Assembly: GCA_945957605.1 (NCBI GenBank)
Contig: CAMFLR010000005.1
Location: forward strand, 186,001 to 250,000
Reading direction: 5' to 3'
Origin: an uncultured Isosphaeraceae bacterium
GTDB lineage: Bacteria > Planctomycetota > Planctomycetia > Isosphaerales > Isosphaeraceae
Length of the DNA stretch: 64,000 nucleotides
Shown: piece by piece, positions 1 through 64,000 of the stretch
Layout of the letters: each line of letters opens with the position of its first letter
Position numbering within the stretch: position 1 is the stretch's first letter
Notes under the pieces: model-generated
What the model was told of the DNA's origin: nothing
What the model saw: only the letters and a program-made list of their open reading frames with translations
Database searches by the model: none
Position numbers and translations under genes: made by a program

Positions 1-56
1 TGACCTATCTGTTCGTGCGCTACCTTGAGAAAAACAACCTGTTTCTCAAGCTTTGA
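1..56 (+). CDS. 3' end of an unidentified CDS (partial)
   Basis: An open frame runs from the window edge to a TGA at 54-56 and encodes the tail TYLFVRYLEKNNLFLKL. Only 17 residues are visible, so the family cannot be named. The next gene, on the same strand, starts about 140 bp later. Confidence 0.5.
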   Translation, partial: TYLFVRYLEKNNLFLKL

Positions 57-197
57 CCGTGTTGCGAGATTGCCACGATTGATTGAGCAACCGGTGGCGA
101 GCGGCCTTTTTTCCTGATCCAATACGGAGACGGGGATGCGGAGGCAGGTTCGGCCTCGAGGCACGTCATTCTCATCTACGGTCAGGGAGCGAAATCG

Positions 198-1514
198 ATG
201 CAGATGCTGCGGCGCGTGATGGTTTTGGGATGCACGCTGGCATTCGCCCTATCCTGGGCCAGCCAGTCAAACGCAGGGCTGGATGAGTACGTCAAGAAAC
301 CAGACCCTTCTTATGCCTGGAAATATGTTGAGACGAAGGACTTTCCGGACGACGTCAAAGTTCACCAGTTGAGCCTGACCTCGCAAACCTGGAAAGACAT
401 CGTTTGGACTCATGTTGTTTCGATCATCGAGCCCAAGGTACAACTTCATCCCGACGCGGCGGTGCTCTACATCACCGGCGGCAAGATCGGCGATAGCCAG
501 CGCCAGGGTGACCTCGCAGTAGGCTTTGCGATCGCCAAGAACACGAAGTCGCGCGTCGTTGTGCTGCCGCAGGTTCCCAACCAGCCGCTGCTCGGCAACA
601 AAACCGAAGACACGCTCATCGCCGAAACCTTCGTGCGCTACCTTGATACTCGCGACGAGGAATGGCCCCTTCTCTTCCCGATGGTGAAGAGCGCCATCCG
701 TGCGATGGACGCCGCGCAGGCGTTCGCGAAGGAAAAGAACGCTCCAATCGAGCGATTCGTCGTCACCGGCGCCTCGAAGCGCGGTTGGACGACGTGGCTC
801 ACCGGCGCGTCCGACCCGCGCGTGAAGGCGATCGCGCCGATGGTCATCCCCACCCTCAATTTCCCGGCGCAGAATGCCCACCAGCTCGAAAACTTCGGGA
901 AGTTCTCAGAGCAAGTTGGCGACTACACCGCCCGCGGCCTGATGGACCGCTTCGAACTGCCCGAGCGCAACCGCCTCTGGCACATGGTTGATCCGCTCAG
1001 CTATCGCGACCGTCTCACGATGCCCAAGTTCCAGATCAACGGCACGAACGATCCCTACTGGACGCTCGACTCGATGAATATCTACTGGGACGAACTGAAG
1101 GGTCCCAGCTACGTCGTCTATTTGCCGAACGCCGGCCACGGCCTCGACAAGAATCGCGAGTACGCCACGCAGGCCATCGGCGCGATCTATCACAACGCGA
1201 TCGGCGGAATGGCGATGCCCCAACTGTCATGGAAGCATGGCGATACCGATTCAGGTGCCCTGCTCCTCACAGTCACATCGCATCCCGCGCCCAAGTCGGC
1301 CCAGCTTTGGACCGCGACTTCGCCCACGCTCGACTTCCGCAAGTCACCTTGGACCGCGAGTCCGCTCAAGGCCGGTACCACCATGGCGGGTGACGTGAAA
1401 CTTCCCAAGAGCGGCAACGTCGCGCTTCTTGCGGATCTCGAATACGAGATCGACGGATACGTGTTCCATATGTCGACGCAGGTGCGTCAGACCAACGTTA
1501 AGCCCGAGAAGTGA
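198..1514 (+). CDS. PhoPQ-activated pathogenicity-related family protein (secreted alpha/beta hydrolase)
   Basis: This 438-residue protein has an N-terminal signal peptide (MQMLRRVMVLGCTLAFALS, cleavage near SNA). It matches the PhoPQ_related family (PF10142), alpha/beta-hydrolase-fold proteins of poorly known substrate. A nucleophile elbow GASKRG puts the candidate Ser at residue 193; Asp285 in NGTNDPYW and His314 in NAGHGLD complete a likely triad. The C-terminal 100 residues look like a beta-sandwich. AGGGAG at 184-189 lies 8 bases before ATG 198, which fixes the start. The family was named from Salmonella PhoPQ-regulated genes; in planctomycetes it is a common secreted hydrolase, so the name implies no virulence role. 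Confidence 0.88.
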   Translation: MQMLRRVMVLGCTLAFALSWASQSNAGLDEYVKKPDPSYAWKYVETKDFPDDVKVHQLSLTSQTWKDIVWTHVVSIIEPKVQLHPDAAVLYITGGKIGDSQRQGDLAVGFAIAKNTKSRVVVLPQVPNQPLLGNKTEDTLIAETFVRYLDTRDEEWPLLFPMVKSAIRAMDAAQAFAKEKNAPIERFVVTGASKRGWTTWLTGASDPRVKAIAPMVIPTLNFPAQNAHQLENFGKFSEQVGDYTARGLMDRFELPERNRLWHMVDPLSYRDRLTMPKFQINGTNDPYWTLDSMNIYWDELKGPSYVVYLPNAGHGLDKNREYATQAIGAIYHNAIGGMAMPQLSWKHGDTDSGALLLTVTSHPAPKSAQLWTATSPTLDFRKSPWTASPLKAGTTMAGDVKLPKSGNVALLADLEYEIDGYVFHMSTQVRQTNVKPEK

Positions 1515-1524
1515 GTTCGCAAGC

Positions 1525-1557
1525 CGCCGGGCGTCCTGCAAAAAATGGCGCCCGGCG
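1525..1557 (+). terminator. GC-rich hairpin after the PhoPQ-related gene
   Basis: CGCCGGGCG (1525-1533) pairs perfectly with CGCCCGGCG (1549-1557) across a 15-nt A-rich loop, 10 bases after the stop codon. No clear T-tract follows, so terminator function is inferred from position and stem strength. Confidence 0.5.
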
Positions 1558-2158
1558 AGCAGGCGGCGAAACGCGGGCCCGAACCCGATTACACCTTAAC
1601 CTTACCTTAGTTGGGTTGGGCCACCCGATCGCGATTACCGCCGCCGGGCAAGTATCGTGTCCAAATCCGAGCGGCGGGCAGCACAACCTTACGACGGAAC
1701 CCTGGTACGCTCGATCGAAGCATCAGGAGGAGTTGGGGGGGTGGCCTCCTTCTCCCTGGCTGGTTCTACTGAAACGTATCGCAGCAGCGTCTCAATGGGC
1801 TGCACTTTCTGGGTTACCACTCTTAGCTTGCTTAGCTGCATTACCCTGCGTTTCATACGCTTAACTGCCCGCCGTCGGGGCTCGGATAGCAACGCTCCGA
1901 TTTCGTCGCGCTGCGGATCTAACTGGTCTATGGGCATCTACGCCGAAAAACCGGACATGTTTTTTGAAAATCTTTTCCGCGATGAGTTCACGTTTTTGAG
2001 TTCACGGATGTAAATTCGCTGGTACCAAAGACGTAAGTCAAACCGACAAAAAACGCCGATCTTCGCGCAATCGTTGAAACCATTCTTGCGTGCCGAAGCA
2101 TAGTTGGGTGAGATGTTGAGTACTGGCAGATTGTGCGGGGCGCTGGGGTAAGCCGAGG
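1558..2158. other. Long intergenic region, no supported gene
   Basis: About 600 bp with no convincing gene. The short frames across it (up to 118 codons) lack a ribosome-binding site, signal peptide or recognisable domain, and frames on both strands look equally poor. It includes a G-run near 1735-1742. The last 150 bp must hold the promoter of the sigma-factor gene, but I could not assign a convincing -35/-10 pair. Confidence 0.5.
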
Positions 2159-2764
2159 ATGAATTCGTCTCCCGAGTTTGAACAGGTGCTGGAAGGGTTC
2201 CAAAATAAGGAGCCGCGCGCCTACGAAGAAATCTTCTCGCGATATGTTCGACGTCTAACCGCGCTCGCATCGCGTCAGTTCGACTCAGGAATCCGCAATC
2301 GTGCCGACCCTGAAGGTGTGGTGCAATCGGTCTATCGCAGCTTCTTCGCACGCGACGCAAGCAGCTATCAGTTCGACGATTGGGACGCAATTTGGCGGTT
2401 GCTCGCGGTCATCACCGTCCGCAAGTGCTGGAAGCGCAGGGCGAAATATCGCAAGGAACAACTCGTCCCCCTCCCCAATTTCGATGACGACGATGCGGTC
2501 GCCAGCGCAAGTGCGCGAGAGTGGGCGAAGTTCGTCGACCACGAGCCCACACCCGCAGAGGCCGTTGCGCTCACGGAGACGATCAGTCGACTATTCACCG
2601 GCTTGAAACCGCTCGACCTCAATCTCGCGAGCTTCATCCTTCAGGGGTTCACCGCGGTCGAAATCGCCGAACGCTTCCAGTGCTCGGAAAAGCGAGTGCG
2701 GAAGCTACGCATCGCGCTCCGCGAGCGTTTGCGCGCGATCAAGGCGGAAGAGAGCCAGGACTAG
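2159..2764 (+). CDS. ECF-family RNA polymerase sigma factor (planctomycete type)
   Basis: A 201-residue protein of normal length for an ECF sigma factor. Residues 14-90 form the region 2 helices (AYEEIFSRYVRRL, then DPEGVVQSVYRSFF and a WRLLAVITVRKCWKR stretch). Residues 140-195 hold region 4, with the helix-turn-helix FTAVEIAERFQCSEKRVRKL that would bind the -35 element. A GGGG-rich site lies about 10 bases before ATG 2159. The stop is 18 bp before the kinase gene, so the two are probably co-transcribed. This pairing is a planctomycete hallmark and suggests signal-dependent control of the sigma factor or its targets by the kinase. No anti-sigma factor is seen nearby. Confidence 0.9.
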   Translation: MNSSPEFEQVLEGFQNKEPRAYEEIFSRYVRRLTALASRQFDSGIRNRADPEGVVQSVYRSFFARDASSYQFDDWDAIWRLLAVITVRKCWKRRAKYRKEQLVPLPNFDDDDAVASASAREWAKFVDHEPTPAEAVALTETISRLFTGLKPLDLNLASFILQGFTAVEIAERFQCSEKRVRKLRIALRERLRAIKAEESQD

Positions 2765-2782
2765 CCCGGAGCCCCCACGCCC

Positions 2783-4324
2783 ATGCCGGAGCCCGCCGAT
2801 CCGCTCGGATCAGACTCAACTATTCGCGACGCTCTCGAGCGCTTCGAGGAAGCCCTCTGGCAAGGTGCGAAGCCCGAGATCGACGCCTTTCTCGCCGCGA
2901 CAAATACTCTGCACGCTGATCAATTGCGGCGTGACTTCACCGCCGATCTCGTCTTCGCCGAGTTCGAATATCGCCTCAAGTCAGGCGAACCCGCGCGTGT
3001 TGAGGAATATCTAGCGCGCTATCTCGACGCTTTCACGCACGAGAGTCTCATCGACCTGATCGTCACCGAATGGTCGATTCGGCGCCGCAACGAAGCGACG
3101 CCGCCCGCCGACTCCGAATATCAAACGCGATTTCCTCGCGAATATGACGTTTTCCTGCGCGCACGCGAGCGAAGGTCGGTCGTACCGTCACACGGTGTCG
3201 ACTCCTCATCCATGCCGATGACAGGGGCGATCCCAGCGCCTCGCAGTTTGCCATCGCTGTTCGGCCGTTTCGAGCTGCGCGAAGTGATTGGCGAAGGTGC
3301 GTTCGGCATCGTCTACCGCGCCTGGGATCCTTACGCGCGACAACATCTCGCTGTGAAGATTGCCCGCGAGCACGCGCGAGGCGAAACCGAAGGAGCACGC
3401 ACGTTTCTCCGCGAAGCGCGAATCGCCTCGCACCTGAAACATCCCAACATTGTTCGCGTGCTCGAAGCAGGAACCGAAGGCGACGACAACACGCCCTATC
3501 ACGTCGCCGACCTGATTGAAGGCCGAACCCTCGCCAACGCAATTGCCGACGGCCCCCTGCCATTTGCGACGTCCGCCCAGTTGATGGCGACGATCGCCGA
3601 CGCTCTCTCGTACGCTCACGAACACGAGCGGCACGTCGTGCATCGCGACCTGAAACCGTCGAACATTTTGCTCGACGCCAACGATAACCCTCACCTCACC
3701 GACTTCGGTTTCGCCCAGCGCGACGGCGGCGAGCTCTCGGCCGTGGTGCTGCCCAAAGGAAGCCGGTTCGGCACAATCGCCTATATGTCGCCCGAACAGG
3801 CCCGCGGCATCGAAACCCTCGCTCCCGCCAGCGACATCTTCTCTGCAGGAATCATCTTCTTCGAGATGCTCACCGGCGAGCTTCCGTTTCGTGGTCGCGA
3901 GCCGATGTTGCTGGCCCAAATCATCAGCGACGACCCGCCTTCGCCCCGTCGGCTCAACGACGCGATCCCATCCAAGCTCGAAGCGATTTGCCTCAAAATG
4001 CTGGCAAAACGCCCCGAAGATCGCCATGGGTCGGCCGCGCGACTGCGCGACGACCTCCGCGATTACCTCGATGAAGTTCCCACCGACGAAATCATCACGG
4101 AAGAAACGAACACCTGGACGAATTTCAGCAACGAAATCCAAGGTCGGCCGCTTCGTTCGCTGGCGATCGCCTATTTCGTTCTCTCCGGCCTCATTGCAAC
4201 GCCAATTTTAATGTTCAACTATTTCACAAGAACCCCACCCGCCGCCGCCATACCTGCAACGCCGATCCTTCGCAGCGAGCCGATCGACCCGGTCACCGGC
4301 GTGCCCAGGATTGTGCCGCGGTGA
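2783..4324 (+). CDS. Membrane-anchored Hanks-type Ser/Thr protein kinase
   Basis: A 513-residue protein. Residues 1-130 are the helical N-terminal segment common in planctomycete kinases. The catalytic domain spans about 161-430: glycine loop GEGAFGIVY (170-178), ATP-binding Lys192, C-helix Glu211, HRDLKPSN with catalytic Asp289, DFG at 307-309 and the MSPEQARG activation segment. All key residues are present, so it should be active. One membrane segment (about 460-480) leaves a short Pro-rich tail of about 33 residues outside, with no sensor domain visible. It follows the sigma factor by 18 bp. Its stop lies 1 bp from the stop of the convergent rarA gene, with no terminator between. Confidence 0.93.
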   Translation: MPEPADPLGSDSTIRDALERFEEALWQGAKPEIDAFLAATNTLHADQLRRDFTADLVFAEFEYRLKSGEPARVEEYLARYLDAFTHESLIDLIVTEWSIRRRNEATPPADSEYQTRFPREYDVFLRARERRSVVPSHGVDSSSMPMTGAIPAPRSLPSLFGRFELREVIGEGAFGIVYRAWDPYARQHLAVKIAREHARGETEGARTFLREARIASHLKHPNIVRVLEAGTEGDDNTPYHVADLIEGRTLANAIADGPLPFATSAQLMATIADALSYAHEHERHVVHRDLKPSNILLDANDNPHLTDFGFAQRDGGELSAVVLPKGSRFGTIAYMSPEQARGIETLAPASDIFSAGIIFFEMLTGELPFRGREPMLLAQIISDDPPSPRRLNDAIPSKLEAICLKMLAKRPEDRHGSAARLRDDLRDYLDEVPTDEIITEETNTWTNFSNEIQGRPLRSLAIAYFVLSGLIATPILMFNYFTRTPPAAAIPATPILRSEPIDPVTGVPRIVPR

Positions 4325-4325
4325 T

Positions 4326-5663
4326 CTAAATACCGTTGTCTGCGCCTGGCTGCTCGTCGAAGTAGTCGCGGCCGATCAGACTCTGCGGCAAGCAAGGCAT
4401 TTCGGTCTTCGCGGCCGGATCATCATGCGCGTACCGATAGCCTTCACCATAACCAACCGCCTTCATGAGCGGTGTGACCGCGTTGCGCAAATGTGGCGGC
4501 ACCGGTTCGCGTGCAGTGGCCGTCGCATCGGCCGCGGCCTGAGAATAAGCTCGCTTTACCAGATTCGATTTCGGCGCATTGGCGAGATAAATCGTCGCCT
4601 GCGACAGCGGAAACAACCCCTCAGGCAAACCGATGAGTTGCACGATGTGAGCCGCCGCCGATGCCTGCACCATCGCCTGAGGATCGGCAAGTCCAACATC
4701 TTCCGACGCCAGAATACAGAGCCGTCGCGCAATGAAAATCGGATCAGCCCCACCTTCAATTAGCCGCGCCAGCCAGTAGAGTCCCGCATTCGCATCGGAG
4801 TTTCGGAGTGATTTGATGAGCGCTGAGATCAGGTTGTAGTGCTCTTCGCCGCCCTTGTCATAAGCGAATCGGGCTCGTCCAATCGCCTCGATCAACGTCT
4901 CGCGTGAAATGAGGCGCGCACCGGATTCATCGGGCTCAGTCCCCTGCACCGCCGTTTCGAGCGCAGTCAGCGCCACGCGTGCATCGCCGCTGGCCGCTCG
5001 TGCAAGATGCTGCAAATCGTCGTCTGCGACAGCGGGCTTTAGCTTCGCCAGGCCGCGTTCGTCGTCGCTCATTGCGCGCTGAAGAATCTTGGCGATATCG
5101 GTCTGATCAAGCGGCTTGAGCATGATCACTTTAGCACGCGAGAGCAACGCCCCGTTCACCTCAAACGAGGGATTCTCGGTCGTCGCGCCAATGAGCGTCA
5201 CAGTGCCGTCCTCCACCGCCGGCAAAAGCGCATCCTGCTGCGCCTTGTTGAAGCGATGAATTTCATCGATGAACAGCACGGTCCGCTTACCGTGCCGCAT
5301 CCGGTCGTTCGCCGCGCCGATCGCTTCGCGCAAATCCTTCACGCCTGAAAGCACGGCTGAGAGCGAATGAAACACCGCGTTCGACTCGCTCGCAAGCAGC
5401 CGCCCGAGCGTCGTTTTTCCCGTCCCTGGACCGCCCCACAAAATCAGCGACGGCAAGCTTCCCTTCGCACTCACAAGCCGCCGCACGAGTGCTCCAGGCC
5501 CGACAAGATGCGTCTGCCCGACGTACTCCGCTAGCGTTTGCGGCCGCATCCGTTCGGCCAAAGGCGCATGCCGTGATACCGGCTTCACCGGCGGCTCGTC
5601 GCCACCAAGGTCGAAGAGATTGGCATCGTCAAAGTCGCGAGACGGCGGCCGTCGGCTTGCCAT
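4326..5663 (-). CDS. rarA: Replication-associated recombination protein A (RarA/MgsA AAA+ ATPase)
   Basis: A clamp-loader-like AAA+ ATPase of 445 residues from the chosen start. RarA acts at stalled or gapped replication forks. Visible are the RarA-type N-terminus ([22 protein letters not shown]), Walker A GGPGTGKT (77-84), Walker B FIDEIHRF (131-138), sensor 1 [13 protein letters not shown] and the C-terminal tetramerisation domain. The frame stays open upstream to 5747, but the extra 28 residues are not family-like; ATG 5663 (MASRRPPS) gives the usual length, though no strong Shine-Dalgarno site supports it. The gene is divergent from the giant TPR gene. Confidence 0.92.
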
Positions 5664-5950
5664 AATCGGAAAATCACACTCGCATGAAAAACTGGGTTGA
5701 TTGAAGCCGGTTGCTCTGGACGACCGTACATCAATTCGGCCTCCCAATCATAACACCGCCGCGCCCCTTTCTCCAACCGTTCAACCACATCTAAATCCGC
5801 ATAATTCTCGCTCGACACCTGTCGGATCAGACCATTGACGAAGGAATTCGGCGCGGCTATTCTCCGGATTGTTTTTGTGTTTGTCGATGCGTGCCCAGGG
5901 ACGCAAAGCTCGGAAGCGGCTGAACCCACACGGCGGGGGAAGAGCGAGCC
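5664..5950. promoter_or_regulatory. Divergent promoter region between rarA and the giant TPR gene
   Basis: This 287-bp spacer must carry promoters for both genes. It includes T-rich sequence at about 5868-5886 and, just before the giant gene, GGGACGCAAAGC (5898-5909), which recalls the conserved core of class I cyclic-di-GMP (GEMM) riboswitches. The rest of the GEMM fold is not convincingly present, so riboswitch function is only a possibility. GGGGGAAGAG at about 5936-5944 is the likely ribosome-binding site for ATG 5951. Confidence 0.4.
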
Positions 5951-8900
5951 ATGCAAGTGCATCGTAATTTTATGTTTGCGTGTTTGAATGGCGTTTTTGT
6001 CGCGATGCTTGCCCTCGCGCCAACCTGGGCTCAGGATGCCGATTCCGACGGCGGAAACGACTCTGCCGAACGAAAAACGATGGAACGGTTTCAAACCGTA
6101 CTCGAACGTAACCCCAGACGCGGCACCGCGCTCGACCGCGTATACGGTTATCACGTCGAACACGGCACGCTCGATAGCCTCGTAAAACGGTATGACGATC
6201 GTATCAAAGCCGATAAATCCGATGGCGCAGCCTGGCTGCTGCTCGGGCTCGTCGAAGCTCAGCGCGGGAAAGATGCCGCAGCAGTCACCGCCTTTCGCGA
6301 AGCCGAAAAGACGCGTGCCAACGACTCGCTTGCATCGTTCTATCTGGGGCAGGCGCTCGTGCTCGTCGGCCAGCCCGATCAGGCCGTCGATGCATTTGAA
6401 CGTGCCTTGACCAAGAAGCCGATTCGGGCCGATTTGCTCGAAGTCTACCAGGCGCTGGGACGAGTCCACCAACGCGCCCGCCGCGCCGAAAAAGCGCTCG
6501 CCGTCTGGACGAGGCTTGAAGCGGCATTCCCCGATGACACGCGCGTCCGCGAGCAAATCGCCGCCGCGCTCGCCGAGGAAGATCAACCGGCTCAGGCGCT
6601 TGCACGTTACCAGACGTTGATTACTGATGTTCGCGACGAGTATCGCAAGGTACAACTCGCGATGGACGCGGCCGAGCTGAAGGTGCGGCTTGGCAAGGCG
6701 CCCGAAGCGCTCGAAGACTTCGGCAAGTTGCTGGGCAAGCTCAATCCCGACTCGTGGATGTTCAAGGAAGTGCGCAGGAAGATCGAGGAAGTGTTCCTGC
6801 GGAACGACGACCTCATCGGCCTCGCCAAGTATTACGAAGGCTGGATCGTCAAGACGCCGGACGACGTCGAGGCAATGGCACGGCTGGGCCGAACCTATGC
6901 CCAGCTCGGCCGGGCAGCTGATGCGCGAAGTTGGCTCGACAAGGCCGTGAAGCTCGCACCGACGCGCCGTGACCTCCGCATGACGCTCATCGAACAGCTC
7001 GTGCAGGAAAAGAAGATCGACGACGCCGCGGCCGAGTACGAGAAACTCGCCAAGACTGACCCCGGCAATCCCGACATCATTCGCGAGTGGGGCAAGCTGC
7101 TGTTGCGCGACGGCTCGAAGCCGATCGACCAGCGCAAGGCCGCCGCGGCCGCCGTGTGGAAACGGCTCGCGGGTGATGACGTGAAAGACGCCGTCACAAT
7201 CGCGCAGGCCGCCGACCTCTTTCGTCAGGCCGAAATGGTCGACGACGCGATCGCGCTCTACAAGCGGGCCATCGCCCTCGCGCCCGATTCAGCGCAGTAC
7301 CGCGAATATCTCGGCGAATACTACCACCAGCTCAAGCGCAGGGACGACGCTCTGGCCACCTGGCGCACCGGCGTTGGCAAAACAGCCGCCGAGCTGGGAC
7401 GGCTCGGCGAGGTGCTCGCGGGCTTCGGCTATCGCCAGGAGGCCCTCGACCCGCTCTTGCAAGCGGTGAAGCTCGCCCCCGATGATTTCGACCTCAGGCT
7501 CAAACTCGCCGATCTTTATCTGCAGCTCGATCGTCCCAAAGACGCACTCCCCGAAGTGATGGCCGCGCGCAAGGCGTCGTCCGGGCCCGAGCAGGCGGAA
7601 GCGGTACTTGGCCGCGAGATCAAGACGTACCAGGCGAGCAAAACGCTTGGTGACGAGATCGCCAAGCTTCAGGCCGATCTCAACGCGGGCAAAGACGCAA
7701 CCGGCGAGCGCTGGTCGCGGCTGGCGAGTTTCTATGAGGCCGACGGTAAGACGAACGAGGCAATCGTCGCTGCAACCAGCGCGACGAAGGCCGACCCGAA
7801 GTCGATTCCGTCTTGGGTTGCACTCGCGCGGTTGCAGGAAGGCTCGGGCAACCTCGGCGGCGCGGTCGATGCGAATCACACGCTCGCAGGACTCGATCGT
7901 CGTGCGCGTGCCGACTATCTCTCCGCCATCGCGCGACTTGAATCGCGGCTCGGGCGCAAAGCCGAGGCGCTGAAGGCCGGTCGCGACTTGCTCGCTGCCG
8001 CACCCGGGAATTCGGACCGACTCCAGGAATTCGCCGACCTTTGCTTCAGCCTCGGTGAAAACGACGAAGGTCTTGAAACCCTCCGGCGCTCGGCGCGAAG
8101 CAACCCGACCGACCCCAAGGCCACAACCACCCTCGCCGAAGCCCTCGCCCGCCAGTTCCGCACCGAAGAGGCAATCGAGCTCTTCTGGCGCTCGTTTGAT
8201 CGCACGAAGGAACTCGATGCCAAGCTCGGCATCGTCTCGCGTCTGACCGACCAGTACCTCCAACGCAACCAGTTCGATCGTCTGATCGCCCGGCTCGAAC
8301 GTGAGCTGCGCGAGCCCGATCGCAAGCGCGAGCTGACAATCTGTCTCGCACAGGCGTATCAAGCGGCGGGCGACCTCGGTGCGGCTCGTCAGCAACTTGA
8401 ATCGCTGCTCACAGCGAATCCGCGCGACGCGGCGCTTCTCTTCCAGCTCGCCCAACTCGCCGAAACCGAGGGGGATGTCGCATCCGCCGCGCGCTACCAA
8501 CGCCAGGCGGTTGATATTGCTCCGACTCCCGAAGCTACAGTCAAACTGGCACAATTGTTCATGCGTGCGGGAGAGATCAGCGAGGCCGAAGTGGTCTGGT
8601 CGAAGCTCGCGACGAATGATCAGGAGGCGGCTCGAGCCATCACCGCCATCGATAGCTTGCTCACCAACTCGAAGTACGACACGGTTGTCAGTCTCACGGA
8701 GCGGATGCTGCTCAAGAATCCCAAGGATTGGGAGGTGCTCTACCGCGAGGGCTTTGCGCTTCAAAACAAGGGAAAAATGCCCGAAGCGTTGAAGAGATTC
8801 CAGGCGATTCTCGACCTGAACGGAAACGACGACGACCTCTCCGCACTCATGAAGGCGAGGCGTAAGAATCCGTCGGGCACGTCCGGTGCCCAGGCGGGTG

Positions 8901-11900
8901 TGGTTGCCAGCCGGAACACCTCGCCATACGTGTTCCCGGCCTACACTCGCATCAACAGCGCACAGCAGCTTCGCTCGGTCGTTGGGCTCGATAACCGCTA
9001 CTACTTTGGCACCAACTACATCTGGTCCCCGACCGATTTCGGCTCGGCTCGCGAAGGCGCGATCGCCTGGCTTTACGCCGAGTCTCAAAAGGACAAGAAC
9101 GATTCCGAAGCGTGGACCAAAGCCCGGCGCGCGGTGATCGATTCGGGCAAGGCCGATAAACGCACGCTTTGGGACTGGTACTACCTCCAACTGATTCGCA
9201 ACGACAACAAGGAAATCTTCAAGGCATCAGCCAGTCTCGTCCGGGCCGACGGCGGCGACACTGCCGCGCTCATGGCATTCCTCACTGCGACCGCAAACCG
9301 CGGCGTCGATGCTTCCCAAATGTACGTCCGCAGCACGACCAACGCCAAAACCGATACAACGCCCCCGCTTCCTCCCGCCGATCTCCAACTCGTGCTCGAT
9401 GCGTTTGACTCCCTCAAGAAGCGCCGCCCCGATCTGCTCTTGCCTAACTTCGTGACGACCGTCAACACCGAACTAAAGCGTGCCAAGCGCGAGAACGATG
9501 TGGCTGCCTTCTACAAGGCTGCGATGGCCAGTGCGAACACGCTCGAAACCGTGAGCTCGGCGCTCGACTACGCAGCCGATCAGGGAAGCCTCGACGATCT
9601 CTTCTCCCTCGCCGACAAGTACGAGCGATTGCAACTCGCCAATCCTCGGGGGAATCTTTCGAACCGCCCGTTAGCGCAAGGCCTCGCCACTTCATTCGGC
9701 CGGGCGATGGGAGTGAAGGCCGACACAAAGGATCACGCTGCGATCCTGAAAATCCTCGACCATTACCTTGCGTCGTCCTGGAAGCCCGACCAGATGGCGG
9801 CGAGGCAGAAGTCGTCGACGTCTTCGATGGTGCGCGGTCAGGCTGCGTATTTTTACGTGTACATGACCAAGCCCTCGCCGACGCAGAACACACGCTACAC
9901 CCAGGTCGATTTCCCAAGTCCCAACGCCTATTTCGACCTTGGAGCGATCCAGCTGCTCCGCAATACCTACGAAATCTTCAAGCGCGACGACGTTGTGAGC
10001 GATCTGATGAATCGCTTCCGCAGCGATATCACCAAGGCGCCCGCAAACGCGAAGATCTTCCCCACGCTCGCGCTCACCTATCTCCTTTGGTGGAATGACG
10101 AGAAGGAAGAATCGCTCCGCGAATTCGGGCGCGGGTGCGACCTGGTCAAGAACGACATCGACCTCCGGCTCAACTTCGCCGAGATGCGTGCCCAGCGCGG
10201 CGAAGCGGCGGAGGCACTCGAGACCGTCGATCAGGTCGAACCGCTCGACCAGAAAACGATGCAGCGTCGTGAAACCCTGGCGCTCCGGCTGTCGGTTCTG
10301 TCGGGCGATATCCAGCGCGCCCGCAAGGCGGCCGAGCGGCTATTCGGTCTCCGGCTCGATAGTGACACGCAAATCCAGCTTGCCGGCCAGATGAACCAGC
10401 TCGGCATGCACGACCTTTCCGAAGCCGTGATGGCTCGCGCCCGGCGGTCGGCGGGCGGCAACAGCACCGTGCTTGTCAACTTGATGAACCAGTACCAGAG
10501 CCAGGGTAAGGCAGATATCGCGGTGCAGGTTGCCAACCAGATCATGCGCCAGACGAGCGGTTCGCGCAATGCTCAGCCGGGTTCGGTCACGGTCAACGAT
10601 CAGGCCCGCATGGCAGCCGTCCAGCTCTTCTCACGCTCGGGCAAGCTCAAGGATCTCATCGCCCGCGCCGAAGCACAGCTTGAATCATCGCCGAACTCGC
10701 CGGCCTTGCTGCAAACGCTCGTCGACTACTACCAGGCCGATCAACAGCGCGACAAGGTCAAGGCAACCTACGCGCGGCTCGCCAAGCTCAAGGCCGAAGA
10801 TCCGCGTGCACTCTTCCAGATCGCCATCGACCTTTCCCGCGCAGGCGCCTCGAACGAAGCACTCGAGCTCTACCGCACTTCGCTCAAGAAAGATCCATCG
10901 CTCTTCGCCAACCAGTATTACGAAGTGCAGCGAGCCTTCCAGCAGGCCGGCAAGACTGACGAACTGATAAAGCTTTACGACTCGATGGACTTCAAAACCT
11001 TCCGCAACAACCCGTACGTGATTCAAAACACGATCAACGAGTTGATGCAGAACGAAAAAACGCGCGATCAGGCAATGGTTCTCTTCCGCAAGGCCTGGAA
11101 AGAACTGCCGCAGGTGCGCACTCAGCTCATCGGCAACCTCTATAACGATGAATTCTGGAAAGTCGCGGAAATCTTCGACTACGCCCGCGAAGCCGTCATC
11201 CCCAAGCCTGGCGCAGCGATCAACGATGCCTGGGCCGGCCTTGAGGAGATCGACTCCTACGGCGGCGACGGCACGGTGAACGGCGTGCTCACGCGCCTCT
11301 TCCAGGCGGCCGAGCGGCAGAACAAGCTCGACACGCTCGTCAAGGAAGTCGATGCGGCGTTGGCACGCACACCCGAGTGGACGGGCGGCCGTGCGCTTTC
11401 CGCGATACTCAAGGCGAAGCGCGGTCAAGTTCAGGAAGCACATAAAGACTTTGAAGCACTGCTTTCGTCCGGCAAGGAAATCCCTTCGAGCGCGCGCATG
11501 CTCGTCAGCCAGGAACTGGGCAAGATCGCCTCGCTCAAGGATATCGAGCTGAAGCTGCTCGAAGAGGGTGCGCTCGATAACGAGATGGCACGCAATAACG
11601 GCTTCCAGTATGGACCGGGGCGGCGGCTCGTCACGCTCTATCAGAAGAATGGCCGCGTCAATGACGCCCGCGACCTGTTGATGAAATACGCTGCAAATCG
11701 CGGCAATTTTGATGGATACGACCCGTCGTATGCCGCATACCGGCGCATTCAGGATGGGATGACGGTTGCTCAGCTCCTCAACGAACTGGGTTATCCGGCC
11801 GAAGCTGCGCGGTTCTACAACGATCTCGCGAACGATCCCGATTCGATCACGAACGCCCGCCAGTATTACGGCAACTCTGACCAGATCCTGCTGCAGGTTC

Positions 11901-14900
11901 GCCGGGGAATGGAGCAGTCGCTGGGTCAGATGAACGCGCAAACCGCCGAGCGCACCGTTCGCACGCTGCTCACGCCACGCCCGAATCGTAAGGAAACCGA
12001 TCTGGTTCTTGACCTCGTGGTACTGTGTCACCCGCGCGAGATCGACAAGACGGGCATGCTCTGCGTGTTTGCGGAAGCGGTCAATCCCAAGACGGCAACT
12101 TCCGCGATTCGCACCGAGGCGAAGGAACTGCTCGCGAAGCTCGAAAAGGCACATCCCACCGATCTTTCGGTCCTCACCGCGCTGGCGATTCTGGCCGGAC
12201 AGGAATCGAAACCCGATGACTTGGCTGCCGTCGCCGCGAAGTTGGCGAAGTTCGTCGAGACACATCCACTCGACGCACTTCCCGCCAGCGGACGGCCCAA
12301 CGGTCGCCAGCGCCAAGAAGCCGAACAACAGCTCATGCTCTGGGTGGCAGCGCGGCTTTGCCTGGCGCACGACGCCACGCGCAGTAATGGCGAGATCCTG
12401 ACCGCTCGCGTACTTGAAGCCGCGCGCCGTCAGAGCGACTCGCGCTGGTCGCTCGCCATCCTTCGTGAGTCATCGCAGAACGCGTTCGATCGCGGCGACA
12501 AGAAGGCGGCGGAAGAAGCATGGCGGAACATGCTCCGCCTCGTGCTCGCCGCCCCAGTCCCCAAGAGTGCAAGCGGTACCGGCGGCACAACCGGGACCAT
12601 TTCGGTTCTGCCACGCACGGCGGTCGTTCAATCAAGCGGTCCCATTACGATGACCAAGGCGGCGGTCCGCCTCAATGCGGGTACCGCGTCAGACGCGATC
12701 GTTGTCACGCTCGAACGCTTCGAGCAGGTAGTGCAACTCGCCAAGCTTTTCGCCGCACACGACCAGACGGCACTCTCGGTCGACGCCGTGAAACAAGCGC
12801 TCGCGACGGGACCGCCCGTCACGCCGATGGTCGTGACCAACGCCAACCAGCGCGTGTATTCCTCTGGCAATATGAATCCCGCGGACGCGGCTGCCGCGCA
12901 AACGTCGCTACGGGTCGAGGAAAACCTTAACACGCTCGAACGCATTTGGACCCAGAAAAAGGCCGATCCCGCTGCCGTCTACGGGGTGCTGAAAGACGCG
13001 GTTTTCCCCGTCAGCAGGCCCAAGGAAATCTTCCTGTACACCAGACCGTCAAATCCCAATCAAGACAACATCCAACCGCTCCGTAGCGTTTCCACGCTCC
13101 TCGTGCGTTGGGCGAATCAGGCGAACAAGGCGGAAGATCTTCGCCAGACAATCGCGGCCCGTGAAAAGCAGCCGCTCGCACAGGCACCCGCGAAGGTACT
13201 CCGCGGCCAGCTTGAATTCGCACTCAAGAATTACCCCGCCACGAATGCAGTCCTCGACGAAATCCGCCAGGGAACGTCGAAAGACGGCCTGAACGTGTCG
13301 AGCGAAATGACGTTCCTCATCGCGCTTCCCACGCTTGACGTCAAGGAAACGGCCGATGCGTCGGCGAAGCTTTTTGAATCGGCGCTCGGTCGATTGAATG
13401 CTCCTGGAAACAGCGATGAAACCGGCGCGAACTTCCAAATGCGGCTCGCCCGGCACTATTTCGACGTGGATCGCCCCGCCGACGCGAAACGACTTCTCTT
13501 GGCGTATCTTACGCGTATTCAGGAAGCATATTCGCGCTACTCTGGCGATTACATCTTCTATCGCCGAAAGCTCGGCCTGGGGAACGTCGCGACCGAGTTC
13601 GCGCTTCACGGCCAGCTTGCCGATGCGCTCGACATGCTCGGCCAGTACGAAGACTTGCCGCTCTCTGCCAATTATGGACTCATGTCCAACGGCCGAGCCG
13701 TCCGCGCCGTTCTCGATCTGCTCGACGCATTGCCCGTCGCCGAGCGGTACAAGATCGTCAAAACGTGGATGCTACCGTCCGAGAATCGTCGATCGGTGCG
13801 CTGGGAGGTGACGCTGGTCAACGCGAACGTCGGCAACCAGGGGAATACGGCAGCGAACGGCAAGCATGGCGAACGCGGTCTGTACGCGATGTCGACCGTT
13901 CTCATCGACGCTGCGAAGGAACTCAAACAGCTCGATGCGCTGGCGCATGAGGTTCGTCCACTCGTTGAGAAGAAGGTCGAACATGCCGACGACCTGATGA
14001 ATCAGATCGAAATCGTCCGGGGCAATACCAAGGATGCGGTAGCCGTTCTAAACGCGCGATCCATCGAACTCAAAAAGCCAGCAGTGCCCGACCAGTATCG
14101 TGGGATGCCGCAGGTATCGCTCACCGATTATCTGCTCTTGCGCCACAGTTTCGATTCGACCGACCCCGCGCTTAACGCCGCGGCCGAAGCGATGTGGCCG
14201 AACCTGATGGCACGTGCGCAATCCGCTCAGAACTATCAGTTGATCGGCGATTTGCGGCGCGACCTTGCGTACTTCACCACGAAGCGCGCAGGCAAGCTCG
14301 ACCTCGCGCTTGCGGGCGATCCAGAATTGCCGCTCTGGCATCCTCGCGCCAGCAACCTCTTTAGCGGAAACGAGGGTCCGGGATCTCGCGCCATCTGGGC
14401 CGAATCGAACGGAATCGTCGCGCACGTGGCGGGACAGGGCGAAGACTTTTTCATGTTCCGCTACCCGCTCATCGGCACATTCGAGATCTCGATCGATGCC
14501 TACAACGGCGGCCATTCCGAAGGGCAAATTGGCTATTCCGGACTCATAAGCGAACCCAGCAATTTCGGGAACAACAGCACAATCCACACCGTCGGCCAGG
14601 ACGATAGAGTGCAGCTCCCCGCGCCCGCCATTAGGGGCGAGTCATTCAACCAGATGAAGATTCGCGTCGAGCCGGGCAAGGTCAGCTACTTCAATAACGG
14701 CCATCTCTTCTACGAAGACAAAACACCCGCAATCACCAGCCCGTGGCTATTCCTCCGCTCCTCACGCGAACGTGCTCCCGCGTTCCGCAACGCCGTCATC
14801 ACGGGCCAGCCGCAAATCCCTCGCGAGGTGGCGCTGGTGCAAGGAGATCGGCTCGATGGATGGGTCACCGGCAATATGCTCGGCGGCCAGTTGGCTCCAC

Positions 14901-17383
14901 GTCGGCGTCCTGAAGAACTGGTTTCCCGGCAGGCGATGAACTTGGGGATCATGGATATCACTCCGCCGAAGCCAAGCTGGTCGGCGCACGACGGCGAGCT
15001 CGTCGGCATTCGTGAACCGCAGCCAGGCGTCGATAATCCGCCGGCGAATCGGATCGTCTACACGCGGCCGCTCGAATCCGGCGACGAACTCTCGTATGAG
15101 TTCTTCTACAAGCCGAGCGAGACGATGGTCCATCCCACGCTCGGCGGTTTCGCCTTCGTGATCGAGCCCGCTGGCCTGAAGTTGCGACCCCTCCGGTCGA
15201 CGAATGATGAATACTACAACTATAATCCGAATGTGAATGCCCCCAAGCCTCCGAAGCCCGATCAGACCGACGCTGCAGGCAAGCGCGGCGAGATCGCACT
15301 GAAGGCCGATGCGTGGAACCAGGCATCGCTGCGAGTCACCGGCAAAACGCTGGCGATCACGCTCAACGGCACCAAAATCTACGAGCGTGAGATCGACCCG
15401 GAAGACAGCGACTTCGGCTTCTATCACAAACTGCCCGAAGGCAACGCCCGGCTCCGCAAGATCGTCCTCAAGGGGGACTGGCCCGCCGCACTCAAGCCCG
15501 AGCAAATGGCGAATCTGTTCCAGCGCGACCCCGCCAAACCGCGCGACCGCGCCACGCTCGCCGCTTCAGCAGTGCTCGTCTCCGAGAAGTACCTCGTTCT
15601 CGAAGGCTCTGAACTGATCGAACGCACCCGCAAGCTGCCCGCCGCGCAGCGGTACGACCAACTCCTTGCGTGGGTTCTACCCAACGTCGATCACACCACG
15701 CTGCGGCTGGTCTCGCGTTACGGTCAAACGGCGCTACCGAACGAAGGCACGCTCGAATCACCGGCCATCGCGCTCGTGGCCGCGGCGAAGGAAGCGAACA
15801 AGCTCGATGCACTCGCCTCACTCGTCACGGAAACCAAGGTCATCAACGACCTCGACCGTCGTGGCCGGCTCGCGCTCCTGGCGATGATCCGTCACGCGCA
15901 GAACAACGTCCCCGAAGCCGGCAAACTTCTGGGCGAGTTGAAAACGCTCGCCGAGAAAGCGATCGTTAAAGAAACGCCAGACGCCGAACGCTGGCCCGAA
16001 CTGGTCGTTGCAACGGCGCTCCTTTCCGAAACCAGGCTGAACGGCGAGGTTTTCGCGCTGCTCGATATGCTCGTGAACCAAATCCAGCAAACGCAGTACT
16101 GGAGCGATCTGGAGCGACACGTCCGTGTGGTTCACGGCCGCGCGAAGCTTGCGAAACTGGCGCAGTCCAATCCCGGACCCATTCCGGGCTGGATTCCGGC
16201 CGTGGTCGACAATTGCGAGAAAAATGGCCTCGGTTACCCCGCGCCGGTCTGGACGTACAAAAACGGCGAGTGGACGCATTACCCGGGCCACGATCACGAC
16301 TTCCTCTTCCTCAATACGCCGCTGCTCGGCGATTTCGAGGTCACCTGCGACCTGAGCTCGTTCGGCTGGCGCGAGGCGCGAATCTCGTACGGCGGGCTGA
16401 CAATCGGCCTGCTCTACACGGCCAAGGGCTACGAGATTCTCCACTACGGGTATTCGATTGCGCTCAACGGCGTCATCGACCCGCCGCTCGCCGACGTGAA
16501 GGACTTCTACTCCTTCAAGCTCGTGGTGAAGGGGAACCTTGCGACCGTGTACATGAGCGGGCGAAAGATTCACGAACAGGCTGTCTCGCGCGAGCAAAGC
16601 CCGTGGCTGGCCCTTTATGCACTTTCGCAATCGACCGCGACGTTCCGCAACCTCAAGATCAGCGGCAAGCCGGTGGTCCCCGCGGTGATTTCGCTTTCTG
16701 GTACGTCGGATCTCAATGGCTGGCTCGGTAACTACTACGGCGAGCCGGTCGAAGGGGAAGCAGCCTACTGGCAGAAGCGCGGCGAGGAAATCATCGGCCG
16801 GCGGCTCGATCCCAAGATGGATCTGTCGCAGCGAAACAATCGATCCGGTCAACCTGCGCGTATGCATCCCGAGGCAATCGCCGGTAGCAAGATTGAAACC
16901 TTGCTGCGCTACGCGCGGCCGCTCGCCGAGGATTGCGAGGTCGAATACGAATTCTATTACGACGGCTCAGGTACGCAGGTCGCACCCGCGCTTGGCCGGA
17001 CCGCTTTCCTTATCGAGCCCGACGGATTGACGCTGCACCGGATCACCGAGGGCAAATTCGAGCGTTCAGGTCTCGATCCGGCGAATGCAACGCCGGTTGC
17101 GGCCGATCGCCGGGGTCCGCTGGCTCTCAAGCCGAAGGCGTGGAATAAGATCAAGCTCGCGACGAAGGGAGACCGCGTGACGATCACCCTGAACGACGCG
17201 GCGATTCATGAACATCAGATCAAGCCGGGCGATACACGCGAGTTCGGATTCTTCCATTACGCGGACGAATCCGAGGCGCGGGTACGCAATGTCCGGCTCA
17301 CGGGTATGTGGCCGAAAGCTGTTGCTCGGGAACTGATGGAAACGCAGCAAACCGCGCTGGCGCCGGCGGCAGCAAAGCCCTGA
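5951..17383 (+). CDS. Giant secreted TPR protein with duplicated DUF1583-like C-terminal modules
   Basis: An uninterrupted frame of 3810 residues. A signal peptide (hydrophobic core FACLNGVFVAMLALAP, cleavage near TWAQ) sends it to the periplasm or beyond. Residues from about 40 to at least 1000 are dense TPR repeats (for example WLLLGLVEAQRGKDAAAVTA); helical repeat sequence continues to about 2790. Two beta-rich modules follow, about 2794-3180 and 3411-3793, with matching landmarks (SPWLFLRS/SPWLALYA, FVIEPAGLKL/FLIEPDGLTL, DFGFYHKL/EFGFFHYA). They resemble planctomycete DUF1583 and the concanavalin-like DUF1080 fold. The helical segment before each module is duplicated too (LPVAERYKIV/LPAAQRYDQL). 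No transmembrane anchor or enzymatic motif is seen. A protein-interaction scaffold with carbohydrate- or ligand-binding ends is inferred. Confidence 0.85.
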   Translation: MQVHRNFMFACLNGVFVAMLALAPTWAQDADSDGGNDSAERKTMERFQTVLERNPRRGTALDRVYGYHVEHGTLDSLVKRYDDRIKADKSDGAAWLLLGLVEAQRGKDAAAVTAFREAEKTRANDSLASFYLGQALVLVGQPDQAVDAFERALTKKPIRADLLEVYQALGRVHQRARRAEKALAVWTRLEAAFPDDTRVREQIAAALAEEDQPAQALARYQTLITDVRDEYRKVQLAMDAAELKVRLGKAPEALEDFGKLLGKLNPDSWMFKEVRRKIEEVFLRNDDLIGLAKYYEGWIVKTPDDVEAMARLGRTYAQLGRAADARSWLDKAVKLAPTRRDLRMTLIEQLVQEKKIDDAAAEYEKLAKTDPGNPDIIREWGKLLLRDGSKPIDQRKAAAAAVWKRLAGDDVKDAVTIAQAADLFRQAEMVDDAIALYKRAIALAPDSAQYREYLGEYYHQLKRRDDALATWRTGVGKTAAELGRLGEVLAGFGYRQEALDPLLQAVKLAPDDFDLRLKLADLYLQLDRPKDALPEVMAARKASSGPEQAEAVLGREIKTYQASKTLGDEIAKLQADLNAGKDATGERWSRLASFYEADGKTNEAIVAATSATKADPKSIPSWVALARLQEGSGNLGGAVDANHTLAGLDRRARADYLSAIARLESRLGRKAEALKAGRDLLAAAPGNSDRLQEFADLCFSLGENDEGLETLRRSARSNPTDPKATTTLAEALARQFRTEEAIELFWRSFDRTKELDAKLGIVSRLTDQYLQRNQFDRLIARLERELREPDRKRELTICLAQAYQAAGDLGAARQQLESLLTANPRDAALLFQLAQLAETEGDVASAARYQRQAVDIAPTPEATVKLAQLFMRAGEISEAEVVWSKLATNDQEAARAITAIDSLLTNSKYDTVVSLTERMLLKNPKDWEVLYREGFALQNKGKMPEALKRFQAILDLNGNDDDLSALMKARRKNPSGTSGAQAGVVASRNTSPYVFPAYTRINSAQQLRSVVGLDNRYYFGTNYIWSPTDFGSAREGAIAWLYAESQKDKNDSEAWTKARRAVIDSGKADKRTLWDWYYLQLIRNDNKEIFKASASLVRADGGDTAALMAFLTATANRGVDASQMYVRSTTNAKTDTTPPLPPADLQLVLDAFDSLKKRRPDLLLPNFVTTVNTELKRAKRENDVAAFYKAAMASANTLETVSSALDYAADQGSLDDLFSLADKYERLQLANPRGNLSNRPLAQGLATSFGRAMGVKADTKDHAAILKILDHYLASSWKPDQMAARQKSSTSSMVRGQAAYFYVYMTKPSPTQNTRYTQVDFPSPNAYFDLGAIQLLRNTYEIFKRDDVVSDLMNRFRSDITKAPANAKIFPTLALTYLLWWNDEKEESLREFGRGCDLVKNDIDLRLNFAEMRAQRGEAAEALETVDQVEPLDQKTMQRRETLALRLSVLSGDIQRARKAAERLFGLRLDSDTQIQLAGQMNQLGMHDLSEAVMARARRSAGGNSTVLVNLMNQYQSQGKADIAVQVANQIMRQTSGSRNAQPGSVTVNDQARMAAVQLFSRSGKLKDLIARAEAQLESSPNSPALLQTLVDYYQADQQRDKVKATYARLAKLKAEDPRALFQIAIDLSRAGASNEALELYRTSLKKDPSLFANQYYEVQRAFQQAGKTDELIKLYDSMDFKTFRNNPYVIQNTINELMQNEKTRDQAMVLFRKAWKELPQVRTQLIGNLYNDEFWKVAEIFDYAREAVIPKPGAAINDAWAGLEEIDSYGGDGTVNGVLTRLFQAAERQNKLDTLVKEVDAALARTPEWTGGRALSAILKAKRGQVQEAHKDFEALLSSGKEIPSSARMLVSQELGKIASLKDIELKLLEEGALDNEMARNNGFQYGPGRRLVTLYQKNGRVNDARDLLMKYAANRGNFDGYDPSYAAYRRIQDGMTVAQLLNELGYPAEAARFYNDLANDPDSITNARQYYGNSDQILLQVRRGMEQSLGQMNAQTAERTVRTLLTPRPNRKETDLVLDLVVLCHPREIDKTGMLCVFAEAVNPKTATSAIRTEAKELLAKLEKAHPTDLSVLTALAILAGQESKPDDLAAVAAKLAKFVETHPLDALPASGRPNGRQRQEAEQQLMLWVAARLCLAHDATRSNGEILTARVLEAARRQSDSRWSLAILRESSQNAFDRGDKKAAEEAWRNMLRLVLAAPVPKSASGTGGTTGTISVLPRTAVVQSSGPITMTKAAVRLNAGTASDAIVVTLERFEQVVQLAKLFAAHDQTALSVDAVKQALATGPPVTPMVVTNANQRVYSSGNMNPADAAAAQTSLRVEENLNTLERIWTQKKADPAAVYGVLKDAVFPVSRPKEIFLYTRPSNPNQDNIQPLRSVSTLLVRWANQANKAEDLRQTIAAREKQPLAQAPAKVLRGQLEFALKNYPATNAVLDEIRQGTSKDGLNVSSEMTFLIALPTLDVKETADASAKLFESALGRLNAPGNSDETGANFQMRLARHYFDVDRPADAKRLLLAYLTRIQEAYSRYSGDYIFYRRKLGLGNVATEFALHGQLADALDMLGQYEDLPLSANYGLMSNGRAVRAVLDLLDALPVAERYKIVKTWMLPSENRRSVRWEVTLVNANVGNQGNTAANGKHGERGLYAMSTVLIDAAKELKQLDALAHEVRPLVEKKVEHADDLMNQIEIVRGNTKDAVAVLNARSIELKKPAVPDQYRGMPQVSLTDYLLLRHSFDSTDPALNAAAEAMWPNLMARAQSAQNYQLIGDLRRDLAYFTTKRAGKLDLALAGDPELPLWHPRASNLFSGNEGPGSRAIWAESNGIVAHVAGQGEDFFMFRYPLIGTFEISIDAYNGGHSEGQIGYSGLISEPSNFGNNSTIHTVGQDDRVQLPAPAIRGESFNQMKIRVEPGKVSYFNNGHLFYEDKTPAITSPWLFLRSSRERAPAFRNAVITGQPQIPREVALVQGDRLDGWVTGNMLGGQLAPRRRPEELVSRQAMNLGIMDITPPKPSWSAHDGELVGIREPQPGVDNPPANRIVYTRPLESGDELSYEFFYKPSETMVHPTLGGFAFVIEPAGLKLRPLRSTNDEYYNYNPNVNAPKPPKPDQTDAAGKRGEIALKADAWNQASLRVTGKTLAITLNGTKIYEREIDPEDSDFGFYHKLPEGNARLRKIVLKGDWPAALKPEQMANLFQRDPAKPRDRATLAASAVLVSEKYLVLEGSELIERTRKLPAAQRYDQLLAWVLPNVDHTTLRLVSRYGQTALPNEGTLESPAIALVAAAKEANKLDALASLVTETKVINDLDRRGRLALLAMIRHAQNNVPEAGKLLGELKTLAEKAIVKETPDAERWPELVVATALLSETRLNGEVFALLDMLVNQIQQTQYWSDLERHVRVVHGRAKLAKLAQSNPGPIPGWIPAVVDNCEKNGLGYPAPVWTYKNGEWTHYPGHDHDFLFLNTPLLGDFEVTCDLSSFGWREARISYGGLTIGLLYTAKGYEILHYGYSIALNGVIDPPLADVKDFYSFKLVVKGNLATVYMSGRKIHEQAVSREQSPWLALYALSQSTATFRNLKISGKPVVPAVISLSGTSDLNGWLGNYYGEPVEGEAAYWQKRGEEIIGRRLDPKMDLSQRNNRSGQPARMHPEAIAGSKIETLLRYARPLAEDCEVEYEFYYDGSGTQVAPALGRTAFLIEPDGLTLHRITEGKFERSGLDPANATPVAADRRGPLALKPKAWNKIKLATKGDRVTITLNDAAIHEHQIKPGDTREFGFFHYADESEARVRNVRLTGMWPKAVARELMETQQTALAPAAAKP

Positions 17384-17394
17384 GCGAACGAACG

Positions 17395-17432
17395 CGAAAG
17401 GGGCATGGTTCAATCGAGCCACGCCCCTTTCG
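17395..17432. terminator. Convergent terminator after the giant TPR gene
   Basis: CGAAAGGGGCATGG pairs with CCACGCCCCTTTCG (14 pairs, one mismatch, 10-nt loop) just after the giant gene's stop. It lies between convergent genes and has A/T-rich arms, so it could serve both strands. Confidence 0.75.
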
Positions 17433-17458
17433 GTTTATGAACAAGGCGTTCGGTCGAA

Positions 17459-17620
17459 TCAACGACCGGCGTCTTTGATCTTTTCGCCAGCTTCCTTGAC
17501 CTTCTCACCGACGTTCTGGGCCGCTTCACTCGCCTTTTCGGCGACCTTCTCGGTTGCGTTCTTCGCGCCCTGGGCAATCTTGTCGATTCCGTCCTTAATC
17601 TTGTCTTTCGTATCCGACAT
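17459..17620 (-). CDS. Small LEA-like amphipathic helical protein (53 aa)
   Basis: The protein starts MSDTKDKIKDGIDKIAQG and is built of degenerate 11-residue-like Lys/Glu/Ala helix repeats (KNATEKVAEKASEAAQ, then GEKVKEAGEKIKDAG). This resembles group 3 LEA, YtxH or CsbD-type stress proteins: highly charged, no Cys, no signal peptide. The frame is open upstream to 17815, but AGAGG sits about 8 bases before ATG 17620, which fixes the short form. A desiccation, osmotic or general stress role is inferred from composition only. Confidence 0.72.
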   Translation of the reverse strand: MSDTKDKIKDGIDKIAQGAKNATEKVAEKASEAAQNVGEKVKEAGEKIKDAGR

Positions 17621-17852
17621 CGTCATCACCTCTGGACTAAGATAGATTGGCGTCGCTCCACGTCCATTGAGGAAAAGCAAGGGGCGTGCCAATACCGAGA
17701 GGCTTGCGGCGAAACCCTGGTGGAGACGAATCATCGGCCGTGCTTCGCAAATTGTCCTAGACTTGTGGGCCGGCGCGAACGACATTAGACCGTCTCGCCC
17801 TCTCCGTTTTGACATTTTGGGCTGATTCTATCGTAAAAGGGCGTAACGCGTT

Positions 17853-18767
17853 ATGCCGGCAGTTCAGATCCAGAGTGTGACCAAGACATTTGGATCGCAC
17901 CTCGCTGTTGACGACCTCACCCTCAGCGTTCCCGAGGGGTCGATTTACGGTTTCATCGGCCCCAACGGCTCGGGAAAGACGACGACGTTGCGCATGATCA
18001 TGCGCATCTTTCATCCCGACCGCGGCGAGATCGAGGTGCTGGGTGAGCGCGCCATGACCGCGGCCTGCGAACGCGTCGGCTACCTGCCCGAAGAGCGCGG
18101 GCTGTACAAACAGATGCGCGTTTACGAGCTGCTCAAGTTCTACGCTCAGCTCAAAGGGATGAAGGAACCGCGCGACGGCATCGAACGCTGGCTCAACGTG
18201 ATGGGCCTTTCCACCTGGGCGAATCAGAAGATCAGCGCACTCTCAAAAGGGATGGCGCAAAAAATCCAGTTCATCGCCACGGTCGTCGCCGAACCCGCGC
18301 TCGTTTTGCTCGACGAACCTTTCAGCGGGCTCGACCCCGTCAACGCCGTCGGCCTCCGCGAGGCCGTGCTCAGCCTGAGACGCTCGGGCACGACCGTCAT
18401 TTTCTCGACGCACGACATGAGTACCGCCGAGAAGATGTGCGACTCGATCTTCATGATCTACAAAGGAAAGAAAGTGCTCGACGGCACGCTCGAGCAAATT
18501 CAGGACGCCTACGGCGAAGACACAATTCGCATCCGCATGGGTGGCGACGTCCCCGTCAATTTCGAGGACATCCCCGGCGTTCACACCGTTGCCGAATTCG
18601 GCCGTTACGTCGAGCTGAGACTCCACCCCGGCGCCGATTCTCAGCACATTCTGTCGGCGATCATGGAGCACGGCGAAGTCCGGCACTTCGAGCTTTCCCG
18701 CCCATCGCTGGGCGACATTTTCGTCCGGATCGCCGGCCCCGGAGCGCGCGAGGTGACTTATGCGTAA
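17853..18767 (+). CDS. ABC transporter ATP-binding protein (NatA-like)
   Basis: A 304-residue ATPase subunit. Walker A GPNGSGKTT starts at residue 36 (Lys42), the signature is LSKGMAQ (130-136, a conservative variant of LSGGQ) and Walker B is VLLDEPFSGLDP with Asp154/Glu155, followed by an H-loop in FSTHDMSTAE. The extra 80-residue C-terminal domain is typical of the NatA/CcmA-type exporter subfamily. It overlaps the permease gene by 8 bp, so the two are translationally coupled. Substrate unknown; Na+ or drug export is the family default. Confidence 0.92.
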   Translation: MPAVQIQSVTKTFGSHLAVDDLTLSVPEGSIYGFIGPNGSGKTTTLRMIMRIFHPDRGEIEVLGERAMTAACERVGYLPEERGLYKQMRVYELLKFYAQLKGMKEPRDGIERWLNVMGLSTWANQKISALSKGMAQKIQFIATVVAEPALVLLDEPFSGLDPVNAVGLREAVLSLRRSGTTVIFSTHDMSTAEKMCDSIFMIYKGKKVLDGTLEQIQDAYGEDTIRIRMGGDVPVNFEDIPGVHTVAEFGRYVELRLHPGADSQHILSAIMEHGEVRHFELSRPSLGDIFVRIAGPGAREVTYA

Positions 18768-20133
18768 AGTGCTCATCATCGCCGCGCGCGAATACAAAAC
18801 GGCCGTGCGCTCGAAAGCATTTTTGATCAGCCTGCTCTGCATGCCGCTCCTGATGTTCGGCGGCATCTTCGTGCAGACTTTGCTCAAAGATCACATCGAC
18901 ACCAGCGACAAGATCTTCCTGATAGTTGATCGCACACCAGGCGCCAAGCTTTTGCCGCAAGTGAAAGTGCTCGCCGAGCTACGAAACAAGACCGCCATTT
19001 TCGACCCCGACACGAAGCGCAGGAATTCACCTCGGTTCATCATTGAAGGTGTCGAAGCCTCCGAGCCAACGCCCGACGCGATTGCCAAGCAGCGATTCGA
19101 ACTGTCGCAACGCGTGAAGGCCAAGAAAGCGGTTGGCTTCGCCGAGATCGGCCCCGAAATCGTCAAGCCACCGCTCGGCTCACTCCCGCCCCTCGACGCC
19201 AAGGGCCGTTCCGCCTCAAACGCCGACGACCGCGTCTCGCTGCGCTATCAAACGAACTCTCCGCTCGAGAATGATTTCTCGCAGTGGATCGAAGTTACCG
19301 TCAACGCTTGCGTGATGAAGCAGCGAGCGTCCGACAAAGGCTTGTCGATGCTTGCCGTCGGTGAGGTGCTACGTCCCGTCCCTTTCCTGACGAAAAAGCT
19401 CACAACCCGCGACGCCAAGGGGCAGATTCACGACGCCGAGGACGAAAGCCGGGGCGCATCGCTGATCGTCCCGCTTGGCCTGTCCGTGATGATGATGTTC
19501 ATGACGCTCGTCGGCACATCTCCGCTCTTGCAAAGCGTGTTCGAGGAAAAAACCGCTCGCATTGCCGAGGTATTGCTCAGCTCGGCTCGCCCGTTCGAAT
19601 TGATGATGGGCAAGCTAATCGGCGCAGTCAGCGTCTCATTAACAACTGCCGCGATTTACCTGACCGCGTCGTACTTCATGGCCGCGCGTTACGGGTTTAA
19701 TGAACAGCTCAGTCCGGCCCTGCTTGTCTGGTTCATCCTGTTCCAGATCCTGGGAGTTCTGATTTACGGCTCACTCTACATCGCCATCGGCGCAGCTTGC
19801 TCCGACATCCGCGAAACGCAAACGATGGTCATGCCGGTGATGCTCGTCGGCACCATGCCGATGTTCGCGCTCATGAACGCGATCATGAACCCGACGGGCG
19901 TGCTTGCGGTTGCCCTCTCGTTCTTCCCGTTCGCCACGCCGATGTTCATGCTCGTCCGGCAGACGGTTCCTCCCGGTTGCCCGCTCTGGCAACTGCTCCT
20001 GTCGATCGCTCTCATGCTCGCGACGACCACCGCCTGTGTTTACGCAGCGGGGCGGATCTTCCGCGTCGGCATGCTAATGCAAGGAAAAGGTGCGAATTTC
20101 GCGCAAATGGCTCGCTGGGTTATTCGCGGCTGA
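18760..20133 (+). CDS. ABC-2 type permease (NatB-like)
   Basis: A 457-residue membrane subunit paired with the preceding ATPase. One N-terminal membrane helix (AFLISLLCMPLLMFGGIFV) is followed by a large external domain (about 45-225) and then five or six helices (about 232-445), the ABC2_membrane_3 layout. The motif FEEKTARIAEVLLSSARPFELMMGKL after the first helix of the bundle is typical of the family. Its start overlaps the end of the ATPase gene. Confidence 0.9.
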   Translation: MRKVLIIAAREYKTAVRSKAFLISLLCMPLLMFGGIFVQTLLKDHIDTSDKIFLIVDRTPGAKLLPQVKVLAELRNKTAIFDPDTKRRNSPRFIIEGVEASEPTPDAIAKQRFELSQRVKAKKAVGFAEIGPEIVKPPLGSLPPLDAKGRSASNADDRVSLRYQTNSPLENDFSQWIEVTVNACVMKQRASDKGLSMLAVGEVLRPVPFLTKKLTTRDAKGQIHDAEDESRGASLIVPLGLSVMMMFMTLVGTSPLLQSVFEEKTARIAEVLLSSARPFELMMGKLIGAVSVSLTTAAIYLTASYFMAARYGFNEQLSPALLVWFILFQILGVLIYGSLYIAIGAACSDIRETQTMVMPVMLVGTMPMFALMNAIMNPTGVLAVALSFFPFATPMFMLVRQTVPPGCPLWQLLLSIALMLATTTACVYAAGRIFRVGMLMQGKGANFAQMARWVIRG

Positions 20134-20287
20134 TTCGTGGTTTTGGCGATTGTTGACTCGTATTTCCCGCCGTTTCGCGCATTGCTCTTGGGCGTCGGCA
20201 CGGCTAACTTGATCGACGTGGCGCATTGGCCGATCCGCAACGCGCCGGCGCACTTCGATCAAACGCAACAACAGGGGAATACGAGTC

Positions 20288-21310
20288 ATGACGAACCTCT
20301 CCCGCAGGCTATTTTTCACGCTCCTCTCGGGAAGCGTGATTCTTGCAGGCAATTCGGTGCAAGCCGCTGACGACGCCAAGCCGACGCTCGGCACGATCGA
20401 ACGCCTTGACCCACGCTTCGACGAGATCGTTCCCAAGGATGCCCGCGTCGAGCGAATCGCCGAAGGATACGACTGGTCCGAAGGTCCCGTTTGGGACAAG
20501 GCCACCGGCACCCTGCTCTTCTCCGACGTGCCGATGAACACGGTCTTCCAGTGGACGCCAGGCAAGGCCGTTTCGGTCTACCTCAAGCCCAGCGGCTACA
20601 CCGGAACAACCCCGCGCGGCGGTGAACCGGGCTCGAACGGCCTCGTCAAGGATTCCAAGGGCCGCCTCGTCCTCTGCCAGCACGGCGACCGCCGCGTCGC
20701 GCGACTTGAAGATGGCAAGTTCGTCACTCTGGTCGACAACTACCAGGGTAAGCGGCTCAACAGCCCGAACGATGGCGTCTACCACTCGAACGGCGACCTC
20801 TACTTCACCGACCCGCCGTACGGCTTGCTCGGGCTGAACAACGACCCCAAGAAGGAACTGCCGTACAACGGCGTTTATCGCCTGTCGAAGTCGGGCGAGC
20901 TGACGCTTCTTACCAAAGAAATGACATATCCCAACGGGATTGCGCTTTCACCCGACGAGAAGACGCTCTACGTCGCCAATTCCGATCCCAAACTGGCAAT
21001 CTGGATGGCTTTCCCCGTCCTGGCCGACGGTAATATCGGCCCCGGAAAAGTCTTCTTCGACACCACCAAATGGGTCGGTCAGAAAAAGGGCCTGCCAGAC
21101 GGCATGAAGGTCGACGCCAAGGGGAATATCTTCGCAACCGGTCCCGGCGGCGTGCTGGTCTTCTCACCCGACGCCACGCATCTCGGCACGTTCGCGACGG
21201 GCGAAGCAACCGCCAACTGCGGCTGGGGCGAAGATGGATCGACGTTGTTTATCACTGCGGATATGTATATCGGTCGCGTGAAGTTGAATACGAAGGGGAA
21301 GGGATTCTGA
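20288..21310 (+). CDS. Secreted SMP-30/gluconolactonase-like protein
   Basis: A 340-residue protein with a signal peptide (RRLFFTLLSGSVILAG, cleavage near VQA). It is a six-bladed beta-propeller of the SMP-30/gluconolactonase/LRE family: YDWSEGPVW blade, SPNDGVYHSNGDLYFTDPPYG, YPNGIALSPDEKTLYVANSD and LPDGMKVDAKGNIFATGPGG carry the expected metal-binding Glu, Asn and Asp positions. Members hydrolyse sugar lactones or other esters. GGGGAA lies before ATG 20288. A second family member is encoded at 60785-61747. Confidence 0.88.
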   Translation: MTNLSRRLFFTLLSGSVILAGNSVQAADDAKPTLGTIERLDPRFDEIVPKDARVERIAEGYDWSEGPVWDKATGTLLFSDVPMNTVFQWTPGKAVSVYLKPSGYTGTTPRGGEPGSNGLVKDSKGRLVLCQHGDRRVARLEDGKFVTLVDNYQGKRLNSPNDGVYHSNGDLYFTDPPYGLLGLNNDPKKELPYNGVYRLSKSGELTLLTKEMTYPNGIALSPDEKTLYVANSDPKLAIWMAFPVLADGNIGPGKVFFDTTKWVGQKKGLPDGMKVDAKGNIFATGPGGVLVFSPDATHLGTFATGEATANCGWGEDGSTLFITADMYIGRVKLNTKGKGF

Positions 21311-21324
21311 GCAGGAGTCGTTCG

Positions 21325-21356
21325 CGTCTCGGTCGGTGCAATCGCCGGCCGAGACG
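21325..21356. terminator. Bidirectional terminator between convergent genes
   Basis: CGTCTCGGTCGG (21325-21336) pairs with CCGGCCGAGACG (21345-21356), 12 pairs with one G-U and an 8-nt loop. It lies between the SMP-30 gene and the convergent minus-strand gene. Confidence 0.7.
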
Positions 21357-21386
21357 TTAGTTGTCAATCAAACCTCTGCGGCTGGA

Positions 21387-22253
21387 TCACTTCTCGGCTG
21401 CGTCTGAGTTGTTGCTGGGAACAGCCGGCGGATTGGGGTCGAATTTTTTCCCCAGCATTTTGCGATACGTATCACGTTGCCGTTTTGTAAGCACTCGTTC
21501 AATCTCCTGCGCCAGCCCCGTTTGCGTGGCGTCAGCCTCCTTGGCGAGATTTTTTCTCGCCTCCTCCAGACCTTTTTCCTTGGCGGGGTCAACGCGAACT
21601 CGAATGTTTTCCTGCTCGCCGGACGACGCTTGCTGGTTCTTGGGAGCGTCGGTGATTCGGACAAGTCTCTGTCGAATCTCTTCTTGTTCGCGGTCAGAAT
21701 TCTGACGCAATGATTGACTCGCATTTATTAACGAATTTCGGATTTCCTCTCTCTGATCGGGGCTCAAGTTCAGGCGATCTTGCACGTCCAGTCTGAAGAA
21801 TGCACTGGCTCCTTCAAGTTGCATGCGAATTTCGAGCAGACGGGCGCGCTGTGGGCCGCTGAGAATCTTCAAAAGGCTGCGATCAGCTTCATCCCGCGAT
21901 GTTTTAAGGGCGAGAACACGTTGCTGCCGGATGGCCTGAACTTGTTCCGGGTCAGGGTTTTCGCCGAGTTGCTTGATCATGTCGAGATATTGCTTACCTT
22001 CTTGTCGGTAATACTCGTCAGTCTTGGCATTCTGCGATTTCGCTTGCTTCTCTTGCTCAGCGGTCAGCTTGATCTCCTTTTGCACCGCCGGCATGATAAG
22101 CAGTCTTTCAACGGTCGCATTGCCCATGCCGTTCCGAATCTTTACCGGCGCCGGTTTGGTTTCCGCTTTCTTCTCGACCGCTGGAGCTTGCGCCAGGGCG
22201 TGCGTCGCCATCAAGGTGACGAGCAGTGACGCAACGATCCCAAATCGACGCAT
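21387..22253 (-). CDS. Secreted helical protein with Spy/CpxP-like LTxxQ motif, function unknown
   Basis: 288 residues from the chosen start, with a clean signal peptide (MRRFGIVASLLVTLMATHALA). The mature part is almost all charged helix, rich in Glu, Gln, Arg and Lys. The motifs KLTAEQEKQA and NLSPDQREEI recall the LTxxQ motif of periplasmic Spy/CpxP chaperones, but the protein is longer and the match is only local. The frame extends to 22388, but GGAAGGAAG lies 7 bases before ATG 22253. It is downstream of the NADH dehydrogenase gene on the same strand and may be its own unit. Confidence 0.72.
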   Translation of the reverse strand: MRRFGIVASLLVTLMATHALAQAPAVEKKAETKPAPVKIRNGMGNATVERLLIMPAVQKEIKLTAEQEKQAKSQNAKTDEYYRQEGKQYLDMIKQLGENPDPEQVQAIRQQRVLALKTSRDEADRSLLKILSGPQRARLLEIRMQLEGASAFFRLDVQDRLNLSPDQREEIRNSLINASQSLRQNSDREQEEIRQRLVRITDAPKNQQASSGEQENIRVRVDPAKEKGLEEARKNLAKEADATQTGLAQEIERVLTKRQRDTYRKMLGKKFDPNPPAVPSNNSDAAEK

Positions 22254-22389
22254 GACAATCTTCCTTCCGCTGATGGAGAATCCAGAGAGCGGCCGAGTTC
22301 GTGCCCCCAGCCTCGCAAGTACGCCCGCCATTCGAGCACGAATCGAATGCTGGTATTTGGATTCAGGCTCGTATGCTTGCGGCCCCAAG

Positions 22390-23700
22390 TCAAGCAGAAA
22401 CTTTGCCGGTCTCGCCGTTCTCTTCCGGTGCGTCGAGCAAGTTGTGTACTGGCCCTGTAATCAGTCGCGCTCCGCGTTCATAAGTAAAATAAATCCACGC
22501 CCATTCGCCCAGCACAAAGAATCGGTTGCGAAAGCCAATCAGAAAGAAAATGTGGATCAGCAGCCAAGCCAGCCACGCGGGAAATCCCGAGAGGTGAAGC
22601 GAACCAATCTTGGCCACAGCCGAAGCACGCCCAATTGTCGCCAGCGAGCCTTTATCGTTATAGCGAAACGCCGCAGTCGTTTTACCCTTGAGACCATTCT
22701 TGATTCGTGTCGCGGCGTAGCGGCCTCCCTGCATCGCGGCGGGCGCAACGCCGGGGACCGGCTGACCATTGGCTTGCTGAATCGACGCGAGATCGCCGAT
22801 GACCACAATCTCAGGATGGCCCGGGATCGAAAGATCGGGTTCGATGAGCACGCGTCCAGAACGATCGAGCGGTACGCCCAAACTGCGCGCCAGCGGCGAG
22901 GCCGCCACACCGGCCGCCCAGATCACCGTGCGCGACGGAACTTGCTCGCCGCCAATGGTGACGCCGTGATCGTCGATCTGCGACACCGGAGCACCTGTGC
23001 GAACATCAACTCCCAACCTCACAAGCTGCGCTCGCGCTTTTTCTGAAAGATCGGCCGGGAACGTGGAGAGCACGCGCGGACCCGCCTCCACGAGCAGCAC
23101 ACGCGCCTCGCGCGTATCGAAATGGTGGAAGTCTTTCGAGAGAACGTGCCGCGAAATCTCGGCTAGCGCGCCGGCCATTTCAACGCCAGTCGGCCCGGCG
23201 CCGACGATCACAAACGTCTGCCACGCCCGGCGCTTTTCGGGATCGGTCTCACGTTCGGCCGCTTCGTAAGCCAAAAGTACGCGACGCCGGATATCGAGTG
23301 CATCTTCGATGGTCTTGAGACCCGGAGCATCCGCCGCCCAGTTGTCATGGCCGAAGTAAGAATGCGTCGCGCCCGTGGCGATGATCAACTCGTCGTATTC
23401 GAGCACGCCGTCGGCCAGAATCACGCGACGACCATCGGCATCGATGCTCACGGCCTCGCCGAGAATGACGTCGACGTTTTTCTGGTCGCGCAGTACGTGG
23501 CGAATCGGCGAGGCGATGTTGCTTGGATTCAGCGCCGCGGTTGCGACCTGATAAAGTAAAGGCTGGAACAGATGATGATTTCTGCGATCGACGAGCGTGA
23601 TTTTGACAGGTGCGCGGCGAAGCCCTTTTGCTGCTTCAAGTCCGCCGAATCCGCCTCCCAGAATGACCACGCGGGTTTCGTGCGTTGCGGCAGATGACAT
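22390..23700 (-). CDS. ndh: Type II NADH:quinone dehydrogenase (NDH-2)
   Basis: A 436-residue flavoprotein that passes electrons from NADH to quinone without pumping protons. The FAD-binding GxGxxG is ILGGGFGGLEAA (residues 13-24), the second dinucleotide fold FVIVGAGPTGVEMAGAL (163-179) binds NADH, and VVIGDLASI is the C-terminal FAD contact. A hydrophobic C-terminal stretch (PAWLAWLLIHIFFLIGF) fits membrane attachment. It lies 23 bp after the histidine kinase gene on the same strand, so co-transcription is plausible. Confidence 0.9.
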   Translation of the reverse strand: MSSAATHETRVVILGGGFGGLEAAKGLRRAPVKITLVDRRNHHLFQPLLYQVATAALNPSNIASPIRHVLRDQKNVDVILGEAVSIDADGRRVILADGVLEYDELIIATGATHSYFGHDNWAADAPGLKTIEDALDIRRRVLLAYEAAERETDPEKRRAWQTFVIVGAGPTGVEMAGALAEISRHVLSKDFHHFDTREARVLLVEAGPRVLSTFPADLSEKARAQLVRLGVDVRTGAPVSQIDDHGVTIGGEQVPSRTVIWAAGVAASPLARSLGVPLDRSGRVLIEPDLSIPGHPEIVVIGDLASIQQANGQPVPGVAPAAMQGGRYAATRIKNGLKGKTTAAFRYNDKGSLATIGRASAVAKIGSLHLSGFPAWLAWLLIHIFFLIGFRNRFFVLGEWAWIYFTYERGARLITGPVHNLLDAPEENGETGKVSA

Positions 23701-23723
23701 CAGTGCCAGATTCCTTGCGAGGT

Positions 23724-26700
23724 CTATTCCTGATTGACGACGTTTTTCGCCATCACGCTGTCGATCAGCGACTCGAGTTGCTGGATGTCAATTGGCTTGA
23801 TCAGGTGCGCGGAGAATCCCGCCTGGTGCGATCGCTGAATGTCGGCTTCCATGCCGTAGCCGCTGAGGGCGATCGCAGGAATCGGCCCGTAGTGCAAGAG
23901 GATTTGAATCACGTCGAATCCCGATCCGTCGGGCAGACCCAGGTCGCTCACAAGCAGGTCGAAGCGCTGGTTGCGGGCAAGATCGTCAACAGTCGCGACC
24001 GTCGTCGCCGGCGTTACCGAATGCCCACGCGCTCGCAGCAATCGGGTGAGGATCTTGAGCGAGTCCTCGTTGTCTTCTACCAGCAAGATGCGCAACGGCC
24101 CCGAATGTTTTGCGCTGTCCTGCGGCTCGATGTCGTTTGAAGGAAAGCCCGACGGGCGCGGGGCGGCCGTGGTCGCCAGTTCGACAGTGAAGGTCGAGCC
24201 TTTATTCTGCCCCTCACTCTGAGCCGCCAGCGTGCCTCCCAGCGCTTCGACTACCGATCGACTGATCGCCAATCCCAGGCCAAGGCCGCCGAATCGGCGC
24301 GTGATCGAGGCATCGCCCTGCTCAAAGGCGTTGAAGATTTTGGGAAGTGCTTCGGGCGCAATTCCCAGCCCGGTGTCGACCACATCGATTCGCAACCGCC
24401 CATCGCGCAGGTTCTCGGTGCGAATCGAAAGGTGGCCGCCGTTGCTCGTGAATTTGACCGCGTTCTTGATCAGGTTCCAGAATACCTGCTGCAACCGAGC
24501 AGGGTCGGCCTGAACGTGATAAGCCGTCGCATCGAGTCGCATCTCGAAGGTAATTTCCTTCGTGCGGATATCGTTCATGCAGATGTCGAGCGTTTGGCCG
24601 AGCAACTCGTGCGCATCGACCGTCTGCGCTTCGAGCCGCAGCTTTCCCTGCACGATCCGCGTGATGTCGAGAAGGTCGTCGATCAAACGCGCTTCAAGCT
24701 CGACATTCCTCCGCACCATCCGAAGCGTCGCGCCATGCGATTCGGAAAGCGTCGGGTCATAGAGCATTTCGCAAACGCCCGCCAGCACCGGAGTCAGCGG
24801 CGTGCGTAGCTCGTGGCTCAAAACAGCGAGAAACTGGTTCTTGGCGAGATTGGCCGAAATCGCCGCTTCCGTTGCCTTTTCGAGCGCGTGCTGGGCTCGC
24901 TTCGGTTCGGTGATGTTCAGGCTGACGCCAATGACTCGTACAGCATCGCCGAAGCCGTCGCGGAAAATGCGTCCGCGGCTGTGAATCCAGCGAATCGTCC
25001 CGTCTTGCGCAAAGACGCGAAACTCGACGCGGAAATCAGGCTTGTCGGCAATCGCGTCGCGAATGGTGTCGTCGAGCTTCGCCACATCGTCGGGATGAAC
25101 CAACGACATGAACGTCTGCATCTTGCCGTCGAACGTCCCTCGCGAGACACCGTGAATCGCTTCGAGATTGTCGGACCAGCGGGTTTCGTTCGTCACCAAA
25201 CGCCAGTCCCACGTCCCCATCTCCGCGACGTCAAGCGCCAGGCGAAGCTGTTCCTCGCGTTCCTGAAGCGCCTGCTGCGTTCGACGGCGCTCGGTGATAT
25301 CGATCAAAAAGCCAATGCAGTGCGAGCTCGAATCATCCAGCCTGGCCAGGCCCATCAACACCGAAACGCGACGGCCATGCAGGCCGATGTATTCCTTGAT
25401 GTAAGGGTCGCAAACACCGGTCGCGCGAAGCTGGGCCCAGGCTTGGTCGTCAGTCTCGCGATAGTCGGGAGCGACGAGCGAGCGCCAGTCGATTTTCCCT
25501 TCTTGAAGGTCGTCGCGCGTGGCGCCGATCATTGCCAGGAACGACGCATTGGCATCAAGGATGGCATAACCATCGATTTCGCCAATGACGATTCCGATGA
25601 TCCCCGAATCGGCGAGCGCGCGGAACCGAGCCTCGGCGACGCGCAACTCAGCTTCGGCGCGCTTGCGCTCGACGAACTGACCGATCTGGTTGCCCACGAC
25701 TCGCAACGTGCTCGTCATCGCCTCGTCGGAGCCGACGATTTCGACGGTGAAAAACTCCATCACGCCCAGCATCGTTTCAGCCGCGCAAATCGGGAAGCCG
25801 ATGCCGGTACGCAATCCCGCGGTGCGCGCAGTGATCATGCGGGCGAAGGTTGGGTTGTCCATGATGTCGGAAAGCCAGGCGGGCTTACCCGTCTGCCAGA
25901 CCAACCCCGGCAATCCATTTCCCGGCTCAAACGTCTGCGTAGCCGAAAACTCGGCGAACCGTTCGTGCGATCGTACCCCGCGATGCCAGATCCCGTTGCA
26001 CGTGAGCGTTTGCACGGAGTCGTCGACGACCCAGGAAACGCCAACACTCGCACGCAAACCGTTGCCAATCGCTTCGAGCAGCCGCGGAGTCGCCGCGGCC
26101 AGAGTGGTCGACTCGGCGAGAATCCGGCTCACCTCGTACTGAACCATCAACCGACGTTCAGCCTGCTTCTGTTCGGTGATGTCGCGGGCAATTGTCGCGA
26201 TGCCGATGGTGTTGCCTTCGGAATCTTTGAGCGACGACACGCTCATCGAGATATCGAGCCGGCGGCCGTCTTTGCGCACGCGTTGGGTTTCGAAGTGCGA
26301 GACGGCGACGCCGTTTTCGATCTTCGTCAGCATCCGCGGGATTTCATCGGTGCGGTCGGGTGGCACCAGCATCGCGAGCGGCCGGCCGAGCGTTTCCGCG
26401 GCCGAATAACCAAAAAGCTGCTCGGCGGCGGGATTCCACGACGTGATCTTGTCGTCCGTCCCTCGGCCGATAATCGCATCCTGAGACGACGCCACGATCG
26501 CCGCCAACTCGACGACTGCTTCTTCAAAACGACGCTGAGCAGTGACGTCGCGAAACACAAAAACGACGCCCGCTTCTCGCGAGATCGGACCGCGAATCGG
26601 TGTCGCGACGCCGTCGATCGGCTTTCGTGAGCCCTTACGGTCGATGATCACCGCGCCCGACTTCCCCAGCGTTACCGTGCGCCCTTCGATGAGCGCCTTC

Positions 26701-27257
26701 TCGACGGTTGCCGGCTCGCTCGTGCGCGGTTTGGTGTACTTGATCGTCAACACCTGTTCGAGCGCCTGGCCGATCGCTTCGTCCTTGGCCCAGCCGGTCA
26801 GCTCTTCGGCTTTGGGATTCAGAAATGCAACGCGCCCGCGTGCGTCGGTGCCAATCACACCATCGCCAACGCTCGTGAGCATCCCTTCAAACAAAATCCG
26901 CCGCTGATGCTCGGCACGTTCCGCTCGCCGCCGCGCCTCGACGAGCGAACTGATGAAACCTGCCGTGCTCAGGAACACCACGGTGCGGAAGACGTCGTTA
27001 AATGGCGAGCCGACCGTGGAAACAGCCACCTGCGTTTGTGGGAAGAAGACGATCAGCGAGACCGACGCGAGCCCGGCCGCGAACATTCCCGGCCCGATGC
27101 CACCCTTCCATGCCGCGAACATCACCGCCGCGAGGAGCAGCGGGTTCACCGTCGGCGTAACCCAGCGCTGGAATGCCAGGTTGACGACGGTGGCCGTCAG
27201 CACAGCGACGAGTGCCCAAAGGTAGTCCAAACTCGCAACCAACCACCTTTTAGACAT
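23724..27257 (-). CDS. Multi-PAS/GAF hybrid sensor histidine kinase with receiver domain
   Basis: An 1177-residue sensor. The N-terminus (about 8-110) has several hydrophobic helices resembling the KdpD-type DUF4118 membrane domain. PAS domains follow at about 125-240 and 250-365, a GAF domain at about 385-540 and two more PAS domains at about 545-665 and 675-800, several ending in the PAC signature (DITEQKQAERR, NITEPKRAQHA). HisKA has the phosphoacceptor His815 in LSHELRTPL; the ATPase domain shows NLIKNAVKFT, DTGLGIAPE and GGLGLGLAIS. The C-terminal receiver has Asp1105 in VSDLGLPDG. GAGG lies about 8 bases before ATG 27257. No separate response regulator is nearby, so output must pass to a distant partner. 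Confidence 0.92.
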   Translation of the reverse strand: MSKRWLVASLDYLWALVAVLTATVVNLAFQRWVTPTVNPLLLAAVMFAAWKGGIGPGMFAAGLASVSLIVFFPQTQVAVSTVGSPFNDVFRTVVFLSTAGFISSLVEARRRAERAEHQRRILFEGMLTSVGDGVIGTDARGRVAFLNPKAEELTGWAKDEAIGQALEQVLTIKYTKPRTSEPATVEKALIEGRTVTLGKSGAVIIDRKGSRKPIDGVATPIRGPISREAGVVFVFRDVTAQRRFEEAVVELAAIVASSQDAIIGRGTDDKITSWNPAAEQLFGYSAAETLGRPLAMLVPPDRTDEIPRMLTKIENGVAVSHFETQRVRKDGRRLDISMSVSSLKDSEGNTIGIATIARDITEQKQAERRLMVQYEVSRILAESTTLAAATPRLLEAIGNGLRASVGVSWVVDDSVQTLTCNGIWHRGVRSHERFAEFSATQTFEPGNGLPGLVWQTGKPAWLSDIMDNPTFARMITARTAGLRTGIGFPICAAETMLGVMEFFTVEIVGSDEAMTSTLRVVGNQIGQFVERKRAEAELRVAEARFRALADSGIIGIVIGEIDGYAILDANASFLAMIGATRDDLQEGKIDWRSLVAPDYRETDDQAWAQLRATGVCDPYIKEYIGLHGRRVSVLMGLARLDDSSSHCIGFLIDITERRRTQQALQEREEQLRLALDVAEMGTWDWRLVTNETRWSDNLEAIHGVSRGTFDGKMQTFMSLVHPDDVAKLDDTIRDAIADKPDFRVEFRVFAQDGTIRWIHSRGRIFRDGFGDAVRVIGVSLNITEPKRAQHALEKATEAAISANLAKNQFLAVLSHELRTPLTPVLAGVCEMLYDPTLSESHGATLRMVRRNVELEARLIDDLLDITRIVQGKLRLEAQTVDAHELLGQTLDICMNDIRTKEITFEMRLDATAYHVQADPARLQQVFWNLIKNAVKFTSNGGHLSIRTENLRDGRLRIDVVDTGLGIAPEALPKIFNAFEQGDASITRRFGGLGLGLAISRSVVEALGGTLAAQSEGQNKGSTFTVELATTAAPRPSGFPSNDIEPQDSAKHSGPLRILLVEDNEDSLKILTRLLRARGHSVTPATTVATVDDLARNQRFDLLVSDLGLPDGSGFDVIQILLHYGPIPAIALSGYGMEADIQRSHQAGFSAHLIKPIDIQQLESLIDSVMAKNVVNQE

Positions 27258-27402
27258 TCACCGCCTCGACACACATGAACGTTGCCGCGTCGCAATCATC
27301 TCAACCCACCTCCTAGAATATGAATCCGGCGTAGATAAGGCCAGAAGCTCATTTTGATCGTAGCTGGCAGGTGGGTTGAACGATGAGTTGCTCTAAACGG
27401 CG

Positions 27403-28233
27403 TTAACTTACACGAAGATTGGGCGGACCTGCCGCTACCACGAGCGTGGCATGCAACACCGTAACCGCCTGCCCCGCAAGCTGCACGCGATTGCCCTTCA
27501 CAGAGACTCGAACGACTCCGCCACGCTCCGACGCCTGATACGCCAACAACTCATTGCGCCCGAGCTTTTCAGCCCAGAATGGTCCCAGGAAACAATGCGC
27601 CGAGCCCGTGACCGGATCTTCATCAATTCCCGCTGCAGGTGCGAAGAAACGCGACACGAAATCAAACCCCGAATCACTTCTCGCAGTAACGATCACCCCG
27701 CGCCCGCCCAATCGCTTGAGTGCCGTGAAATCGGGCGCCAGTTGCCGCAAGACGGTTTCTGACTCAAGTTCGACGAGCAAATCGACTCCGTTGGAACTCG
27801 CCGAAATTGCGTTGGCACCAAGCGCCTGATCGAGCATTTCGATCACACTTGATTCGAGCGAACTTTTGGCCGGCTGTGCAGGAAAATCGAGTGTGATCCA
27901 GCCGTCGCTTCCACGAGTCGCCGTCAGCAAGCCGCTTCGCGTTCGAAAGAGCGCGGCTTGATTGGGATCAAGTCGGCCCGATTCCCACAATGTATGCGCC
28001 GCGGCAAGCGTCGCGTGCCCGCAGAGGTCGACCTCGATCGCCGGTGTGAGCCATCGCAGAGAAAATTGCTCACCCACCGGATAGAGAAATGCCGTCTCCG
28101 AAAGATTCATCTCGCGCGCCAGATGCTTCATCCAGGTTTCGTCGACAGGGCCGTCAGTCAGGCAGATGGCGGCGGGATTGCCCTGAAACGGGGTGGGTGT
28201 GAATGCGTCGACCTGGGTGATCGCAAGGTTCAT
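27403..28233 (-). CDS. PhzF-family isomerase/epimerase-like protein
   Basis: A 276-residue protein with the two-lobed PhzF (diaminopimelate-epimerase-like) fold. The N-terminal QVDAFTPTPFQGNPAA and NLSETAFL (catalytic Glu46, equivalent to PhzF Glu45) are present, as is DEDPVTGSAHCFLGPFW in the second lobe. No phenazine genes are nearby, so the true substrate is unknown; most homologues are annotated only by fold. It diverges from the small secreted protein at 28398. Confidence 0.88.
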   Translation of the reverse strand: MNLAITQVDAFTPTPFQGNPAAICLTDGPVDETWMKHLAREMNLSETAFLYPVGEQFSLRWLTPAIEVDLCGHATLAAAHTLWESGRLDPNQAALFRTRSGLLTATRGSDGWITLDFPAQPAKSSLESSVIEMLDQALGANAISASSNGVDLLVELESETVLRQLAPDFTALKRLGGRGVIVTARSDSGFDFVSRFFAPAAGIDEDPVTGSAHCFLGPFWAEKLGRNELLAYQASERGGVVRVSVKGNRVQLAGQAVTVLHATLVVAAGPPNLRVS

Positions 28234-28397
28234 GGCGCGGGTCTCATCAATGATTCGGACGGAAATTGACGACGGAATTCGGACCCCACCCTCGAAAAGA
28301 AAGTTCGCGGCCCGCTCCCTTCAACCGGAGCCCGGCCAATCGCCGATAACAGTGCGAAGAGTATCGCTGCGGGCCGTTCGAGTCTGAGGGTAGAGTC

Positions 28398-28913
28398 ATG
28401 CGTCGTCTGCGAATCGGTCTCGTCGCCTTTCTCATTACCTGCGGCCTGACTTCGATATCGGACGCGCAAGGACCGGTCATGACGATCGACGACCTCGTGA
28501 AAAAAACCGGCCCCGAGCTCGATGCGCTTTATCAGGCCGGTACCGTGCCGCCGATTCCGCAAGGACGCGTCCGCGGCCGCGCGATCTATTATCCTGGAAC
28601 GAAGCTGGCCGCGCCGATGGCTGCCGGTGCTCGCGTCGTCTGGCAAGGAAAGATCTTCGACGCGACGAACGCTACCGCGATCAACAAGTTTTTCGGCGTG
28701 AGATCGGTCCCTGGCAAGCTCTACCAGGGAACAAGCTGGTTCGACGGCGCTCCCTCGCTGATCCTCGACTATCAAGACACATCGCGCATCTACAAAAACT
28801 ATCGCGACGAAATCCGTCAGATTGGCCCAGGTCTTTACCTCGGATTGATGCACGATCGCCGCACCAATCCTCCCAACTTGAAGATGTACTTCGCGCTTGA
28901 AGAGGCCAACTGA
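28398..28913 (+). CDS. Small secreted protein of unknown function
   Basis: 171 residues with a signal peptide (MRRLRIGLVAFLITCGLTS, cleavage near SDAQ). The mature part begins with a helical hairpin (MTIDDLVKKTGPELDALYQAG), then a probable beta-barrel with a repeated PG-Y/L pattern (IYYPGTKLAAP, PGKLYQGTSWFDG, GPGLYLGLMHDR). The layout recalls lipocalin-like or DUF4334-like proteins, but I cannot assign it. GAGGGTAG lies before ATG 28398. Confidence 0.7.
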   Translation: MRRLRIGLVAFLITCGLTSISDAQGPVMTIDDLVKKTGPELDALYQAGTVPPIPQGRVRGRAIYYPGTKLAAPMAAGARVVWQGKIFDATNATAINKFFGVRSVPGKLYQGTSWFDGAPSLILDYQDTSRIYKNYRDEIRQIGPGLYLGLMHDRRTNPPNLKMYFALEEAN

Positions 28914-28996
28914 CCGCAGGTCGTCCACCTGGTGAACAATTGCATCGGCCTCTTGCGAACTCGGCATGCCACGGCTAATTTGGGACGGTGCATTTT

Positions 28997-30058
28997 GTGT
29001 CGTCCCCGCCCCGCATGGCCCCCGATTCACGAGGCCTTGTGTCCTCCCCCGCCACTCCGACCGAGACCCTCCCTCGCCCTGCAACCGCCCCGCTAGCGCG
29101 CGCCAAGGTTGTCATCAAGCTGGCGCTCACGGTACTCGTTCTGTTCGCGGTGGCGCGACACGCCTCGAAGACCTGGCGAGACCTTGCCGAGAAGGGTGAG
29201 TCGATCGCAATTCGCCCCGTGCCTTTTGCCGCGGCGATCGTGATTTATGCGATCGGCCTGGTGCCCATCGGCATCTTTTACGGCCGGGTGATGGACGCAA
29301 GCGCAACGCCCATCTCAATGTACGCCGCGGTGCGTGCCTACTTCATCAGCCACCTCGGCAAGTATGTGCCCGGCAAGGCACTCGTCGTGGTGATGCGAGC
29401 GGGACTTTCGAGTCCTTACGGTGCGCGAGTGAGCACATCCGCCTTCGCCACCTTCTACGAAACGCTCCTGATGATGGCGGCCGGCGGATTGCTTTCGGGC
29501 GTCGCCTTCGGTTGGAACGCGATCGTTCAGATTCCAATCCCGCTGAGTGGTGGCGCGCAGGTCGCTCTGCCGCTCCCGCTTTTGGGCTTAGGTCTCGGCG
29601 CGATGATGCTCGTCTTCGTCTGGCCGAGCGTTTTTCCGCGCCTTGGCTCAATCGCTCGCGGTCCATTTCGCGGCGTCGGCAGTGATGCGATTCCAACGAT
29701 GTCCTACCGCCTTCTCGCCGAAGGACTGTTGCTTTCGACAATCGGCTGGATCGGTCTCGGCCTCAGCCAGGTGGCGATTCTTTACGCGGTGCTTCCCGCC
29801 GGCTTGCCGCTCTCGGTCTGGCCGACTGCGATTGCCAGCGTGGCACTGGCGACGGTCGCCGGGTTTGTGATTCCGATTTCGCCCGGCGGATTGGGCGTCC
29901 GCGAATATGTGCTCTGGACCGCGCTCGCTTCGGTCATCGATCGCGACCGCGCTGTCATTGCCGCACTTGTGCTTCGACTCGCCTGGGTGATCGGCGAAGT
30001 CGGCATCGCGGCCATTCTTGCGCCCCTTCGCCCCGCGCCTCCGCGAGCCGTTGCATGA
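28997..30058 (+). CDS. Flippase-like integral membrane protein (LPG synthase TM / UPF0104 family)
   Basis: About 353 residues. After a disordered N-terminus come roughly eight membrane helices from about residue 35. The pattern SHLGKYVPGKALVVVMRAGL, followed later by SPGGLGVREYVL, is diagnostic of the lysylphosphatidylglycerol synthetase TM/flippase family. The start is uncertain: GTG 28988, GTG 28997 (preceded by GGGACGG) and ATG 29015 are all possible. Its TGA overlaps the ATG of the next gene by 4 bp. Next to a DPM-like transferase, a role in handling lipid-linked sugars is inferred. Confidence 0.82.
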   Translation: MSSPPRMAPDSRGLVSSPATPTETLPRPATAPLARAKVVIKLALTVLVLFAVARHASKTWRDLAEKGESIAIRPVPFAAAIVIYAIGLVPIGIFYGRVMDASATPISMYAAVRAYFISHLGKYVPGKALVVVMRAGLSSPYGARVSTSAFATFYETLLMMAAGGLLSGVAFGWNAIVQIPIPLSGGAQVALPLPLLGLGLGAMMLVFVWPSVFPRLGSIARGPFRGVGSDAIPTMSYRLLAEGLLLSTIGWIGLGLSQVAILYAVLPAGLPLSVWPTAIASVALATVAGFVIPISPGGLGVREYVLWTALASVIDRDRAVIAALVLRLAWVIGEVGIAAILAPLRPAPPRAVA

Positions 30059-31017
30059 TCAGCTTCGTCATCCCTCTCATGAACGAAGAAGAGAACTTGC
30101 GGGCGCTCCATGAAGAGCTGTCTTCGGCCATTCACGCCGCCCGGCTCGAATCGACCGAGATCATCTTCATCGACGACGGCAGCACCGACGGTTCCTGGAA
30201 CGTCGTCGAAGAAATCGCGCAGGATGACCCAAGAGTCACCGGCATCAAATTCCGCCGCAACTTCGGCAAGGCCGCCGCGCTCACCGCTGGTTTCGCCCAG
30301 GCGTCGGGCAACGTCATCTTCACGCTCGACGGCGATCTGCAAGACGACCCCGTCGAAATCCCGCGCTTCCTGGCAAAGCTCGACGACGGTTTCGACCTCG
30401 TCAGCGGCTGGAAAAAACGCCGGCACGACCCCTGGCACAAGGTCGGCCCCAGCCGCGTCTTCAATTGGCTGGTGAGCAACGTGACTCACTGTCACTTGCA
30501 TGATCATAATTGTGGTTACAAAGCCTATCGCCGCGCGGTCATCGACGAGGTGACAATTCACGGAGAGTTGCATCGCTTCGTGCCGGCCCTGGCGCACGCC
30601 CGCGGATTCCGCGTCGGTGAGCTCGAAGTTCATCACCGCGCTCGTACTCACGGTGTTTCCAAGTATGGTTTCAGCCGCTTTTTGAAGGGGTTGTTCGACC
30701 TCTTCCAGGTGCGATTCGTCACGCGTTACGGTCAGCGACCGCTACACGTGCTGGGGACAATTGGCCTCGGGTTTTTCGGCCTTGGGATGCTCGGACTGAT
30801 TGTGTTGATGGTTGGAGCGGCTTTCGGTTGGAGTGTAGCTTTGACGGTTGTTCCCGCGATCGCGTCAGGCGCGTTGGCGATCACCGGCACGCTGCTGATC
30901 GCCCTCGGGTTTGTGGCCGAACTGCTGACGTCATACAATCTCGACGTTTCGAAGACATACACCATCGCGGCGAAGGTTGGGTCGCAGACAGCGGCACAGG
31001 AGTTCGTTCGACCATGA
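30055..31017 (+). CDS. GT2 glycosyltransferase, polyprenyl-phosphate sugar transferase type (DPM/ArnC/GtrB-like)
   Basis: A 320-residue family 2 transferase. VIPLMNEEENL (5-15) starts the GT-A fold, FIDDGSTDGSW (38-48) binds the nucleotide, and LDGDLQDDP (91-99) contains the DxD metal site Asp92-Gly-Asp94. Two C-terminal membrane helices (about 228-255 and 262-290) place it with GtrB-like enzymes that load a sugar onto undecaprenyl phosphate. It is coupled by ATGA overlaps to the upstream flippase and the downstream membrane protein. Confidence 0.9.
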   Translation: MISFVIPLMNEEENLRALHEELSSAIHAARLESTEIIFIDDGSTDGSWNVVEEIAQDDPRVTGIKFRRNFGKAAALTAGFAQASGNVIFTLDGDLQDDPVEIPRFLAKLDDGFDLVSGWKKRRHDPWHKVGPSRVFNWLVSNVTHCHLHDHNCGYKAYRRAVIDEVTIHGELHRFVPALAHARGFRVGELEVHHRARTHGVSKYGFSRFLKGLFDLFQVRFVTRYGQRPLHVLGTIGLGFFGLGMLGLIVLMVGAAFGWSVALTVVPAIASGALAITGTLLIALGFVAELLTSYNLDVSKTYTIAAKVGSQTAAQEFVRP

Positions 31018-32504
31018 TCGACCCAAAACTTCCCGAAGCCCGGCCCGTTGTCCGTCAATTCGTGGCGTTGCTCGTCATCTGCACGGCAGTGTTCCACTCG
31101 CTCGGTTCGACCCTGCGCATGCCGTCGCACCTCGAAGCGAACGATATCTCGCGCTGGTGCACGGTTTGGTCGCTCGTCGAAAAGGGGACGTATCAAATCG
31201 ACGATTGCCCCTGGCAAACGAAAACGCAGGATAAGGTTTACAAGGTCTCGCCGTTCGAAAAAGACAATCCCAACGCCAAGAAGCATTTCTATTCGAGCAA
31301 GCCGCCACTTTTGCCAACCTTGATCGCTGGCGTGCTCTATCCCGTGCGCAAACTCACCGGCGTGCCGCTCGACTCTCATGTTCTCCAGCAGCGCATCACG
31401 CGAAACACCCGCAAGTACGACCCGAACGATCATTCCAAGTACGAAACCGTCACCGAATCTCCTCCGCCTCTCCCTTGGCCCGTCTACGTTTTTTATTTCA
31501 AGCCAGTCATCATTCTTTTGAACGTTGTTCCTTACCTGATTTTCCTCATTCTCTTCGCACGTTTGCTCGATCGTCTGGTCGAGAACGACTGGGCCTGGTT
31601 TGCGGGAATCATTGCCGCAGCCTGGGCGATGCCGCTGACGATCTTCAACACAACGCTCAACAATCACACCGTCGCAGCCTTCAGTGCATTTTTCGCGGTC
31701 TACGCGCTGCTCAAAATCTGGGACGAGCAACCGCTTCCCGACGATGCCGACGTCGACTATCGTTCCCCGGTCCCCTATGGCGCCTATTTCGCAGCTGGAT
31801 TCTGGGGCTCGTTCACCTTCTGCAATGAACTGCCCGCCCTCGCCTTTACCGCGCTTTTGGCGCTCGCCGTATTCGCTCGCTCACCCAAGGCAACGTTCAC
31901 CGCATTCCTGCCCGGGGCGATCATCCCGCTCATTCCGTTCTTCTTCACGCTCTACGCGGCGACAGGCGGATTCACCCCGTTCTACTCCGAGTTCGGCGGA
32001 CCATCCTACGAGTACGAAGGGAGCTACTGGGTTAGCCCGCTTGAGATGGACTGGTTCGACAAGCACCCCGAACCCTGGCATACGTATCTTTTCCACATGC
32101 TGATCGGCCATCGCGGCATGTTCTCGCTGACGCCGATTTTCCTGCTCGCCATTGTGCCAATGATCAAGGCAATGACGGGCAGCGAGGGGAAGCGCATGAC
32201 GGTCCTCGCCATGATGACGGGGTTTCTGACGGTCGTGCTCTTTGGGTTCTACACGTACAAAACGCACAACTATGGCGGGTCGAGCCAGGGCTTGCGCTGG
32301 CTGTTCTGGATCTTCCCGCTCTGGATGATTTTCGTTCCCAAGGGGTTCGAGTCGGGTCAAACGAGTCGCGCGATGCGCTGGGTGGGAATCCTCTGCCTGG
32401 GATTCTCGGTGCTGACGGTTGGCTATGGAATGCGCATTCCCTGGAGCCATCCGTGGATCCTCGACATGATCGAGCACTTTAATCTCTATACGCTCACACG
32501 ATGA
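31014..32504 (+). CDS. Polytopic membrane protein, probable GT-C-type glycosyltransferase
   Basis: 496 residues from ATG 31014, which overlaps the upstream stop codon; the frame is open further upstream to 30828 but that part lies inside the transferase gene. About ten membrane helices are predicted by eye. The first external loop has an acidic pair (SHLEANDISRW) and a YSSKPPLLPTL stretch like the loop of GT39/ArnT enzymes, which use polyprenyl-phosphate sugars as donors. The assignment is by topology and context (flippase plus DPM-like enzyme), not by a decisive motif. It would transfer the lipid-linked sugar outside the membrane. Confidence 0.75.
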   Translation: MIDPKLPEARPVVRQFVALLVICTAVFHSLGSTLRMPSHLEANDISRWCTVWSLVEKGTYQIDDCPWQTKTQDKVYKVSPFEKDNPNAKKHFYSSKPPLLPTLIAGVLYPVRKLTGVPLDSHVLQQRITRNTRKYDPNDHSKYETVTESPPPLPWPVYVFYFKPVIILLNVVPYLIFLILFARLLDRLVENDWAWFAGIIAAAWAMPLTIFNTTLNNHTVAAFSAFFAVYALLKIWDEQPLPDDADVDYRSPVPYGAYFAAGFWGSFTFCNELPALAFTALLALAVFARSPKATFTAFLPGAIIPLIPFFFTLYAATGGFTPFYSEFGGPSYEYEGSYWVSPLEMDWFDKHPEPWHTYLFHMLIGHRGMFSLTPIFLLAIVPMIKAMTGSEGKRMTVLAMMTGFLTVVLFGFYTYKTHNYGGSSQGLRWLFWIFPLWMIFVPKGFESGQTSRAMRWVGILCLGFSVLTVGYGMRIPWSHPWILDMIEHFNLYTLTR

Positions 32505-32666
32505 CCGTCCGTCGATTCATGGCCGCATGCAGGCTATCGAATTCCTTCGGACAAATGATTGACGGCGCGTTCGCGTTCAAATAGTGTTGATTGATTGAGA
32601 ACCGGCCGGATTGTCCGGTCGGCTCATGCGCATCGCAGGGCGTCCTCTCCAGACAGGAGCACTGTC

Positions 32667-33704
32667 GTGAAAGTTTGGGGCCGCATTTCCGCGTTCGTTT
32701 TGGTTCTGGGACTCGCCGGGTCGGCGTACGCTGCCGATCGCACGGCAGATGAGATCGTCAAGGAACTTGAAGGGATTGCACGTCCCAAGACGCCGTCGGA
32801 GCTCAAGGAAGGCAACAAGAAGCGTGCCGACTTGATTGGTGAGCTGGTCAAGAACTTCCCCGATGATTCACGCGTCACCAAGTTGCTACCTTCGCGTTGG
32901 GGCGCTCTGTCACAACTGGGCGAGGTCGATACCGCCGTTGCCGAGATCAACAAGACGGTCGCGGAAACCAAGGATGAGACTTTCCGCACGTTCGCCATGT
33001 ATCTGAAGGCGCAAATCTTATTGAACAACAGCCCCGCTAAACCATCCAAGGCTGCTCAGGCCGCAATCGATGACTATTTGAAGGCATATCCTAAGGATCA
33101 ACGTGGCCCCGCTCTGCTCTACATGACGGTAATGAGGGGTGCAGACCCGGCTGAGAAGAAGCTCATTGAAGACCGAATCCTCAAGGATTACGAGTCGAGC
33201 CCTTATGCCGAGATGATCAAGTCCAAGCGCAAGCAGGACGAACGGGTCGGAAAGCCCTTTGAGCTCGAATTCACCGAAGCGATCAAAGGCACGACAATCT
33301 CCATGAAAAGCCTCAAGGGGAAGGTTGTCGTTATCGACTTCTGGGCGACTTGGTGCGGTCCGTGCGTCGCCGAAATGCCGAAGATGAAAGAGCTTTACGC
33401 TGAATACAAGGACAAGGGCGTTGAGTTCATCGGTATCAGTCTCGATCAACCCAAAGAAGCCGGCGGGCTCAACAAGTTGAAGGATTTCGTCGCCAAGAAT
33501 GAAATCACCTGGCCGCAGTACTACCAGGGCAACGGTTGGAAGAGTGAATTCTCGAGCGAATGGGGCATCAACTCGATCCCCTGTGTCTTCATCATCGACG
33601 CCGACGGCAATCTCGCCACGAACGAGGCGCGCGGAAAGCTCGAGAAGCTGATCCCCGAACTCCTCGCGAAGAAGGGCAAGTCCAGCCCGAGCACCAACGA
33701 ATAA
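32667..33704 (+). CDS. Secreted TlpA-like thioredoxin-fold protein
   Basis: 345 residues from GTG 32667, chosen because AGGAG lies 7 bases upstream and the frame then begins with a good signal peptide (VKVWGRISAFVLVLGLAGSAYA). Residues about 25-185 are helical and TPR-like. The C-terminal domain (about 190-340) is an AhpC/TSA-type thioredoxin with WCGPC at 229-233 (FWATWCGPCVAEMPKM) and the cis-proline loop INSIPCVFIID. It should act as a thiol-disulfide oxidoreductase outside the cytoplasm. It stands alone between the glycosylation operon and the debranching enzyme. Confidence 0.85.
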   Translation: MKVWGRISAFVLVLGLAGSAYAADRTADEIVKELEGIARPKTPSELKEGNKKRADLIGELVKNFPDDSRVTKLLPSRWGALSQLGEVDTAVAEINKTVAETKDETFRTFAMYLKAQILLNNSPAKPSKAAQAAIDDYLKAYPKDQRGPALLYMTVMRGADPAEKKLIEDRILKDYESSPYAEMIKSKRKQDERVGKPFELEFTEAIKGTTISMKSLKGKVVVIDFWATWCGPCVAEMPKMKELYAEYKDKGVEFIGISLDQPKEAGGLNKLKDFVAKNEITWPQYYQGNGWKSEFSSEWGINSIPCVFIIDADGNLATNEARGKLEKLIPELLAKKGKSSPSTNE

Positions 33705-33736
33705 CAATTTCGCTCAACAAACCGAGCTAAACTTTC

Positions 33737-33774
33737 ATGGCCCGCAGGGTGAATTAATCCACCTTGCGGGCCAT
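33737..33774 (+). terminator. Strong hairpin terminator after the thioredoxin gene
   Basis: ATGGCCCGCAGGGTG pairs with CACCTTGCGGGCCAT (15 pairs with one G-U, 8-nt loop), followed by GTTGTTTTG. It ends the thioredoxin transcript. Confidence 0.85.
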
Positions 33775-33962
33775 GTTGTTTTGCGATCGACACCCCACGC
33801 CCAAGGGATGGGCTTGTACCCGTCGGTCAGGTTGTCGACAATGGCGAACTTCTAACGATCACGGCGAACTCTCCATTCGTCAGGTCGATCGCACTTCACG
33901 TCCCAACCAATGTGCGCGGAACGCTTGTTCGCGGCCCTGGCTTACTGGAGAGATGCGCCTTT

Positions 33963-36083
33963 ATGTCGACGAAAGTGATTTTTCCCCCCGAGCTGGGGCC
34001 AGGCGCATTCCCTCGCTATACGTTTCAAGGGCTGCCGCTCACCGTCACGCGCGGCCATCCCGTACCGCTCGGCGCAAGCCGAACTCCCAGCGGCGTGAAC
34101 TTCGCGATCATCAGCCGCCACGCGACCTCGGTGCGCCTCGTCATCTCCGAGCCCTGCAATCCCGAGACCTTCATCGAGATTCCGCTCGGTCCCAAATACT
34201 TCCGCACCGGCGACCACTGGCACGTGCGCGTCGACGGCCTGCCCGATGAATTCGCCTATGGCTATCGCGTCGACGGTCCCAAAGGAAACGGCAATCGCTT
34301 CGACCCGAGCCTGGTTCTGTTCGACCCTGCCTCGCGCGCGATCGCTTGCGGTCGCCCCTGGGGGCAGAGCGGCACAATCTCGCGCCGCAGTCTGCTCACG
34401 CGCGTCGGCAATAATCGCCAGGACGACGTCAATCCGCGCATCGCGCGCGAGGACACGATTATCTATGAACTGCACGTGCGCGGATTTACCGTCGATCCCT
34501 CGTCGGGCGTACGTCATCCCGGAACCTACGCCGGCCTCACGGAAAAGATCGGCTACCTCAAAGATCTTGGCGTCACTGCGGTCGAGCTGCTGCCGATCGA
34601 CGAGTTCGACGAGAACGATTGCCCGTTCGTGAACCCGCTGAACGGCGAGCGTCTGCGCAACTTCTGGGGCTACAACACGCTGGCCTACTCCGCGCCCAAA
34701 GCGGCCTACGCGAGCAACTGGGAAGGAATCGAGCCGCTTCGCGAATTCTGCGGCATGGTGAAGCAGTTTCACACCGAAGGCATGGAAATCGTGCTCGACG
34801 TCGTGTTCAACCACACGTCCGAAGGCGGCGAATTCGGGCCGACGTTCCATTTCAAAGGCCTTGATAACAGCATGTATTACATGCTGGATGAACACGGCCG
34901 ATACATGAATTTTTCCGGCTGCGGCAACACGGTAAACAGCAATCACCCCGTCGTTCGCGGCCTTATCCTATCCTGCCTGCGCAACATGGTCGCCGAGGCG
35001 GGAATCGACGGCTTCCGTTTCGATCTCGCGTCAGTTCTCGGTCGCGACCGCCAGGGGAATGTGCTCGTCGAGCCGCCGGTGATCGAGTCGATCTCTGAAG
35101 ACGCGCTGCTCATGGACACGAAGCTCATCGCCGAACCTTGGGACGCTGGCGGGCTTTATCAAGTCGGCAGCTTCCCTGGCGGACCGCGCTGGAGTGTGTG
35201 GAACGGCCAGTATCGCGACGACATCCGCCGCTTCTGGCGTGGTGATCCGGGTTTGATCTCAGCGGTTGCGACGCGCATCTGCGGCAGCGACGATCTCTAT
35301 CACGGTCGCGGCCCGCTGCACTCGATCAATTTCATTACGTGTCACGACGGGTTCACGCTCTACGACCTCGTTGCGTACAACCACAAGCACAACGAGGCGA
35401 ACGGCGAAGGGAATCGCGACGGCTCCGACGGCAACTGGAGCTGGAACTGCGGCGCTGAAGGTCGCACGGATGATCGCGACGTCAATATGCTCCGCAACCG
35501 CCAGGTGCGCAACCTGATGGCCACGCTGCTCATCTCGCAAGGCGTGCCGATGATTCTCGGCGGCGATGAGATGCTCCGCACCCAGGAAGGGAACAACAAC
35601 GCCTGGTGCCAGGACAACGAGATCAGTTGGGTGAACTGGAATCTGTCCAAGGAAAGCACCGACTTCCAGCGCTTCACCAAGCAAATGATCGCGCTTCGCA
35701 AACGTCATCACGTTCTGCGGCGGAAAACATTCTTCCGCGGCGACCATAGCCTGACGCCCGACATCATCTGGCACGGCACCCTGCCCTGCCGTCCCGACTG
35801 GTCCGAGACAAGCCATGCGATCGCATTCGCAATCGACGGCCGGCGGAGCGATCGCGACCAGCTCGATCGCGACATCTACGTCGCCATGAATGCGCACTGG
35901 GAACCGAAGACGTTCCAGATCCCCGCATCTCCAAGCGGACGCGCCTGGCGACGTACGGTCGACACTGCGCTGTCCTCACCTGACGATGCGGTGGGCCTCG
36001 ACGAAGGCCCGCGCGTGGAAGTGAAAGATCGCTACGTCGTCGAGCCGCGCTCGATGATCATTCTGGTTTCCGAGGCAGTGTGA
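33963..36083 (+). CDS. glgX: Glycogen debranching enzyme / isoamylase (GlgX-like, GH13)
   Basis: 706 residues from ATG 33963 (MSTKVIFPPELGPG). The N-terminal CBM48 domain (about 30-150; PLGASRTPSGVNFAI, FAYGYRVDGP) precedes a GH13 barrel. YELHVRGFTVDPSSG starts the barrel; the nucleophile is Asp354 in DGFRFDLASVLGRD, the acid/base Glu391 in IAEPWDAGG and the stabilising Asp462 in CHDGFTLYD. The enzyme would cut alpha-1,6 branches of glycogen. The longest frame starts at 33912, but the extra residues are not family-like. The 3' end overlaps the convergent gene by 26 bp. Confidence 0.9.
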   Translation: MSTKVIFPPELGPGAFPRYTFQGLPLTVTRGHPVPLGASRTPSGVNFAIISRHATSVRLVISEPCNPETFIEIPLGPKYFRTGDHWHVRVDGLPDEFAYGYRVDGPKGNGNRFDPSLVLFDPASRAIACGRPWGQSGTISRRSLLTRVGNNRQDDVNPRIAREDTIIYELHVRGFTVDPSSGVRHPGTYAGLTEKIGYLKDLGVTAVELLPIDEFDENDCPFVNPLNGERLRNFWGYNTLAYSAPKAAYASNWEGIEPLREFCGMVKQFHTEGMEIVLDVVFNHTSEGGEFGPTFHFKGLDNSMYYMLDEHGRYMNFSGCGNTVNSNHPVVRGLILSCLRNMVAEAGIDGFRFDLASVLGRDRQGNVLVEPPVIESISEDALLMDTKLIAEPWDAGGLYQVGSFPGGPRWSVWNGQYRDDIRRFWRGDPGLISAVATRICGSDDLYHGRGPLHSINFITCHDGFTLYDLVAYNHKHNEANGEGNRDGSDGNWSWNCGAEGRTDDRDVNMLRNRQVRNLMATLLISQGVPMILGGDEMLRTQEGNNNAWCQDNEISWVNWNLSKESTDFQRFTKQMIALRKRHHVLRRKTFFRGDHSLTPDIIWHGTLPCRPDWSETSHAIAFAIDGRRSDRDQLDRDIYVAMNAHWEPKTFQIPASPSGRAWRRTVDTALSSPDDAVGLDEGPRVEVKDRYVVEPRSMIILVSEAV

Positions 36084-37170
36084 CCGCGGTTCGCGCACGC
36101 CGCAATGCCTGGTCGTAGGCTTCGGGCAACTTGACCGATTTGCCCGAGGCCGACCACCAGCGCGGAGTTTCGGAATAAATCCAAACGTATTCCGGTGCAA
36201 CTTCGAGTGCGTGCTTGACGCTCGTTTCGAATGCATCGGGCGTGAAATAGTTCTTGCTGGGATCGTCGGTATTCCAACCTTTTTCGCGCCAATCGAAGTC
36301 GAGCCACAGCCCGAAGCCGGCCGTCACCACGCGACGATACGTCTCGGCGTCTGCAACAATCGGCATCACGTCCTCGTCGATCGTTTTGCGCGCAGCCACA
36401 AATTGCTCGCGCTGTTTGAAGCCGTACGCGAGTTCGTAACCGTCGACGATTTTCGTTTTTCCTTTTGTTGCGGCGATCATGCCATCAAGAAAGGGAGCGA
36501 GCAAACCATATTCCGCGTCGGCGAGTGATTTTGCTCCTCGCTTCATGTTGCGCCAGGCCATAGTATGGCCGAAGGTCACCATCACAACGAGATCGGGATA
36601 TTCTTCCTGAAACGCTGTCATCAATTCATGACCGCGCTGGTGAACTTTTGTCTTGTAGACTTGCCAATCCTTCGACTTCGCATCGCGCTGGGTTTTGTAG
36701 CGGAACAGATGCCCTTGATACTGCTCGGTGTCGAGCAAAATCCCCGCACAGCGGCCATCGCGTGCCAATGATGCGGCAAGTCGCGCGTTGGCGAGCACGC
36801 TCGAATGGTCGTCGAACCAATCGATGTCGGCGGGTGCTGTGTTGAATCTCAGGAAGTTCGAAGTGAAACGCTTGGGACGAAGTGCCTTCAAATCGTCGCG
36901 TGCTGCGCGAACATCATCTTCGTTGATCCGCGTTTTACCCCAGCCGTTCCAGGTCAGGCTGATAGCTTTGCCTGCAGCATCCTTACCATCGACATGAAAC
37001 ACGCAGCCGTCGAAGGGTGTTTGTTCGAGCGTCGCAAGATGAGCGCGCAGGAAGGACGTGTCGGGTTCGTCCCATCCGAACTCGATCAACTTCTTCGGTG
37101 TTGATTGGGCATGGCCTGAAGCTGGCGTAAGAACGAGCCAGACGCAGGCGAGGCAAAGAATGGTGCGCAT
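36058..37170 (-). CDS. Secreted protein of unknown function, TIM-barrel glycosidase-like
   Basis: 370 residues from ATG 37170, supported by AGGAG 8 bases upstream and a signal peptide (MRTILCLACVWLVLTPASGHA). The alternation of beta-strands with helices and conserved acidic clusters (IEFGWDEPDTSF, GILLDTEQYQGH, GLWLDFDWREKGW, YVWIYSETPRWW) suggests a TIM barrel of glycoside-hydrolase type, but I cannot name the family. Glu and Asp in LLDTEQY and IYSETP are candidate catalytic residues. It ends inside the 3' end of the convergent glgX gene. Confidence 0.7.
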   Translation of the reverse strand: MRTILCLACVWLVLTPASGHAQSTPKKLIEFGWDEPDTSFLRAHLATLEQTPFDGCVFHVDGKDAAGKAISLTWNGWGKTRINEDDVRAARDDLKALRPKRFTSNFLRFNTAPADIDWFDDHSSVLANARLAASLARDGRCAGILLDTEQYQGHLFRYKTQRDAKSKDWQVYKTKVHQRGHELMTAFQEEYPDLVVMVTFGHTMAWRNMKRGAKSLADAEYGLLAPFLDGMIAATKGKTKIVDGYELAYGFKQREQFVAARKTIDEDVMPIVADAETYRRVVTAGFGLWLDFDWREKGWNTDDPSKNYFTPDAFETSVKHALEVAPEYVWIYSETPRWWSASGKSVKLPEAYDQALRRARTAVTLPRKPE

Positions 37171-37226
37171 CGCCGTCTCCTGAGCGAAGAGAGGTTCATG
37201 ATGCGGCGTGCGGTTCGAAAGCACAA

Positions 37227-37253
37227 GGCCCGTCCAGGTTGATTGGACGGGCC
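37227..37253 (-). terminator. Terminator of the histone-like gene
   Basis: GGCCCGTCCA and TGGACGGGCC form a perfect 10-bp stem with a 7-nt loop, 47 bp beyond the stop of the minus-strand H1-like gene and upstream of the next minus-strand gene. Confidence 0.75.
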
Positions 37254-37299
37254 CTGAAATCGTTGTGTCGTGTGAGCGATCGTGCAAACAGCACGTTGC

Positions 37300-37740
37300 T
37301 TAGGAGGCCGAGCCGCTCGACTCGATGTGCTTCTTGCCGCCGGCGGTCACCGTGTGCGGGACCTTGCCGGTGGCCTTGTTCTTGGCGCCCTTCTTGATGA
37401 GCTTGCGCTCAACAAGAGCGGCAAGGGTGCGCTCTTCCATCGGCTTGGCGGCTTCGTAACCACCTTCGCCTGCGCCCGCAACCTTGCTGAGCAAGTCCTT
37501 CTGGCTGTCGGTGAGCTTGATGGCTGCAGACTTGGCCTTCGCCGCTGCCTTGGGAGCAGCAGCCTTGGGGACCTTCGTCTTCACAGCCTTCTTCGGGGCG
37601 GCTGTCTTCGCAGCGGCGACCTTCTTCGGAGCCGCAGCCTTGGTGGCCGCCTTCTTCTTCGGCGCCTTCTTGGGAGCAGCGGCCTTGTCGCCAGCTGCAG
37701 GAGTTGCCGAAGCTTCCGACTTCGCGCTCTTCTTGGCCAT
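37300..37740 (-). CDS. Histone H1-like Lys/Ala/Pro-rich DNA-binding protein
   Basis: 146 residues from ATG 37740 (GAGG about 12 bases upstream). Residues 1-75 are low-complexity Ala/Lys/Pro with repeated AAPKKA and APKKKA units, as in eukaryotic H1 tails and bacterial Hc1/Hc2-like proteins. Residues 76-140 form a compact domain (KLTDSQKDLLSKVAGAG, then ERTLAALVERKLIKKG and HTVTAGGKKHIES) that reads like a small winged helix. Non-specific DNA binding or nucleoid packing is inferred. The DNA itself is repetitive in the 5' half. Confidence 0.82.
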   Translation of the reverse strand: MAKKSAKSEASATPAAGDKAAAPKKAPKKKAATKAAAPKKVAAAKTAAPKKAVKTKVPKAAAPKAAAKAKSAAIKLTDSQKDLLSKVAGAGEGGYEAAKPMEERTLAALVERKLIKKGAKNKATGKVPHTVTAGGKKHIESSGSAS

Positions 37741-37950
37741 TGTTGTTGCTACCTCGGACGTGATGTTGTCGCAGTTGATCGGCTCCCTTGTGCCGACACC
37801 ACAAGAGTTATAAGCAGAGAATATCTGTGTTGGCAAGACAGAGTCGTTTCAGATTCCGGCGATTATGCTCAAGTGTTGGTCGCGGTGAACGTGAATGGAC
37901 AAGATATGGGAGAGTTAGAGAATCTTTTTCGTTAGCGAGCAAATTTGCGA

Positions 37951-39051
37951 TCACTCGCGAGCAAGTTGAGCGAGCACTCCAAAACCAATTTCATCGACCG
38001 ACGAGTCCGAATTTCCTAGCACCACAACACCACACTTTTTCTCGCGAATGAAGCCAAAAAAGCTGGAAAAACCGCCTGTTCCGCCATTGTGCCACACAAG
38101 CTCAGGAGGCTTCGGATTCGCGCGAGAAAGTTCGATCATCCAACCGAGCGCAACCTTTCGCGTCTTCTCGTCTGTATCCGCGCGGGGACGAGTCGATTCG
38201 TCGAGCGCGATGCGCAGAGATTCGGGAACTGTACCAATTCCGAGATTCGCGTCGAGGAAGCGCATCATGTCATCGCAAGTTGAACGTAGCGCACCAGCTC
38301 CTGCGAAGCTATCGAACTTCCACGCGAGTGCCGTTTTTCCTCGGGAATTATAGGGTTTTGCGAGCCTAAGCGATCGTTCAGAATCGACCGTCATCATCGT
38401 GTCGCGCATACCAAGTGGCTCAGCAATCTTCTTGGTGATCATTTCCTCGTAACTCATTTTTTCGCGCAGCGCAAGAGTTGTGCCGAGCAAACCCGCGCCA
38501 AGATTCGAGTAAGCGAAGTGCGTGCCAGGCTCGTGACTCAGTTTTGCTTTCGCGACGAAGTCGAACATGTCCTTCGAGGTCACGTCTTCGTACGGCTGCT
38601 TGCCGATGAGGTCGTTCGCAACAACCTTGGGAATCACCCGAGGAAGTCCCGAGCGATGATTCGATAGCAAACGCAGCGTGATTTTCTTACCGTTCTTCTC
38701 AGGCGCTTTGATACCCTGAGGCAGCAGCGTGTCGACGGGATCATCGAGCGCAACTTTCTTTTCGCGCACCATATCGGCGAGCGCGATCGCTGTGAAAACC
38801 TTCGTTATCGAACCAATCTCGAAGATTGTTTTCTCATCCGGAGGCGTATCGTCATCGAGCGAAGGCCGGCCGAACGCGAAGAACTCGTGCCGGTCGCCAT
38901 GCACCACTCCGACGACAATGCCAACCGTTTCACCCTTGTCGATCTTGGGTTGAGCGAGCCCGCGGACTCGCTTGGTGAGCGCATCATCGGCACGTCCGAC
39001 ATTGGCGGCGAAGGTGATCAGCAAGACGATCAAGGGCAAGCGGGGCGACAT
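37951..39051 (-). CDS. Beta-lactamase-related serine hydrolase (class C / esterase type), secreted
   Basis: 366 residues from ATG 39051, with GGAG about 10 bases upstream; a GTG two codons earlier is less well placed. Signal peptide: MSPRLPLIVLLITFAANVGRA. The S-x-x-K motif is SITK (Ser81, Lys84), Tyr181 lies in YSNLGAG and HNGGTGGFSS takes the place of the KTG box. This is the usual set for family S12/class C-like esterases and peptidases, so true beta-lactamase activity is not implied. Confidence 0.88.
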   Translation of the reverse strand: MSPRLPLIVLLITFAANVGRADDALTKRVRGLAQPKIDKGETVGIVVGVVHGDRHEFFAFGRPSLDDDTPPDEKTIFEIGSITKVFTAIALADMVREKKVALDDPVDTLLPQGIKAPEKNGKKITLRLLSNHRSGLPRVIPKVVANDLIGKQPYEDVTSKDMFDFVAKAKLSHEPGTHFAYSNLGAGLLGTTLALREKMSYEEMITKKIAEPLGMRDTMMTVDSERSLRLAKPYNSRGKTALAWKFDSFAGAGALRSTCDDMMRFLDANLGIGTVPESLRIALDESTRPRADTDEKTRKVALGWMIELSRANPKPPELVWHNGGTGGFSSFFGFIREKKCGVVVLGNSDSSVDEIGFGVLAQLARE

Positions 39052-39289
39052 TGGCACACACTCCGGAAGCTTCGTGTCGAACTGGTTTCAAACAATGCCC
39101 ATCGTCGCATTTTCTCACGGCCACACAACTCGCGATTGGCGAGCTATGCTTGTGATTGCGGGCGACAAGATGCTGCGCCGCAAAGAACCGTTGCCGTTCG
39201 CAAAGAGCGCGTCTACTGTTGAGTGATGCGTTCGTGCGAGCGACCGGCTCGACTCGTGAGACTCAACCTCTGGGAATTCGATACTGCCC

Positions 39290-40054
39290 ATGAATTATGC
39301 ACTCGAAATCGACGCGTCCGATGTTTTGGGAGTAGCACGCGACGCAACGCTTGCGCAAATTCACGAGGCGTATCGTAATCGCGCGAAGAAGCATCACCCC
39401 GACGTCGGCGGAGATGATTGGGCTTTCCGCGTCGTCTCGCGTGCCTATGAATTGCTCTCGAACGCACGCGTTCGCCAGCGGCTTTCCGATTGCTGGCCCT
39501 GGACCGAAGAACCGGCCGAGCCACAGCCTGAACGGCCGGCTGCGAGCGAACGGAAGCCAGACGCGCGCGAACCTCAACCGCCGCCGCACCACGCTCCGCC
39601 GCCTCCGCCCGACCATGAGTCATCGTGGGTACGCGCTGGTGTTCAGGATCGCGTCGATATGCCCGTGAAGCTCGTCGACATCGAGTTGTTCACGATTCGC
39701 TACGAGCTTGGAAGTCCGCTCGACCTCCTCGGTTCGCCGCAGGATCGCAATCTGAGTAGCTGCCTGACGATTGTGTGGCCCGCACGGCCTGCGCATGAAG
39801 GTGATGCCGAGATCGAACCCGACGCAGGACTGCTTAAGGGACTCAAAAAAGCATTCGACGGCATTCCGAGAAAGACGAAGGCGGTTTCGTCCTGGTCGCA
39901 CTCGAAGAACGGCCGGTTCGAAGGTTGGCTAAGCTACCCCACTGCAAATCTGGCTGGCCGCGCTTTCACCGAACTGCACACGGCGATCAAGGGAGCGGGC
40001 CTTGGAGTGCGGCAAGTGACGCGCGAAATGTTTATCGCGCGCGAATCTCGGTGA
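39290..40054 (+). CDS. J-domain (DnaJ-like) protein with unknown C-terminal domain
   Basis: 254 residues. The J domain occupies about 8-65 with HPD at 36-38 (KKHHPDVGGDDW) and a following helix RVVSRAYELLSNARVRQRL. No Gly/Phe region or zinc fingers follow, so this is not a canonical DnaJ. A Pro/Glu/His-rich linker (about 80-115) leads to a 135-residue C-terminal domain I do not recognise, containing LTIVWPARPAHEGDAEIEP. It would recruit an Hsp70 to a specific client. Confidence 0.82.
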   Translation: MNYALEIDASDVLGVARDATLAQIHEAYRNRAKKHHPDVGGDDWAFRVVSRAYELLSNARVRQRLSDCWPWTEEPAEPQPERPAASERKPDAREPQPPPHHAPPPPPDHESSWVRAGVQDRVDMPVKLVDIELFTIRYELGSPLDLLGSPQDRNLSSCLTIVWPARPAHEGDAEIEPDAGLLKGLKKAFDGIPRKTKAVSSWSHSKNGRFEGWLSYPTANLAGRAFTELHTAIKGAGLGVRQVTREMFIARESR

Positions 40055-40133
40055 TTGCGTCGCGCGCACGCTCGCCGATAATAAAGTCCCTCTCGCCCTT
40101 CCCTGGGAAGGAATCCCGGGACGGCTCTCGACC

Positions 40134-40170
40134 GCGCGACGCCGACTTTTAAGTCAGGGAGGCGTCGCGC
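40134..40170 (+). terminator. Strong hairpin between the J-domain gene and the tricorn-like gene
   Basis: GCGCGACGCC (40134-40143) pairs with GGCGTCGCGC (40161-40170); inside it GACTT and AAGTC pair around a TT. The 10-bp outer stem is perfect. It may terminate the J-domain gene or structure the leader of the next gene; no T-tract follows. Confidence 0.6.
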
Positions 40171-40224
40171 TGCCTCGTGCGCTGTCTACGCACCGCCCAC
40201 ACCTCGATCAAGGAGCGACATCTT

Positions 40225-43200
40225 ATGCCACGTCTCAGGTGCGATTTCACTCGAACCTTCGCGGCCCTGCTCGCGACGACCGCACTATGCGGTCTGAGTT
40301 CGCCACCATCGACGATAGCGCGCGAAGCCAAGCTCGTGCGCTATCCACACTATCATGGTGGAAAAATCACGTTCAGTTATCTGGCCGATATCTGGGTCGC
40401 AAATGAAGACGGTTCGAGCCCGCAGCGCATTACGATCAACAAAGCACGCGACTACCGTTCGCGATTCTCACCCGACGGCAAGTGGATCGCCTTCTCCAGC
40501 GATCGTAGCGGCAACATCGATATCTACGTCATCCCCTCGACCGGCGGCACAGCCCGCGCGATCACGCAGCATTCAGCCGACGACGAACTGCTGAACTGGA
40601 CGCCTGACTCGAAGGGTGTGCTGTTCACGTCGCAACGCGGCGAAGACTTCATGCCCAAGCTCTACGTCGCCTCGCTCGACGGCGGCGCGGTGAAAAACGC
40701 CGGCCCCGATATGGGGGTGAACGGCTCGTATTCGCCCGACGGCAAGAAGCTCGCCATCAATCGCAAGGCGCAATCGTACTGGCGCAAGTTTTATCGCGGC
40801 GCCTACCAGAGCGACGTCACGCTCATGGACGTCGGCACCAAGACTTTTACCGACCTGACCGATTTCCCCGGTATGGACACATGGCCGGTCTACGGTACCG
40901 ACGGCTTCATCTATTTCGTCTCCGACCGCGACGGCAACGGTCTCACTAACCTCTGGCGCGTCTCCGAAAAAGGCGGCGCCGCTGAGAAGGTGACCCAGTT
41001 CACAGCCGGCGACGTTCGCTTCCCGTCGATTAGCTCAGATGGCAAAACCATCGTCTTCGAGCACGACTTCGGCGTCTGGAAGCTCGACGTCGCGACCAAG
41101 AAGGCCACGCCGATTAAGCTCGACATCACCTCGGAAACTCAGGAACTGCTCGTCGAGTGGCGTGACTTCAACTCGGAAGTCGAAGATTACGACGTCGCGC
41201 CCGATGGCAAGCGCGTTGCCATCTCGATTCGCGGTGAGATTTTCACCGTGCCGACCGACGAGGGAGACATTGTCCAGATCACTGACACCGCCGATCGCGA
41301 TCACGGCGTCGATTATTCTCCCGACGGCAAGCTGCTCTCCTATGTCTCCGACCACGATGGACTCGAACAGATCTACGTCGTGCCTGTCGATGGCACCGGC
41401 CCGCCCAAGCGCATCACCAATCTCGACAGCATGCCGCAAGGCTTCGAATGGTCGCCCGACTCGAAGCAATTGCTGCTGACGACCTCCGACGGCAAACTGA
41501 TGACGATCGACGCCGACGGCAAGTCATCAAAAGTGCTGCTCACCTCGAAGTACGGCGAGGTGAACTCCGCGAACTGGTCGCCCGACGGCAAGATGGTCGT
41601 CTATTCGCGGCCCGACGTCTCGCGGCTCACCGACATCTATCTTCTGCCGGTCGCTGGCGGCGAGGAAAAGAAAATCACGTTCGACTCGTCGTCGGAATTC
41701 TTCCCGCGCTTCTCGAGCGACGGCAAGAAAGTCTATTTCGTGCGTCGCCAGGGTGGTGAAGAATCGGGCCCCGGCGGATTTGGCCGTGCGGCCTCGCGCA
41801 TCTTCGTGATTCCGCTGGAAAAGCTTGAGAAGGATCCGCTCGAAGCTTCGACCGATACCCAGGGCGGACCGGCCGGAATGATGCGTCGGATGGGCGGTAT
41901 GCCCGGCATGCCCGGCGGCGCTGGTGGTGGTGGAGATGCTCCTGCAGCGATCAAGCCGCCGGTTATTGATTGGGCAGGTCTCAAGCGTCGCACACGCGCC
42001 GTAACACCGGCGACCGTGAACGCGGGCCGCTTCATCACCGCGAATGACGGCCGGACGATTATCTTCGTCGGCTCGGAAGGTGGTGGATCCGGCGGCGGAG
42101 GCGGTGGCGGCGGATCGTCGCTCTATTCGATCGGCGACGACGGCAAGCGGCTGACTCGTATTTCGTCCGGCACCACGCCGACGGAAACGCCCGCGGGCGA
42201 CGGTCCTCGCGGTGGCGGCCGACGCTTCTTCGGCGGCGGCATTTCCAATCTCGCTCTCACACGCGATGGTCGCACGATTTTCTTCCAGGAAGGCGACGGC
42301 GTTTATTCGACATCGATGGGCGGCACACCTGTGGCCGATAGCACGCCGAGCACTGGTGGCGGCGCAGGCGGTGGTGGTGGACCTGGCGGTGGCCGAGGCG
42401 GTCTTGCTGCGATGTTGGGAGGCGGCGGTGGTGGAGGTGGCGGGTCGCGCAAGAAGGTCACCTTCAATGTGAAGGTGAAGATCGAGCGTCCCAGCGAATG
42501 GGCGCAAATGTTCGGCGACGCCTGGCGCACCATGAAGTACCGCTTCTACGATCCCAAGATGCACGGCTCCGACTGGGAAGGGATGAAGGCCAAGTACGCG
42601 CCCCTGGTCGAATTCGTGGGCGATCGTCACGAGCTCATGAATGTGATCAATGAAATGATCGGCGAGTTGAACGCCTCGCACACTGGCGCAGCGGCATCAG
42701 CCGCACGCAGCGATGTGTCGAGCGTATCGACTGGCCACCTCGCCCTCGATTTCGAGACTGATCCCGCATCCGGCCGTTATCGCGTGAAGCACATCTACGA
42801 AGGCGGCCCCGCCGATGCGGACTGGATCAAGATCAGCAAAGGCGACTACCTCATCTCGCTCAACGGCAAGAACATCAAGGCCGGCGACGACTACGAAGAG
42901 ATGCTGAATCGTCGCTTGAACAAGAAGGTCGCGCTTCAGTTCAACAACAAGCCGGTCGCCGCCGGCGCCTGGACGGTGAAATACGAGCCGATCTCGAACG
43001 GTGCGTTTGCCGAGTTGCGTTACAACCGCTGGGTCGAAGACCGTCGCGCGATGGCGGACAAGCTCTCGGGCGGACGCGTTGGTTACATCCACATCAAGGC
43101 GATGGATCAGCCCTCGCTGCGAAAGTTCGAGACCGAGCTGCGCGAGTTCCGCCACAAGGAAGCGCTCATCATCGACGAGCGTTTCAACGGCGGCGGCAAC

Positions 43201-43653
43201 ATCGAGCAAGAACTGCTCGCATTGCTCGTCCAGAAGCAGTACCAGGTCTGGCACCCGCGCGGGACCGAGCCGACGTCACGCCCCATGCAAGGCTTCTTTG
43301 GACCGAAAGTCGTGCTGCAAAACTGGCGATCGGCCTCGAACGCCGAAATGTTCCCCGCCGGCTTCCGGGCACTCGGCTTGGGCAAGGTGATCGGCACCAA
43401 CACGATGGGGGCCGTCATCGGCACCGGCAGCTACTCGCTGATCGACGGCTCGACGATTCGTACGCCGGGTGTTGGGGTTTATCTCAACGACCCAACGCAC
43501 ACGAATATGGAAAACACGGGCGTGAAGCCGGACATCTTCGTCGAGAACACGCCCGAGGATAATCTCAGCGGTCGCGATCGTCAGCTCGAGGTCGCCGTGC
43601 AAGAACTTTTGAAGGATCTGTCGCACCACAGCGACGTCGCGGGCGCACAGTAA
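40225..43653 (+). CDS. Tricorn-like protease (beta-propellers, PDZ, S41 peptidase), secreted
   Basis: 1142 residues from ATG 40225 (AAGGAG 9 bases upstream). A signal peptide comes first, unlike archaeal tricorn, which is cytosolic. WD40-like PD40 blades (FSPDGKWIAFSSDRSG, WSPDGKMVVYS and similar) form the N-terminal propeller to about residue 540 and a second set follows to about 720. The C-terminal part has the core domain, a PDZ domain (about 845-925) and a tail-specific protease fold. Likely catalytic residues are His819 in ASHTG and Ser1038 in SASNAEM, with a Glu in MENTGVKPD (Glu1096). Four Gly-rich inserts interrupt the second propeller region. A strong terminator follows. Confidence 0.9.
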   Translation: MPRLRCDFTRTFAALLATTALCGLSSPPSTIAREAKLVRYPHYHGGKITFSYLADIWVANEDGSSPQRITINKARDYRSRFSPDGKWIAFSSDRSGNIDIYVIPSTGGTARAITQHSADDELLNWTPDSKGVLFTSQRGEDFMPKLYVASLDGGAVKNAGPDMGVNGSYSPDGKKLAINRKAQSYWRKFYRGAYQSDVTLMDVGTKTFTDLTDFPGMDTWPVYGTDGFIYFVSDRDGNGLTNLWRVSEKGGAAEKVTQFTAGDVRFPSISSDGKTIVFEHDFGVWKLDVATKKATPIKLDITSETQELLVEWRDFNSEVEDYDVAPDGKRVAISIRGEIFTVPTDEGDIVQITDTADRDHGVDYSPDGKLLSYVSDHDGLEQIYVVPVDGTGPPKRITNLDSMPQGFEWSPDSKQLLLTTSDGKLMTIDADGKSSKVLLTSKYGEVNSANWSPDGKMVVYSRPDVSRLTDIYLLPVAGGEEKKITFDSSSEFFPRFSSDGKKVYFVRRQGGEESGPGGFGRAASRIFVIPLEKLEKDPLEASTDTQGGPAGMMRRMGGMPGMPGGAGGGGDAPAAIKPPVIDWAGLKRRTRAVTPATVNAGRFITANDGRTIIFVGSEGGGSGGGGGGGGSSLYSIGDDGKRLTRISSGTTPTETPAGDGPRGGGRRFFGGGISNLALTRDGRTIFFQEGDGVYSTSMGGTPVADSTPSTGGGAGGGGGPGGGRGGLAAMLGGGGGGGGGSRKKVTFNVKVKIERPSEWAQMFGDAWRTMKYRFYDPKMHGSDWEGMKAKYAPLVEFVGDRHELMNVINEMIGELNASHTGAAASAARSDVSSVSTGHLALDFETDPASGRYRVKHIYEGGPADADWIKISKGDYLISLNGKNIKAGDDYEEMLNRRLNKKVALQFNNKPVAAGAWTVKYEPISNGAFAELRYNRWVEDRRAMADKLSGGRVGYIHIKAMDQPSLRKFETELREFRHKEALIIDERFNGGGNIEQELLALLVQKQYQVWHPRGTEPTSRPMQGFFGPKVVLQNWRSASNAEMFPAGFRALGLGKVIGTNTMGAVIGTGSYSLIDGSTIRTPGVGVYLNDPTHTNMENTGVKPDIFVENTPEDNLSGRDRQLEVAVQELLKDLSHHSDVAGAQ

Positions 43654-43680
43654 CTCGCTAATCCGGCATCGACGATTACG

Positions 43681-43716
43681 ATCACCCGTTCTTCGGCATG
43701 CCGGAGGACGGGTGAT
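43681..43716 (+). terminator. Rho-independent terminator after the tricorn-like gene
   Basis: ATCACCCGT and ACGGGTGAT form a 9-bp stem around an inner GGCATGCC palindrome, followed directly by TTTTGTTTTG. This is one of the clearest intrinsic terminators in the window. Confidence 0.9.
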
Positions 43717-43891
43717 TTTTGTTTTGACGAGAGCCATTTGGAAAGAACAAGTGATGGTAAAGAATTGTCAGTGAGCGCGCGAAACTCCCGGCTTTTTACG
43801 GAGATATCTTTGGTGGCCCGAGTTGAAAGTCGTTCGGGTCAACCAAACAAGTCTCGCGCGGTTCACGCGCAGCACGATGAGGGAGCGGGCC

Positions 43892-44518
43892 ATGATTAGG
43901 ACAACGCTTGCGCTGCTAGCGGTGCTTTCGTTCGGCCTCAATGCGAATGCTCAGGGGCGCGGAGGAGCCGGCGGCGGTGGTTTTCGTGGATTCGCCAGCA
44001 TGAACGGAGGTGGGAACTCGTTCGCGAGCGCTGCAAATGCGAGCGGAACCTCAGCCTCTACCGGCGCGGGCGGGCAAATGTGCGCGGGCGGTAGTGGCAA
44101 TTCAGCCACGACAACGAGCCTCGCCGGCACCGGTACTACATCAACCAGCACGCTGACCGGTGTGTCGGGCATCACAAACACCGGCATTTACAACACAACT
44201 GCAACAACCGCCCTTGCGACCGGGATGAACCCCTACGCGTTTAACGCCTACGGATCGAACAGCAACGGATTTGCCACCAACGCGATGTACGCAAACAACG
44301 CGGCGATGAACCCCTACTTGATGAATATGAACAATAACGCGACCACAAATACAAATAGCAACAGCCTTGCCGCGTCCGCCGATACGTCCGCACAGACGGT
44401 CTGGAACCCGTACAGCGGCTACTACAGCACCGGAACGAGCAAGGCCAAGAAGGCGAAATCACTGAAAACCAAGGCAAAATCGACAACGAGCACCGCAACC
44501 GCGTCAGTGTCGAAGTGA
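43892..44518 (+). CDS. Secreted low-complexity Asn/Thr/Ala/Gly-rich protein
   Basis: 208 residues from ATG 43892 (AGGGAG 7 bases upstream) with a signal peptide (MIRTTLALLAVLSFGLNANA). The mature protein is almost all low complexity: Gly-rich (25-50), Ser/Ala/Thr-rich (60-130), then Asn-rich with MNPYAFN, MNPYLMN and WNPYSGYY motifs, and a Lys-rich tail (KAKKAKSLKTKAKS). There is no transmembrane segment and only one Cys. It resembles structural surface or adhesin-like proteins, but no family is recognised. A perfect 13-bp hairpin follows the stop. Confidence 0.75.
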   Translation: MIRTTLALLAVLSFGLNANAQGRGGAGGGGFRGFASMNGGGNSFASAANASGTSASTGAGGQMCAGGSGNSATTTSLAGTGTTSTSTLTGVSGITNTGIYNTTATTALATGMNPYAFNAYGSNSNGFATNAMYANNAAMNPYLMNMNNNATTNTNSNSLAASADTSAQTVWNPYSGYYSTGTSKAKKAKSLKTKAKSTTSTATASVSK

Positions 44519-44551
44519 GGCAGTTTGGATGGAGAAGTCGTGATCAGGGAA

Positions 44552-44585
44552 GGCCCAGCGCTCGATCGTGAACGAGCGCTGGGCC
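44552..44585 (+). terminator. Perfect 13-bp hairpin after the Asn-rich protein gene
   Basis: GGCCCAGCGCTCG (44552-44564) pairs with CGAGCGCTGGGCC (44573-44585) around an 8-nt loop, 34 bp beyond the stop. The T-tract is missing, but stem and position fit a terminator. Confidence 0.75.
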
Positions 44586-44768
44586 GGCGGTGTTATCGCT
44601 ATTGGCAAATGGCCTGGCAGCGGTTTGAAGCGTTACGACCTATTGCCCGCTGGCAGTCTCCCGATATCATCGAAGAAGACCCGAGGCGGGCGATCCCGAT
44701 CAGTGTCGTAATGCTGGCCGGATCTTCGCTCATTCTCTTTAATCTGTCGCGGCAGTTCGCCTCCCACA

Positions 44769-45263
44769 ATGTTCAAACTACCAGTCTCTCTTTCTGTGCT
44801 GATTTCGGCCGCTTTCTTGTTCGTTGCGGATGCTTTGATCGTGAATGTTGTCTTTTTGTCTTTGCTGGTGGGAATCCTTCAAGCGGTTGTGGTGCTTCCC
44901 TTATTGGTTCTGAAGAAACATGAACGAAAGCAGGGATTCTTAAATATCGGCGTATTCTTTGGCGTATTTGTCATGGTCGTCGCTATGGTCAAAGTTAATG
45001 CTTACATCGCTCCATTGCGTGCCGATCGGATTATCGCGGCGGTTGAGAATTATCGCAAAGCAACGGGTGTGTACCCGAAGACGCTCAAAGATCTCGTGCC
45101 GGAGTTCATCGACCAAGTGCCATGCGCTCAATACACATTCGGCGGCAATTTCCAGTACACGGGCGGCGGTACGTCAGAGCCTCCGACGCTCTGGTATAAT
45201 CCGCATGGAATGGATCATCGTATTTACAACTTTAAGACAAAAAACTGGGGCTATTTGGGCTGA
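44769..45263 (+). CDS. Membrane protein with pseudopilin-like C-terminal domain
   Basis: 164 residues. Three hydrophobic stretches (about 5-25, 24-48 and 57-80) form the N-terminal half. The C-terminal half reads AAVENYRKATGVYPKTLKDLVPEF, the helix and loop seen in type II secretion pseudopilins and related planctomycete proteins, and ends YNFKTKNWGYLG. The cleavage/methylation site of a true pseudopilin is not present at the N-terminus. No Shine-Dalgarno site is evident, so the exact start is uncertain. Function unknown. Confidence 0.65.
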   Translation: MFKLPVSLSVLISAAFLFVADALIVNVVFLSLLVGILQAVVVLPLLVLKKHERKQGFLNIGVFFGVFVMVVAMVKVNAYIAPLRADRIIAAVENYRKATGVYPKTLKDLVPEFIDQVPCAQYTFGGNFQYTGGGTSEPPTLWYNPHGMDHRIYNFKTKNWGYLG

Positions 45264-45696
45264 CCGACGGTCTTGTCGGCGGCTCTCCGTTCGCCAAGCT
45301 CACTTTCGCCAACGGAATGGCGCATTTTTGCGAGAACTCGATATTCGCTCCGTTGAAGCTGGCTCCGAGACCATCATCTCGGCGGCAGGATGGCGAACGG
45401 TGGTCCGTGCTTCAACTCTTCTCGTGCCGGACGGAAAAGTTGATGCGTGCCCATATCAACGCCGGCCGCAGGTGAATGTTGCTGAATAGCGCTGAGTCCT
45501 TACACAGAATCTCGTTCCGGGCGTTGAACGGAATCTAGCAAAAAACGCGAAGTGTTCCGAAGGAGATTCGCACGGCCACAGTCGTTCGTTGCTACCGAAT
45601 TTGGTGGAATTTCAAGTTTTGCCGATCGTGCGGCCGATGGGGTTTGTAGGAGACGTTGAAATAGGATCTGGTCGGACGCCTGCGAGGGAACGCACG
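45264..45696. other. Intergenic region, no supported gene
   Basis: About 430 bp without a convincing gene. Frames across it are short and lack start signals or domains. A short CCGAC/GTCGG inverted repeat follows the upstream stop at about 45266-45281. The 3' part should contain the promoter of the small secreted protein gene. Confidence 0.45.
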
Positions 45697-45951
45697 ATGA
45701 GTCGTATTCGCACTTGGTTTGCGGCGGCAATCATTTCCACTTCGGTTCTGGCGGGATCCGCAATTGCCGCGGATCGTCCCCGGTCTGACTCGGCAGCGCC
45801 CAACAATCCCCCCGCGTCAACCTCGCCCGAGCGGCAAAGCACGCTCCGGCGGCTCTGGAACAACTTCAAGGGTCACGGCACCTATCCCAAAACCCGCGAT
45901 TGGACCACCGGACGTGATGATGCCGCGATGAAGCCGTGGCTCAAACGTTAA
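45697..45951 (+). CDS. Small secreted protein, unknown function (84 aa)
   Basis: ATG 45697 follows GAGGGAA and starts a clear signal peptide (MSRIRTWFAAAIISTSVLAGSAIA). The mature 60 residues contain a Pro/Ser-rich linker and a basic, Trp-containing tail (TLRRLWNNFKGHGTYPKTRD, then DDAAMKPWLKR). The frame opens further upstream to 45589, but that part is not protein-like. I do not recognise the family. Confidence 0.68.
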   Translation: MSRIRTWFAAAIISTSVLAGSAIAADRPRSDSAAPNNPPASTSPERQSTLRRLWNNFKGHGTYPKTRDWTTGRDDAAMKPWLKR

Positions 45952-46007
45952 GAGCGTCAAATCACCGGTGCTAGTGTCTTGACCTGACCGGTCTGTGCGG
46001 CCATCGT

Positions 46008-46048
46008 GAGGCAAGGGAGCATGCGATTGAATCATGCCGCCTTGCCTC
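46008..46048 (+). terminator. Rho-independent terminator of the small secreted protein gene
   Basis: GAGGCAAGG and CCTTGCCTC form a 9-bp stem with an inner GCATG/CATGC pair, followed by TCTTTGTTTT. Confidence 0.8.
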
Positions 46049-46079
46049 TCTTTGTTTTGCCAGACCTGGGGTTGTGCTG

Positions 46080-47225
46080 ATGGTTTCATTTGCCGTCTTG
46101 TCGGTCGTGCTGGGCTTCGTCGATCAATCACCAACAGTTCAAAACGTCGCAGTCTACCGCGAGGTCGGGCGGTTCGCAGGCTGGCCGGCGAATCACGGAA
46201 TATGGAACTGGGGCGACGAGATCCTCGTCGGCTTTAGCCGCGGTATTTATCTAGATCGCGGCCCTTATCACAACATCAACAAAAGCAAGGCTGAAGAATT
46301 TCTGCTCGCACGCAGCCTCGATGGCGGCGTCACCTGGAGAGTTGAAACTCCTCAACCCGCGGGAGCTCTCATCGGTACCGCTGGCATGCGGCACGGAGTT
46401 CTGCCCGATGGTGCGCCGATCGAGAAGCCGACCGACCTTGTCGAAGCGATCGATTTTACACATCCCGACTTCGCCATGACCTTGCGCATGGAGAATTCGA
46501 ACAATGGTCGCTCGCGCTTCTACTATTCCTACGATCGCGGTCACAACTGGAAAGGGCCGTTCTGGCTGCCACTGTTTGGCCAACCCGGAGTCATGGCGCG
46601 GACCGACTACATCGTTGATGGCCCGCGTTCCTGCACGGTTTTTCTCACCGCATCGAAGCAGAACGGCCGCGAGGGACGCCCCTTCTGTGCCCGCACGACC
46701 GATGGCGGACTGAACTGGTCGTTTGTTGGGTTCATCGGTCCAGAACCCGAGTCAGGCTATACGATCATGCCGTCAAGCGTGCGTCTCTCGCCGACCGACT
46801 TGCTCACAACCGTGCGCTGGCTTGTTCCCGATAAGGACGGCGTTGAAGGCCATGTGAAAAGCGGCATCGACGCATATGCTTCGCACGACAATGGGAAAAC
46901 GTGGACACTTGTCTCACATCCTGAACCCGACACCGGCGAAGGAAATCCTCCGGCATTGTTGTTGCTAGATAACGGTGCCGTTTGCCTCGTTTATGGCAGC
47001 CGTTCGACCCCGTATGGAATTCGCGCGCGGCTCAGTCGCGACGGCGGCAAAAGCTGGACTGAGGCAAATTACTTGCGCGATGACGCTGGTGGTCGTGATA
47101 TTGGCTATCCCCGCATGGTGCGCAGGAAAGACGGCAAGTTCGTCGCGATCTATTATTACCATGACACTTCAGGCCCAACCCGATACATCGGCGCCACGAT
47201 CTTCAACCCTCTCGACCTTCGTTAG
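46080..47225 (+). CDS. Sialidase-like (BNR/Asp-box) exo-glycosidase family protein
   Basis: 381 residues from ATG 46080; GTG 46074 is an alternative. Four Asp boxes mark a six-bladed sialidase propeller: SLDGGVTW (about 79), TTDGGLNW (207), SHDNGKTW (268) and SRDGGKSW (319). A short hydrophobic N-terminus (MVSFAVLSVVLGFV) may be a signal peptide. The family includes sialidases and many planctomycete enzymes of unknown specificity; sialic acid as substrate is not shown. The Gfo/Idh oxidoreductase gene follows after 31 bp, which suggests joint sugar catabolism. Confidence 0.82.
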   Translation: MVSFAVLSVVLGFVDQSPTVQNVAVYREVGRFAGWPANHGIWNWGDEILVGFSRGIYLDRGPYHNINKSKAEEFLLARSLDGGVTWRVETPQPAGALIGTAGMRHGVLPDGAPIEKPTDLVEAIDFTHPDFAMTLRMENSNNGRSRFYYSYDRGHNWKGPFWLPLFGQPGVMARTDYIVDGPRSCTVFLTASKQNGREGRPFCARTTDGGLNWSFVGFIGPEPESGYTIMPSSVRLSPTDLLTTVRWLVPDKDGVEGHVKSGIDAYASHDNGKTWTLVSHPEPDTGEGNPPALLLLDNGAVCLVYGSRSTPYGIRARLSRDGGKSWTEANYLRDDAGGRDIGYPRMVRRKDGKFVAIYYYHDTSGPTRYIGATIFNPLDLR

Positions 47226-47256
47226 CTTCCCCCCCAGCGCATCGAGGAGTTTTAAA

Positions 47257-48642
47257 ATGGGCGTTTCGCGGGAAAATGGCATTCAAACGACGCGCAGGAA
47301 GTTCGTCGCGGCGGGTGCCACAGCATTCAGCTTCATGGTGGTTCCCCGTCACGTCCTTGGCGGCGCTGGGAACCTTGCACCGAGCGAGACGGTGAACCTC
47401 GCCGGCATCGGCTGCGGCGGCATGGGCGGCGGTGATATCTCCACGCATAGTAAAAATGGTGCAAACATCGTCGCGCTTTGCGATGTCGACGAAACCCGCG
47501 CTGCCGGAATCTTCAACGCATTCCCCAAGGCGAAGAAGTACCGCGATTTTCGCGAAATGATCGACAAGGAAGCGAAAAACGTCGACGCGGTTACTGTTGG
47601 CACGCCCGACCACATCCACGCCGTCGCCACGATGGCCGCGATTCACGCGGGCAAGCACGTTTATTGCCAGAAACCACTCACGCATACTCTTTACGAATGC
47701 CGAGCCATCACCAAGGCCGCGCACAACGCCGGCGTGATGACGCAGATGGGCAATCAGGGGCATGCGTCCGAAGGTTCGCGGCTCACGAACGAGTGGATTC
47801 AGTCTGGCGTGATCGGCGAGGTGCGTGAAGTCCACGTCTGGTCCGATCGTGCGGGCCGGCTCTGGAAGCAAGGAATCGGCCGACCGACCGACACACCGCC
47901 CATTCCCAAAACGCTCGACTGGAACCTCTGGCTCGGCCCCATTCGCGAACGTCCCTATCATCCTGCATACGTCCCCGCCAACTGGCGCGGCTGGCGTGAT
48001 TTCGGCACCGGCGCGCTCGGCGATATGGGTTGCCACATCATCGACCATCCCGTCTGGGCGCTCGATCTCGGCGCACCTTCCACCGTTGAAGCCAGCGTGA
48101 CGCTCGATGGCTCGTTCCTCGACGGCAACAAACAGAACGACGAGACCTACCCCGTCGCGGCAATCATTCACTTCGATTTCCCCGCGCGCCGTGATCTGCC
48201 ACCTGTGCACATGATCTGGTATGAAGGTGGATTGATGCCGCCGACGCCCGCGGAAATGCCCGCCGGCGGTCGCCTGCCCGATAACGGCGTGCTCTACGTC
48301 GGCAGCAAGGGGAAGATGTATCACGGGTCGCACGGCGGCATGCCGCAGCTTCTTCCCAGCGCACTCACCGAAGAAGCCAAGCGCGTTCCCAAAACAATCG
48401 CGCGCTCGCCCGGACATTACGAAGAGTGGATCAATGCGTGCAAGGGCGGCCCGAAACCGGTTTCGAACTTCGACTACGCCGGCCCGCTGACGGAAATCGT
48501 CTTGCTCGGCGTGCTTGCACTTCGTGCTCCTGGTAAGCGATTGACCTGGGATTCGGCGAACCTGCGGGTGAGCAATGCACCCGAAGTAAACGAGTTTATC
48601 CACACGCCGTACCGCAAGGGTTACTCGCTAGCGGCCCGGTGA
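47257..48642 (+). CDS. Gfo/Idh/MocA family oxidoreductase with Tat signal
   Basis: 461 residues from ATG 47257, with GAGGAG 8 bases upstream; the longer frame to 46975 runs inside the sialidase gene. TTRRKFVAAGATAFSF is a twin-arginine signal. The Rossmann motif is AGIGCGGMGGG (49-59), followed by ALCDVDE. The usual EKP motif appears as CQKPLTHT, a Gln variant common in exported planctomycete members. Such enzymes oxidise or epimerise sugars with NAD(P), probably with tightly bound cofactor when exported by Tat. Likely in one operon with the sialidase-like gene. Confidence 0.88.
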   Translation: MGVSRENGIQTTRRKFVAAGATAFSFMVVPRHVLGGAGNLAPSETVNLAGIGCGGMGGGDISTHSKNGANIVALCDVDETRAAGIFNAFPKAKKYRDFREMIDKEAKNVDAVTVGTPDHIHAVATMAAIHAGKHVYCQKPLTHTLYECRAITKAAHNAGVMTQMGNQGHASEGSRLTNEWIQSGVIGEVREVHVWSDRAGRLWKQGIGRPTDTPPIPKTLDWNLWLGPIRERPYHPAYVPANWRGWRDFGTGALGDMGCHIIDHPVWALDLGAPSTVEASVTLDGSFLDGNKQNDETYPVAAIIHFDFPARRDLPPVHMIWYEGGLMPPTPAEMPAGGRLPDNGVLYVGSKGKMYHGSHGGMPQLLPSALTEEAKRVPKTIARSPGHYEEWINACKGGPKPVSNFDYAGPLTEIVLLGVLALRAPGKRLTWDSANLRVSNAPEVNEFIHTPYRKGYSLAAR

Positions 48643-48843
48643 TTGCGGCAATAAAGCAACGCATGCGGCGAATGCTCGATTGAACTTTCAGCGTGCAGGG
48701 CGCGACCTTGCACTATGGAATGGGCTCAATGCGAGCCGCTGGCGTTTGCGCAAACCTCGCAGACGCCGGGCCGCACCACCCATGAATTCGATCGTGGCGA
48801 TCGAGTTCAGGACGCGAGACGACTCCCAGGAGCTTTTGACACC

Positions 48844-50577
48844 ATGCTCAGCCTCTCGACCTTGATTCTCGCAGCCGCGCTAGGACAGGCTCCCACCGAT
48901 GCCGCCTGGCTCGACGCCGTGCCGGCCCAAACCGACGTCATCGTCCGCATGAGCGGCGCACAGTCGGTGCAAAAAGACCTGAACTCCATGATCAAGGCGT
49001 TCAGCCCATCCATGGGCCAGGCGGCCGAACCTGCTATTGCCCAAGGCGTGGCGGCGCTGACCGGCTACTTTGGCGACGTCGCGGCCAAGGAACCGTTCTC
49101 GCTGCTCATTCGCGCCGTGGCGCCCGAAGACCAGCGCCAGCCGCCGGTTGCCGTACTCGTTCGCGCATCGAATTACGACGCCGTTCTCAAGGCGTTCGGT
49201 GAAGGCAAAGCGCCCGAGCTGAAGAAGGAAGACGGCGGCTTCGAGTCGTTCGTGCATAGCACTGGCTCGACGATTTTTATCGCCAAGAACGGCGGACAAT
49301 CAATGTTTGGGCCCGACCGAACGCTGGTTGCCGCGTTTGCCAAGGGCGGCGGCAAGTCGTTTGTGACCGAACTGTCCGAAGGCGACAAGAAGCGGCTCAA
49401 CAATGGCGACGCTTCGATCGCCGTGAATGTTGAAGCCCTCGCCTCGCGCTATGCCGAGGCAATCGACGGCGCCAAGCAAGCGTTCATTGCCAGTCTCGAC
49501 AAAGCGCCCCAGCAACCGGCGACCGCCGCAATGATGGGGAACATGAAGAAGGTATACGCTGCTCTGTTCGATAAGATCAAGCAAGCCAAGGTGCTCACGC
49601 TGGCCCTCGACTTCGCAGGCGCCGGACTCAATGTCAACGTCGGCCTGAGCGTTAAGGAAGGTTCTGATCTCGCCAAGACTGCCGCTGCGATCAAGCCCGG
49701 AACGGCCGACGTGATCGGCTCGCTGCCTCCAGGGGCGGCGGTTTATGTGTACATGAATCTCGACGCCAAAACGTACGAGAGCATGCAGAAGTGGAGCTTG
49801 AGCCTTGTCGGAGCCGATGCGAAGCCGACTCCCGCACTTGATGCCGTGCTCGAGAAACAAGGCAAGCTTGGCCGGGTTGAAGCCTTCGGCCACACGACCA
49901 TCGGCGGCGGTATGAACGCGGTGAACATCGTTCGCTGCAGCGATCCCAAGGTCGTTCTGAACTCGTACGTCGAACTGACCCGCGCGATGGGCGCGAAAGA
50001 GGGCGGGTTGGGTATGTTCAAGGAAGTGAAAGTCACCGACGACGCCGAGTCCTACAAGGGCTACAAGTTCAGCAAGTGCGAGGTTGTGCTCGATGTTGAG
50101 AAATTTGCCAGCCTTCAGCCGGCAGGCGGCGGTGCGGCGATGTTCAACTCGCTCTACGGTGGCGATCGGCTCACCACCTGGTACGGCGTGAATGATTCGC
50201 AGCTCGTTTCCGCAACAGGTAAGACGTGGGAACAGGCGAAGGCTCAGCTCGACGCCGTGCTCGAGGGCGACAAGAAGTTGTCGACTACGCCGGGTTTCAA
50301 GGCGGTGCGTCCGCGGCTTTCCAACAACGCGAGCCTGCTAATGATGATGAGCATGCAAGGGCTTGCTAAACAGTTTGCCACGCAGTTCGGCGCGATGGCC
50401 AACAACTTCAACATCAAAGTGCCCGCCGACATGCCGGCCGAGCCCGCGTTCGTCGGTCTCTCAGTAAGTGCGGCGGCTGGTGGTTACGAGCTTGACCTCG
50501 TCATTCCCAGCGAAGTCGGCCCGGTGGTGGAGAAGGGTATCGTGCCGCTCTTCCAAAGCCTTCGTCTGAACCAGTAA
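48844..50577 (+). CDS. Secreted protein of unknown function (577 aa)
   Basis: ATG 48844 begins a short signal peptide (MLSLSTLILAAALGQA); AGGAG lies about 12 bases upstream. The mature protein shows a repeating pattern of strands and amphipathic helices, with VPAQTDVIVRMSG near the start and GSLPPGAAVYVYMNLD in the middle, and no Cys-rich or catalytic motif. It resembles the large DUF3352-like group of planctomycete and verrucomicrobial periplasmic proteins, but the match is by style only. Confidence 0.7.
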   Translation: MLSLSTLILAAALGQAPTDAAWLDAVPAQTDVIVRMSGAQSVQKDLNSMIKAFSPSMGQAAEPAIAQGVAALTGYFGDVAAKEPFSLLIRAVAPEDQRQPPVAVLVRASNYDAVLKAFGEGKAPELKKEDGGFESFVHSTGSTIFIAKNGGQSMFGPDRTLVAAFAKGGGKSFVTELSEGDKKRLNNGDASIAVNVEALASRYAEAIDGAKQAFIASLDKAPQQPATAAMMGNMKKVYAALFDKIKQAKVLTLALDFAGAGLNVNVGLSVKEGSDLAKTAAAIKPGTADVIGSLPPGAAVYVYMNLDAKTYESMQKWSLSLVGADAKPTPALDAVLEKQGKLGRVEAFGHTTIGGGMNAVNIVRCSDPKVVLNSYVELTRAMGAKEGGLGMFKEVKVTDDAESYKGYKFSKCEVVLDVEKFASLQPAGGGAAMFNSLYGGDRLTTWYGVNDSQLVSATGKTWEQAKAQLDAVLEGDKKLSTTPGFKAVRPRLSNNASLLMMMSMQGLAKQFATQFGAMANNFNIKVPADMPAEPAFVGLSVSAAAGGYELDLVIPSEVGPVVEKGIVPLFQSLRLNQ

Positions 50578-50608
50578 GCCGGCGCCGCCGATTGAAATCA
50601 ACAACGAT

Positions 50609-50639
50609 GGCCAGGTGCAGCGATTCGCTTCACCTGGCC
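50609..50639 (+). terminator. Terminator after the 577-aa secreted protein gene
   Basis: GGCCAGGTG and CACCTGGCC form a perfect 9-bp stem with a 13-nt loop, followed by GTTTCGTTTTG. Confidence 0.85.
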
Positions 50640-50733
50640 GTTTCGTTTTGGGGAACATCCTCGAACGCCGCTGGCCGACGGGTTACCATGTCGGCAAGTT
50701 GTGATCCGTCATCCGATGCGTATCGAGGCTCCC

Positions 50734-51792
50734 ATGCAGCTATTGCTCCTCATCCCCGCCCTGCTCTTCGCGCAGGTCGAGACTGCCCCGCTCGCCAAAT
50801 CACCCGCAGCAATCCGCGCCGACTTCCTCAAACAACTCGACCGCCCCAAAGTTCCGCTCGACGCCAAGATCGACAAGACCACCGAGCCAACGGGCGGCCT
50901 GGTGATGGAACATCTCGCCTTCGCCACGGAAACCAAAGCCGATGGCTCGACCGAACGAGTTCCCGCACTCGTTGTACGTCCCCAAGATTCTTCGAAACGC
51001 CATCCCGCCGTCTTGCTCCTTCACGGCACCGGCGGAAATAAGGAAGGAATGCGTAGCGGTCTCGAAGAGCTGGCGAAGCTCGGTTTCGTGGCAATTGCCA
51101 TCGACGGCCGCTATCACGGCGAGCGCAACCCCGGCAAAGGGACCGACGCCTATAACCAGGCCATCACCCGCGCCTGGCGGACCAAGAATGGGGAAAAGTC
51201 AGAACATCCCTTCTATTTCGATACATGCTGGGATATCTGGCGAACGATCGACTACCTCCAATCGCGTGCCGATGTCGATGGCGACCGCATTGGCATGATG
51301 GGATTCAGCAAGGGCGGAATCGAAACCTGGATGGCGGGAGCGGTCGACGAACGCGTGAAAGTTGCGATTCCCGCGATCGCCGTGCAAAGCTTCGCCTGGG
51401 GTCTCGAAAACAATGCATGGCAAGGCCGCGCCAAAACAATTGCCGCCGCACATAACGAAGCCGCGCACGACCTCGGCGAATCCGAAGTGAACGCCAAGGT
51501 TTGCCGCGCCCTCTGGAACAAAATCATCCCTGGCGTGACCGGCGAGTTCGACTGCCCGAACATGCTCAAGTTATTCGCCGGCCGGCCGGTGTTGATCCTG
51601 AACGGATCGGAAGATCCCAATTGCCCGATCGGCGGTGCGAAAGTCGCGTTCGCCTCGGCAAAAGATGCGTTCGCAGCGGCTGGTGCAAGCGACAAGCTCA
51701 AAATCAACGTGGCTCAAGGCGTCGGCCACGCCGTCACCCCCGCGCAGCGCAAGGAAGCGACCGAATGGTTCGTGCGGTGGCTCAAGCCTTAA
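50734..51792 (+). CDS. Secreted alpha/beta hydrolase (dienelactone hydrolase / acetyl-esterase type)
   Basis: 352 residues from ATG 50734 (GAGG 6 bases upstream), with signal peptide MQLLLLIPALLFAQ. VLLLHGTGGNKEG forms the oxyanion region, the nucleophile elbow is GFSKGG (Ser192), and Asp294 in NGSEDPNC and His332 in GVGHAV complete the triad. A dienelactone-hydrolase or acetyl-xylan-esterase-like role is the best guess. An ATG six codons upstream (50716) is possible but has no better site. Confidence 0.82.
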   Translation: MQLLLLIPALLFAQVETAPLAKSPAAIRADFLKQLDRPKVPLDAKIDKTTEPTGGLVMEHLAFATETKADGSTERVPALVVRPQDSSKRHPAVLLLHGTGGNKEGMRSGLEELAKLGFVAIAIDGRYHGERNPGKGTDAYNQAITRAWRTKNGEKSEHPFYFDTCWDIWRTIDYLQSRADVDGDRIGMMGFSKGGIETWMAGAVDERVKVAIPAIAVQSFAWGLENNAWQGRAKTIAAAHNEAAHDLGESEVNAKVCRALWNKIIPGVTGEFDCPNMLKLFAGRPVLILNGSEDPNCPIGGAKVAFASAKDAFAAAGASDKLKINVAQGVGHAVTPAQRKEATEWFVRWLKP

Positions 51793-52296
51793 GTCGTTTG
51801 CGACTTTTGTTTGATGAATCGAATACCATGATCAAAACAAACGGTGCTCGACTCGCGATTTGTCCCACCTAAGATCCTGTGCCGGGTGGCCTGTGGCTGG
51901 ACGGATCGGAGCGGAGGAAGCCCCAAGGTTCCCAGCTTCGCCCTCCAATCCCCAGGCGCCCGAACATTGAGCTTTGAAAAACACTGCACGTGGCATGAAG
52001 TCGTTTTGTAATTGCACTCATTGATGCTTGTTAACGATGTAAAAAGAAAACATGGGAGAGGATCGCGCCAATTACTGACTTGACGTCGGTTTCCGGTCAG
52101 GATGTAATTCGCATCAGCGGCTTAAACATTCCAGTGGATCGATTGAATTTGCAACTATCGTTTTCGTTGATATTTTCGCGAGAACTCGTTGCGAATCGGC
52201 GCCGGAGTTTTTGAGACGCCCGCGCGATGAATTGCGTTTAGCGCGGTGGAGCGTGATCGACCCCACGATGTTTTTCCGTGTGAAGGGAATCGGGCA
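51793..52296. other. Intergenic region of mixed composition, no supported gene
   Basis: About 500 bp. The first 220 bp include a GC-rich patch (about 51870-51970) with short unconvincing frames; the following 280 bp are AT-richer than the surroundings (for example around 52020-52060 and 52120-52190) and lead into the PEP-CTERM gene. AAGGGAA before ATG 52297 is its ribosome-binding site. No promoter could be assigned with confidence. Confidence 0.45.
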
Positions 52297-52992
52297 ATGA
52301 AGCGACTGATTTTGACTGTGACGGCCCTGATTGGGCTCGCGACTCACGCTCATGCCGGCGTGATCTTCGACAACTTCAAAGGCACGGGTGCCACCAACTA
52401 CTTTGAGGAAACGAGGAACGCGACGTTCACGTTCGGAACCGTGCTCAATAGCCTCAACACGACGACCGTGAACGAGATTCAGTTCCGCTGGCGCCCGAAT
52501 AACGACATGAACGTGACATTATTTATCGCCGACAGTGAACTTGGCGGGACCTTCGGCTCTTTGAATTGGGCGCCGATCGGCAACAACGTTCTCTTCCAGG
52601 AAACGTTTGCGGTTTCGGCGGTGATCGGTCCCGTTGATTACTATATTTCGACGGGCCCCATCTCGTTCACGTTTCAGGCTAATCACCGCTACGATATCGC
52701 GCTGCTCGGCGACACAGGTACGTTGACGGGCAGTTGGGACATCACAAATGGTTCTGGCAACATCAATACTGTGCAGGGTGGCTTTGAGTCGATCAATGCC
52801 AACAGCAACAACGATTTTGGTGGCTCCGGTCCTCAAAGCGATGCCGGTTATGCGGGTGTCGATCCGCACATCCGCCTTCTAACGAATGATGTCGCTGGGG
52901 TTCCCGAACCCGCCAGCGTTGTTTTGGCAGGCTTTGCTCTCGCCGGAACATTCCTCGGCCGCCGGGTTTTCCGCCGCGCGAAAGCGGCATGA
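52297..52992 (+). CDS. PEP-CTERM sorting domain protein
   Basis: 231 residues from ATG 52297. A signal peptide (MKRLILTVTALIGLATHAHA) and a C-terminal PEP-CTERM signal (VPEPAS at 202-207, hydrophobic VVLAGFALAGTFLG, then RRVFRRAKAA) mark it for the exosortase pathway, which cuts the tail and places the protein at the cell surface or matrix. The middle is beta-rich with FDNFKGTGATNYF and RYDIALLGDTG. No exosortase gene is in this window. Confidence 0.88.
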   Translation: MKRLILTVTALIGLATHAHAGVIFDNFKGTGATNYFEETRNATFTFGTVLNSLNTTTVNEIQFRWRPNNDMNVTLFIADSELGGTFGSLNWAPIGNNVLFQETFAVSAVIGPVDYYISTGPISFTFQANHRYDIALLGDTGTLTGSWDITNGSGNINTVQGGFESINANSNNDFGGSGPQSDAGYAGVDPHIRLLTNDVAGVPEPASVVLAGFALAGTFLGRRVFRRAKAA

Positions 52993-53020
52993 GCGACGAA
53001 GCTTGACTGAGTCACGAAAA

Positions 53021-53057
53021 GCCGGACGATCTGAGCACACCGCTCATCTCGCCCGGC
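53021..53057. terminator. Convergent terminator hairpin
   Basis: GCCGG, CGA and TGAGC on one side pair with GCTCA, TCG and CCGGC on the other, with small symmetric internal loops and an ACACC loop, followed by GTTTGTGTT. It lies between the PEP-CTERM gene and the convergent amidohydrolase gene. Confidence 0.75.
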
Positions 53058-53100
53058 GTTTGTGTTGAATTCTTTGCTAGATCGCAAGCTCAGTTTGAAT

Positions 53101-54375
53101 TCAAATGTTGGCCGTCGCCAAACCACCAGCCTTGATCACGCCTCCCTGCATCACAGCGATGAACTTCTTGCGGTTCTCCAATATCGTGATATCCGCCAGC
53201 ACATCGCCATCAACGATCAGCAAATCTGCGAGCTTCCCCGGCGTCACCGTACCAAACTCATCACTCCGGCCCATGATTTCAGAACCCGTCTTCGTGGCAC
53301 AGACAAGCGTTTCCATCGGCGTGAAACCGACAAAATTCACAAAGAACGACAGCTCCTTGGCATAATCACCGTGCGGATTCCAGGCGAAACCATAATCGCC
53401 ACCCATCCCCAGCCGGCCACCGGCGCGCAAAATCATCCTCGCGCTCTCGGCCCCGCCGTCGAGCGTTTCTTGATGGCCGTCGATCACCGCCTGCGGCATA
53501 CCGTATTTCGGCCCGAAATCGATGCTGGCCTTCTCGAAGTAGAGAGCGGGCACAACAGGCACGTCGCGACTGAGCAACAGGTCGAGCGCCTCGGCATCCA
53601 TGAAAGTGCCGTGTTCGAGTGAATCAAATCCCGCGCGAAGCGCGTTCTTGATCCCTTCGTTTGCACGGCAATGCCCCGTCACCTTGCGACGATAGTTATG
53701 CGCCTCGGCGACCACAGCCGCCATCTCTTCGAATGTCATGCAAAGCGTGTGATGATCGGCCGCGTCAGGCGCGGCAGCATCGCCAGTGGGATAGGTCTTG
53801 ATCCACTCGGCACCATCTTTCACGAGCTTCCGCACGGCCCTGCGGCCTTCATCGGGACCGTTAATCAGCAGAATCAAACCTTCCATGCCGAGCTTCATAT
53901 GCTCGGGATTCCAGTCCATCAGTCCGCCTGCGCCACAGATTTCGCGACCACTCGCCGCGAGGCGCGGGCCAGGGACGAGATCTTCTTCGATCGCCTTCTT
54001 GAGCCAGACGTCAATATTGTGCAGGCTGCCGCCACTTCGCGCGGCCGTGTAGCCGCATTCAAGCGCGAGCTTGGCGTTGCACGAAGCAAGAATCGTGACG
54101 TACTCGACCGGGTATTTGATATCGAGATCGGCCAGCTCGGCGACGTTGAAATACGTCGGATGAAAGTGAGCCTCAACTAACCCCGGCATGATCGTGCCGC
54201 CGCGCGCATCGATCTGCGTCGCCTCGGGACCAACGTCAAGCGCTCCGGCCGCTGAACCGGCGTACTGTATCCGGCCGTCCTTCACGATGACCGCCGCATC
54301 GCGAACTGCGGGGCTGCCAGTGCCGTCGACAAGGGTGCCGTTGGCGATCTTCATCACGCCGGTTGCGAGTTTCAT
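53101..54375 (-). CDS. Metal-dependent amidohydrolase (imidazolonepropionase-like)
   Basis: 424 residues. After a small beta domain, IMPGLVEAHFHP carries the HxH metal site (His70, His72). Later metal-binding histidines lie in VTGHCRANEG and DSLEHGTF, and Asp in LGMGGDYGF is the general base. The N-terminal part lacks a signal peptide. The family includes imidazolonepropionase, prolidase-like and other cyclic amidases; the substrate is unknown. It is the last gene of a minus-strand group with 21 bp to the upstream hydrolase gene. Confidence 0.88.
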   Translation of the reverse strand: MKLATGVMKIANGTLVDGTGSPAVRDAAVIVKDGRIQYAGSAAGALDVGPEATQIDARGGTIMPGLVEAHFHPTYFNVAELADLDIKYPVEYVTILASCNAKLALECGYTAARSGGSLHNIDVWLKKAIEEDLVPGPRLAASGREICGAGGLMDWNPEHMKLGMEGLILLINGPDEGRRAVRKLVKDGAEWIKTYPTGDAAAPDAADHHTLCMTFEEMAAVVAEAHNYRRKVTGHCRANEGIKNALRAGFDSLEHGTFMDAEALDLLLSRDVPVVPALYFEKASIDFGPKYGMPQAVIDGHQETLDGGAESARMILRAGGRLGMGGDYGFAWNPHGDYAKELSFFVNFVGFTPMETLVCATKTGSEIMGRSDEFGTVTPGKLADLLIVDGDVLADITILENRKKFIAVMQGGVIKAGGLATANI

Positions 54376-54396
54376 AATAATGCCTTCAAATGACGA

Positions 54397-55254
54397 TCAA
54401 TCCAACGAAGCGAGGAACGGCACGACCAGCCGCAGAAAGGTATCCGCCGCGTTCGAATGGACGTTATGACCAATGTTCGCGAGTTTGATGTGCGCGACGT
54501 CGCGAATCAAGGACGCGGCCGCTTTTGCCACCGGATCAGGCAGAATTCCACCCAAGCTCACATCGCCTTGAAGCAGCAACGTCGGCGCCTCAATGCTCGA
54601 AAGACTCTGCGCGACGTCGCTCCCTTCCATCCAGCGATCACCAAGTGGCCATTCGAGCACTTCTCGATCGAGCCGTTTCAGGCAGCTTGCTGCGAATCGC
54701 AATGAAACCGCATCACGAACATTGCCGAACCGAACCGGCTCAAGCGTGCCCGGCGCCTGCACCGTTTCCTCCGCGAGCGCCGCGGCAACTTCCCCGACGG
54801 GACGCCCCGACCCTGCATATTTAATGAACGCCCGAAACGAGGCTGGAAACGGCGTTTCGCGAAGCCGCTCTCCGGCCATCTCAAGTGGCGGGTCTTCCAG
54901 CACAACTCCGCGCACGAATTGCGGCGCCTCAGCCGCAACCGCCGCCGCGAGATTCCCGCCCAGCGAATGGCCAATGATCAACGCAGGCTCTTCCAGCTTT
55001 TCGCTGAGGAAGTCCACCAGGTCGGGCACATAGTCGGCAATGCGATACGCGCCGGGGGCTCGGTCCGACTTGCCATGTCCGCGTGCGTCGACGGCGAAGC
55101 ATCGCCAGTAAGGCGTGAACGCGGGCAATACGCCGATCCAATCTTGCCAGCGCCTGGTGATGCCGTGGAAAAAGACCAGCGGCGGCCCGGACGTCTGGCT
55201 ATCGGCGATGTTTAGTTCGATCCCTGCCCGCGTGCGATACTTGAACTCGTGCAT
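54397..55254 (-). CDS. Alpha/beta hydrolase
   Basis: 285 residues, cytoplasmic. LVFFHGITRRWQDW holds the oxyanion HG, AVDARGHGKSDR is typical of the epoxide hydrolase/esterase group, the nucleophile elbow GHSLGG has Ser97 and the catalytic His lies in NIGHNVHSN near the C-terminus. It sits 10 bp after the DUF1501 gene and 21 bp before the amidohydrolase gene, so the three are probably one operon acting on a related substrate. Confidence 0.88.
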   Translation of the reverse strand: MHEFKYRTRAGIELNIADSQTSGPPLVFFHGITRRWQDWIGVLPAFTPYWRCFAVDARGHGKSDRAPGAYRIADYVPDLVDFLSEKLEEPALIIGHSLGGNLAAAVAAEAPQFVRGVVLEDPPLEMAGERLRETPFPASFRAFIKYAGSGRPVGEVAAALAEETVQAPGTLEPVRFGNVRDAVSLRFAASCLKRLDREVLEWPLGDRWMEGSDVAQSLSSIEAPTLLLQGDVSLGGILPDPVAKAAASLIRDVAHIKLANIGHNVHSNAADTFLRLVVPFLASLD

Positions 55255-55264
55255 GCCGGTGTCT

Positions 55265-56689
55265 CTAGGCGTAAATCGCCCGGATCGGCACCCCGCCGTG
55301 AGCGATATGAATGGGTCGAGCCGTCAGATCATTCACCATCATCTGCGAGTCGACGCCAAGCAAATCATACATCGTCGCCACGATGTCGCCAGGGGTTACG
55401 GGGTGATCGGTCGGGTACGCGCCAATCTTGTCGCTGCCACCGAGCACGAAACCGCTCTTCACGCCGCCACCAAAAAACAGGGCGAATCCGCACTGCGGCC
55501 AGTGGTCGCGCCCGGCGGTCGCATTCACACGAGGAGCACGCCCCATCTCACCCATGACGACGACGAGCGTCGTGTCGAGCATGCCGCGCTCGTCGAGATC
55601 CGTGAGCAACGCCGACGTGATTTCATCGAGATTCGGCAGGTTGAAGTCGCGCATCATCGAAAAATTCTTCGAGTGCGAATCCCAGTGCCCTGCCCCGCGC
55701 GACTCGGTCGTCATGCAAATAAACGGCACGCCCGACTGTGCCAGCCGACGTGCAATCAACAAGCTCGTTCCAAACAGCGAATCACCATATCGCTTGCGAT
55801 CGGCCTCGCTCTCCGACTTGATATCAAACGCCGCCCGAGCCGAGCTGGAAGTCAAAAGCTCATATGCTTTGCGCTGATAATGATCCATCGTCGCAAAATC
55901 ACGCGAGCGCTCAACTGCCGAAATCTGATGATCGACCTCTTCGAGCAATGTCGTCCGGCGCTTGAAACGATCGATCGTCAATTCGGGCATCGACCCAATC
56001 GACGGCAAAATCGGCGTACCAAATGGCGGCACTGGGTCGTAGAACGATTTGTCCTGATCGAATTCCTTGTTGAACTTCGGCGCACACTCAGCAAACATCG
56101 GGTCGAACTTCTTGCCGAGATAGCCCCCATACGGCCCAGCTCGTCGCAGCCCCTGGCTGTACCCCGGCAATGCCGGCAGAAACACCGAGCTGGGCAATTC
56201 CTTGGGACCAAGCCCAAGATACTGGCAAACGGCCGAAATCCCCGGATGATCGGTTCGCTTCGTGTAGTAATTCTCGCGATCGTTGCCGTACTGGAATCCC
56301 GTCAACATCGCATAAGGATTATGGCTATTGTAGACATGAGTGACCGAGCGAATCAGCGTTCCTCGATGCATCCATTTGGCCAGCTTCGGCAAATGCTCGC
56401 AGACCTGCAAACCCGGTAAGCTGCTGGCGATTGGCTTAAACTCGCCGCGAATTTCGACGGGCGCGTTCGGCTTGAGGTCGAACATATCGAGGTGCGGCGG
56501 TCCGCCAAACAGGTTCAGCAGGATGATCGATTTCGCCCGCGCTGCACGCGGCGCCGAACTCTCGCGCGCCTGCAACAGCCGTGGCAGGGTCATCGAGCCA
56601 AATAACGAAAGCCCGCCCGCCCGCAAAATCTCGCGGCGTGTGGTGCCATCGCAGGCCGTTGTCGGCGTTTCACTTAGAATTCGCAGCAC
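55265..56689 (-). CDS. DUF1501 family protein (sulfatase/phosphatase-like fold, Tat signal)
   Basis: 474 residues. TTRREILRAGGLSLFGSMTLP is a twin-arginine signal. The body carries DUF1501 landmarks such as IILLNLFGGPPHLDMFDLKP, IRSVTHVYNSHNPYAMLTG and VVVMGEMGRAPRVN, placing it in the alkaline-phosphatase-like superfamily. Such proteins are numerous in planctomycetes and usually pair with DUF1549/DUF1553 cytochrome-type genes; here that partner is absent and two hydrolases follow instead. Confidence 0.9.
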   Translation of the reverse strand: MLRILSETPTTACDGTTRREILRAGGLSLFGSMTLPRLLQARESSAPRAARAKSIILLNLFGGPPHLDMFDLKPNAPVEIRGEFKPIASSLPGLQVCEHLPKLAKWMHRGTLIRSVTHVYNSHNPYAMLTGFQYGNDRENYYTKRTDHPGISAVCQYLGLGPKELPSSVFLPALPGYSQGLRRAGPYGGYLGKKFDPMFAECAPKFNKEFDQDKSFYDPVPPFGTPILPSIGSMPELTIDRFKRRTTLLEEVDHQISAVERSRDFATMDHYQRKAYELLTSSSARAAFDIKSESEADRKRYGDSLFGTSLLIARRLAQSGVPFICMTTESRGAGHWDSHSKNFSMMRDFNLPNLDEITSALLTDLDERGMLDTTLVVVMGEMGRAPRVNATAGRDHWPQCGFALFFGGGVKSGFVLGGSDKIGAYPTDHPVTPGDIVATMYDLLGVDSQMMVNDLTARPIHIAHGGVPIRAIYA

Positions 56690-56827
56690 AGCGCTTCGCC
56701 TCCTCGAAGAGGGATTCAGCAGGCGTCAAGCCAATGCTTGATTCTGGTTAAACATTTTAGACGAACCGGCGCGGCCGCTCAATCGGAAAATACCGCGCCG
56801 TTCTGATGTCGTCTCCTGCCATCAGCA

Positions 56828-59800
56828 TCATCGCCGACGACGCTTGATCGCTGCTTTGGTGACTGCGGTGGTGTTAACCGTATAGTTGATCGCGTCGAGT
56901 CCGCCGAGGCTCAGGCCGGTTGCGACCACAACCTTGTGCTGACCAATCTGCTTGTTAAGGAACTTCGCACGACCGCCAAGATACGACAGCGAATCGCCAG
57001 CGATCACGCCCGTCAACGTTCGACTCGTGATGTGCGCGAACTTGGTGCCGTCGTAAACCTTGTCCGCAACCGTGACCGAACCCAAGATCGCCAGTGGCGT
57101 GATGTTCGCCGTGGTAATGGTCGTACTGTTTACCCGATAGTTATTCGCGTCCAGCCCGCTGAGATACAAGCCGCTCCCGAAGACAAGTTTGTTGGTGCCC
57201 ACATTCTTGTCGCCGAACGTGGTCGTGCCGCCAACGTAGCTCACCTGATCCCGGACCAGCACACCGGCGAGCGATGCCCCCGATCGCGTGGCGATCATCG
57301 TACCGTCATATACCTTGCCCAGCGCCGTGATCGAACCGACGAGCATGGCCGGATTGACGACGAGGCCAGCCGGATTGGCAATATACGTGATGTTGTAATT
57401 GGCAAGGCCGGGACCAGTGGCGGCGTTGGGAATGAGGCTGTATGTGCCCGCCTGATAGTAACCGCTACTCGACAACGGGGCGTTCGTGAGGAACGTCACG
57501 CCGGTGACGTTAGTGTTGCCATAAAGCGGACCGCGGACCGAGAAACTCGTCGAACCGAGTGCGGAGTTAACACCGCCGAATCCGTAAGTTTGCGTCTCAG
57601 TATTCGCGGAGATAAAGAGCCGAGCCTTCGATACGTATTGAATGAACGCGTTTGACGTGCTACCGGCGATATCGTTGCCGCCGGAATAGATGGCGAGAAC
57701 CCGATGAGAGCCCGCGTCAAGCAAGCTCGGAGCAGCAATCGAAGCCGTGCCATTTGTGAGTGCGACAGGTAGTCCGTAATTCACGCCGTCGAGCACGACC
57801 TGAACGGTGCCTTCGGTCGGTGCGGTTCCTGAAACCAACTCTGTTGTGTTCGCCGTCCAGGTGATTGCTTTGTTGTCGCCGAATGTGCTGGTGGACGTCG
57901 ATGATGAGACGATCGTACGCGACTGTGCAGCCGTAACATTGAGGGAGAGACTCGACACCTTTCGAAGGAGACCGGCGGCGCCATCAACGAAGATAAGACT
58001 TCCATCGGTGTCAAAGGTCATTGCATCGAGGGAGTCAAGATTTGTCGCCAGCGGTCCCAATCCATCGCCATTGAATCCACGCACTCCGCTGCCAACAACT
58101 CTTGTGACCTGCCCGCTCTGTCCCACTAGCTCATCAATTTCCGTGGTTGTTGCATTTCCAATGAGAAGTCTGCCTTTGGGATCCAAAGCAAGACTGATGG
58201 GTGCCAACGGACTCGTAATGAACGCGCCCGGATAACTGGGAAGCGCGTCCGTCCCTGCGACCTGGACAATCAGTCCACTGTCTTTGACGACCTCGCGAAC
58301 ACGTCCATTTCCATAGTCGGCAATGAAAACGTTGCCAGCGTTGTCAACAGCGACATCTTGCACATCGTTCAGTTCCGCACTGACCGCGGGAATATCGTTG
58401 CCGTTATAGCCCGAAATCCCATTACCTGCGACCGTGACGATTTCGTCCGTCGCTTTAACGAGCTCGCGCTCCCGCGAATTCAAAAGATCGACAAAGAAAA
58501 GATTACCGCTATCGTCGAATTTGATGCTTGTCGGCCAATTCAATTGAGTGCTGGTTGCCGGTAGGTTGTCTCCGTTGAAGCCGGCCGTTCCATCACCTGC
58601 GACGGTAATGATTCTGCCTGTGGCTTTCACGATTTCGCGGATGCGATTGTTTTGAACATCCGCGATGAAGATGTTCCCCAAGGCATCGATGGCAAGCCCT
58701 TGGGGATCGATGTTCGCAGCTGTGGCCAAGATGTTATCGCCGTTGTAGGAGCGAATTCCAGTTCCCGCGACTGTAATGATTTCACCTGTCCCCTGCACGA
58801 TTTCGCGAATACGTCCATTGCCTGTGTCGGCAACGAAGATGTTCCCTGAACCGTCGACGGCGACTCCGGAGGGTTGGTTGAATCTCGCGTCGGAGGCAGG
58901 AATGCTGTCGCCTGTGTATCCGGCAGCACCGGTGCCCACTACCGTGATTACTTGCCCGGTTGCTCTCAGAACTTCACGGACTCGATGATTAAAGGTGTCT
59001 GCAATGAAAAGATTTCCCGAGTCGTCAATCACCACGCTTCGGGGAAGCGTGAGAGTCGCGCTTGTCGCTGGGATACCGTCACCGTTGTATTGGGACAGAT
59101 AGGCATAGGCTGGGTCACGGGGACCACCCGCGACAGTAACAAGGTTTCCCGTCGCTTTCACCACTTCGCGAATCTTGTCATTCTCATTATCGGCAAAAAA
59201 GATGTTGCCGTCTTTATCGACCGCTACGCCGAGCAGTTCTGAAAGATTTGCGCTTGCCGCTGGAATATTTGAGCCGCTGTCACCATAAACTCCTGTCCCT
59301 GCGAGCGTGATAATCTCGCCTGTTGACTTCACCAACTCGCGAACGCGCTCTCCCACTTCGGTAAAGATGATGTTTCCCTGAGCATCAACCGCCAGGCCGT
59401 ACGGCAGACTTAGATTCGAGCCAGCGATTGTAGTGATTTGCCCGGTTGCTTTTACGACTTCCCGAATTCGATTGTTCTGTGTGTCGGCGATCAGTAAGTT
59501 GCCATCTCCGTCGAATGCGAGACCATTCGGATAGCAGAGTTGCGCGCTCGTGGCTGGGATATTGTCGCCGTTGTAGCCTGGAGTATCGCTACCCGCGACA
59601 GTAACAATTTGCCCTGTCGCTTTGACGACTTCGCGAACGCGACTGCTATACCAAGAGGTGAAAAAGACGTTGCCATCGCTGTCAATCGCCAGATTCGTCG
59701 GCTCAAGGCTGGCACTTGTTGCCGGGACGTTCTCACCAGCATCACCGGCTGTTCCATTTCCAGCGATGGTGATTATCTGCCCCGTGGCCTTCACGACTTC

Positions 59801-60388
59801 ACGGATGCGGTAATTGCTAGAGTCTGCGATATAGAGATTGCCATCGCGGTCGAACGCGATCGCGAATGGCGCGTTCAACGCGGCAGACGAGGCAGGAATA
59901 TTGTCGCCGTTGTACTGACCGTACACCACGTTTCCCGCGATGGTTGTAACCGAGTTACCAAAGCTGCTCGAAGCGAAATTGGAACCGTTGCCCGCATAGA
60001 CCGCTGAGAAAGTATGTGAGCCCACGCCCATTCGATTGGTCGTCAGCGTCGCTGTGCCATACGAATCAAGCGTAGCGGAACCCAAAGTGGTCGAACCATC
60101 GTAGAAGGTGACCAACCCAGTCACTTGCACTGAATTTGGATTCGAGTCGTCCACAACTTTCGCGGTCAGGGTAACGGGCTGACCATAGATGGCGGAGGTT
60201 TGTGGGCTTATTGAGAGTGTCGTGGCTGTGGCTTGCAAGCTTAGGAGAGTGCGGTTTTCTAACCCGTCAACCGTGGTGCAGAGGTAGAATCGCTGCCGAA
60301 AACGCGTCGCCTTGGCGAGAGTTCGCCGCGTACGTCGCCCACAAAACATGCTGAGAATATTCCTGTTGTAGTTTTTAGTGCCAGTCAT
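56828..60388 (-). CDS. Large NHL-repeat surface protein with LEPR-XLL-like motif, Ig-like and YDG-type repeats
   Basis: 1186 residues. A basic N-terminus leads to DGLENRTLLS (41-50), a variant of the LEPR-XLL motif found at the start of very large planctomycete surface proteins. An Ig-like domain (about 54-145) precedes about twelve NHL-type repeats (about 147-810) with the core GNLFIADxxNNRIREVVKATGQI. A second Ig-like domain follows (about 820-930), then repeats with KVYDGT and GLDANNYRV/GLDAINYTV, typical of MBG/YDG domains. It ends in KRRRR. No Shine-Dalgarno site is clear before ATG 60388. A secreted or surface-bound role is inferred from the motif. Confidence 0.85.
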   Translation of the reverse strand: MTGTKNYNRNILSMFCGRRTRRTLAKATRFRQRFYLCTTVDGLENRTLLSLQATATTLSISPQTSAIYGQPVTLTAKVVDDSNPNSVQVTGLVTFYDGSTTLGSATLDSYGTATLTTNRMGVGSHTFSAVYAGNGSNFASSSFGNSVTTIAGNVVYGQYNGDNIPASSAALNAPFAIAFDRDGNLYIADSSNYRIREVVKATGQIITIAGNGTAGDAGENVPATSASLEPTNLAIDSDGNVFFTSWYSSRVREVVKATGQIVTVAGSDTPGYNGDNIPATSAQLCYPNGLAFDGDGNLLIADTQNNRIREVVKATGQITTIAGSNLSLPYGLAVDAQGNIIFTEVGERVRELVKSTGEIITLAGTGVYGDSGSNIPAASANLSELLGVAVDKDGNIFFADNENDKIREVVKATGNLVTVAGGPRDPAYAYLSQYNGDGIPATSATLTLPRSVVIDDSGNLFIADTFNHRVREVLRATGQVITVVGTGAAGYTGDSIPASDARFNQPSGVAVDGSGNIFVADTGNGRIREIVQGTGEIITVAGTGIRSYNGDNILATAANIDPQGLAIDALGNIFIADVQNNRIREIVKATGRIITVAGDGTAGFNGDNLPATSTQLNWPTSIKFDDSGNLFFVDLLNSRERELVKATDEIVTVAGNGISGYNGNDIPAVSAELNDVQDVAVDNAGNVFIADYGNGRVREVVKDSGLIVQVAGTDALPSYPGAFITSPLAPISLALDPKGRLLIGNATTTEIDELVGQSGQVTRVVGSGVRGFNGDGLGPLATNLDSLDAMTFDTDGSLIFVDGAAGLLRKVSSLSLNVTAAQSRTIVSSSTSTSTFGDNKAITWTANTTELVSGTAPTEGTVQVVLDGVNYGLPVALTNGTASIAAPSLLDAGSHRVLAIYSGGNDIAGSTSNAFIQYVSKARLFISANTETQTYGFGGVNSALGSTSFSVRGPLYGNTNVTGVTFLTNAPLSSSGYYQAGTYSLIPNAATGPGLANYNITYIANPAGLVVNPAMLVGSITALGKVYDGTMIATRSGASLAGVLVRDQVSYVGGTTTFGDKNVGTNKLVFGSGLYLSGLDANNYRVNSTTITTANITPLAILGSVTVADKVYDGTKFAHITSRTLTGVIAGDSLSYLGGRAKFLNKQIGQHKVVVATGLSLGGLDAINYTVNTTAVTKAAIKRRRR
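57950..59950 (-). repeat. About twelve tandem NHL repeats within the surface protein gene
   Basis: The unit is about 55-60 codons: IPATSAxL, an LAxDxxGN segment, an ADxxNNRIREVVKATG segment and ITVAG. Most copies are close in sequence; copy 4 lacks the first third, and the last two are the most diverged. The count may support two beta-propellers. Confidence 0.85.
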
Positions 60389-60784
60389 GATAGGTGCTTA
60401 CTCAAAAGATGAAACGGATCAGAGTATTCGTGCCGACGCTGCTCGCCAGATTGAGTCTGGACGGAGATTGAGCGCCGCAAAATCAAGTGCGATTGAATTG
60501 CCGCAGGACTGTGAGCCATTGTCGAAACAGTGCAATCCTCCCTGATGCAAGGCTCAAGTCGCGCGTCGAATGGCAACCGTTCAATGGTTGCTGCAGATCA
60601 AGAAGTTATGGCCGTTCCTGGCCGTAACTTTGATGGCATGGAACTCAGGGGTATTTTCTGAGAGTGAATTTTCACGCGAGTGCTTGCGAGTAACTCATTC
60701 GCACTCAGCAAGCCTCCCTGCCAAGGTATTTCATACCAAAGTCTTCAAAGCAGTTCAAATGATTGCAGGTTGAGCCAAAGCCTC
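60389..60784. promoter_or_regulatory. Intergenic region upstream of the NHL-repeat gene
   Basis: About 400 bp, AT-richer than its surroundings, with no convincing gene. It should contain the promoter of the NHL-repeat gene (minus strand). An inverted repeat GCAACC/GGTTGC with a 7-nt spacer lies at about 60576-60594, and a second, imperfect one (GTTATGGCC/GGCCGTAAC) at about 60604-60626; either could be an operator, but neither is recognised. Confidence 0.4.
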
Positions 60785-61747
60785 TTATGGCCAAAAAACA
60801 ACACCAGGCTCGCGAAGCTTGATGCTCCAGAGCGTTCCGCCTGCCGTGACGAACAGAGTCTTCAAATCATCGCCACCGAACGCGCAGTTCGTGCATTCAT
60901 CGCGGGGAATGGGGATGAGTTCAAGCGGCTCACCTTCGGCCGTGAAGACGTAGATTCCAGCCGTCGCCTTGTCCTGGATTTCGAACGGCGGATTCGGACG
61001 ATTCAAACCAGCGGCGACGAACAATCGCCCTTTGCTGTCGATCTTGATCCCATCCGGGCCACGCGTTTTGCCCCAGTCTTGCAGCAGTTTTTGCGACTTC
61101 AGATCGACCGAGCCATCGTCGTTGCGGTCGAATCGCCAGAGTTTGCGTGCTCCGCCTTCGGTGTTGTTATTGTTATCGGCGACGTAGAGAAACTTGCCAT
61201 CGAGGCTGACAACCAGGCCGTTCGCTCGTTCGACCTCGCGGCCAATCACACGCGATACTTTGCCATCGGGATCAATCCGGTAAACGCCTTCGACCGTCTT
61301 CCCAGCAGCATCGCGCATTTCCATCTCTGCGCGACCACCATATTGCGGGTCGGAGAAATAAATGCGTCCCTTGGCGTCGAGAGCCAGGTCATTGGGCTGG
61401 TTGAATCGCATACCGTCGAAGCGATCGGCCAGCACTGTGATCTTGCCATCGAGTTCGCGACGAACGATCCGCCGGCGCTTGGCATCGGCGATGACGATTC
61501 GCCCCTGACGATCGATCAGCAAACCATTCGACCCCGAGTCTTCCATGAAGACCGATTGTTTGCCATCGCGCGAACGGAGATTGACGTTCCCCTCGCCGCT
61601 GGTGAGCAGGCCGAGCCTCGCATACCAGGCCGGTCCTTCGCCGGCTCCAGTCTCTTGCAAGAGCTCAGGCTTCGCGCCGGGGGCGATGATCGTGCTTTCG
61701 GGCGCGATCGAGAGGATTGTGAGAAGGAGTGATGATGTGAAAATCAT
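60785..61747 (-). CDS. Secreted SMP-30/gluconolactonase-like protein (second copy)
   Basis: 320 residues with a short signal peptide (MIFTSSLLLTILSIA). The propeller shows ETGAGEGPAW (metal Glu), SNGLLIDRQGRIVIADA, FNQPNDLALDAKGRIYFSDPQYGG, RANGLVVSLDGKFLYVADN and GPDGIKIDSKGRLFVA. It shares family but not close sequence with the protein at 20288-21310. It lies 19 bp after the dimethylformamidase-like gene and is probably in one operon with it. Confidence 0.87.
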   Translation of the reverse strand: MIFTSSLLLTILSIAPESTIIAPGAKPELLQETGAGEGPAWYARLGLLTSGEGNVNLRSRDGKQSVFMEDSGSNGLLIDRQGRIVIADAKRRRIVRRELDGKITVLADRFDGMRFNQPNDLALDAKGRIYFSDPQYGGRAEMEMRDAAGKTVEGVYRIDPDGKVSRVIGREVERANGLVVSLDGKFLYVADNNNNTEGGARKLWRFDRNDDGSVDLKSQKLLQDWGKTRGPDGIKIDSKGRLFVAAGLNRPNPPFEIQDKATAGIYVFTAEGEPLELIPIPRDECTNCAFGGDDLKTLFVTAGGTLWSIKLREPGVVFWP

Positions 61748-61766
61748 CGTCGATATTCCTTGTGAT

Positions 61767-63314
61767 TCAGGACTTCTTAAGAGCGCGATTCAGCAAATTC
61801 TCAGTAATGCGTTGAACCCGCGCATCAGGTCCATGGGGCCGCGAGAAGTGTGACCAGGGGAGCGTATGTCCTGGTGGCGATGACAATCCCTGCGCCCAGA
61901 AGATCGTCGCTGCGTTGAAGACGAAGCTTCCCTTGGGGCCGGGATAAATCGTAGCGGTCCACTTCTGAGGCGTTTGCCCGCCAACCCACGCCGTTCCCGC
62001 CGCCACCACTTCGAGTCCCGGAATCGCCGCAGGGTTACCGTGGTACTCCCAGCCGATCAATCCCTGAATGCGATCGCCCGCCTTCACGCCTGTTCCTTCG
62101 AACATCCAGTGATCGGGTTTGGTGACGATCCAGTCACCGCCGCCGTTCACGGGTTCGACATTGCGCGCACCCATCAACAGACCTTCATCGGGACCACGCT
62201 CGGGGAACGGACCGTGATCGCGATGGCGATTCTTGGCGTAGTCGTTCTCAGCCCCGTAAGGACCGCCGCGGAACATGATCCGATTCGGCTGGCCATCGCT
62301 CGACTCACGGTAAGGCGTCACCCAGCAGACCGCGTTTCCGGAGAGGAAGAGCAAATTCACACCGGCGTCGCGCATTTTTTCGACGCTATGAAACTGGCGG
62401 ATATCCCAGTATTCATCATGGCCGACGCTGATGAACGCCTTGCATTTGAGGCCATGATCGGGTGTGAGCATGTCGCTATTTGTGCAATAGCTTACGTCAT
62501 AGCCGTGCTGTTCGAGCCAGTATGCAAGTGGGAACTCAAACGGCAAGAATTCGCCCGAGCCGACGGTTAATGGATCATCGACCACGCCGTTGTGCTGAGC
62601 CTCGCGGGCATAGGGGCGGTCGAAACTGACATCGGCCCAGGGGCCTTGCGTCCCCTTGGGATGCGTGTAAACCGAATAGTTATTGGGCCAGCGGTTGTAG
62701 GCTTGCCAGGTGTTGTCGGAGCATTGAAATAAGATATCGGCGGGACGATCGTCGCGGACGATGAAAACGACATAACTCTGCCAGTAAGGTTCTTTCGACT
62801 CATCAACAATCGTCGTCAGTCGTCCGAGATAGACACCGCTGGGCCAGTCGCTGGGAATCGTGATGGTGGTCGTTTTGTTCCAGTGGCATTCGTGGATGTT
62901 TTTGAGACCAGGTTTGGGCGTCTCCTGCGTTTTGCCATCGAATGGGCCGAGCGTGGTCATCAACCGCGCACCTCGGCCGCCATAATATCCCATCCGAAAA
63001 ATCTCGACCCGAAACGGCCGCGCGGGGTCGCTCGATACGAACAGGTCAAGCGATTCTCCCGCCTTCACCGATTGCTTCGAGCAATACCCTTCGATATTCG
63101 GCGAGCGAAATCCGTCTTTATCGACTCGCACACGCGTCAGTTGCCAGTCGAGCGAGCCTTCGCGCTTGTTCTCGTCAACAATCAATGACGAAGCCGTTGG
63201 TTCGGCCGCCTGCACCGATTTCGTGGAACCGGTCCAGGCCAGAAAGGTCGAAGCGAGGCCGCCGGTCCATTGTAGAAACGACCGGCGATGCGGGCGTGTG
63301 ATTGGATCGTTCAT
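61767..63314 (-). CDS. N,N-dimethylformamidase large-subunit-like protein, Tat-exported
   Basis: 515 residues from ATG 63314; the frame is open to 63365, but the short form starts the Tat signal (RPHRRSFLQWTGGLASTF) near its N-terminus. A beta-rich region (about 60-190) with PFRVEIFRMGYYGGRGARL is followed by a glutamine-amidotransferase-like fold with SVGHDEYWDIRQF and LLFLSGNAVCW. This matches the C-terminal domain of the large subunit of N,N-dimethylformamidase. Many planctomycete relatives exist without evidence for that activity, so the substrate is open. Confidence 0.82.
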   Translation of the reverse strand: MNDPITRPHRRSFLQWTGGLASTFLAWTGSTKSVQAAEPTASSLIVDENKREGSLDWQLTRVRVDKDGFRSPNIEGYCSKQSVKAGESLDLFVSSDPARPFRVEIFRMGYYGGRGARLMTTLGPFDGKTQETPKPGLKNIHECHWNKTTTITIPSDWPSGVYLGRLTTIVDESKEPYWQSYVVFIVRDDRPADILFQCSDNTWQAYNRWPNNYSVYTHPKGTQGPWADVSFDRPYAREAQHNGVVDDPLTVGSGEFLPFEFPLAYWLEQHGYDVSYCTNSDMLTPDHGLKCKAFISVGHDEYWDIRQFHSVEKMRDAGVNLLFLSGNAVCWVTPYRESSDGQPNRIMFRGGPYGAENDYAKNRHRDHGPFPERGPDEGLLMGARNVEPVNGGGDWIVTKPDHWMFEGTGVKAGDRIQGLIGWEYHGNPAAIPGLEVVAAGTAWVGGQTPQKWTATIYPGPKGSFVFNAATIFWAQGLSSPPGHTLPWSHFSRPHGPDARVQRITENLLNRALKKS

Positions 63315-63365
63315 CGCAATTCTCTCTTTCGTTGGAACGGCGAGCCTCGCTTCAGTCATCTGCAT

Positions 63366-64000
63366 TCACTCAGACGAGAACTTGTAGATCGTCGTCTGAG
63401 TGTACGTCTTGCCGGGTTCCAAAACGGTCGAGGGGAAGTTCTCGTGGTGGATCGAGTCGGGGAAGTGCTGAGTTTCCAGGCAGAAGCCTTGGTGCTTCTT
63501 GTAAACCGCGCCTTCTTTGCCCTTGTTTGATCCATCCAGGAAATTACCTGTATAGAATTGAACACCCGGCTCGGTGGTGAACACTTCCATGATGCGTCCG
63601 CTCTTGGGATCGCGCACCTTGGCAGCGAATGGAACCTTGGCGTCGCCGCCGCGGAGCACGAAGTTGTGGTCGTAGCCGACGGGATCGGCCTTGATCTTGT
63701 TGATGTCCTTGCCGATCGGCTTCGCGGTCGTGAAGTCGAGCGGCGTGTCCTTCACAGGGGCAAGTTCGCCGGTGGGAATCAGCGTGTCGTCGCCGGGCGT
63801 GTACTTGTCGGCGGCAAGAGTTAGCTCGTGGTCGAGCACGTTGCCTGAGGCCGGCCCGGCGAGGTTGAAATAGCTGTGCTGCGTAAGGTTGACGATCGTT
63901 TTCTTGTCGGTCGTCGCGGTGTAGTCGATCTTCAGCTCACCCTTGTCGGTCACGGTGTAGGTGACGGTCGCAGTGAGATTGCCCGGAAAACCTTCTTCGC
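63366..64000 (-). CDS. galM: Aldose 1-epimerase (galactose mutarotase), 5' end outside the window
   Basis: The C-terminal part of a GalM-type mutarotase. NLTQHSYFNLAG carries the catalytic His, GYDHNFVLRG is a family signature, and GFCLETQHFPDS holds the catalytic Glu. The frame remains open to the window edge. It lies 51 bp upstream of the dimethylformamidase-like gene on the same strand, which would place sugar mutarotation in the same operon. Confidence 0.9.
   Translation of the reverse strand, partial: EEGFPGNLTATVTYTVTDKGELKIDYTATTDKKTIVNLTQHSYFNLAGPASGNVLDHELTLAADKYTPGDDTLIPTGELAPVKDTPLDFTTAKPIGKDINKIKADPVGYDHNFVLRGGDAKVPFAAKVRDPKSGRIMEVFTTEPGVQFYTGNFLDGSNKGKEGAVYKKHQGFCLETQHFPDSIHHENFPSTVLEPGKTYTQTTIYKFSSE

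Follow-up and report, generated by a model that had tools for sequence, protein, structure and literature searches.

A 3810-residue exported TPR protein of Planctomycetia as a candidate periplasmic partner of a membrane MoxR-VWA system

What might a planctomycete do with a single gene of 11.4 kb whose product is exported and unanchored, and with which other proteins would that product work? The question is raised by a locus of an uncultured Isosphaeraceae bacterium, analysed here as a stretch of 64,000 nucleotides (the window), in which positions 5951..17383 of the plus strand encode an exported protein of 3810 aa with TPRs and DUF1581/DUF1583 domains, hereafter the giant. Its frame starts with ATG and stays open for 3,810 codons, the longest stop-free runs in the other frames over 5951-17383 are only 147-645 codons, and the GC content by codon position is uniform from one end of the gene to the other; the unbroken gene of the preliminary description was therefore borne out, with the same coordinates. 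A signal peptide is predicted at residues ~1-28 (5951..6034, plus strand), where a single hydrophobic segment (residues 7-25) is followed by TWAQ|D. Nothing beyond residues 7-25 reaches transmembrane (TM) hydrophobicity, in agreement with the export signal without a membrane anchor proposed earlier, and an N-terminal hydrophobic segment is also present in 47 of the 48 giants whose N-terminus was available.

A sequencing or assembly error joining two genes had been named as a possible undoing of this picture, and the halves do occur as separate adjacent genes in three families (f10, f102 and f103). However, the fused frame recurs independently in dozens of genomes, some of them assembled as a single contig (Limnoglobus roseus, L100; G266, G410 and G526), and the coding signal runs uniformly along the gene. 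Because unbroken homologues with the same domain order exist in so many independent genomes, we regard an artefactual join as excluded and its probability as negligible.

Taken from its sequence and predicted structure, the giant is a signal peptide followed by a solenoid of ~2,700 residues (~60-2790) and two double-sandwich modules. Pfam recognizes the N-terminal TPR superhelix (residues ~60-970; 6128..8860, plus strand) through TPR_14, TPR_19 and other TPR families, with up to 10 stretches each. The middle solenoid (residues 960-2010; 8828..11980, plus strand) is mostly unseen by Pfam; AlphaFold2, with models built from alignments of 51 relatives, predicted a continuous solenoid of helix pairs (pLDDT 86, pTM 0.78), and the Foldseek matches to this model include the TPR superhelices Ctr9, Ski3 and OGT. 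Within this region, the segment ~1400-1500 is highly conserved in the alignment of giants. The late solenoid (residues 2005-2790; 11963..14320, plus strand) matched no Pfam family and was modelled as helix pairs, followed by two beta-sandwiches (pLDDT 85, pTM 0.81). The Pfam repeats, the AlphaFold2 and Foldseek results and the late helix pairs together place the solenoid in the TPR superfamily. The preliminary description noticed the repeat, but its minimum of 1000 TPR residues, with more helical repeat beyond, understated the extent.

The same description missed four beta-sandwich domains in the C-terminal third, which make up two DUF1581+DUF1583_N modules. According to AlphaFold2 and Pfam, module 1 (14336..15487, plus strand) consists of two sandwiches, at residues 2796-2974 (DUF1581) and 3010-3179 (DUF1583_N). 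A linker that is probably helical, defined with the profile linkC (residues ~3190-3395; 15518..16135, plus strand), connects it to module 2 (residues ~3405-3800; 16163..17350, plus strand), where Pfam places DUF1581 at 3525-3599 and DUF1583_N at 3644-3789; having the same two Pfam domains, module 2 presumably folds like module 1. The two copies of DUF1583_N (PF20407; 94 and 182 bits) and of DUF1581 (PF07619; 55 and 67 bits) all exceed the curated cut-offs, making the modules members of these Pfam families. Their duplication is visible by profiles only, as self-BLAST of the giant returned no internal repeats at 1e-3. No paper on DUF1581 or DUF1583 turned up in the literature searched.

In the predicted structure, the structural relatives of the module 1 sandwiches are 3-keto-glycoside hydratases, CBM66 and the lectin domain of galactocerebrosidase (VIA-align Z 12-14 over ~145-165 residues, mostly at 2.6-3.7 A), and galectin-like and LNS/LamG folds were also matched. 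The giant thus shares a beta-sandwich with the 3-keto-disaccharide hydrolase/DUF1080 fold and with CBM66, but at a sequence identity of only 9-21%. The 3-keto-disaccharide hydrolase family PF06439 scored 28-38 bits against a cut-off of 26.8, in an alignment limited to the last third of the profile, and a C-terminal profile gave borderline matches (E 0.03-0.09) to putative glycosyl hydrolases among sequences of solved structures. On these models, the modules may be described as concanavalin/CBM66-like, that is, as putatively sugar-binding-like.

Unbroken giants of 3,250-4,520 aa with the same domain order occur in dozens of Planctomycetia genomes, so that the conservation across planctomycetes anticipated in the preliminary description was found in many independent genomes. 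Searches with DUF1583_N led to frames of 3.3-4.3 kaa carrying two copies in several families and, in an alignment of nineteen giants or fragments, the others were 27-44% identical to the window protein. A profile of the middle region (A1, residues 1380-1960), used as the marker for the giant, detected it in 91 of the 398 Planctomycetia genomes searched; a phylum-wide sample of 294 genomes yielded 12 positives, all from within the class. Named carriers include Limnoglobus roseus, Schlesneria, Alienimonas chondri, Rhodopirellula and Stieleria species, and Isosphaeraceae MAGs.

Four architectures were seen across these relatives. The most frequent is a fused form that carries both modules (48 tree rows, one of them the window protein), and a fused form with one module is found in Rhodopirellula, Stieleria and others. 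The split form of f10, f102 and f103 consists of adjacent secreted genes for a TPR protein of 2,236-2,296 aa and a module protein of 1,045-1,099 aa, one pair overlapping by 4 bp (ATGA); Fuerstiella, some Schlesneria and others carry TPR-only genes (2.0-2.35 kaa), and one genome (G244) has a TPR-only gene and a module protein on separate contigs. In the unrooted tree, a single clade (100/100) holds the split rows, next to the Pirellulaceae rows with one module. Because three families have two adjacent secreted genes, the giant corresponds, judged by sequence comparison, to two proteins that were either fused or split apart, an order of events that we do not read from an unrooted tree. Split homologues, which were expected to speak against the architecture as a whole, are therefore real, both in these three families and in the TPR-only lineages, and one polypeptide is the commonest state but not the sole one.

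Copy number also varies. Some genomes (loci L058/L059 of G016, and L198, G266:C1:970000-985000) have two to three giants, or a giant and a 2.2 kaa TPR-only paralogue distant from the MoxR cluster described below. Exported DUF1581/DUF1583 proteins of ~900-1,600 aa are encoded in tandem, by two to five genes per array, at three further loci (L194, G258:C1:3168000-3187999; L195; L196), a lineage-specific expansion without the solenoid; the L194 and L196 arrays lie near sigma-factor-like genes.

The distribution and position of the giant in other genomes point to its partners. Ten of the loci inspected first have it beside genes for MoxR, a DUF58 protein and a BatA-type VWA protein, which belong to a five-gene cluster with the order MoxR-DUF58-VWA(BatA)-VWA/GATase1-p505. 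Across the 398 Planctomycetia genomes, the giant is present in 91 and the cluster-type DUF58 protein, delimited by a gap in profile scores (>400 bits versus <294 bits), in 94, with both in 87 (Fisher 9e-74, with the species tree not modelled). By genus, 42 have the giant and 44 the DUF58 protein; 41 have both, leaving one and three unshared (4e-37). At least 11 genera vary internally, and in a hand count among the members listed, presence and absence of the two agree in all 11; the giant-free genomes examined have at most a DUF58 paralogue that is more distant. Exceptions run both ways, with the giant marker lacking the cluster DUF58 in four genomes, mostly fragmented drafts (G001, G626, G667 and G694), and the DUF58 lacking the marker in seven (G029, G483, G529, G535, G691, G696 and G723). 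In G483, a divergent 1,841 aa TPR protein that scores under the giant profile cut adjoins the MoxR gene (L187:7896-13421).

Eight families contribute 37 genomes in which no more than 12 kb separates the giant from the cluster-type DUF58 gene; the two are nearly always divergent (G410 and G464 are co-directional exceptions), and the distance from the giant to MoxR is most often 50-450 bp. In several genomes of families f2 and f5, p505 immediately follows the giant and not the MoxR operon; the set therefore stays together while its order varies. Distances in the giant middle region correlate with those of DUF58, MoxR and VWA1 (Mantel r 0.81, 0.74 and 0.72 over 28 genomes), values reached by 0 of 2,000 within-family permutations, which do not remove the species tree within families. 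In the window genome, the full cluster is on another contig (G000:C6:4808-12824), so that the shared context sought earlier exists as adjacency in many relatives, whereas the window genome itself lacks it.

This separation bears on the reading that the giant is independent of the cluster, and that the two merely share a mobile or lost-together gene island without a common function. Distribution is patchy inside genera, and adjacency would make joint gain or loss passive. However, co-occurrence holds where giant and cluster are far apart, as in the window genome and, at a distance of 1.5 Mb, in G304, and p505 switches sides yet remains in the set; we consider a passive island improbable. The partnership of giant and cluster is strongly supported by co-occurrence and adjacency: for the many binding partners suggested in the preliminary description, one specific candidate set, the MoxR-DUF58-VWA cluster, is strongly indicated.

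The immediate neighbours in the window were also considered as partners (the ABC-2 transporter, an ECF sigma/kinase and MgsA) and rejected, since the ABC pair alone recurs, in a single same-genus genome. An intergenic region (5748..5950) separates the giant from MgsA/RarA on the minus strand. Downstream on the plus strand (17853..20133) lie the ABC-2 ATPase (17853-18767) and permease (18760-20133), a GldA/DrrA-like pair conserved downstream of the giant in genome G001 (L067) and probably incidental.

In the window genome, the cluster MoxR protein matches AAA_3 (215 bits) and AAA_lid_2, and the DUF58 protein matches its Pfam family with 145.6 bits. VWA1 is of the BatA type, with the BatA N-terminal domain (38.5 bits), VWA_2, a DNSAS MIDAS motif and TM segments at 6-24, 58-76 and 601-619; the motif lies between the second and third TMs, and a positive loop follows the first. 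The VWA/GATase1-like protein (VWA2) and p505 both combine TM segments with large soluble parts. A conserved cluster member, p505/p495 (L078:4808-6325 in G000:C6; L068:1936-3423) has three TMs and a Glu/Lys-rich helical part, and it has no Pfam or NCBIfam match. Because of the TM positions and the positive-inside rule, the VWA domains of both membrane proteins are predicted to lie on the periplasmic side, the expected location of the giant.

The closest parallel is with the Bat systems (MoxR, DUF58, BatA/BatB VWA proteins, BatD and TPR proteins), for which a periplasmic complex of VWA and TPR proteins has been proposed (PMC3557215; PMC5700661). Common to both are a MoxR AAA+ ATPase, a DUF58 protein, a BatA-type VWA membrane protein with a MIDAS motif, and an exported TPR partner, which is encoded with MoxR in relatives and unlinked in the window genome. 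In contrast to the small TPR proteins of Bat systems, the TPR partner here has 2,000-4,500 aa and lectin-like modules; the cluster adds a VWA/GATase1-like protein and p505, and the giant is usually divergent from the MoxR operon and not within it. We do not file the system as a Bat member, because none of the five proteins of the window genome cluster matches BatD.

Two other MoxR systems invite comparison. To our knowledge, no giant TPR protein accompanies the MoxR-led operon RL3499-RL3502 of Rhizobium leguminosarum. Its RL3499 is reported to affect membrane integrity and morphology (PMC3893208). The MoxR-vWA ternary conflict systems (Kaur et al. 2020, PMC7159879) likewise combine MoxR, a VWA co-chaperone and a large third component, and they occur in planctomycetes; the cluster MoxR also weakly passes the Pfam bpMoxR cut-off. 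An immunity system with the giant as third component is nevertheless very improbable: here that component is an exported TPR protein, the VWA proteins are membrane-bound, the architecture is conserved with no swapping of effectors, and Pfam reported neither a VMAP/iSTAND/FtsH-type third component nor an effector domain, whether for the cluster proteins or for the giant. PADLOC gave nothing beyond generic AAA similarity, and a defence system was rejected.

The linkage, the VWA topology and the MoxR/Bat literature are most simply read as pointing to a machine of the Bat kind whose TPR scaffold is unusually large. By analogy with the Bat systems of Bacteroides and Leptospira, we propose, with a probability of roughly 0.6, that the giant serves as a periplasmic scaffold or client of a membrane MoxR-VWA system. 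The secreted scaffold of the preliminary description fits this proposal in so far as the protein has a signal peptide, no anchor and a TPR-type solenoid ~2,700 residues long. Both membrane VWA proteins would bind this solenoid through the MIDAS sites of their VWA domains, the lectin-like modules might hold an envelope polysaccharide or glycoprotein, MoxR and DUF58 would drive assembly or remodelling of the complex from the cytoplasm, as proposed for Bat and MoxR-VWA chaperone systems, and envelope integrity could be the output. Against this role count the lack of linkage between giant and cluster in the window genome and in Alienimonas, the genomes named above that have one marker but not the other, and the deletion of bat in Leptospira, which gave no phenotype (PMC3557215).

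The lectin-like modules also allow a different emphasis, in which the giant is a surface or extracellular protein for glycan binding or cell-cell adhesion, the solenoid is a spacer and the MoxR cluster only a dedicated chaperone for its maturation or export. A VWA cofactor generally accompanies MoxR proteins, which are chaperone-like and help dedicated complexes to mature (PMC3893208); the matches of the sandwiches to CBM66, 3-keto-glycoside hydratases, galectin-like and LNS/LamG folds would suit an adhesin, as would the free-standing exported DUF1581/DUF1583 proteins of the solenoid-free arrays. In Fuerstiella, however, it is the TPR part that adjoins MoxR, in a gene without the DUF1583 module, and because the TPR-only gene stays beside MoxR in such lineages, the linked partner is the solenoid and not the lectin part. 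We therefore consider adhesion unlikely, though the most credible of the alternatives. The scaffold or client role extends to a fuller picture, which we offer tentatively: a Planctomycetia-specific envelope machine in which a cytoplasmic MoxR-DUF58 motor would act through membrane VWA proteins on a fibre-like periplasmic TPR giant whose lectin-like modules anchor envelope glycans, the giant itself having arisen when two secreted proteins fused and the lectin module was duplicated.

Members of the DUF1581/DUF1583_N families exist as free-standing proteins, whereas here they are fused to a very long TPR solenoid with a link to MoxR, and this partnership gives a family of unknown function its first testable role. 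Three unknowns, namely the giant, which is among the largest planctomycete proteins, p505 and DUF1583, become parts of one system. If the proposed role is true, MoxR-VWA systems, whose function has long been open, would gain a candidate dedicated periplasmic partner.

Follow-up and report, generated by a model that had tools for sequence, protein, structure and literature searches.

Tandem duplication of a helical and jelly-roll unit in a giant planctomycete gene

Background

One paper presents giant genes as a typical and largely unexplained feature of planctomycetes and counts, for Paludisphaera borealis, a member of the Isosphaeraceae, 26 such genes as well as 20 DUF1080 proteins, of which two have two homologous domains (PMC5352709). 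Two further papers describe known or proposed roles for DUF1080 proteins in acting on 3-keto-disaccharides and polysaccharides (PMC9007349, PMC5673643), and one of them has overlapping DUF1080 and CBM66 assignments in Thermogutta (PMC5673643). In the literature that was searched, DUF1581 was not named anywhere and DUF1583 appeared in one paper, on cyanophages. The same search found nothing that joined planctomycetes, giant genes and tetratricopeptide.

The window analyzed here is a stretch of 64,000 nucleotides from an uncultured bacterium of the Isosphaeraceae. It contains a giant gene whose ordered parts can now be read: a TPR solenoid, helical units that are related to one another and number at least five, and two heads, each made up of two jelly rolls. 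This anatomy is clearer than the family names give, and the interest of the locus is that of a worked-out giant gene. The best overall explanation, to which a probability of about 0.5 is assigned, is a giant secreted protein with an old tandem duplication of a whole unit, in which the solenoid would serve as a scaffold for two glycan-binding or glycan-processing heads.

Layout of the giant gene

The open reading frame starts with ATG and ends with a stop codon 17-21 residues past the end of the second copy, copy B. Residues 1-27 resemble a signal peptide by eye, and from this N-terminus the protein is probably secreted. The solenoid that follows belongs to the TPR class; TPR_14 scores above the Pfam cut-off in ten stretches (127.9 bits), as do other TPR families. 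The parts are as follows.

5951-17383, + strand: giant open reading frame, 3810 residues; signal-peptide-like N-terminus, TPR solenoid, helical solenoid, then two helical-plus-jelly-roll units
6122-8860, + strand: TPR-rich region, about residues 58-970, with many Pfam TPR stretches; limits approximate
11084-11755, + strand: U1, upstream helical unit akin to the helical part of copies A and B, residues 1712-1935; profile match 4.2e-5, model of residues 1700-2794
11876-12568, + strand: U2, weakest of the three upstream helical units, residues 1976-2206; profile match 1.9e-3
12890-13549, + strand: U3, helical unit directly before copy A, residues 2314-2533; profile match 2.4e-5
13670-14329, + strand: helical segment of copy A, residues 2574-2793 (first 20 uncertain); profile comparison, AlphaFold model
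14330-14836, + strand: jelly roll 1 of copy A, residues 2794-2962, DUF1581 inside; Pfam, profile comparison, AlphaFold model
14837-15490, + strand: jelly roll 2 of copy A, residues 2963-3180, DUF1583_N; H3061, G3066, R3079, V3095
15491-15577, + strand: linker between the units, residues 3181-3209
15578-16183, + strand: helical segment of copy B, residues 3210-3411; profile comparison, AlphaFold model
16184-16696, + strand: jelly roll 1 of copy B, residues 3412-3582, DUF1581 inside, CBM66-like fold
16697-17329, + strand: jelly roll 2 of copy B, residues 3583-3793, DUF1583_N, DUF1080-like fold; A3678, R3683, H3696, N3712

The tandem duplication

A reading of the sequence alone had proposed that residues 2594-3180 and 3229-3793 are tandem duplicates. 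The two stretches, which correspond to 13730-15490 and 15635-17329 and match the range given in that reading, align end to end in one BLASTP alignment (190 bits, E 2e-57) with 185 identities in 619 positions (30%), and all of the motifs it had quoted are present in this alignment. The local score of copy A against copy B is 511; 300 shuffles gave a mean of 40, a standard deviation of 5 and a maximum of 62. The homology possibly starts about 20 residues earlier, near residues 2574 and 3210, an extension that is weak (75% probability over 27 columns).

The helical segment had also been thought to be copied along with the beta module, and profile comparison of helical A with helical B bears this out (99.8% probability, E 8e-30). 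In profile comparisons across relatives, the copies match with E 9e-44 for jelly roll 1 and E 1e-77 for jelly roll 2. The statement that the whole arm was copied thus holds for one helical unit and two jelly rolls; the TPR region and the solenoid of U1-U3 were not copied. The label of a DUF1583-like domain needs correction as well. Each copy matches DUF1581 (PF07619; 57.9 bits for A and 65.9 bits for B, curated cut-off 27) and DUF1583_N (PF20407; 92.6 and 180.2 bits, curated cut-off 22.9), and the DUF1583 C domain (PF07622) has no match in the giant gene. Within the same genome, a search for this C domain matched only another contig, in a separate 287-residue frame (L001, G000:C13:213316-213945, - strand). 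No NCBIfam family was found for either copy.

In addition, jelly roll 1 resembles jelly roll 2 both within and across the units (96-98% probability over about 145 columns), so the two rolls of the beta module are related and form an older pair, and the repetition is nested. The unit in each copy is a helical segment of about 200 residues followed by a CBM66-like (DUF1581) and a DUF1080-like (DUF1583_N) jelly roll.

Folds, conserved residues and possible function

AlphaFold modeling of residues 2594-3793 with 25 sequences (pLDDT 83.0, pTM 0.84) gives helices followed by strands, twice. The fold matches span mostly copy B, and the fold of copy A is assigned by homology. In the model, jelly roll 1 of copy B resembles CBM66 (4azz; Z 13.5, rmsd 3.0, 145 residues aligned, 16% identity); it has the CBM66-type jelly-roll fold, and a shared fold alone shows no function. 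The modeled jelly roll 2 of copy B resembles the DUF1080 proteins 3imm (Z 13.5) and 3hbk (Z 13.4), as well as the 3-keto-glycoside eliminase/hydratase structures 9fbe (Z 13.9), 8rr2 (Z 13.0) and 8v31 (Z 13.0). At the sequence level, the DUF1080 profile (PF06439, cut-off 26.8 bits) gives 36.6 bits for copy B and 26.7 bits, 0.1 below the cut-off, for copy A, both as partial matches limited to the C-terminal third of the profile (about 40 columns). The profile of jelly roll 2 matches 3imm at E 3.5e-4 over 41 columns. Foldseek matches of the tandem model to long chains such as neurexins and ryanodine receptors were set aside, with TM-scores near 0.1.

Forty-three columns are conserved in both copies, and four polar ones in jelly roll 2 form an H-R-H-N set. 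The set is intact in 25 of the 38 copies A and 26 of the 38 copies B of the giant proteins, and three or more of its positions differ only in copy A of the window and in copy A of one other giant protein (L090). The corresponding residues in the window are H-G-R-V for copy A and A-R-H-N for copy B. The replacements of R by G at 3066 and of H by R at 3079 are clearer than that of N by V at 3095, which is alignment-dependent, with an N at 3096 beside an insertion. Copy A of the window keeps 37 of the 43 conserved columns and copy B keeps 42. From these counts and the losses in the H-R-H-N set, copy A is, as judged from its residues, the more eroded copy in this genome, and its main role as a head may lie in binding or in structure.

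From its TPR makeup, the TPR and helical solenoid would form a periplasmic or cell-surface scaffold for protein partners. The C-terminus carries an old tandem duplication of a unit of about 630 residues, which was probably copied whole, with both copies retained. The duplication, its relative age and the domain makeup are shown by the data, and secretion, location, ligand and any catalysis are inferred. The two terminal heads would, from their fold class, bind or possibly process glycans, and copy B would be the one that keeps more of the conserved H-R-H-N residues in this genome. With its boundaries clear, its evolutionary history traced and a set of candidate residues named, the unit is a concrete target for expression and testing.

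A stronger functional claim is that the jelly rolls are enzymes, each unit being a DUF1080-type glycan-processing head, such as a 3-keto-glycoside hydrolase or eliminase, that the solenoid merely presents. The modeled resemblance to 9fbe, 8rr2 and 8v31 points in this direction, as do the H-R-H-N set, which is a candidate site, and the DUF1080 hydrolases described in bacteria, including a planctomycete, in two papers (PMC9007349, PMC5673643). However, the sequence match to DUF1080 is partial only, and many non-catalytic jelly rolls reach similar scores (Z 13.5 for CBM66, 11-13 for lectin-like folds), so that an enzymatic role for both heads is a tentative and somewhat unlikely reading.

Age and distribution of the duplication

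DUF1583_N occurs at E 1e-8 or better in at least 79 of 397 genomes of a class-wide sample, the counts being lower bounds because the genome searches scored 9 or 12 candidates per genome. Among the named relatives from a public genome collection are records of Isosphaeraceae, Gemmataceae, Planctomycetaceae and Rhodopirellula. Within the family of the window, the profile of the giant solenoid was found in 17 of 45 genomes, the same 17 that have DUF1583_N, in a co-occurrence test that is not fully independent, as the solenoid profile includes helical A. Presence in this family is patchy, yet solenoid and heads go together. Two genomes (G444 and G388) have two giant genes with the pair each (L062, L063, L064 and L065). 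In a relative of the same genus (G338, contig C53), the match to the solenoid falls into separate parts, the second of which contains a TGA and a TAG, and is a pseudogene or an assembly error.

The A/B pair is present in 38 of the 39 giant proteins examined, that of the window included. Across these 38, the linker measures 44-52 residues and the median period is 632, and 31 of them end no more than 31 residues past copy B. Among the relatives whose modules were listed, no protein had three full modules.

From 60 fetched regions, 139 full modules were extracted, the two of the window included. They comprise 38 first and 38 second copies from giant proteins, 13 first and 14 second copies from shorter double proteins, 35 modules from single-module proteins and one from a giant protein with a single full module. 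Modules covering less than 90% of the profile were dropped, including the first copy of L112 and three fragments of L105, at least two of them at contig edges; L115 and L112 were relabeled by hand as contig-edge cases. The sequence-only reading had suggested a tree of single- and double-module homologues as a check. A careful tree was made from 77 of the 139 rows, chosen by hand, with L086 and the long-branched L071 left out; in it, 33 A-type rows are split from 44 B-type rows by one branch supported at 100/100, and a FastTree of all 139 rows gives the identical split with support 99. First and second copies are thus separate, and each copy of the window groups with the copies in the same position of other proteins, not with its partner. 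The duplication is ancient and, as part of the best overall explanation, which has about even odds, the unit was copied before the giant and the shorter double-module proteins diverged, with both copies kept since.

The single-module proteins bear on how the double form arose. In the 139-row tree, 4 of the 35 group within the A side and 31 within the B side, with none between, and for this reason they look derived, probably through splitting of a double-form gene or through loss. Three loci carry what appears to be the split form of the double.

L107:941-5736, L108:932-6623, L109:5654-11286: A-type single-module gene directly before a B-type single-module gene, same strand

The A-type gene of L106 has unrelated sequence after it. 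In L103, L104, L106 and L107, three to five single- or double-module genes stand in a row in one genome.

The adjacent genes could instead represent the older state, with the double protein a fusion of two neighboring paralogous genes. Such same-strand neighbors do exist in L107, L108 and L109, and each of these single-module proteins has, by eye, a signal-like N-terminus. Nevertheless, the A-type singles nest among the first copies of the double proteins on branches with support of 99/97 and 100/83, and double forms stand on both the giant and the shorter-protein sides of the tree. Given a root placed on the A/B branch by assumption rather than by an outgroup, the nesting favors splitting of a double gene over fusion, which leaves the fusion unlikely.

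The boldest form of the functional proposal is a secreted glycan-processing arm with a solenoid of about 2500 residues and two heads, each pairing a CBM66-like binding roll with a DUF1080-like roll that bears a new H-R-H-N active site, in which copy A of this genome would be going non-catalytic. This combination is distinctly unlikely. If true, it would mean that the two heads were retained from a time when the giant and shorter proteins had not yet diverged, sometimes as two separate secreted proteins.

Upstream helical units and copying of the whole unit

The helical profile also matches upstream of copy A in 32 of the 38 giant proteins, with 89 matches below 1e-2, and no upstream matches in reversed and block-shuffled control sequences. 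These matches cluster about 280, 650 and 930 residues before copy A. Generic TPR resemblance was considered as their source and rejected; 6 of the 89 fall in the TPR region, over 1900 residues upstream, where the matches listed are weak (best 5.0e-4), and the remaining ones cluster at the three positions. In a model of residues 1700-2794 (17 sequences; pLDDT 82.2, pTM 0.68), short strands followed by helix pairs form, by eye, a similar pattern in U1, U2 and copy A that is less clear in U3. Fold matches of the solenoid were large eukaryotic helical-repeat assemblies with low TM-scores and named no function.

With profiles built from giant proteins only, helical A and B match each other with 156 bits. 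Their matches to U3 reach 83 and 91 bits, to U1 64 and 70 bits and to U2 49 and 37 bits, similarities that are partly by construction, since U1-U3 were extracted using matches to the A/B helical profile; the match of U1 to U3, at 92 bits, is less affected by how the units were cut out. In a tree of 99 of the 191 extracted helical units, a branch with SH-aLRT 94 (star threshold 95) has every helical segment of A and B on the same side. Even with U1-U3 present, helical A and B remain each other's nearest relatives, and these sequence comparisons support copying of the whole helical-plus-beta unit.

Parts of the unit can nonetheless separate, as one giant protein (L086:7130-18040, genome G152) keeps its second helical segment without the second pair of jelly rolls. 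Insertion of the jelly-roll pairs separately, after two pre-existing helical repeats whose likeness would be merely general solenoid kinship, would fit this protein and the recurrence of the helical unit upstream, but it is very unlikely given the greater likeness of helical A to helical B than of either to U1-U3, the separate grouping of A and B in the tree, and the near-constant linker and period in the 38 giant proteins. A recent or genome-specific duplication is rejected, as the copies are 30% identical and group by position, not by genome; the doubling, which many relatives share, reflects orderly protein evolution.

Gene neighborhood

Upstream of the giant gene, at 2159-4324 of the window, a Ser/Thr kinase gene comes directly after an ECF sigma factor gene in the order read. 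An operon conserved together with the neighboring sigma factor, kinase or ABC transporter was considered and rejected, with one match in 37 giant loci. Specifically, the sigma factor was not found near the 37 other giant genes (L062-L094, L116-L119), and a kinase-like reading frame was found in L063 only, in a search whose flanks were short and in which some loci end at contig edges. In L062, L125 and L132, a wrong-strand shadow reading frame was taken as the giant, which affected orientation only; all locus matches were still listed. The gene neighbors are not conserved and give no contextual support for a pathway.

Comparison with known systems

Overall, the duplication is a real, well conserved and ancient event in a known Pfam family and not a new kind of system. 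The tandem model gave a paired-domain Foldseek match to BT3469 (4jqt; E 1.9e-10), a DUF1080 protein with two jelly rolls, and two DUF1080-like stretches were matched in one chain. Superposition over both domains was poor (rmsd 20.5), indicating that the domain arrangement differs, and no helical segment is reported for BT3469. As modeled, jelly roll 1 of copy B shares the fold of CBM66 (4azz) and differs from it in sequence, at 16% identity. Similarly, the modeled jelly roll 2 of copy B has the fold of the DUF1080 or 3-keto-disaccharide hydrolase family (PF06439; 3imm, 3hbk, 9fbe) with Z 13-14, whereas the giant protein matches only the C-terminal third of the family profile, with copy A just under the cut-off.

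The giant protein is also close to the DUF1581 (PF07619) and DUF1583_N (PF20407) proteins of Planctomycetia. Both copies of the giant protein pass both curated cut-offs, and many relatives share the module. In the shorter relatives that were scanned (L103, L098 and the B-type protein of L107), the module is followed by a DUF1583 C domain, and one of the three also has a propeller-like tail; the giant protein has neither. In contrast to these relatives, the giant protein carries its modules on a giant solenoid.

Follow-up and report, generated by a model that had tools for sequence, protein, structure and literature searches.

The protein of 1186 residues that carries an LExRxLLS leader and is encoded in the window (the whole 64,000-nucleotide stretch analysed here) is probably exported through a planctomycete leader and not by the Sec or Tat route, and we infer for it a surface-exposed or matrix-associated location and a role in binding. 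The leader would open with a short, strongly basic stretch that appears to be disordered, after which comes (L/I/V)-(E/D)-x-L-E-x-R-x-L-L-(S/T/A). Some export or sorting machinery would read this leader, and cleavage directly behind L-L-(S/T/A) may then remove it. The mature part would then begin with an Ig-like domain, followed by two NHL propellers serving as a rigid interaction surface, with Ig-like, MBG-like and YDG modules forming a stalk behind the propellers. More speculatively, electrostatic attraction between the basic tail and anionic polymers of the envelope could keep the protein attached. Within its class the protein is ordinary; the interest lies in a class-wide leader that lacks a hydrophobic core and is found on dozens of proteins per genome. 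Two leads come from the class, a basic tail and a swap of leader and signal-peptide-like starts on the same NHL fold, and the swap makes the question of what the leader does testable.

The reading frame begins with a predicted ATG and is given with its stop codon in Table 1. If translation began instead at a second ATG, residue 14, the leader would be 29 residues long and closer to the class median. Pfam matches of the protein were NHL (E 9.4e-41), TEN_NHL, two stretches of Big_3_5 and two of YDG. The earlier note had described a LEPR-XLL variant followed by about twelve NHL repeats and MBG/YDG repeats, and this layout was recovered, with the motif read from the sequence, twelve blades counted by a repeat script, both YDG stretches found by Pfam and the MBG-like stretch recognized by eye.

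Table 1. Features of the leader-bearing protein in the window
Feature	Residues	Coordinates	Strand	Basis
Open reading frame, LExRxLLS-leader protein, 1186 aa		56828..60388	-	open reading frame
Basic leader, net charge +9	1-42	60263..60388	-	charge and hydropathy computed
LENRTLLS motif	43-50	60239..60262	-	sequence
Big_3_5 (Ig-like) no. 1	62-148	59945..60205	-	Pfam
Twelve NHL blades	149 to about 818	57935..59944	-	Pfam, repeat script, AlphaFold2/Foldseek
Big_3_5 (Ig-like) no. 2	about 824-915	57644..57919	-	Pfam second stretch; boundaries by eye; model strands 825-903
MBG-like stretch	about 919-1016	57341..57634	-	by eye; low model confidence; no separate Pfam match
YDG domain 1	1019-1090	57119..57334	-	Pfam
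YDG domain 2	about 1097-1181	56846..57100	-	Pfam second stretch; boundaries by eye
Basic C-terminal tail KRRRR		56831..56845	-	sequence; C-terminus reads ...KAAIKRRRR

The NHL score of 136.3 bits, against a Pfam cut-off of 20, identifies an NHL propeller protein. Blades start at residues 149, 207, 263, 320, 361, 418, 482, 539, 595, 652, 709 and 763, and their 11 spacings are 54-58 residues, except for one of 41 and one of 64. Twelve blades would suit two six-bladed propellers, an arrangement which leans mainly on the repeat count because the AlphaFold2 model of the whole chain is poor (mean pLDDT 58.6, pTM 0.39). In this model, residues from about 173 to 714 are mostly well predicted, except 421-443, and pLDDT is below 50 for residues 1-53 and 920-1186. 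Foldseek matched the model to NHL propellers, such as that of NHLRC2 (6g7w, TM by target 0.81, rmsd 3.5), and the best solved relatives by sequence were a teneurin-like protein (9ifo, E 8e-57), SOQ1, NHLRC2 and the Pizza designs. NHL blades are thus common to the window protein and to NHL and teneurin-type propellers (PF01436, PF25021); however, its blades are flanked by bacterial Ig-like domains and other teneurin parts are absent from its Pfam matches. A PADLOC match to PD-T4-6 (E 4.8e-10) was rejected as a cross-match of the propeller, because the matched residues 496-587 cover NHL repeats only.

The combination of motif, Ig-like domains, NHL blades and MBG/YDG modules is a local family, because relatives repeat the architecture. 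A protein of the same bacterial family (L098, genome G012) combines the motif and NHL with four stretches of Big_3_5 and two of YDG, and its C-terminus reads RGGRPPHQKQ. The combination, which the earlier note had not seen described, is thus a recurring one. Proteins of Aquisphaera insulae (L095/L240), a species of Isosphaeraceae, the family to which the source of the window very probably belongs as well, carry the motif, Big_3_5, NHL and MBG_2 in place of YDG, with the end VKPKGRR in L095. The motif with Big_3_5 and NHL recurs in L094, and in L246 and L250 the translations, read by eye, contain the motif, Ig-like domains and NHL.

The leader motif is present in the source genome (8.8 Mb, 33 contigs) beyond chance, because the exact DNA pattern for L-E-x-R-x-L-L-S, CTNGARNNNCGNNNNCTNCTNTCN, had 10 genome matches against 0 for the reversed pattern, and a looser pattern had 66 against 28. 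Collecting N-termini with this motif, as the earlier note had proposed, yielded 48 motif ORFs in this genome, extracted from 40 fetched stretches and the window. In these ORFs the motif starts between residues 15 and 58 (median 28), and the mean net charge upstream of it is +5.5. The E, R and hydrophobic positions of the motif were fixed by the collecting regular expression, and positions that this expression left free are also conserved, with E/D at -2 in 37 ORFs, L/I/V at -3 in 33 and S/T/A at +7 in 45, S/T at the last position being favoured by some of the DNA patterns. The window protein reads VDGLENRTLLS at residues 40-50 and so has the E-x-L-E-x-R-x-L-L-small core with D replacing E. A leave-one-out model, built with the window sequence removed, ranked the window protein first (10.8 bits, E 0.025; runner-up 6.7 bits) among 1202 stretches, which were the six-frame translations of at least 30 residues of the window. 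Alignment A1 comprised 43 N-termini including that of the window protein; 44 rows had been gathered, and one (L012) was left out with its motif-like string 500 residues into an 836-residue frame. Within A1 the window protein ranked 36th of 43 by leave-one-out score (17.5 bits; median 24.1), and it is therefore a divergent member of the class.

Applied to this genome at E 0.1, an A1 profile found at least 51 places. At E 0.01 it matched 28 to 65 places per genome in six relatives. Across the phylum, 59 of 148 genomes had matches at E 0.1, a tally that includes false positives. Among 30 loci (L150-L179), five (L158, L167, L175, L177 and L179) have the motif at least 280 residues into the frame, and L160 has no clear motif. 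The leader serves unrelated protein bodies: when 10 motif proteins were scanned with Pfam, 4 had no match at E 1e-5, and the 6 with matches differed in what stands behind the motif (Calx-beta, PLD, Ig-like, SBBP propeller, matrixin and a Vgb-lyase-like propeller). Motif paralogues also occur as neighbours in this genome (C2/C9), at 7539-10463 and 10532-13297 of L117 (975 and 922 residues) and at 3549-7010 and 7509-10970 of L129 (1154 residues each), with leaders very alike within each pair.

The motif itself has been published, and the window protein adds a further member to a class that is already on record. According to the part of PMC8567305 that concerns this signal, Studholme et al. in 2004 reported a planctomycete cell-surface signal in R. 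baltica, RRLxxExLExRxLLA, which is Pfam family PF07595, and Tuwongella immobilis has 52 motif proteins of the form LxLExLExRxxP. The same part of that paper states that 20 of these 52 were detected, 8 of them exclusively in the SDS-soluble fraction and 12 not exclusively there. Hence, the proposal of the earlier note that the motif may be a planctomycete-specific sorting or processing signal was right in kind, but these reports (PMC8567305, in part) take away its novelty. Like PF07595 (Planc_extracel), the class in this genome has a basic stretch, then E/D-x-L-E-x-R-x-L-L-small, on many extracellular-type proteins per genome. However, with 150 of 260 candidates scored, at least 49 places matched PF07595 at E 10 and none exceeded the cut-off, the best score being 24.7 bits against 25.5. 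The window protein is absent from the 49 places listed, and scanning it directly did not give a match to PF07595 either, even at E 10. The motif here is thus an Isosphaeraceae variant below the Pfam cut-off for PF07595. An L-E-x-R-x-L-L core near the N-terminus is also common to the window protein and NCBIfam NF012209, LEPR-8K (LEPR-XLL), and that model likewise gave no match to the window protein in a direct scan at E 10 or among the 16 genome matches listed. Two places in the genome exceed the LEPR-8K cut-off (C1:1049976-1050035 and C9:218490-218531); PF07595, too, has its best match at the second of these, and hence the two models overlap.

Motif N-termini have no hydrophobic core. None of the 48 in this genome contains a 15-mer with mean hydropathy of at least 2.0, in a search that reached 45 residues past the motif start, compared with 53 of 181 control genes on the same fetched stretches. 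The highest Kyte-Doolittle 15-mer of the window protein over this range is 0.97, below what a Sec or Tat core would give. In three other genomes of the family, none of 33 motif N-termini reached 2.0, and none of 50 did so with a better gene caller (60 loci fetched). No motif N-terminus passed a rough Tat-like test (twin Arg and a 15-mer of at least 1.6; 0/48). Moreover, none of the 48 has a lipobox, because Cys is missing from the stretch of five residues that begins at motif position 8. The possibility that the motif is a signal peptide of the Sec or Tat type in disguise, or that a wrong start codon hides such a signal upstream, draws on the slight resemblance of LL(S/T/A) plus a small residue to a signal-peptidase site and on start codons that are only predicted; however, the absence of a core from all motif N-termini, together with a stop-to-stop frame that adds just three codons 5' of the ATG of the window protein, makes it very unlikely. 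A signal of the PEP-CTERM/exosortase type (TIGR02595) shares with the window protein a basic cluster at the extreme C-terminus, whereas the window protein has neither PEP nor a hydrophobic helix (maximum 15-mer 1.73 in the last 45 residues), and such a helix, with a 15-mer reaching 2.0 in the last 45 residues, occurs in 1 of 43 class members.

Comparisons of NHL proteins suggest what stands in the place of the leader elsewhere. A first cross-phylum scan with the whole protein yielded 20 stretches and no relative. A search of 84,980 genomes with the NHL stretch gave 242 relatives, and after exclusion of four cut at the 5' end, the best 80 comprised 71 from other phyla and 5 from Planctomycetota. 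Among the 71, 61 have a hydrophobic 13-mer (at least 1.8) in the first 90 residues, compared with 6 of 76 random internal stretches; a threshold of 2.0 gives 58/71 and 4/71. By phylum, as taken from the record titles, hydrophobic starts are found in 24 of 31 from Acidobacteriota, 30 of 32 from Bacteroidota and 7 of 8 others among these best 80, and none of the 71 5'-complete proteins has the motif. Three of the five Planctomycetota relatives among the best 80 have the motif (Aquisphaera, isolate BP6.bin28 and Schlesneria) and two have a hydrophobic start. Lone NHL propellers in the phylum (30 loci, L064-L093) included 13 closed NHL frames of up to 500 residues by pattern. The motif is absent from all 13, and 12 of them contain a hydrophobic 13-mer within their first 150 residues. 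The source genome itself encodes a lone NHL propeller of 355 residues (L320 806..1873, C1) with a signal-peptide-like hydrophobic start, MLFTLLFALFLPGDSALS. Because this propeller and the motif NHL protein share a genome, the NHL fold accepts either N-terminus, motif or hydrophobic, even within one genome. This swap is consistent with a leader acting in place of a signal peptide, or with one that directs the larger proteins elsewhere.

According to our reading of the leader as an export signal, a dedicated machinery may exist, and known leader-cutting systems are candidates for it. Giant adhesins of the LapA type have an N-terminal retention module cut by LapG, and double-glycine-type leaders are cut by C39 transporters. 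Hence, the class might be type I secretion substrates, in which the N-terminal element is either an LEPR-XLL-like retention or processing module and the target of LapG, or a leader of the double-glycine type that a C39 transporter processes. In its favour are weak HlyD-like matches in 18 of 19 motif-bearing genomes, a Peptidase_C39 in 5 of the 16 class genomes that have motif hits, and the LEPR-XLL motif reported (PMC10868602) for a giant protein of Vibrio whose C-terminal domains are of the RTX type. Over the phylum, Peptidase_C39 was found in 60 of 148 genomes. However, LapG (PF06035) was found in none of 148 phylum genomes at E 1e-5, Peptidase_C39 was not found at the same E in the other 11 of the 16, this genome included, no HlyD exceeded the curated TIGR01843 cut-off in the 19 motif-bearing genomes, and RTX is absent from the Pfam scan of the window protein. 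These searches leave LapG, C39 and type I HlyD unsupported as leader machinery and speak against known leader-cutting systems as a general partner, and we therefore give little credence to type I secretion of the class. An exporter or peptidase for the leader was not found in the open-licence literature searched, and we know of no leader cleavage site.

The protein might instead be intracellular, with the basic leader and tail as nucleic-acid- or membrane-binding elements. This is improbable. Both ends are indeed basic and a classical signal is lacking, but the folds behind the leader are typical of extracellular proteins, most NHL relatives from other phyla have signal-peptide-like starts, and some of the T. 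immobilis motif proteins were detected exclusively in the SDS fraction (PMC8567305). Export through the leader accordingly stays the favoured reading.

The end KRRRR, which the earlier note considered odd for a surface protein, agrees with a trend among the class members of this genome, although it is a tendency and not a rule, and it is modest in three relatives. The net charge of the last 20 residues of the window protein is at percentile 1.0 of its own internal 20-mers. At least three K/R/H in the last six residues occur in 13 of 43 motif proteins of this genome versus 12 of 181 controls (p 8e-5) and in none of 36 controls with strongly hydrophobic starts. A stricter gene caller gave 8/34 versus 14/186 controls (p 0.009) and 2/57 with hydrophobic starts (p 0.005). 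Within-protein percentiles of last-20 charge agree with these counts, with motif proteins of this genome at the 82nd on average, controls at the 56th and hydrophobic-start controls at the 59th; with the stricter caller, the values were 0.824 for 34 motif proteins, 0.545 for 147 controls and 0.598 for 68 acid-matched controls.

In three other genomes, a first count of tails with at least three K/R/H in the last six gave 5/33 versus 15/129 (p 0.38). The naive ORF caller probably took shadow ORFs there, because just 7 of the 129 controls had hydrophobic N-termini. With a caller based on codon-position GC, the three relatives gave 11/50 versus 10/100 (p 0.04, uncorrected, with several statistics tried) and no excess over the few hydrophobic-start controls (2/9). 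By percentile, 49 motif proteins of these relatives averaged 0.821, compared with 0.688 for 84 controls (p 4e-4, again uncorrected and with several statistics tried) and 0.754 for 47 acid-matched controls (p 0.037, uncorrected). Taken singly, without correction, G010 was significant (p 0.002) and G024 (0.089) and G029 (0.098) were not. NHL proteins of other phyla had a charge percentile of 0.69 overall and 0.81 in Bacteroidota alone; the latter value perhaps reflects type IX sorting domains, whose ends are likewise basic. For the five from Planctomycetota, of which three carry the motif, the average was just 0.60. No description of the basic-tail trend was found in the open-licence literature searched.

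A wider conjecture, which we regard as doubtful, is that Planctomycetia export dozens of proteins per genome independently of Sec and Tat by a bipartite signal, composed of the basic E-x-L-E-x-R-x-L-L-(S/T/A) leader and the basic C-terminal tail, and that this signal would have taken the place of the signal peptide at the time when the lineage acquired extracellular domain arrays.

The genes around the window protein have starts of other kinds. Upstream on the minus strand, the product of 61767-63365 has a Tat-like start by eye and no NCBIfam match, and that of 60785-61747 has a Sec-like start by eye and a ScyD/ScyE-type match below the cut-off. Downstream, the product of 56689-55265 has a start that looks Sec- or Tat-like by eye.
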